IMG/VR virus record: IMGVR_UViG_3300042312_000512
Location: 1-20,177 of that record
Source: a virus
Strand: one strand, 5' to 3'
Length of the DNA: 20,177 bases
The translations under genes were made by a program, and so were the position numbers. The notes under the pieces are model-generated. The model saw only the letters and a list, made by a program, of their open reading frames with translations. It searched no databases and had not been told where the DNA came from. This document shows, piece by piece, positions 1 through 20,177 of the stretch. Within the stretch, counting starts at the first letter, position 1. Every line of letters begins with the position of its first letter.

Positions 1-251
1 ACGGTGACGCAGGTTTTGAGCGCACCTTCGAACTGCTGCACTTCGATGAGCGCTCGGGCCAGTGCCTTCGGCGGCGTGGTGGTGTCGCCCAGCTTCACCC
101 CGGTGGTGGTGCCGAAGCCGATGGTCGGCACATCGCCCTTGACCGGAATGACCGCGCGGTCGGTGTAGCCCTCGTGCAGCACGATGCCGACCAGCGCGGC
201 GGCGGACAGCGTCAGCGCGGCGACGGTGCGTCGCTGTGGTGGCCGGGTCAT
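1..251 (-). CDS. Phage lysozyme (GH24-type endolysin) with N-terminal signal-anchor, partial
   Basis: This is a peptidoglycan-degrading lysis enzyme. Its 3' end lies beyond the left edge, and 83 complete codons are visible. The start ATG at 251 overlaps the upstream holin stop (ATGA) and has GGAG eight bases upstream. Residues 9-26 form a mildly hydrophobic Ala/Leu/Val segment (TVAALTLSAAALVGIVLH) preceded by Arg residues. This resembles the signal-anchor-release segments of R21-type endolysins, so Sec-dependent export and later release from the membrane is the inference. The catalytic-loop signature HEGY (Glu27), then GDVPTIGFGTTTG (residues 39-51), matches family GH24, with Glu27 as the expected general acid. 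The canonical spacing Glu-x8-Asp/Cys-x5-Thr is not met: position 36 is Pro and the nearest Asp is Asp40, three before Thr43. The C-terminal half cannot be judged. Confidence 0.88.
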   Translation of the reverse strand, partial: MTRPPQRRTVAALTLSAAALVGIVLHEGYTDRAVIPVKGDVPTIGFGTTTGVKLGDTTTPPKALARALIEVQQFEGALKTCVT

Positions 252-475
252 CGGTGCATCTCCGGCTGCGCCACCAAGCGGGCGATGGCCGCGCCGATGC
301 TGGCGCTGAAAGCCAGCAGGACGAACACGCCACGCGGCAGCACGTCACCGAACAGCGGCACCACCACTTCCGCCGCCGTGAAGAGGGCCGCGACGATGGA
401 CAGACGAATACTCCAGGCGCAGCGCGCGACTCGCCGCCAGTCGTCCAGCAGGCAGAGCTTCGGCGGGGCGGTCAT
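248..475 (-). CDS. Two-TM holin-like membrane protein (75 aa)
   Basis: This small inner-membrane protein is probably the holin that times lysis by permeabilising the cytoplasmic membrane. Two hydrophobic segments are visible, about residues 23-43 and 47-67, joined by a short loop containing LPRG. The N-terminus holds a DDWRRV motif and an Arg/Trp-rich stretch (residues 11-22). It resembles the DUF7940 group of short phage holin-like proteins, an assignment from memory of the pattern and not a search. The ATG at 475 overlaps the stop of the upstream 100-residue protein (ATGA), and its own stop overlaps the lysozyme start, so translation of all three is probably coupled. The family name is moderately sure, and the membrane topology and lysis context are stronger. 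Confidence 0.75.
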   Translation of the reverse strand: MTAPPKLCLLDDWRRVARCAWSIRLSIVAALFTAAEVVVPLFGDVLPRGVFVLLAFSASIGAAIARLVAQPEMHR

Positions 476-774
476 GGAGCACCGCCCAGCAGCTTGAGCT
501 TGATGGCGGCACCGACCAGCAACGCGGCCAGGATGCCGGTGGTCACGACCTTGACGGTGGTCTGCCACGCGGTGCGGCGCGCATCACGCCACGCTTCGAG
601 CAGATCGCGCAGTTCGTGGATGTCTTTCGCAGCGTGGCCGCTCTCAAGGCCCAGATGGGCGAGGCAGCGCTCGGCTCCCCGTTCGGCAGCGCGTTCGAGC
701 AGATCGTCGAAGTTCTCCTTGCGCAGCAGGAGCAGGCTTTCCACGAGGGTGGCGGGTTGGTGTTCTTCGGTCAT
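472..774 (-). CDS. Small phage protein with C-terminal membrane anchor, lysis-region (100 aa)
   Basis: This is the first gene of the lysis group. Residues 14-67 are charged and predicted helical (LLLLRKENFDDLLERAAERGAE, then DIHELRDLLEAW). Residues about 72-91 form one transmembrane helix, followed by a short basic tail. The pattern AWRDARRTAW just before the membrane segment recalls a recurring phage family (DUF6127-like, from memory). Its function is not established. It could be a second holin or antiholin, or a membrane-tethered lysis regulator. The start at 774 is supported by GGAGG six bases upstream, one of the best Shine-Dalgarno sites in the window. That agrees with independent initiation after the 78-base gap and putative terminator upstream. 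Confidence 0.8.
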   Translation of the reverse strand: MTEEHQPATLVESLLLLRKENFDDLLERAAERGAERCLAHLGLESGHAAKDIHELRDLLEAWRDARRTAWQTTVKVVTTGILAALLVGAAIKLKLLGGAP

Positions 775-790
775 TGCGGGCCTCCAGAAA

Positions 791-828
791 TGCGAAACCC
801 GCCGGATGCGCGAGCACCAAGGCGGGTT
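791..828 (-). terminator. Probable weak intrinsic terminator between tail and lysis genes
   Basis: An 8-bp inverted repeat (AACCCGCC at 821-828 and GGCGGGTT at 796-803, read on the minus strand) encloses a loop that can itself pair (GGTGC with GCATC, one G-T wobble), giving a long hairpin. The minus-strand sequence after the stem is TCGCATTTCT, so the T-tract is short and interrupted. It lies in the only sizeable intergenic gap of the left half (775-852). It may attenuate transcription into the lysis genes or act as an RNA-stability hairpin. Confidence 0.5.
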
Positions 829-852
829 CGGGGGTAAACAGGAAGATGGGTT

Positions 853-1074
853 TCAGATTTCGATGATTTCCAGCGGCAGGCTGGGTGCGATGCCCTCGAT
901 GACGTCGTCGCGCACGAACACCTTCTGGCCGATGGCGGCGCTGCCGCGTGCGCGGATCAGGCCACCACCGGGCAAGGCGACGGTGACCACGCCGGAGCCG
1001 ACGCCCACCACCGTGCCCGCCTGCAGCGGCGGGTCGGGGATGAGCTGGCGGAATTGCTCGTAGAGGTTATGCAT
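853..1074 (-). CDS. Small beta-rich tail-tip protein, function unknown (73 aa)
   Basis: I do not recognise this protein firmly. After an N-terminal helix (MHNLYEQFRQLIPDPP) the rest is Val/Gly-rich with alternating hydrophobics (GTVVGVGSGVVTVALPGGG, then GQKVFVRDDVIEGIAP), as in a small SH3 or OB beta-barrel. Such barrels occur as accessory domains on tail hubs and baseplate proteins. The ATG at 1074 lies inside the end of the hub gene and the two overlap by 8 bases, so it is probably translated by reinitiation and acts with the hub; GGGGGTG lies upstream. Being the last tail gene before the lysis group suggests a structural or assembly role at the tail tip. The call rests on position, codon composition and residue pattern only. 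Confidence 0.75.
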   Translation of the reverse strand: MHNLYEQFRQLIPDPPLQAGTVVGVGSGVVTVALPGGGLIRARGSAAIGQKVFVRDDVIEGIAPSLPLEIIEI

Positions 1075-3022
1075 GGCTCTGCACCCCCAGCGTCTGCCAG
1101 ACCTCCGGCATCCCAGCTTCGATCTGCGTGGAGCGCACGAGGCCCAAGCGCGTGACGCTTCCGTCCTGGTACTCGACGAACGCGCCGGGTTCGATGATTC
1201 CCGTCTCCGCCAGCACCGGCAGGCGCAGGCTGACCTCGATCTGCTGCCCGGTGTCGGCCAGCACGGCGATGCCGCGCTGGCGTGCCGCCACCGCCTCGGT
1301 GATGAGGGCATCGACCACCATCGGGGCCAGCACGTCTCCGGCGCTGCCCGCGCGCGTGACCTGCCCGAGGACGCCGATGTCTTGGCCGGACACGAACACG
1401 CGGTTGTACGCGGGCAGCTCCCGCCAGCGCAGCGACTCGCGGGCGACGGCGTCCACCGGCAGCACGAAGTCGGGTGTGACGGTGGCCCAGTCCCACGGCG
1501 CTGCCGGATAGCGGTGGCGCACGCGGATACTCTGGTCGGAGGGGTGCGGGATCAGGTAGCCGCCGACCGCGCTGGCGATGGCGACCAAGGCCTCGATCCA
1601 CGTCCCCTGTTTGGTGAACACTCCAGCCGGGACGTTCCAGTCGGTGAGGCCCCAATCGATGTTCCAGCCCAGCGGGATGCCGTTGATCGTGAGCACGTCG
1701 TCCATCAGTTGCCGCGCCGTGCGTGCTTGCGGCTGCTGGAAGTTCATCACCGGCGCGTAGGGCGCGGCCAACACGGCGTTGCGCCCACGGCCCGAGACGC
1801 GAATGCTCGCGTCGCCAAACACGCGCTCACGGCTGATGCTCTCGGCCAGCACACGAAACGACGTGCCGTTGATGCTGGCCACCAGTTCGACCGGGCCCGA
1901 GGCGCTGCTCGGCGCGACGAGGCTTTCGGCCTTGGCGGGCAGTTGCGCGTCGAACCCCCACGTCCAGGACGCCGCGTCGAGCGACAGCGAAAGATTAAAC
2001 ACCGGCACCGGCAGGCCATCGGGCAGCCGATGCAGGGTCACGTTGTTGATCACGAAGTACACCCTCCGGATGGGAACGACCACCGGCTCGCCATCGGGCG
2101 GATCGGTGTGGTTTTCGCAGAAGAACAGCAGATGGGCACCGGCAGGAGCCAGCGCAGCGAACAGCAGATGGCCGCTCGGCGTGTAGCAGCGCGGCGGTTC
2201 GGGCGGCTCGGGAATCACCCAGACGCTGATCCCCGGCGGTGGCGGCACGGCATCCTGATACCGACCGCGCCAACCCACCGGTCGGCGGCTTGCGTTCTGG
2301 AAGTCGGTGCTCTGGCGCCGTGCCAACAGCCGGGCGCTCTGCCAGCGAGCGAACCGACCGGCGCGCTTGGTGCGATCAGCATCCTGATGCGCAAAGTGCG
2401 TGGCGTCGCGCAGACGGGTGGCGTTCTGGAACACGCCTTCCCGCATCGGCGCGACGGGCGTCGCGATCTCGTGGGCGAACCCGGTTGCGCCGTGCAGGCG
2501 CGTCGCCTGCTGTTGGCCCGTGCGGCGTTGCAGCGGCGCGGCCACCAAGACCGGCGGCAGCCGGTGCGCGATGCCGTGTATGGATGTGCCCGCGCGCTGC
2601 CAGACCGCGCCCCAGCCTGCGGGCGTGACAGTGGCATCCTGCTGGCCTTGCACCGCGCTCTCCTCGGTCTGCACGGACTGCTGCCACTCGTGCGCTGTCT
2701 GGCCCACCGTGGGGCGCTGGGTGCGCGACGCGTAGCGCACCTCGCCGGTCAGCACCACGCCGGGCAGGCTCGCCACGCCGACGTTCAGCGGCACGCTCGG
2801 GCGCAGGATGAGCGTGCTGACCGTGAGATTCGGCAGCTCGGCCAGCACGTCCAGCCGCGCAGGCGGGATGAAGTGGATGCTGGCGACCGGCAGCGGCAGC
2901 GTGGCCTGCAGCGTCACATCGTTGCGCGGCGGTACGTAGTCCGCGCCGAAAATCAGATCGGCATCGGTGGCGGCGGGACGGTCGAAGATCAGGTCGACGT
3001 TCTGCCCAGAGTTCGCAGGCAT
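1067..3022 (-). CDS. Large tail-tip hub-like protein with 14-residue repeat insertion (651 aa)
   Basis: This is probably the central tail-tip or baseplate hub protein. Three regions are visible. Residues 1-110 are beta-rich. Residues 113-258 hold a periodic Gln/Arg/Ala-rich array (described separately), followed by a proline-rich linker (PPPPG, PEPPEPP; about 259-277). Residues about 318-651 look like a folded hub: FVINNVTL, a segment with ASINGTSFRVLAESISRERVFG (about 382-403), a Gln/Arg stretch near 428-438, then SAVGGYLIPHPSDQSIRVR (about 484-502) and a C-terminal beta domain. The latter half recalls hub proteins of non-lambda siphophages, by pattern only. The start ATG at 3022 has a weak GGGGTG upstream and lies 16 bases after the preceding broken gene. 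Phage hubs usually exceed 600 residues, so the length is ordinary. Lambda's gpJ has no visible counterpart here. Confidence 0.8.
   Translation of the reverse strand: MPANSGQNVDLIFDRPAATDADLIFGADYVPPRNDVTLQATLPLPVASIHFIPPARLDVLAELPNLTVSTLILRPSVPLNVGVASLPGVVLTGEVRYASRTQRPTVGQTAHEWQQSVQTEESAVQGQQDATVTPAGWGAVWQRAGTSIHGIAHRLPPVLVAAPLQRRTGQQQATRLHGATGFAHEIATPVAPMREGVFQNATRLRDATHFAHQDADRTKRAGRFARWQSARLLARRQSTDFQNASRRPVGWRGRYQDAVPPPPGISVWVIPEPPEPPRCYTPSGHLLFAALAPAGAHLLFFCENHTDPPDGEPVVVPIRRVYFVINNVTLHRLPDGLPVPVFNLSLSLDAASWTWGFDAQLPAKAESLVAPSSASGPVELVASINGTSFRVLAESISRERVFGDASIRVSGRGRNAVLAAPYAPVMNFQQPQARTARQLMDDVLTINGIPLGWNIDWGLTDWNVPAGVFTKQGTWIEALVAIASAVGGYLIPHPSDQSIRVRHRYPAAPWDWATVTPDFVLPVDAVARESLRWRELPAYNRVFVSGQDIGVLGQVTRAGSAGDVLAPMVVDALITEAVAARQRGIAVLADTGQQIEVSLRLPVLAETGIIEPGAFVEYQDGSVTRLGLVRSTQIEAGMPEVWQTLGVQSHA
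2249..2686 (-). repeat. Eleven-unit degenerate 14-residue (42-bp) tandem repeat inside the hub gene
   Basis: Hub residues 113-258 carry a recurring motif, aromatic or His, then Gln, any residue, Ala. It falls at residues 113 (WQQS), 127 (QQDA), 141 (WQRA), 155 (degenerate, LPPV), 170 (QQQA), 184 (HEIA), 198 (FQNA), 212 (HQDA), 227 (WQSA), 241 (FQNA) and 255 (YQDA). Spacing is 14 residues except for two steps of 15. The clearest units are QQQATRLHGATGFA and FQNATRLRDATHFA. At DNA level the copies are diverged, so this is an old protein repeat and not a recent expansion. Confidence 0.8.
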
Positions 3023-3038
3023 CGATCACCCCACGATG

Positions 3039-3433
3039 TCAGCCCAGGAGGGCCGACACCATCCGGGCGTCGCCGCCCAGATAGAGATTGGTGCTGGCGA
3101 GCTTCACGTCGCCCGTGCCATCGGTGCCGCTGCAATCCAGATCGAGCGCCGTCACCTCGTCGCCGTTGACCAGACGCGCCCACGTGGCTATGCCGGTGGC
3201 CGAGATGAGGCCATCCTCCTGCTGGGTGAGCGTTAGCAGCCCATTGAAAACAGTGCCTGCGGGTTTGGTCAGCGCGATCTCGACCAGCATCGCGCTCGTG
3301 GGCGTCGTCGCCGGATTGGGCGGCCGCGCACCCCCGTAGATGCGCAGGCGCGCGGGACTGCTGCCCTGTCGAGGAAGGACAGCGTGCCCGCCAGCCGCGC
3401 CTCGTTGTGCTCTTGGGTGATGGCGACGGTCAT
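3039..3433 (-). pseudogene. Small tail protein gene broken by a one-base frameshift
   Basis: The reading frame starts at ATG 3433 (GGAGG seven bases upstream, ATGA overlap with the preceding gene) and gives MTVAITQEHNEARLAGTLSFLD. After Asp22 it runs into Arg-rich, out-of-frame sequence. In another frame, from about 3365 leftward, the expected continuation reads GSSPARLRIYGGARPPNP, then MLVEIALTKPAG and on to MVSALLG at 3039. Joining the two with one extra base near 3365-3367 gives a coherent product of about 131 residues with uniform G/C-rich third positions. I therefore see a one-base deletion, either genuine or a sequencing/assembly error in the AGGG run. The intact protein would be a small tail-tip structural protein of unknown exact role. 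Internal initiation at ATG 3290 could still give the 83-residue C-terminal part. Confidence 0.75.
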
Positions 3434-4425
3434 GGCATCGCCTCCGGGCGAAGGTTGTCCACGATCACGGCCCGGTACATCTGTCGGTAGTCGGTGCTGA
3501 TCACGGTGTAGCGCTGTGCCGGGTCGATCCACTCGAAGCGGTAGTTGCCCGCCGCATCCGACCAGGCTTCAGCCACCAGCGTGTGCGCGTTCTCGCTGTA
3601 GAGCAGCACCTGCCGCACCAGCGGCTGATCGGGCTGACCCTTTTCCTTGACGGTGCCGGTGATGAGGCCTGCGCCGCCGAAATGGATGTTGCGGCGCGCG
3701 CTGGCCACGTCTCGATGCTGGCGCGGGTGGGTACCGGGTTGGTTCCACTGCTCGGCGTTCGGGCTGTGCAAGCGGCTCAACGCAGCGGCGTGAACGCCGA
3801 CCGGCGGCCCCGCGAGCGCGGCCCGGCAGGCGGTCTCCAGCGCGCGCAGATCGGCAAGGCTCGCGGCACCCGACCACAAGCCGGCCGCAAAGAAGCGCTC
3901 GCTGCCGCTGATGTTGTATTCGTTGCCGTCGGCGTAGTAGCCGACGCCGCCCACGGTGTCCGCCACCCACGAGCGCGCGAACGCCGCTCCCGCCCAGTCG
4001 TTGTTGAGGTAGGCACGGGCAGTGGCCGGGCTGACCACAAGCGCCATGAACTTCGGCGTGCCCCAGGCAGGCCCGCTGCCCACCACGCCGCCCGTGCCGT
4101 TGGCGTACTGGTAGATGGAGCCGTTGGATTCCTGATCCAGGAAGTAATTGCTGCTGTCGGCGAGGGTCTTGTAGAACACCAGCCCGCGACTGACGTGCAT
4201 CACGAAGCCCATCAGCACGAACTCGTCGGACAGGGACAGCGGCGTCGCCAGCGGCCAGGGTTTGTCCTGTCCGAACAATCCGAACAGCGGGAATGGCGTG
4301 GCCACGCCGCCCTGCACGGTGATGGCCCTGCTGCCGACCTGATCCTGCAGTTGCCCGCCCGAGAAATGCAGCGCATCCCACGCCGCCACCGGCGTCAAGG
4401 ACGCCACGCTGTCCCACCACGCCAT
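3430..4425 (-). CDS. Tail-tip protein with LamG-like N-terminus and carboxypeptidase-regulatory-like C-terminus (331 aa)
   Basis: This is probably a surface-exposed tail-tip protein. Residues 1 to about 215 have the alternating, Gly/aromatic-rich look of a concanavalin/LamG-type beta sandwich (for example VMHVSRGLVFYKTLADSSNY, then YYADGNEYNISGSERFFAAGLWSGA). Residues about 253-331 fit a small Ig-like, carboxypeptidase-regulatory-type domain: ITGTVKEKG, VRQVLLYSEN, then a WSDAAGNYRFEWI core and YTVISTDYRQMY. Together these suggest ligand or surface contact, which is inference. The start ATG at 4425 follows GGAGGT at five bases, three bases after the upstream stop. A histidine/asparagine-rich linker (about 215-250) separates the domains. 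The family name is not certain. Confidence 0.8.
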   Translation of the reverse strand: MAWWDSVASLTPVAAWDALHFSGGQLQDQVGSRAITVQGGVATPFPLFGLFGQDKPWPLATPLSLSDEFVLMGFVMHVSRGLVFYKTLADSSNYFLDQESNGSIYQYANGTGGVVGSGPAWGTPKFMALVVSPATARAYLNNDWAGAAFARSWVADTVGGVGYYADGNEYNISGSERFFAAGLWSGAASLADLRALETACRAALAGPPVGVHAAALSRLHSPNAEQWNQPGTHPRQHRDVASARRNIHFGGAGLITGTVKEKGQPDQPLVRQVLLYSENAHTLVAEAWSDAAGNYRFEWIDPAQRYTVISTDYRQMYRAVIVDNLRPEAMP

Positions 4426-4428
4426 GGC

Positions 4429-5700
4429 TTACCTCCACGGCCCGGTGATGTCGAAGGCGATCTGCGCGCCCTCGGTTTCCGAGCTGTACTGCGTCCTGAC
4501 CAGCAGGAACTTCTTGCCCGCCTGACCGACCACGTTGTCGACGATGGTCTGATCCGAGTACGGGCGATCCTGCGGCATCCACAGCATTCCGGGCATCAGG
4601 CCGCGCATGTGGCCCGACTCCTCGCGCACGTAGGTCGGCAGCAGCCACAGACTGAAGTCAGCGCCGTTCGGAAACGGCATCGGCCCACGTCCGCAGACTT
4701 GGCTGGAGTTGTTGGTGTTGAGGGACGTAAGCCCAAAGCGCACCGGGTTGCCGAGCTGGGTGTGATTGCGCAGGAGCACCTTGCCGGTGAAATCGAGCGA
4801 GGAGACCAGCCCATAGCCGTTGTACTGGCCCGGATAGCTCGAATAGCCAGCGCTGCTGTTGCTCCAGTAGATGTCGTCGGCGGCCAGCACCGTCGCGTAG
4901 TCATCGGCGGGCTTGAAGCTGATGAGGTCGCCGAAGCAGTAGCAGTTGCGCCCGTACCAGCCGTATGCGGCGGCATTGGTGACGAACAGGAAGAACAGGC
5001 GGTCGTCGCCGATCAGCACCCAGTTGCGGTTGCCACCGCTGCTGTCGCCGGAGTTGTCGTAGCCGCTGGTGCGGGCGCGGTACCACTTGTACCAACCCCA
5101 CTGGTTGGCCTGCACCTGCTTCCAGTTCTGCGTCGGATTGCTCGGATCGAACGGGGCTTGCGCGCCGACGATGGTGTCGATGTCGGACAGGCCTTCGACG
5201 ATGCCGACGTTAGCCCACTTGGCCCACGTGGTCGTGTAGCCAGGCGTCTTCAGGCTGTCGTCGATCAGCAGCAGGTTCTGCGGCGAGGCGGGGTTCTTGC
5301 TGCGGTACGCCGCCTTGTTCGTGCCCGCGAACGCCTTCTCCCAGCCCAGCGGCGCGACCTTGGCCGAGAGGCTGGTGGCGCTGGTCGCGGGCGACACCGG
5401 CGTGCCGGTGACCGCGTAGGTGAACGTGGTGGCGGTGGTGGCGATGACGCGGAACTGCCCGTTGTACTCGGGCTGCTCGGCTCCGGCGATCTCCACCACC
5501 TGCTCGGGCCGATAAGCGTGGCCCGCGCTGATGGTGGCCGTGGCGATGCCATCGGCGCAGGTCAGCGTGTCGATGGCCTTGAGCGCGAAGCCGTTGACGA
5601 GGCAGGCGTCGAGCATCGTCACCAGATCGCCCCAGTTGTTGGCGATCTGCGGCGCGCCCGTCATCCCGCTGTTGAAGTATTTGACGGTGAGGTCGGTCAT
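4429..5700 (-). CDS. Phage tail-tip structural protein, aromatic-rich (423 aa)
   Basis: I recognise this as a phage tail structural gene by position and style and cannot name a specific family. The N-terminus (MTDLTVKYFNSGMTGAPQ, then NNWGDLVTMLDACLVNGF) is followed by a beta-rich module around residues 45-110 (DTLTCADGIATATISAGHAYR, then YNGQFRVIATTATTFTYAV). A C-terminal half is unusually rich in Trp, Tyr and Asn, including NWKQVQANQWGWYKWYRA and AAAYGWYGRNCYCFGD. Aromatic-rich surfaces of this kind are common in tail fibre or tip proteins that contact sugars, so a receptor-facing role is inferred. The ATG at 5700 was chosen because AAGGA lies eight bases upstream and the preceding stop is 17 bases away. 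Longer in-frame extensions lie within the upstream gene. Confidence 0.78.
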   Translation of the reverse strand: MTDLTVKYFNSGMTGAPQIANNWGDLVTMLDACLVNGFALKAIDTLTCADGIATATISAGHAYRPEQVVEIAGAEQPEYNGQFRVIATTATTFTYAVTGTPVSPATSATSLSAKVAPLGWEKAFAGTNKAAYRSKNPASPQNLLLIDDSLKTPGYTTTWAKWANVGIVEGLSDIDTIVGAQAPFDPSNPTQNWKQVQANQWGWYKWYRARTSGYDNSGDSSGGNRNWVLIGDDRLFFLFVTNAAAYGWYGRNCYCFGDLISFKPADDYATVLAADDIYWSNSSAGYSSYPGQYNGYGLVSSLDFTGKVLLRNHTQLGNPVRFGLTSLNTNNSSQVCGRGPMPFPNGADFSLWLLPTYVREESGHMRGLMPGMLWMPQDRPYSDQTIVDNVVGQAGKKFLLVRTQYSSETEGAQIAFDITGPWR

Positions 5701-5717
5701 TGCTGTTTTCCTTGTAC

Positions 5718-8700
5718 TCAGGGGGTGTCGACATCGCCGCGAATGAGCAGCGTGAAATGGTCGTCGGGCACCGACTCCGGCCCCTGCTGGACGGTGCGCA
5801 CCACCCACACCGGGAACTGGCTGCCGATGGTGTTGAAGCGCAGCACGTTGCCCGTGGCCCAGCCGTTGCCCCAGCCGAGCGCGGGCAGGCGGAAGTACGG
5901 CACGCCGGTCGCCGGGTTGTTGGGCGCGCAGTCGGCGCTGGTGTTGCCCGTGGCAATCACGCCGACGTTCTCGCCGATGACCTCGAACGAGGTGCTGTTG
6001 GTCATGCGCACGACCCAGCGCTCGGTGAGCGCGCCGCGATTGGTCACCGTGATCGGGTACTGCGTGTAGTTGAACGTGGCGGTCGCGGCGCTGCCGGACA
6101 GTTCATCCGACCAGCCGCCGTTCCAGGTGCTCTGGTCGAACACGAGGTTCACGCGCGCGAACAGGTCACCGGCCACCAGTGCGCTGGAGACGAAGCTGCC
6201 GGAGACGGGATCGCCGAGGCTTGCCAGCGGGTAGGCGTGGGTCAGAGGGCGCGTGAAGCTGATCTCGCCGTTGATCTGCACGTCGCGCACCACGGCCATG
6301 TCCTCGATGCGGTGCTCGATGGTCACCGGCTGGCTGTAACCGGTGACGTCGGTGAAGGTGACGGTGCCTGCTTCCAGATCGATGGTGTAGCCGGTGTGGA
6401 TCACCGCGCTGTCGACGCCGACCACGCGCACCCTGGAAAGGCGCACCCGCGCACAGTCGACGGTCTGGCCGTTGCTGACCGACGCGGTGATGCGTCCGGT
6501 GTGGCCGACGACAGCAAACCCGCCCGGTCGGAAGATCGGCACGCGGCCGTCGCTGGGTAGGCGGACCGGGTCGATGCCCAGTAGTGCCGCGTCCAAGGGC
6601 AGATAGCTGTAGGCCACGGCGCTGTAGCGCAGACTGGAGGCCGCCACCGGCTCTGGCCGGAAGATCTTGCCGTCGCCGCGCACGTTCTCGGCGTCGAACC
6701 ACGGCTCGGTCTCATTGCCCGCCGCCGTCACCACGGTGCCAAAGCGCACGCGCACGAGGCCGGTGTCGTAGTCGACGTTGCCGCTGACACCGGACGCGAT
6801 GATCGTGCCGTCGATGCCTGCCGTCACGGTTTGGGTTCCACCCACCGCGCGAGCGAACTGGATGGAGAGCGACCCGGGCCGCAGCGGTGCCGCGCCGGTG
6901 CGGAACACATACTCGCTGGAGATGTTCTCGCCGACGGTGGTCACGCAACTGGCGCGCGTTATGCTGTTGGTCGCGCCCGCCGACCAGGACGTGAGCGTGA
7001 CCGCGCCCGAGAGGTAGTTGATCGCGCCGCGCGTGACCCAGCCGCTGGGCGTGAACTCGCGCAGCGTGCCCTGGCCGTTGTCGCCCCAGGGCTGGCTGCC
7101 TGCGATGGCGAGCAGCACCGTGCCCGTCACCACCTGCGCGTTCACGCCGGGCACCAGCCGGAATGACGGGGCAAACGCGAATGTCTCGTTGTGGTTGCTG
7201 GTCGAGCCCGCGCTGTTGTAGCGCAGCTTGACGTAGCCCGACTCGTCGTTAGGGTACATCGAGGGCGCGTCCACGTAGGTGATGCCGCCGTAGTTCAGGC
7301 GGAACATCTGGCCCGTGCCCGCAGCCCAGCCGAGGCGCTGCGCACCGTAGACGGGGCGCGGAATCTTGAGTGTGACGTCGGGTTGAAACTGCACTGCGCC
7401 GGTCGCGTAGTTGACGCTGCCGATGACGATGCCGGAGCGCAGCACGTTGCCCGCACCATCGTCGCGGGCGTACTGCGTGGGATCGACGAGGTTCCACAGC
7501 CCCAGCCCCATCGCCTGAATCTGCTGCAGCGTGTAGACGCCGAGCACGGTGGTGTCGGTCAGGGTGTTCCACTCGATCTCCAGCGAACCCGGTTCGATGG
7601 AGCCCAAGGTCGCGGTCACCGGTACTTGGCCCTGCCCATCACGCGAGGGGTGCGCGAAGGCATCCTCCTGTTTGGGGCCCGCGACGTAATCCACCGCGAG
7701 CTGCGCTCCGACCGGCGGCAGCACATTCGGCGCGAAGCTCAAGAGGTTCTGCGCGACGTTGAGATTGCCAGTGGCACTGCCCGAGAGCGCGCCGGAGGTG
7801 CCGGCGGATGCCGTGCGCGTGCCGGTGCCGCTTTCGTGCGGCCAGCTCACGGTCAGCGTTCCCGGCTGCACGCTCTTGCCCTCGGGCGGTGCAAGCTGCA
7901 AGGCCTGCGACGCCTGCAAGGCGGCTGTCGGTTGCTGGGTTTCCTGCGTCGGCACGTTCCACGTCAGGATCAGCGACGAGCCGACGTCGGGCAGAGCGCC
8001 TAGCGTCACCACGAACGCCCCGGTGTTCTTGTTGAAGGTGCCCGCGCCGTAACTGGCATCGAGCCCCTTCAGCGAGCCGTTGCCGCTGTCCGACAGCACG
8101 TACCAGCGGCCCTGCGCCACGTAGCTGATGGAGAGCGTGCCGGGCTGCGGCACCGGGTTCACCGTGCCGACGTAGGACTGGCTGCGCGACTCGGGCGTGA
8201 CCGCGATCTCCGCGCTTTGCGGCGCGCGCTGCAATTGCGCGGCGGGCGTGTAGGTGACCGCTTTCGCGTTGGACATCGAGCCGGAGTTCAGGCTCAGGAT
8301 GCCGTTGGCGTAGTCGATGGTGCCCAGCGTGCCGCTGGCGGTCTTGAGTAGGCCCGCGTCGTCGAAGACCGTGACGCCATCCGTGACGATGGTGAGCGAC
8401 CCCGGCAGGCAGCCGCCCGGCAGATTGAACTTGGTGCTGGTCGTCCACCCGTGGCTGGCGCTGTAGCTCACCGGCGCGGCCCCCGGCACCGGCAGCCCTG
8501 CGGCCGCGTAGGGCGGCACGAAGGAGATCGGCGTCTCGGTCTGCGCGCTGGGCACGAGCTGGGTGTAGATCGACGCACCCTTGATCGTGAAATCGCCGAC
8601 CGCTGCGGCTTGCGTGAGCGGCACCACGCCAACGTAGGTGCCCGCGTCGGCGACCACGGTGTCGCGGGTCTTGGTGCTATTGCTGGCGCGCGTGAAGGTG

Positions 8701-9326
8701 CGCGTCGCAGGCGAGCCGGTGAAGTCGAAACGCAGCGCGTCGCTGATCGCCACGGTGACGACCGCCGCCCGGTAGTCCTGGTCGGTGTTGTAGGTGAAGC
8801 TGCGCTCGACCACCGACACGGCGGTGGCGCGCACGTACTGCTCCTTCTGCGTGGGCAGTCCTTCGTTCTCGATCAAGACCAACGTCTGGCCGAAGTTGGG
8901 CACGGCGTCGCTGAGGCGCTGGAACAGTTGCACCACGCGCTGGCCCGCGATGTGGTTCTCGAACAGATAGCCCGCCCACTCGGGGCCCTTGTTGAGATAG
9001 GCCTCGATGCGGGTCTGCGCCTGCTCGCGCGTGTCGAAGGTCTTCTTGGTGGAGAACAGCGTGACGCTGACGCGCTCGTCCTGCGGCGGCTCGGCGACGA
9101 TGACGTTGGCCCCGAAGTAGGTGTCGGTGTCGTCGGTGGCCACCTGCACGAAGCTCTTGCGCAGGTTCACGCGGCCCCCGGCGCGGTCGAGTTCGGAGAT
9201 GTCGGGGAAGATGGCGTTCGAGACGCCGTCCGCGATCACAAGGCCGGTGGGCGCGCCGCCGCCTTCGGGCACGTCGGCCATCACGGCGGACTTCAGCAGT
9301 TTCACGTCGCCGGACTGAATCGGCAT
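5718..9326 (-). CDS. Giant repeat-containing tail-tip protein (1202 aa)
   Basis: This very large virion protein lies just downstream of the tape measure gene, where tail-tip or baseplate wedge proteins sit. Residues 1-210 form a distinct N-terminal domain with FDTREQAQTRIEAYLNKGPE (about 97-116) and a helix-strand mix. Residues about 308-863 hold six degenerate repeats (annotated separately), each a PG(S/T)L-x-(I/V) strand followed by a G-x-(I/V)-x-Y-x-x-G turn. Residues about 870-1202 are a further beta-rich tail with VVGHTGRITASVSNGQTVD and, near the end, PVWVVRTVQQGPESVPDDH. No catalytic motif or membrane segment is seen. ATG 9326 follows GGAG at seven bases and is one base after the preceding stop. 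I infer a trimeric or hexameric tip component; no exact family is claimed. Confidence 0.82.
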   Translation of the reverse strand: MPIQSGDVKLLKSAVMADVPEGGGAPTGLVIADGVSNAIFPDISELDRAGGRVNLRKSFVQVATDDTDTYFGANVIVAEPPQDERVSVTLFSTKKTFDTREQAQTRIEAYLNKGPEWAGYLFENHIAGQRVVQLFQRLSDAVPNFGQTLVLIENEGLPTQKEQYVRATAVSVVERSFTYNTDQDYRAAVVTVAISDALRFDFTGSPATRTFTRASNSTKTRDTVVADAGTYVGVVPLTQAAAVGDFTIKGASIYTQLVPSAQTETPISFVPPYAAAGLPVPGAAPVSYSASHGWTTSTKFNLPGGCLPGSLTIVTDGVTVFDDAGLLKTASGTLGTIDYANGILSLNSGSMSNAKAVTYTPAAQLQRAPQSAEIAVTPESRSQSYVGTVNPVPQPGTLSISYVAQGRWYVLSDSGNGSLKGLDASYGAGTFNKNTGAFVVTLGALPDVGSSLILTWNVPTQETQQPTAALQASQALQLAPPEGKSVQPGTLTVSWPHESGTGTRTASAGTSGALSGSATGNLNVAQNLLSFAPNVLPPVGAQLAVDYVAGPKQEDAFAHPSRDGQGQVPVTATLGSIEPGSLEIEWNTLTDTTVLGVYTLQQIQAMGLGLWNLVDPTQYARDDGAGNVLRSGIVIGSVNYATGAVQFQPDVTLKIPRPVYGAQRLGWAAGTGQMFRLNYGGITYVDAPSMYPNDESGYVKLRYNSAGSTSNHNETFAFAPSFRLVPGVNAQVVTGTVLLAIAGSQPWGDNGQGTLREFTPSGWVTRGAINYLSGAVTLTSWSAGATNSITRASCVTTVGENISSEYVFRTGAAPLRPGSLSIQFARAVGGTQTVTAGIDGTIIASGVSGNVDYDTGLVRVRFGTVVTAAGNETEPWFDAENVRGDGKIFRPEPVAASSLRYSAVAYSYLPLDAALLGIDPVRLPSDGRVPIFRPGGFAVVGHTGRITASVSNGQTVDCARVRLSRVRVVGVDSAVIHTGYTIDLEAGTVTFTDVTGYSQPVTIEHRIEDMAVVRDVQINGEISFTRPLTHAYPLASLGDPVSGSFVSSALVAGDLFARVNLVFDQSTWNGGWSDELSGSAATATFNYTQYPITVTNRGALTERWVVRMTNSTSFEVIGENVGVIATGNTSADCAPNNPATGVPYFRLPALGWGNGWATGNVLRFNTIGSQFPVWVVRTVQQGPESVPDDHFTLLIRGDVDTP
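6738..8405 (-). repeat. Six degenerate beta-module repeats in the 1202-aa tail protein
   Basis: Entry strands PGSL/PGTL occur at residues 308, 395, 488, 579 and 817, with a degenerate copy (TGTVLL) near 734. Each is followed by a second signature about 25-55 residues later: GTIDYANGILSL (335), GTFNKNTGAFVV (429), GNLNVAQNLLSF (520), GSVNYATGAVQF (636), GAINYLSGAVTL (767) and GNVDYDTGLVRV (849). Consecutive clear units lie 87, 93 and 91 residues apart. The DNA copies have diverged. The array suggests a string of similar beta domains. Confidence 0.7.
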
Positions 9327-9327
9327 T

Positions 9328-9735
9328 TCAAATCTCCAGAAATCGAAGGGTCAGGCGGTAGAAATCGGTGCTGGCCCGCGCCGGGATGCCCATCACGGGC
9401 TCGGCCTCGATGGCGGCCTCCTGGTGCCGGAAGACGACCGTGAAGACACGGCCATCGACGAAAGTCAGCTCGAACCGTCCCGTGGCGTCACTTACGGCCA
9501 GCGCCGCCCACGCGCGCAGCTGCTCGACCGTGGCGCGCGTCACCCACGCCATGTCGGGCGCGCCGACCAAGGTGATCGGGCGTCCTGCCTGCCGGGTGGC
9601 CGACTGGATCAGCAAGGCCCCGGTGATCAGGTAGGAGGCGTTGGCCACTGCGGGCGACCACGCGTGTTCGTCGCTCCACAGCAAGTCGTCGGGCAATAGC
9701 GCGGCCACCCCGGTGTCGAGGTTCTTCAGTTGCAT
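9328..9735 (-). CDS. Small tail protein after the tape measure (135 aa)
   Basis: This compact soluble protein has a hydrophobic, beta-alternating C-terminal half: GRFELTFVDGRVFTVVFR (about 86-103) and ending DFYRLTLRFLEI. A motif QAGRPITLVGAPDMAW (about 49-64) precedes a helix (TRATVEQLRAWAALAV). The arrangement resembles small distal-tail (Dit-like) or tail-completion proteins that join the tape measure end to the tip complex, but that is inference from position and pattern. The start at ATG 9735 was chosen because AAGGG lies seven bases upstream and the tape measure stop is only 22 bases away. Upstream in-frame extension would overlap the tape measure gene with no Shine-Dalgarno site. Its stop lies one base before the start of the 1202-residue gene. 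Confidence 0.78.
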   Translation of the reverse strand: MQLKNLDTGVAALLPDDLLWSDEHAWSPAVANASYLITGALLIQSATRQAGRPITLVGAPDMAWVTRATVEQLRAWAALAVSDATGRFELTFVDGRVFTVVFRHQEAAIEAEPVMGIPARASTDFYRLTLRFLEI

Positions 9736-9757
9736 CAGGAAACCCTTGAAGGTGGTG

Positions 9758-12700
9758 TCAGACCGTGCGGGCGCGGGCGGCGTCCAGCAGTTGCAGCAAG
9801 CGCGCCTCGTCGCGCGCATCGACGGTGGCGTTGACCTTGCTGCCGCCAGCAGCCAGTTCCACGCGCACGGTGCGCGTAGGCGCGCCATCGGGCAGCGACG
9901 GACGTGGCAGGCTGCGGCTTGCGGGCTGCACCAGACCGCCCGAGGCAAAGCCCTGAATGCCCGCCAGCGCGCGACCGGCCAGCGCGTGCGCAGGTGCGGA
10001 CAGGTTGTTGATGGCCTCGAAGAAGCCCGCGCCGAATCGGGCGACCGCCGCCTTGTTCACCACGTACTCGCCGGGGGTGAGCATCGCCGGGACGGTGTCG
10101 GACTTCGAGATTCCGCCGCGCCGGTAGAACTCGCCCTGGTTCTGCTCCATGTAGTCGATCAGCTCGCGCTCCAGGTCTTTGCCCCAGAGCAGCGGCTGCG
10201 CCATCGCCGAGCGCCACGTCTGCTTGATGCGCTCCAGGCCCTGCCGTTCGTTGCCGGTGAGTTGCTTGCGGTCGATGAAACCTTCCAGCGCGCGGCGATC
10301 CTGCTGCGCCTGCTTGCCGTAGTTGTCCATCGTCTTGCTGCGCATATCCAGACTGACCGATGCGCCGTAGTTCCACTGCAGCCAGCTCGTGTACTCGTTC
10401 ATCCCCTGCAGGCCGAGGTCGATCATCTTCAGCGCCTCGAACGCCTCGCGGTTCTTCTTGGGCCTGCTCGGCTTGTCGTTCGGATCGGCATCTGCCGTCT
10501 TGCGGCCGCCGAACATCGCCACGGGGCCGCCGCGTGCAAAGTGGGCGATCCCACCCGCCAGCCGCGAAAGCGCGCCGCTGCCGTACTTCTGCACGGCGGC
10601 CTTGCGGATGACGAAGGCCCCGGCCTCCAGCGTGCGCGGCACCGTGTCGTGGTGGCCGGAGCCGGGCACGGAACCGCCCGCCATCCGAGGAAACGCCGGA
10701 GCCACCGCGCCGCCGTCGGCAAACCGCCGGACACCACCAACCAGACCGCCCGTGGCGTTGGTTTCCACCTTCGTCACGTAGATCGTGTGGGTGCTCGAGG
10801 TGTGCATCCCGTTCAGGCTCATCACCTCGGAACGCGCGGCGTCGGCGTTGTGGCTGATCGCGTGGTGCGATTCCGTCTGGATGCGATCCAGTGCCTTGAT
10901 CATCCCGTCGACGTTGGTGATCGCCGCCTGCGCCTTCTCGGTGGCCACCTTCAGTTCGAACTGCGCGTTCTGGTCGGCGTAGACCTTGAGTTTGTCGAGC
11001 GCTTCCTTGGCTTTCGACACGTCGGCATCGACCGGCAGCGTCTTGCCTTCCTTCAGCAGCGCCTCGTATTCCTTGAGCTTCTTCTCCGCTTCCTGCAAAT
11101 CGGCCTGGATCTGCAGCAGGTATTCCTTCTCGGCCAGCGCCTTGTCCAGATCGGCGATGGCCTTGTCGAAGCGCGTGGTGTCGGCGTCGAGCGTGGCCTT
11201 CAGGCCGTCTTTGAGCTTGGCCGTGATGTCGTCGATCTGGCGCGTGGTCTCCGCCAGCGTTCGCCCGATCTCATCGCGCGCGCTGATCGCCTCGCGTGCC
11301 GCCGTCTGGTGCGCCTTGGCCTCGGCATCCAGGGTCTGGTTGAGGATTTCCTCGGACTGGCGGATGCGGTCGATGGCATCGACCACGCCTTGCTTGCCCT
11401 GCGCGGCCTGCGCATCGGCGTCCTTGGTCTTCTGCGCCAGTTCGGCGCGCAACTGATCGGCCTGCCGCATCAGGTCGGTGGCCTGCTGGTATTCCTGCCT
11501 GCGGTAGGCCTCGCGCGACTGGGCTTCGAGCTGCGTGACCTGCGACACCGCCTGTTCGGACTGCTTGCGCGCTTCCTCGCCGCGCTTGGCCTCGCTGGTC
11601 TGGCTGCTGGCGACCTGGGCCGCCATGTCCATCGCCTTCTGCGCGAGCTGGCGCGCAAGCTCCAGTTCCCCGTTGGCCAACGCCCGGCGCGCTTGTTCCT
11701 GCATCTCGGCGATCTGGCGCTTGCGATCCTCGGTCGCCTCGTACTCGGTCATGCCCTGACGGCGGATGTCGCGGATGCGCTCCTCCGTCGTCATCGACAA
11801 CTGGCGTTTGGCCTCCTCGATGCGCTGGACTTCGGCCAGATGGCGGTTGGCTTCGGCGTTGAGCGCGTCGATGTGCTGGCGGTACTCGCCCAGCGCCTGC
11901 GCCAGCGTTTGCCGCTTGGTGGCGAGGATGTCGTTCTCGACACGCTGCACGTTGGCCGCGCGCTCGGCCTCGGTCTGGCCCTGTCGCGCCGCCGCCTCGC
12001 GCCGGGCCTGCGATTCCTGATCGATCAGGCCGAGCGTGTCGGTGGTGGCCTGACGGCGCAGCGTCGTCTGCTGCGTCAGCGCCTCGGTGAGCAGCTGGGT
12101 GGACTTGGTGATCTTGGCGGTTTCGGATTGCTGGGTGCGCTCCAGTTCCGCCTTCTCCTGGTCGTAGCGGCTCTTCACCGCCAGCACCTGCTGCGCGAGG
12201 CTGGCCTCGACCTGCGCGGTCAGCCCCTTGTAGGCCTCGGCCATCCTCGCGGTGGCGTCGCTAACCGTGGCCTGTGCCTTGCCGACCGACTGCTCGACCT
12301 CGCCCAGACGCCCCTTGAGCTTCTCCAGCGCGCCGTGCACTGCCTCGATGCCGCGCCCGACCGCTTCCTGCGTGCCTTGCCGCACGGCTTCGAGCCGCTT
12401 GGCGATCTCCTCGGCGGCGGTGGCGGCGGTGTTCATCGCGCCTTTCGCCGCGTTCGCGCCTTCGGTGGCGTCGGCGTACATCTCGGCGAAGATGCGATTC
12501 ATCTCCGTGAGGCGCTCCTGGTGGCGCTTGGTCGCCTCGGCAATGGTGTCGGAGGTGAAGATCGCGGCGAACACTTCCCAGCGGAAGCGCAAATGCTCGA
12601 TGCCCGTCATCAGCACCTGCACCATGAAGATGCCCGCCTTGCGGACGATCTCGAATTTCTCCGCCAGCCAGGTGCCGATCTCCCAGCCGATGATGGCCGC

Positions 12701-13795
12701 GCCGAGCACGCCGAAGGCAACGCGCAGTTTGCCGACCGTGGCAATCGCGTTGGTGAGCGACAGGTTCGCCGTCGCCCACGCCGCCGCCGTGGTGCTGGCC
12801 GCCGTCACCGCCGCCGCGCCCGCCGTCTGCCACGCGATGATGAGCGCCGGGATCAGCCGGTAGACCAGCACCGCAAGGCCGACCTCGGCGATGCGCTGCA
12901 GCCACTTCATCACCGTGTCGAGGTTGTCCGCGAGCCAGTTCAGCGCCTTGGCGAGCTTTTCGGTGAAGCCGGTCGATTCGTCGAGGCGGCTGATCCACTG
13001 GCCGAAGGCGTTGGACAGGCGCGTGAAGGACTGGCTGACGGTCACCGGCAGTTGCGCGTACTCGGCGGCCAGCTTGTCCTTCTGGCTCATCAGCGCGTTG
13101 ACCACCACGTCGGCGGTCAAGCGGCCTTCCTCGGCCAGCTTGCGCAAGCGCCCGATGGGCACGTTCAGGCCATCGGCCAGCGCCTTGGCCAGACGCGGGC
13201 TGTTCTCGACGACGGAGTTGAATTCCTCGCCGCGCAGCACGCCCGCCGACAGCGCCTGGCCGAACTGCAGGAGGGACGACTGCGCCTCGGTGGCCGACGC
13301 GCCGGAGATGCGCAGCGCCTGCGAGATGATTTCGGTGATGGTGAGCGCGTCTTTCTGCTCGCCGCCCAGCATCCGCACCGCCTGCTGCAGCTTGCCGTAG
13401 AGCGTGGCGGTTTCCTGGATCGGCACGCCGATGCGCTGGGCGATAGCGAACAGTTCCTTCTGCGCGACCGTGTACTCGCGCTGGCCCGCAGTGGCGAGCT
13501 TCAGGCGCGCGGACATCATGTTCCACGCGTCGGCGATCTGGACGATCTCCTGCAGCTTGCCCGCCGCCCAGTTGATGGTGAGAAAGGCCAGCAACTGGGT
13601 CTTGGCCTTGCTGATCTGGTCGCCGAACGCCGACACCCCAGCCTTGACCTCGGCCATCCCGGCGGCGGCCTTGTCGCCTGCGGTCTTGGCGCTGGAGCCC
13701 AGCCCGCCGAGGCTGCGCTCGGCGTTGGTGATGGCGCGCTTGAGCCCTTCGTCCGCGCCTTCGAGCGCGACGAGGATGGAAATGCGGTTCGCCAT
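9758..13795 (-). CDS. Tail tape measure protein (1345 aa)
   Basis: The tape measure determines tail length and is ejected ahead of or with the DNA. Residues about 75-280 match the conserved tape measure domain, including QRIGVPIQETATLYGKLQQA (120-139), LRISGASATEAQSSLLQFGQ and GEEFNSVVENSPRLAKALAD (189-208). Residues about 305-395 are hydrophobic and can span a membrane, fitting a role in channel formation. Residues about 425-1010 are a long Glu/Gln/Ala/Arg-rich coiled coil. The C-terminus carries a duplicated motif: DTVPRTLEAGAFVIRKAAV from residue 1050 and DTVPAMLTPGEYVVNKAAV from residue 1233. If about 0.15 nm per residue holds as in lambda, the tail would be roughly 200 nm. The ATG at 13795 is preceded by AGGTGG and lies one base after the upstream stop. 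No lysozyme or peptidase motif was seen. Confidence 0.95.
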   Translation of the reverse strand: MANRISILVALEGADEGLKRAITNAERSLGGLGSSAKTAGDKAAAGMAEVKAGVSAFGDQISKAKTQLLAFLTINWAAGKLQEIVQIADAWNMMSARLKLATAGQREYTVAQKELFAIAQRIGVPIQETATLYGKLQQAVRMLGGEQKDALTITEIISQALRISGASATEAQSSLLQFGQALSAGVLRGEEFNSVVENSPRLAKALADGLNVPIGRLRKLAEEGRLTADVVVNALMSQKDKLAAEYAQLPVTVSQSFTRLSNAFGQWISRLDESTGFTEKLAKALNWLADNLDTVMKWLQRIAEVGLAVLVYRLIPALIIAWQTAGAAAVTAASTTAAAWATANLSLTNAIATVGKLRVAFGVLGAAIIGWEIGTWLAEKFEIVRKAGIFMVQVLMTGIEHLRFRWEVFAAIFTSDTIAEATKRHQERLTEMNRIFAEMYADATEGANAAKGAMNTAATAAEEIAKRLEAVRQGTQEAVGRGIEAVHGALEKLKGRLGEVEQSVGKAQATVSDATARMAEAYKGLTAQVEASLAQQVLAVKSRYDQEKAELERTQQSETAKITKSTQLLTEALTQQTTLRRQATTDTLGLIDQESQARREAAARQGQTEAERAANVQRVENDILATKRQTLAQALGEYRQHIDALNAEANRHLAEVQRIEEAKRQLSMTTEERIRDIRRQGMTEYEATEDRKRQIAEMQEQARRALANGELELARQLAQKAMDMAAQVASSQTSEAKRGEEARKQSEQAVSQVTQLEAQSREAYRRQEYQQATDLMRQADQLRAELAQKTKDADAQAAQGKQGVVDAIDRIRQSEEILNQTLDAEAKAHQTAAREAISARDEIGRTLAETTRQIDDITAKLKDGLKATLDADTTRFDKAIADLDKALAEKEYLLQIQADLQEAEKKLKEYEALLKEGKTLPVDADVSKAKEALDKLKVYADQNAQFELKVATEKAQAAITNVDGMIKALDRIQTESHHAISHNADAARSEVMSLNGMHTSSTHTIYVTKVETNATGGLVGGVRRFADGGAVAPAFPRMAGGSVPGSGHHDTVPRTLEAGAFVIRKAAVQKYGSGALSRLAGGIAHFARGGPVAMFGGRKTADADPNDKPSRPKKNREAFEALKMIDLGLQGMNEYTSWLQWNYGASVSLDMRSKTMDNYGKQAQQDRRALEGFIDRKQLTGNERQGLERIKQTWRSAMAQPLLWGKDLERELIDYMEQNQGEFYRRGGISKSDTVPAMLTPGEYVVNKAAVARFGAGFFEAINNLSAPAHALAGRALAGIQGFASGGLVQPASRSLPRPSLPDGAPTRTVRVELAAGGSKVNATVDARDEARLLQLLDAARARTV

Positions 13796-13796
13796 C

Positions 13797-14441
13797 TCAA
13801 TCCACCTGGCGCAACTGCTTCTCGATGCGGGCGGTGAGGCGCGGGATGCGCCCGGCGACGATGCGCTCCACTTGAAGCCGCTTCTTGAGCTGCACGCGGG
13901 GCACCAGCACGGCGATGGGCACGTCCGCGCCGCGCTTGAGCCGCTTGATGCCCTCGGCCTTGCGGTAGCGGCGCTTGAATCCCGACAGAGGCCGGTCGTG
14001 TTCCTTGATGTTCTCGGCCATCAGCACGATGTTCCCCTTGGCGTTCTTGATGAAGTAGGCGTTGCCGCCGCGCATCAGCTCGGCGATCTGCGCCTTGAAG
14101 CGTTTGCGTCCGACGCGACCGTGCAGCGGGATCAGCATCCGGCCACCGAACACGCCACCACGCTCGTGGATGCCCGACCACGGGATGCGCGAGCCGACGT
14201 AGAGCGCGGGCAGCCGGTTCTTGTCCTTGTCGAGCACCTTGGCGGTGAAGCCTTTGACGAAGGACTTCTTGACCACCGCCATCTGGCCCGCGACGTGGCT
14301 GCGCACGTCCTGCTTGAGATCAGCCGCCTCACTGGCGATGCCGCGCGCGACCGCCTTCTTGACCTTGTCTCGGAACTCGCCGCCCCAGCGGCGCAACTGC
14401 GCCTGCGCGGCCTTGCTATCGATGCGGATCGAGATGCGCAC
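13797..14441 (-). CDS. Basic tail protein, gpZ/DUF6441-like (214 aa)
   Basis: This strongly basic protein has an N-terminus (VRISIRIDSKAAQAQLRRWG) typical of phage proteins in the gpZ/HK97-gp10 tail-completion style; DUF6441 is my best family guess, from memory. Centrally it has YVGSRIPWSGIHERGGVFGG (about 81-100), a motif like the aromatic/Gly 'HERGG' turn seen in minor tail Z and gp10 proteins, then LHGRVGRKRFKAQIAELMRG. The C-terminal third is Lys/Arg-rich. Role by analogy: completing or stabilising the head-proximal end of the tail. Its place between the chaperones and the tape measure differs from lambda, where Z precedes U. The start is GTG at 14441, overlapping the frameshifted chaperone product by 26 bases. 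The Shine-Dalgarno site is weak, so coupling to the upstream gene is likely. Confidence 0.75.
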   Translation of the reverse strand: MRISIRIDSKAAQAQLRRWGGEFRDKVKKAVARGIASEAADLKQDVRSHVAGQMAVVKKSFVKGFTAKVLDKDKNRLPALYVGSRIPWSGIHERGGVFGGRMLIPLHGRVGRKRFKAQIAELMRGGNAYFIKNAKGNIVLMAENIKEHDRPLSGFKRRYRKAEGIKRLKRGADVPIAVLVPRVQLKKRLQVERIVAGRIPRLTARIEKQLRQVD

Positions 14442-15032
14442 GGTCTTGGAGCCTGTCGAGGGTCTGGTCGAGGTGACGCGAATCGCCGCGTGCGCCGATG
14501 GCGATTAGCGAGAGCAGCCGCGCATCGCGCGCCGCGTCCTCCCGCACGGTGGCGGCAGCGAAGCCGCGCACCTGCGCCAAGGTGTAGTCGAGGATGTCCG
14601 GCAGCCGGTGGCCGTGGGCGATCAGGTGCTGGACGGCGTCGAACCAGCCGTGGCCGCTGCTGTCGCCACGCTCGTCCGCGCGATCAGACCGCCCATCTCT
14701 TCGTTCAGGCGCGGCATCACCGTCCGGGTAAAAAAATCGGCGTTGACCTCGATCACCTTCGCCGCCAACAGAATCGCCTCGTCGGCTGCCAGCTCGTCGA
14801 CCCACGCGCGCGGTTTGCCGATGGCAATCGACACCGCCGCCAGCAGGTCGTCGCCACGCTCGCCGAACAGCGTCAGCCAGTCGATGCCGTCGCCGCCGAT
14901 CTGCTGCATCACCGGCGTGATCGCACGCAGGAAGGCGGGCATCTGCCCGACCTTGAGCGGCTTGATGGCCAGCGGCTCGCCGTCGATGACCAGTTCCACC
15001 GCCTGCGGGATGAGGGTTTCCAGATCGCTCAT
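14416..15032 (-). CDS. Tail assembly chaperone GT fusion by -1 frameshift
   Basis: This entry is the extended product made when ribosomes slip at the T7 run (14730-14736). The first 101 residues come from the G frame, ending ADFF, and then the -1 frame continues YPDGDAAPERR and on to the stop at 14416, about 205 residues in total. The T part after the G stop is clearly coding: HGWFDAVQHLIAHGHRLPDI and LDYTLAQVRGFAAATV have G/C-rich third positions. No credible independent start for T is visible. In lambda the gpG:gpGT ratio, set by frameshifting, is needed for tail assembly around the tape measure, and the position just upstream of the tape measure agrees. The low-complexity Arg/Asp-rich linker between is overlapped by the G tail. 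Confidence 0.85.
14622..15032 (-). CDS. Tail assembly chaperone G (136 aa)
   Basis: This is the non-frameshifted product of the chaperone pair, a lambda gpG analogue that binds the tape measure during tail assembly and is absent from virions. Visible features are a short beta-rich start (ELVIDGEPLAIKPLKVGQ), helical segments (MPAFLRAITPVMQQIG), a GERGDDLLAAVSIAIGKP stretch, and an Ala/Thr-rich C-terminus (ATAAATAGSTPSST). Residues 100-101 are the two Phe codons of the slippery site. I chose ATG 15032 because GGGGA lies upstream. An in-frame ATG at 15044, overlapping the tail-tube stop (TGATG), would add four residues and cannot be excluded. The family may be DUF6631-like, from memory. Confidence 0.85.
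   Translation of the reverse strand: MSDLETLIPQAVELVIDGEPLAIKPLKVGQMPAFLRAITPVMQQIGGDGIDWLTLFGERGDDLLAAVSIAIGKPRAWVDELAADEAILLAAKVIEVNADFFTRTVMPRLNEEMGGLIARTSVATAAATAGSTPSST
14730..14736 (-). promoter_or_regulatory. Programmed -1 ribosomal frameshift site (T TTT TTT)
   Basis: On the minus strand the G frame reads GCC GAT TTT TTT ACC, so the heptamer T TTT TTT (X XXY YYZ form) sits exactly in the slippery phase. Slipping back one base makes the next codon TAC, entering the T frame that stays open to 14416. A seven-base T run is conspicuous in such GC-rich DNA. I did not find an obvious downstream stem-loop or pseudoknot by eye. Confidence 0.85.
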
Positions 15033-15043
15033 GGCAGTCCCCA

Positions 15044-15796
15044 TCACAGTTGCACGATGCGGCCGAACTGGCCGAGCACCGCGTCGTAGGGCTTGGTGGT
15101 GTCGGCCAAGAGCGAGCCTTCCAGCTCGAACTTGTTGTACTCGTCCGAGATGAAGGAGATCTCCTTCAGCGGATCGAAGGCGACGCGGTACAGCTCGACC
15201 AGCACCTTGGCGTTGCCCTGCGCGGTGTTGATGCCTTCCAGCCGCAGATACCGCTCCGGCACCGACTGCGTGAAGATGCCGATCTCGGTGGCCGCGCCGT
15301 AGGTGTAGGCCGCCTTGAACGGCGCGGTGAAGCCGGTGGTATCCAGAAACTGGAGGGCACCGAAGTCGTTGTCCACGGTGTAGTTCGTACCTGCGACCAG
15401 CGTCGCGGGCGTGCCCGCCGAATCGGTGACCACGACTGCCGACACCTTGGGGTGCGCGAAGAAGTAGCGGTCGCCGACCACTGGCGTCGCGCCGCCGATG
15501 GTTTCGGCAGTGACCGAGCCGGTGCTGCCGGTGACGTGGTTGCCGTAGAGGGCCAGCGCAAGGTTTTCCTTCGTGAACTCCTCGATGGTGAGGTTCACGG
15601 TGGCCGACTTCTGCTTGACCATCCGGTGATCCAGCGAGCGCTGGCCAGTCTGGCTCTCGTAGTGCTCCAGCACGTCGGTCTTGAGCGAGAGCTTCAGCTC
15701 GGCCACGTTGCCGGGCGAACGTACTTCGATGGGAAGGCCGTCGATATCGCGCTTGCCGAGGAAGACGCGGCCTTGGAACGATGCATAGGTGCTCAT
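15044..15796 (-). CDS. Major tail tube protein (250 aa)
   Basis: This is the probable tail tube subunit, polymerising around the tape measure to form the non-contractile tail. The N-terminus MSTYASFQGRVFLGKRDIDG and the strand LPIEVRSPGNVAELKLSLKT fit tail tube proteins. So do GNHVTGSTGSVTAETIGGA, the YTYGAATEIGIFTQ segment and the late strand LEGINTAQGNAKVLVELYRV (about 195-215). Length, single copy and position directly before the chaperone genes support the assignment (lambda V, about 246 residues, occupies the same slot). A variable insertion (about 95-150, Thr/Val/Gly-rich) could be an outward-facing immunoglobulin-like or loop region. The start at 15796 overlaps the previous stop by four bases, with AAGGA nine bases upstream. 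Confidence 0.88.
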   Translation of the reverse strand: MSTYASFQGRVFLGKRDIDGLPIEVRSPGNVAELKLSLKTDVLEHYESQTGQRSLDHRMVKQKSATVNLTIEEFTKENLALALYGNHVTGSTGSVTAETIGGATPVVGDRYFFAHPKVSAVVVTDSAGTPATLVAGTNYTVDNDFGALQFLDTTGFTAPFKAAYTYGAATEIGIFTQSVPERYLRLEGINTAQGNAKVLVELYRVAFDPLKEISFISDEYNKFELEGSLLADTTKPYDAVLGQFGRIVQL

Positions 15797-16023
15797 GATT
15801 TGGATTCCTTGCGTGGGGTGGTGATGTGTCGGGTGGGTTCGATGGGCGTGCCGTCACCTTCCGATGGCGGCACAGGGACGGGCTGGCGGTCGTGGCGCGC
15901 GATGCCGTTGGCGATGAGCCAGTCGGCAGTGCCGCTCTCCACGTCCAGCCGTTCGCCCGCCTTGCAGGGTTTGCCCGCGTGGGTGTGCGGGCGGGTCAAG
16001 ACGATGTGGGTCATGGGTGTCAT
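15793..16023 (-). CDS. Small DUF7210-like phage protein (76 aa)
   Basis: This short protein lies between the tail terminator and tail tube genes. Its core is THIVLTRPHTHAGKPCKAGE, then LDVESGTADWLIANGIARHD. It recalls a widespread small phage family (DUF7210, from memory) with a conserved PHxHxG and C-terminal WLI-x-x-G segment, often found among head-tail joining genes. Function is unknown. Two starts are possible: ATG 16023, overlapping the upstream stop as ATGA, or ATG 16014, three residues shorter. Neither has a good Shine-Dalgarno site, so I favour 16023 through translational coupling. The C-terminal 25 residues are Pro/Thr/Lys-rich and probably disordered. It overlaps the tail tube start by four bases. 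Confidence 0.7.
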   Translation of the reverse strand: MTPMTHIVLTRPHTHAGKPCKAGERLDVESGTADWLIANGIARHDRQPVPVPPSEGDGTPIEPTRHITTPRKESKS

Positions 16024-16466
16024 CCGTTGGTTGAAAGATCGGTGTCGAGCGTCCGGTAGGTGATTGCGTAGCGCGCCGGGATCGCGGCGGCGACCGCATC
16101 GGCGTCCTCCACGTCCCACTCGCAGTCCAGTTCGCGGATGCCCAAGGCAAGGCCCCCCAGATTCCGGTCGGCCAGAAGCGCGGCGTGGGCGGCGGTGAGC
16201 AGCCGGTCGGCTTCGGTTTCCGGGATCGCGGGCGGCACCGCGCGCGCCAGCGCAACGAGGCGCACGGTCAGTTCGCGCGTGACCCGGTCGTTGGCGCGCT
16301 CGGTGATCTGCTCGGACTCTGGGAACACCACCAGCGCCGGGGATTGCTCCCGGCTGATGGCCACCGTGGGCGAGCGGTGCAGCGCGGCGCCAAGCGACTC
16401 CACCGGCGTGCGGACAGCGTCGAGCACCGCGAGCAGAATCTGCTCGCGGATCGAGTGAGCGGCCAT
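16020..16466 (-). CDS. Tail terminator-like protein, gpU-type (148 aa)
   Basis: This is probably the protein that caps the head-proximal end of the tail tube. The N-terminal helix (REQILLAVLDAVRTPVESLG), the middle strand SPALVVFPESEQITERAND, the strand ELTVRLVALARAV and the C-terminal ARYAITYRTLDTDL echo lambda gpU and related terminators, which end with a similar TYxITY strand. Length fits (lambda U is 131 residues). Position after the FII-like connector and before the tail tube gene supports the call. The ATG at 16466 lies three bases after the connector stop, with GAGG nine bases upstream. Confidence 0.72.
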   Translation of the reverse strand: MAAHSIREQILLAVLDAVRTPVESLGAALHRSPTVAISREQSPALVVFPESEQITERANDRVTRELTVRLVALARAVPPAIPETEADRLLTAAHAALLADRNLGGLALGIRELDCEWDVEDADAVAAAIPARYAITYRTLDTDLSTNG

Positions 16467-16469
16467 CGG

Positions 16470-16772
16470 TCAGAGCCTCGTGAGCTTGGCGCGTGTTTCC
16501 GAGCCGTCGGCCACGGCCCGGACATCGCGCACCTGATAGGTCACGCCGTCGATCTCGACCACCTCGCGCGCGGCCAGACCCACAAATGCCGACGCCGGAT
16601 ACGTGATCGCGTAGTCGGTGTTCAGGGCCAAGCCGTCGAGGATGGTGTCGTCCGGCGCGGAGAATCCGACCGGATGCTGCTCGGCGGTCGAGCCGCCCGA
16701 GGATTGCCAGCGGCAGTCCTTGAGCAGCCCCACGTTCGTCGCGGCGGTATAGACCTGCTCGACGAGGCCCAT
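16470..16772 (-). CDS. Head-tail connector, lambda FII-like (100 aa)
   Basis: This small protein follows the capsid gene, the slot held in lambda (after FI) by FII, the protein that completes the head and forms the joint with the tail. The C-terminal part REVVEIDGVTYQVRDVRAVADGSETRAKLTRL (residues 69-100 overall) resembles the FII barrel ending, where a strand pair is followed by Asp-Arg-Val-x-x-Asp-Gly. The N-terminal region is MGLVEQVYTAATNVGLLKDC. The start ATG at 16772 overlaps the capsid stop by one base, with GGAG eight bases upstream. No FI-like DNA packaging protein is present between the capsid gene and this one. Homology is modest by eye, so the function is inferred from order and fold pattern. 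Confidence 0.68.
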   Translation of the reverse strand: MGLVEQVYTAATNVGLLKDCRWQSSGGSTAEQHPVGFSAPDDTILDGLALNTDYAITYPASAFVGLAAREVVEIDGVTYQVRDVRAVADGSETRAKLTRL

Positions 16773-17782
16773 CACGCGATCTCCAGCTTCACCAGCAACT
16801 GCGGGCGGTGGCACAGCGGCAGCGGGTTGGCCTGCGTGTGCAGGTCGGTGCCCCGGTCGAACTTGCGCGGTTCCTGCTTCGCGTACAGCGGCAGCGCCAT
16901 CGTGTTGGCCGTCTCGTTGAAGTCGGCGGGCGCGTAGTAGGTGGCGAAGGTGTCCATCGTGCCCAGCGGGAACGCATGGCCCTCGTCCTCTTCGACGAAG
17001 CGGCGCACGCTGCCGCCGGGTGCGGTCGCGCGACCGCGATGCTCCTCGAAGGTGATGCCACAGAAGGTGAAGCCGGAGCGCATGTCCGTGCGCAGCGCCT
17101 GACCGTCCTGCCAGCGCTCGTAGGACGCGATGACGTCGTCGTGCGTCGTGAGCGCCTCGAAGAAGTCCTTGCCGACCAGGACGTGGATGCCGGTCATCCG
17201 TTCGCCCTGCAGGCTGTCCTCGACGTAGCGCAGGAGATCGCGGCAGGCCTTGCCGACATCGAAATCGCTGTCGTGAACGGCGATGTCCCACGCGAAGGTC
17301 TGCGGCGTGATGCCGAACTCGGTGAAGAGGTTGTAGATCACGCTGCCGTCGGCATCGAGGATCAGACCCTTGAGCGCGCCGAAGCGCAGGTGCTCCAGCG
17401 TGATCGCGTGCTTGTTGCGCATCGTTTGCAGGTGCTGCGCCATCACGCCCGCCACCGTCTGCAACTCCGTTTCCGAGCCGAAGGCGCGGATGCCCTGGAC
17501 TTCCTCGGGCAGCACGACGTCGTCGTGCGGGATGTGCGGGATGTGGAACGAGCGCACGTTGCGCTGGCCGCGCACGCCGACCGTGCCGGGCGAGCCCACG
17601 GGCATCGTCGGCAGCAGCGTCAGCACGCCGTTCTGCTGCTCGACGATGATCGAGCGGAAGCGCTGCGGGCGGTCGACGAACAGCCCCATCTGGGCCAGAC
17701 GGTCGTAGTTGTTGGGCAGGATGTTGATGGCGGCGGTCAGCGCCGACATCGAAAACGCCGGGTTCTCGAAAATGTTCTGCAT
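16772..17782 (-). CDS. Major capsid protein, lambda gpE family (336 aa)
   Basis: This is the main shell protein of the icosahedral head (HK97 fold). The N-terminus (MQNIFENPAFSMSALTAAIN, then NNYDRLAQMGLF), HIPHDDVVLPEEVQGIRAFGS (about 94-114) and AVHDSDFDVGKACRDLLRYV (about 173-192) fit the family. So do GIHVLVGKDFFEALTTHDD and a C-terminal APADFNETANTMALPLYAKQ. These match the Phage_cap_E family, and the length equals lambda E (341) within a few residues. The start ATG at 17782 was chosen because AAGGAG lies seven bases upstream and the decoration gene ends two bases before. An in-frame extension further upstream is Pro/Arg-rich, overlaps the decoration gene and lacks family similarity. Confidence 0.95.
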   Translation of the reverse strand: MQNIFENPAFSMSALTAAINILPNNYDRLAQMGLFVDRPQRFRSIIVEQQNGVLTLLPTMPVGSPGTVGVRGQRNVRSFHIPHIPHDDVVLPEEVQGIRAFGSETELQTVAGVMAQHLQTMRNKHAITLEHLRFGALKGLILDADGSVIYNLFTEFGITPQTFAWDIAVHDSDFDVGKACRDLLRYVEDSLQGERMTGIHVLVGKDFFEALTTHDDVIASYERWQDGQALRTDMRSGFTFCGITFEEHRGRATAPGGSVRRFVEEDEGHAFPLGTMDTFATYYAPADFNETANTMALPLYAKQEPRKFDRGTDLHTQANPLPLCHRPQLLVKLEIA

Positions 17783-17784
17783 GG

Positions 17785-18165
17785 TCAGACTCCTTGGCGG
17801 ACGAGGACACCCAGCGCCTTGAGCTGGGCAATGGCCGCCAGTTGTTCGGCGGAGGTGATCGCGGCAGGCCACGCGAGCGCGTGGTCGGAAACGATGGCGT
17901 GACGCACGATGAGCAGGCCGTCGGTGCGGTCGGCGGCGCTCGCGTCGCAGGGCTGGATCAGCACGCCTGCGGCGACCTGCGTGCCGTCTTCGGCGGACGG
18001 GTCGAACTGCTTGACCTTGCCGTTGGCGGTGACGACGCCGACCACCGTGCCCAGCGTCAGGTTCTGGCCGGAGGCGACGGTGACGCGGTCACGCGAGTAG
18101 AGGTTGGGCGCTTCGAACTTGAGCAGATCGCCCAGGTTCATGGATTCGGTGAGGACGGTCGGCAT
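17785..18165 (-). CDS. Head decoration protein, lambda gpD family (126 aa)
   Basis: This is a capsid-stabilising protein that binds the expanded shell as trimers. The N-terminus MPTVLTESMNLGDLLKFEAP, then SRDRVTVASGQNLTLGTVVG (about 24-43) and ASAADRTDGLLIVRHAIVSD, fit the HDPD/gpD family. The C-terminal helix contains ITSAEQLAAIAQLKALGVLV. Lambda D is 110 residues, so this is slightly longer. It lies between the protease/scaffold and capsid genes, as in lambda (C-Nu3-D-E). ATG 18165 follows AAGGAG at seven bases, one base after the preceding stop. Confidence 0.93.
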   Translation of the reverse strand: MPTVLTESMNLGDLLKFEAPNLYSRDRVTVASGQNLTLGTVVGVVTANGKVKQFDPSAEDGTQVAAGVLIQPCDASAADRTDGLLIVRHAIVSDHALAWPAAITSAEQLAAIAQLKALGVLVRQGV

Positions 18166-18166
18166 T

Positions 18167-18511
18167 TCAGATCTCCTTCTTCAGTGCGGACGACTGCGCC
18201 GCGAGGTTGCGGGCGGCGTCGATCAGCGGATTGCTGGGTGCGGGGCGGGTGGCGTCAGGCGCGATGCGACTGATGATTTCGGGACTGGCGTCGGCCTTGG
18301 CCGATAGCAGTTGGCTGCGCACCTTCGCGGGTGCGGTGTTGGCTTCGAGGAAGCCCGCGATCAGGTCGGCGCGACCGGCGAGCGTGCAGGTCTGCGCGAT
18401 CTCGATGGCGTCGGCCACGTTCAGCGTGGTGGCGGCGGACGGTTGAGCAGGATGGCCAGCAGGATCAGCAAGAGGCCGATCAAGAGCAGCGGGGTCGGAT
18501 CGTTCATTCAT
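18167..18511 (-). CDS. Nested in-frame scaffold protein, Nu3-like (114 aa)
   Basis: An internal ATG at 18511 (Met299 of the protease) is preceded by GGAG at 18518-18521 with a six-base spacer. It opens a 114-residue product consisting only of the C-terminal scaffold region: Ala-rich helices such as VADAIEIAQTCTLAGRADLI and a polar, basic end (AAQSSALKKEI). In lambda the scaffold Nu3 is likewise made from an in-frame start within gene C and is needed in excess over protease. I infer the same here; the sequence shows only the start site and the domain boundary. Confidence 0.65.
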   Translation of the reverse strand: MNERSDPAALDRPLADPAGHPAQPSAATTLNVADAIEIAQTCTLAGRADLIAGFLEANTAPAKVRSQLLSAKADASPEIISRIAPDATRPAPSNPLIDAARNLAAQSSALKKEI

Positions 18512-19405
18512 GGAAGACTCCATCGGGTGGTTGCAGAAAGAGCCCGCCCGCGTGGCCGCAGCCGTCGGAGTCGGGTTGGGGGAAACGGATGCGAGAAGCT
18601 GGGTGAGCGCGTCGTCGAAGGTGCCGATGGCGTCGGCAAGGCCCATGGCGACGGCGGCTTGCCCGAAAAACAGCCCGGCTTCGGTGTCGCGCACGGCGGA
18701 GGCCTCGATGCCCCGGTGGCGGGCCACCGTCTCGACGAACAGGCCGTAGATGCGATTCACCTCGCCCTTCAAGAAGGCGTGGGCTTCGCTGGAAATCGGC
18801 GCGTGCGGGTTGAGATCGTTCTTGCGGTCGCCCGCGAACACGGCGGTGTAGTGAATGCCGTCCTGCGCGTCCTTCTCGGACTGGTCGACGTGCATCGCGA
18901 TGACGCCAATCGAGCCGACACCACCGGTGCGCGAGACGAACACCCGGCTGGCGGCGGACGCCAGTGCGTAGGCGGCCGAGAAGGCCATGTCATTGGCCAC
19001 CGCCCAGACTGGCTTGATCTGGCTGGCGGCGTGGATGCGGTCGGCCAGATCGAACACGCCGCCCGATTCGCCACCGGGCGAATCGATGTCGAGCAGGATG
19101 GCCGACACCGCCGGATTGCCGATGGCTGCGTCGAGTTGCGCGGTCAGGCCCGCGTAGCTGGTCAAGCCCGATTCGGCTTCCAGCCCCAGTGTGCGGCGCA
19201 CCAGCGTGCCGTGGATCGGAATGATGGCCACGCCAGGGGGCGATCCAGGCGCTGCGCGTGTCGGCGGCGTGAAGCTCGAAGCAGCGGTCAGATCGGTCAA
19301 GCCGACCCGGGGGCCCAGCACGGCCAGGATCACGTCAAGTTTCGGGCGATGAATCGCCAGCGGCACGCCAAACAGGCGCGCCGCCAAGTGCGGCAGCAAG
19401 GTCAT
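18167..19405 (-). CDS. S49 family capsid maturation protease fused to scaffold (412 aa)
   Basis: This is a serine protease of the SppA/S49 family, analogous to lambda gpC, that digests scaffold during head maturation. Residues 1-60 are a leader with MTLLPHLAARLFGVPLAIHRP. Residues about 58-275 are the protease: IIPIHGTLV, DIDSPGG (106-112), NDMAFSAAYALAS with probable nucleophile Ser143, GGVGSIGVIAMHVDQSEK, and GDRKNDLNP with probable general base Lys195. The 52-residue Ser-Lys spacing matches the Ser/Lys dyad of B. subtilis SppA as I recall it. Residues about 299-412 are a scaffold-like, Ala-rich helical region, probably also made alone from an internal start. The start ATG at 19405 has AAGGA upstream and lies 10 bases after the portal stop. 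A micro-ORF overprints residues about 300-329. Confidence 0.93.
   Translation of the reverse strand: MTLLPHLAARLFGVPLAIHRPKLDVILAVLGPRVGLTDLTAASSFTPPTRAAPGSPPGVAIIPIHGTLVRRTLGLEAESGLTSYAGLTAQLDAAIGNPAVSAILLDIDSPGGESGGVFDLADRIHAASQIKPVWAVANDMAFSAAYALASAASRVFVSRTGGVGSIGVIAMHVDQSEKDAQDGIHYTAVFAGDRKNDLNPHAPISSEAHAFLKGEVNRIYGLFVETVARHRGIEASAVRDTEAGLFFGQAAVAMGLADAIGTFDDALTQLLASVSPNPTPTAAATRAGSFCNHPMESSMNERSDPAALDRPLADPAGHPAQPSAATTLNVADAIEIAQTCTLAGRADLIAGFLEANTAPAKVRSQLLSAKADASPEIISRIAPDATRPAPSNPLIDAARNLAAQSSALKKEI
18421..18507 (-). CDS. Overprinted transmembrane micro-ORF (28 aa)
   Basis: A short frame, +2 relative to the scaffold, starts at ATG 18507, four bases after the scaffold ATG, and ends at TGA 18421. 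It encodes MNDPTPLLLIGLLLILLAIL followed by LNRPPPPR, that is, a near-perfect single transmembrane helix with a Pro/Arg tail. Of its 28 codons 24 end in G or C. Over the same bases the scaffold frame reads GCT GCT CTT GAT CGG CCT and so on, with only two of sixteen codons ending in G or C, unlike the rest of the window. This suggests that the micro-ORF frame is, or was, under coding selection. The GGAG at 18518-18521 lies ten bases upstream. No homolog is known to me and no role is claimed. Confidence 0.4.
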   Translation of the reverse strand: MNDPTPLLLIGLLLILLAILLNRPPPPR

Positions 19406-19415
19406 GGGGAATCCT

Positions 19416-20177
19416 TCAGGCAGTCGACGTGCTGCCGGATGCGTCGGTGGCGACGGCGTTGCGGTTGGGTTCCGCGCTGCCGCCGTCCTTCGACGTGTAG
19501 CGAGCGTCGGAATCGAAGATCAGGCCGAGGTCGTCGGCGCGCTTGTTGTCGGCGGCGATCTCGCGGTCGACGTCCTCGGCGTCGTAGCCGAAGGCCGAGA
19601 TGGCTTCCGAGCGCGACATCAGGCCCGCGCGGATCGCCAGCAGCATCGCCTTGAACTCCTTCTCCGGATCGACCCACTGCCAGCCCTGCGGAATCCACTT
19701 CACCTGCAGGTACTGACGGCGGCGAGCAGGCCCACCACGCGCGAAGCCGGGCGCATCGAGCGCGCCCGCGAGCACCGCCTGCTTCATCCACGCCGCCCAC
19801 ACCGGGCGGCACATCTGATGCACCAGCACGCCGTGCTGAACCATCTCGCAGCGACGCCGGAACTCCAGCATTCCCGCCCGGATGGACGAGTAGTTCACGC
19901 CGGTCAGATCGCCCGTGAGTTGCTCGTAGGTCACGCCCAAGGCGGCGGCGACCGCACGGAACTGCGTGCGCAGGAACTCGCCGTAGGAGCCACCGACGTC
20001 GGCGGGATCGGAGAACTTGATGTCCTCGCCCGGTTCCAGCAGTTGCAGCGTGCCGGGCTCCAGTCCGGCGAGCGCGACGCCGCTGTCGTCGGCAGCGCCT
20101 TCGCCCATCAGGTTGTCCTCCGGGTTGGCGCGCGTGACGAAGCCCGCGAACATCGCAGCGGTCTTCTTGCGCACCAG
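19416..20177 (-). CDS. Phage portal protein, lambda gpB family, C-terminal part
   Basis: The portal forms the dodecameric ring at the head vertex through which DNA is packaged and ejected. Only the C-terminal 253 codons or so lie in the window; the frame is open through the right edge, so the true start is outside. Visible residues about 80-107 (GVTYEQLTGDLTGVNYSSIR, then AGMLEFRRR) are the signature of the Phage_portal_2 (lambda B) family, followed by the typical C-terminal LQVKWIPQGWQWVDPEKEFK segment. The last 30 residues are Ser/Asp/Asn-rich and probably disordered. The lambda portal is 533 residues, so roughly half is present. It precedes the protease/scaffold gene by ten bases, as in the lambda B-C order. 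Confidence 0.94.
   Translation of the reverse strand: MVRKKTAAMFAGFVTRANPEDNLMGEGAADDSGVALAGLEPGTLQLLEPGEDIKFSDPADVGGSYGEFLRTQFRAVAAALGVTYEQLTGDLTGVNYSSIRAGMLEFRRRCEMVQHGVLVHQMCRPVWAAWMKQAVLAGALDAPGFARGGPARRRQYLQVKWIPQGWQWVDPEKEFKAMLLAIRAGLMSRSEAISAFGYDAEDVDREIAADNKRADDLGLIFDSDARYTSKDGGSAEPNRNAVATDASGSTSTA

Follow-up and report, generated by a model that had tools for sequence, protein, structure and literature searches.

Does a reading frame of 28 codons, lying in the +1 frame across the start of a phage head scaffold, encode a protein of its own, and what might such a protein do? A preliminary description of the locus had taken the frame for a selected overlapping gene, a reading supported by the conservation and wobble suppression reported below. 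The frame is very likely a real protein-coding micro-gene that overlaps the start of a Nu3-like scaffold in the +1 frame; the evidence is evolutionary, with no expression, proteomic or ribosome data. Purifying selection on the micro frame is shown by sequence evolution. That the peptide is made and is functionally relevant is inferred from this selection, and its translation has not been observed.

Genomic Setting

The window, meaning the whole stretch of DNA analysed, is a 20,177-base viral record. Its minus strand carries the portal, protease-scaffold, decoration and capsid genes, tail genes, a holin and an endolysin. The head and lysis features are the following.

3..251, minus strand: endolysin, cut by the window end (phrog_7, E 7e-8)
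248..475, minus strand: holin, start at the internal Met at 475 inferred (phrog_1356, E 3e-11 for ORF 248-568)
16772..17782, minus strand: major capsid protein (E-like), start codon inferred (phrog_29, E 1e-66 for ORF 16772-17872)
17785..18165, minus strand: head decoration protein, D-like (phrog_49, E 1.5e-29)
18167..19405, minus strand: host gene of the micro-ORF, S49-type head maturation protease C plus scaffold, 412 aa (phrog_53, E 6e-111; Pfam Peptidase_S49, E 5e-32)
18167..18511, minus strand: Nu3-like scaffold domain from an internal in-frame start, the use of which is inferred from the Met column and the layout in BcepNazgul and lambda
19416..20177, minus strand: portal protein, cut by the window end (phrog_537, E 4e-65)

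The host gene meets the lambda C/Nu3 pattern of an S49 protease with an internal scaffold start, followed by D and E; only the use of the internal start remains an inference. All 103 unique genes aligned have the scaffold-start methionine in the same column. An in-frame scaffold start inside the protease gene is likewise found in lambda C/Nu3 and is annotated in BcepNazgul.

Two further observations concern the gene content of the window. A gene matching phrog_10540 (472-774) overlaps the 5′ part of ORF 248-568, the holin part of which probably begins at Met 475. In addition, positions 5718-9326 of the minus strand encode a protein of 1,202 aa with a full-length match to phrog_6128, the function of which is unknown.

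Position and Composition of the Micro-ORF

18421..18507, minus strand: overprinted micro-gene, 28 codons in the +1 frame of the protease-scaffold gene, encoding a predicted 28-aa single-helix membrane peptide

The product of the micro-ORF is MNDPTPLLLIGLLLILLAILLNRPPPPR, followed by a TGA stop. Its ATG at 18507 lies 4 nt from the in-frame scaffold ATG at 18511. The mean Kyte-Doolittle hydrophobicity of the peptide is 3.53 over 15 residues, the highest among the 191 window ORFs of at least 20 aa, and none of the 70,341 ORFs found in 200 first-order Markov windows reaches 3.5. The preliminary description had placed an ORF with one clean transmembrane helix at 18421-18507, and this held, with the exact coordinates, on the minus strand and with extreme hydrophobicity. 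Its second claim, that the third-position G/C preference (GC3) flips to the micro frame and returns after the micro stop, held as well: GC3 is 24/28 in the micro frame and 5/20 in the scaffold frame at the same place, going back to 19/20 just downstream. The value of about 2/16 that it gave for the scaffold frame is right for scaffold codons 8-23, but becomes 5/16 when counted from codon 4.

The length of the open frame carries no weight. About 94 of 103 codon-shuffled host genes have 22 or more codons without a stop in the +1 frame; since the shuffled genes mostly stay open as well, openness is no evidence for a gene, and the case for the micro-gene rests on hydrophobicity. Hydrophobicity does not survive the same treatment. 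With the scaffold protein and codon usage kept, 0 of 2000 shuffles reach the real value in each of 94 intact genes (94 of 103 unique genes by the rule of that test).

Homologues and Distribution

With the window gene as query, 40 loci were found in genomes and 126 in viral contigs, of which the 80 best were taken. The set was widened by three scans with distant members to at least 259 gene copies, of which 203 are distinct. The protease tree was built from 188 of these; the 15 left out were 11 genes shorter than 1,100 nt and the very distant L128, L186, L188 and L190.

All carriers of the micro-gene fall within one clade of 139 distinct genes (tree support 0.94). The micro-gene is intact in 121 of them, 120 with ATG and one (L052) with TTG, and is lost in 18. 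Judged by the presence of a hydrophobic ORF in the +1 frame close to the scaffold start, none of the 49 tree members outside the clade has it. According to the record titles, the hosts of the clade loci include Comamonas, Cupriavidus, Pandoraea, Ottowia, Hydrogenophaga, Rhodanobacter and Caldimonas; locus L004, for example, belongs to a prophage of Comamonas testosteroni SWCO2. The basal lines L203, L205, L211 and L207 lack the micro-gene, and their state may either precede its gain or result from loss.

Among eight named distant phages, none has such a helix near the scaffold start. The only alternate-frame hydrophobic ORF in these eight belongs to PY54 and is located elsewhere, and in lambda C no ORF of an alternate frame exceeds a hydrophobicity of 1.5. 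Standalone copies of the window type were not found either. A DNA pattern for this type had 58 hits in viral contigs, every one within a C gene, and a regular expression for the peptide gave 200 matches in 313 loci (overlapping one another), 0 of them outside C. The corresponding L034-type DNA pattern found nothing in the 313 loci and, because of its strictness, was uninformative. A tblastn search of phage and plasmid records with the micro peptide gave no match, a weak test given the low-complexity filter of BLAST, and no plasmid record contained a close C gene (E 1e-60). Three micro peptides tested against Pfam, PHROGs and NCBIfam had no profile match above threshold, and none in Pfam. One match below threshold was to a PEP_CTERM domain (E 0.05; the score of 14.5 bits falls short of the cut-off of 16). 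The membrane protein family phrog_502 was considered as a relative and rejected: it matched the window peptide at E 0.036 only, the other two peptides did not match it, and the score fits composition. The case suggests that the profile libraries used here can lack genes of this length when they lie inside familiar head genes.

Two Forms of the Peptide

The micro-gene is kept in two subclades. The window-type peptide reads M(I/N)(E/D)PTPLLLIGLLLILLAVLLNRPPPPR, and the L034-type peptide reads MNPEPLLTLGLALILIALLARIRR and MNPQPLLLMGLALILIALLLRRPPRQ; these are majority residues, and the C-terminal ends vary in both. The scaffold linkers of the two groups are hardly alike, yet the peptides share the majority pattern P-x-P-L-L-x-x-G-L-x-L-I-L-x-A. 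The glycine of the helix is found in 94/100 window-type and 21/21 L034-type sequences, and the alanine seven residues away in 96/100 and 20/21, respectively. Most micro peptides have an acidic start and a basic end. The TGA stop is present in 118 of the 121 sequences scored intact, and a few run past the usual stop position. In L010, L074, L077/L078, L080 and L037, the usual TGA is gone and the frame extends to 48 aa with a Pro/Arg-rich tail.

Judging by composition, the product would be a bitopic inner-membrane peptide of 24-34 aa in most members. Its topology would probably be N-out/C-in, with the acidic N-terminus outside and the Arg/Pro-rich C-terminus inside, and the conserved Gly and Ala, seven apart on the helix, would suit self-association; neither property has been measured.

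A separate observation concerns L201 and L152, in which the protease part groups with the L034 subclade and the micro peptide is of the window type. This mismatch is suggestive of recombination within the gene.

Selection on the Micro Frame

The most obvious objection is that the overlap is merely a low-complexity, Ala/Pro-rich linker, the T-ending codons of which are read by chance as leucines in the +1 frame, the pattern being kept by inheritance. Three points speak for it: the linker does vary in length and composition, the ORF would be open by chance anyway, and the genes of the clade are related. The preliminary description had itself named a variable low-complexity linker as a refuting alternative. 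The codon shuffles contradict it, never giving the helix in the 94 intact genes, and so does the second linker type, with which the L034 subclade retains the helix. The third contradiction comes from the distribution of changes.

In the overlap, scaffold position 3 is micro position 2, which decides hydrophobicity, and scaffold position 1 is the micro wobble. Parsimony changes per codon at scaffold positions 1/2/3 are as follows.

Window-type subclade (98 genes): overlap 4.33/2.17/1.88, rest of the gene 2.54/1.38/7.97
L034 subclade (21 genes): overlap 0.91/1.09/0.41, rest of the gene 0.77/0.43/2.46
Lost genes (17 pooled): position 3 only, overlap 3.73, elsewhere 3.30

Scaffold wobble is thus suppressed 4- to 6-fold in the overlap of the two intact subclades and is unsuppressed in the pooled lost genes. 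In the window subclade, the most variable position of the overlap is scaffold position 1, that is, the micro wobble. The intact lineages are not too young to have accumulated wobble changes, since third positions elsewhere in the gene have undergone 7.97 changes per codon. The window-type set of 98 includes L118, which has a stop at codon 3, and the lost set numbers 17 and not 18. On this evidence, the linker reading is all but excluded. The test proposed in the preliminary description, namely that ATG, stop and hydrophobic pattern be kept while synonymous changes in the scaffold are suppressed, was run on the 139 genes and passed in two separate subclades.

Less clear is the ratio dNN/dNS, as described in PMC7531306, for which a value below 1 would be expected in a functional alternate frame; it was calculated for the micro frame after dropping 1, 1 and 9 genes with indels from the window-type, L034-type and lost sets, respectively. 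It is 0.46 for the window type (97 genes), 0.85 for the L034 type (20 genes) and 0.91 for the lost genes (8), without confidence limits. The L034-type value rests on only 15 NN and 17 NS changes.

Not all of the wobble pattern is due to the micro-gene. In the 17 lost genes, the share of changes falling at position 3 is still somewhat low (0.46 in the overlap vs. 0.61 elsewhere), which means that the variable linker contributes to the pattern. Taken by themselves, the six genes of the L033 clade show 0.29 vs. 0.55 position-3 changes per codon and a share of 0.50 vs. 0.76 (P 0.05, 14 changes). With all 139 genes taken together, losses included, position 3 has 7.0 changes per codon in the overlap vs. 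14.3 elsewhere, and a position-3 share as low as that of the overlap (0.35) is also reached by the lowest stretch outside it.

A second objection is that the target of selection is not a peptide but the nucleic acid or the speed of translation, be it through a DNA site, an RNA structure or a ramp of slow codons. In its favour, T-ending codons, unusual for this gene, cluster at the scaffold start: over the 18 overlap codons, scaffold GC3 is 0.30 in intact genes (n = 120) vs. 0.82 elsewhere in the gene. Against it, the lost lineages keep the scaffold start with fewer T-ending codons (GC3 0.60, n = 18, range 0.33-0.78, vs. 0.79 elsewhere). Furthermore, the RNA fold is ordinary (z -0.21, for the window copy, one sequence only), the freedom to change is triplet-periodic in the micro frame, and hydrophobic residues, ATG and stop codon are all kept. 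We consider this explanation very improbable.

Losses and Decay

Homologues in which the frame loses its hydrophobicity had been named in the preliminary description as a further refuting case. Such homologues exist (18 of 139), and they read as losses of a real gene: 13 of the 18 lack the micro ATG, and wobble is unsuppressed in the 17 pooled lost genes. Helix and start codon go together. The helix is scored in 121 of 125 genes with ATG and in 0 of 13 without it; these counts are not corrected for phylogeny, L118, the frame of which stops at codon 3, is a broken member of the 121, and L052 is not placed in either group. Some of the 13 ATG-less genes may never have had the micro-gene, and related genes are not independent cases.

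L115, L120/L167, L016/L015 and L202 keep the ATG and have prolines or serines in the micro helix, possibly a recent or ongoing loss. In L115 and L120/L167, C stands at micro second positions where intact relatives have T, by which Pro or Ser enters the helix; most of these differences leave the scaffold protein unchanged.

A selected gene that lies wholly within another is difficult to demonstrate. In this case, natural controls are provided by the two subclades retaining the micro-gene and by the lineages that lose it, which makes the evidence unusually clean.

Translation Start

18504..18511, minus strand: overlapping starts ATGAATGA, comprising the scaffold ATG at 18511 and the micro ATG at 18507
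18518..18521, minus strand: GGAG, a Shine-Dalgarno-like site upstream of both starts, spaced 6 nt from the scaffold ATG and 10 nt from the micro ATG

The GGAG motif occurs at exactly this spacing in 121/121 genes scored intact (L118 included, though broken) and in 13/17 scored lost. The motif ATGAATGA is identical in 121/121 of the former and in 2/17 of the latter. GGAG most likely serves the scaffold start, because it stays in 13 of the 17 lost genes, and the micro start likely shares it, which is an inference. The spacer of 10 nt before the micro start is long and counts against this. Entry from upstream in the micro frame is disfavoured because a micro-frame TGA directly precedes the micro ATG. 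In the proposed scheme, ribosomes loaded at the one GGAG would start at the scaffold ATG or, imprecisely, at the micro ATG 4 nt further on, and scaffold and peptide would thus be made together, late in infection.

A programmed frameshift into the +1 frame would instead provide the protease or scaffold with a membrane tail, and no free peptide would be made. Beyond the scaffold start the +1 frame is indeed open, and anchoring in the membrane would be plausible for a protease of the S49 type; cellular S49 enzymes are membrane proteins. However, the TGA before the micro ATG and the invariant ATGAATGA (121/121) would confine any shift to a few codons after it. Moreover, none of the 13 ATG-less genes has the helix, and L052, with TTG, is the sole exception to ATG. 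A frameshift is therefore very unlikely, and separate initiation at the micro start remains the preferred reading.

Comparison with Known Systems

The closest layout known to us is that of gene E within gene D of phage phiX174, where E likewise occupies the +1 frame of a gene for head morphogenesis. The phiX174 D protein is a scaffold, and E is a membrane protein; E inhibits MraY (PMC10229422). Unlike the micro-gene, E lies inside D and not at its start codon, and it is longer (219-494 of the fetched stretch). E is also the lysis gene of its phage, whereas the window phage has a holin and an endolysin. The micro-gene accordingly resembles phiX174 E in layout but is not a member of that type, as the feature of being the sole lysis gene is not met. 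The single-gene lysis (Sgl) proteins of RNA phages are encoded by lysis genes that overlap other phage genes, and their products are membrane-associated (PMC10229422); in contrast to them, the window phage needs no sole lysis protein, and no target of the micro peptide is known. In comparison with lambda C, which has no such hydrophobic ORF in an alternate frame, the +1 micro-gene is an extra layer. In the literature searched (titles and abstract openings, with subscription papers mostly uncovered), no overprinted membrane factor in a head gene of a tailed phage was found. The present case points to a membrane peptide that a dsDNA tailed phage keeps superimposed on its scaffold.

Possible Role of the Peptide

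The preliminary description had offered superinfection, lysis or assembly as possible roles. None of these is confirmed or excluded, and the role is unproven.

The peptide might be a holin, an antiholin or another partner of the lysis cassette of the phage. A short late membrane peptide with a strongly hydrophobic helix would suit this, as would the position of the lysis protein E of phiX174, in the same +1 frame inside a head gene. On the other hand, the window has its own holin and endolysin, and a primary lysis role is unnecessary because the phage has a holin. Nor does the presence of the micro-gene follow the holin type of the window. A near full-length match to the holin ORF was found in 14 of 39 records, comprising 5/11 lost, 9/24 intact and 0/4 outside the clade (records may be fragments), and in a comparison of 25 contigs the holin was found in 5/8 lost and 6/17 intact. 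A role as lysis partner is thus unlikely. In 12 of the 39 records, the best match was limited to the first 33 residues of ORF 248-568, that is, to its overlapped part.

Alternatively, the peptide may help head assembly at the inner membrane, e.g., by docking the portal or scaffold, and would then resemble gp40, the portal chaperone of T4, in its role. Prohead formation in T4 begins with the portal on the inner membrane, and portal assembly depends on gp40 (PMC9958956); the likeness in role is conjecture. This idea is supported by the encoding of the micro-gene at the scaffold start and by its being intact across swapped tail modules in 5 of the 17 intact contigs compared: G015, G021, G023, G032 and G033 keep the head module and the micro-gene with a tail module that differs from that of the window. 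Since the micro-gene is intact without that holin or that tail type, its function seems to need neither. Against a role in head assembly, the micro-gene is lost in 18 of 139 genes, and the eight loss contigs compared keep portal, C, D and E; besides, the overlap itself forces linkage to the head module. Several lineages do without the micro-gene. Assembly at the membrane remains a possibility and is the second-best fit.

No late gene tracks the micro-gene in the 25 contigs (8 lost, 17 intact); nine of them were covered only to base 40,000, and lysis genes missing there mean little.

The best fit, in the absence of functional data, is a dispensable late effector acting on the host membrane in lysis timing, envelope control or superinfection control. 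This is our leading guess and no more; we would place it slightly below even chances, and neither it nor the assembly role has been shown. A bolder reading is conceivable, in which one ribosome-binding site with two starts in different frames would fix the ratio of scaffold to peptide, and the peptide would act in head assembly or in host-membrane control in tailed phages with lambda-type heads.

In L121, the micro start is lost and the scaffold codon still encodes Asn. The function is directly testable, because the micro start can be removed in this way with the scaffold residue unchanged.
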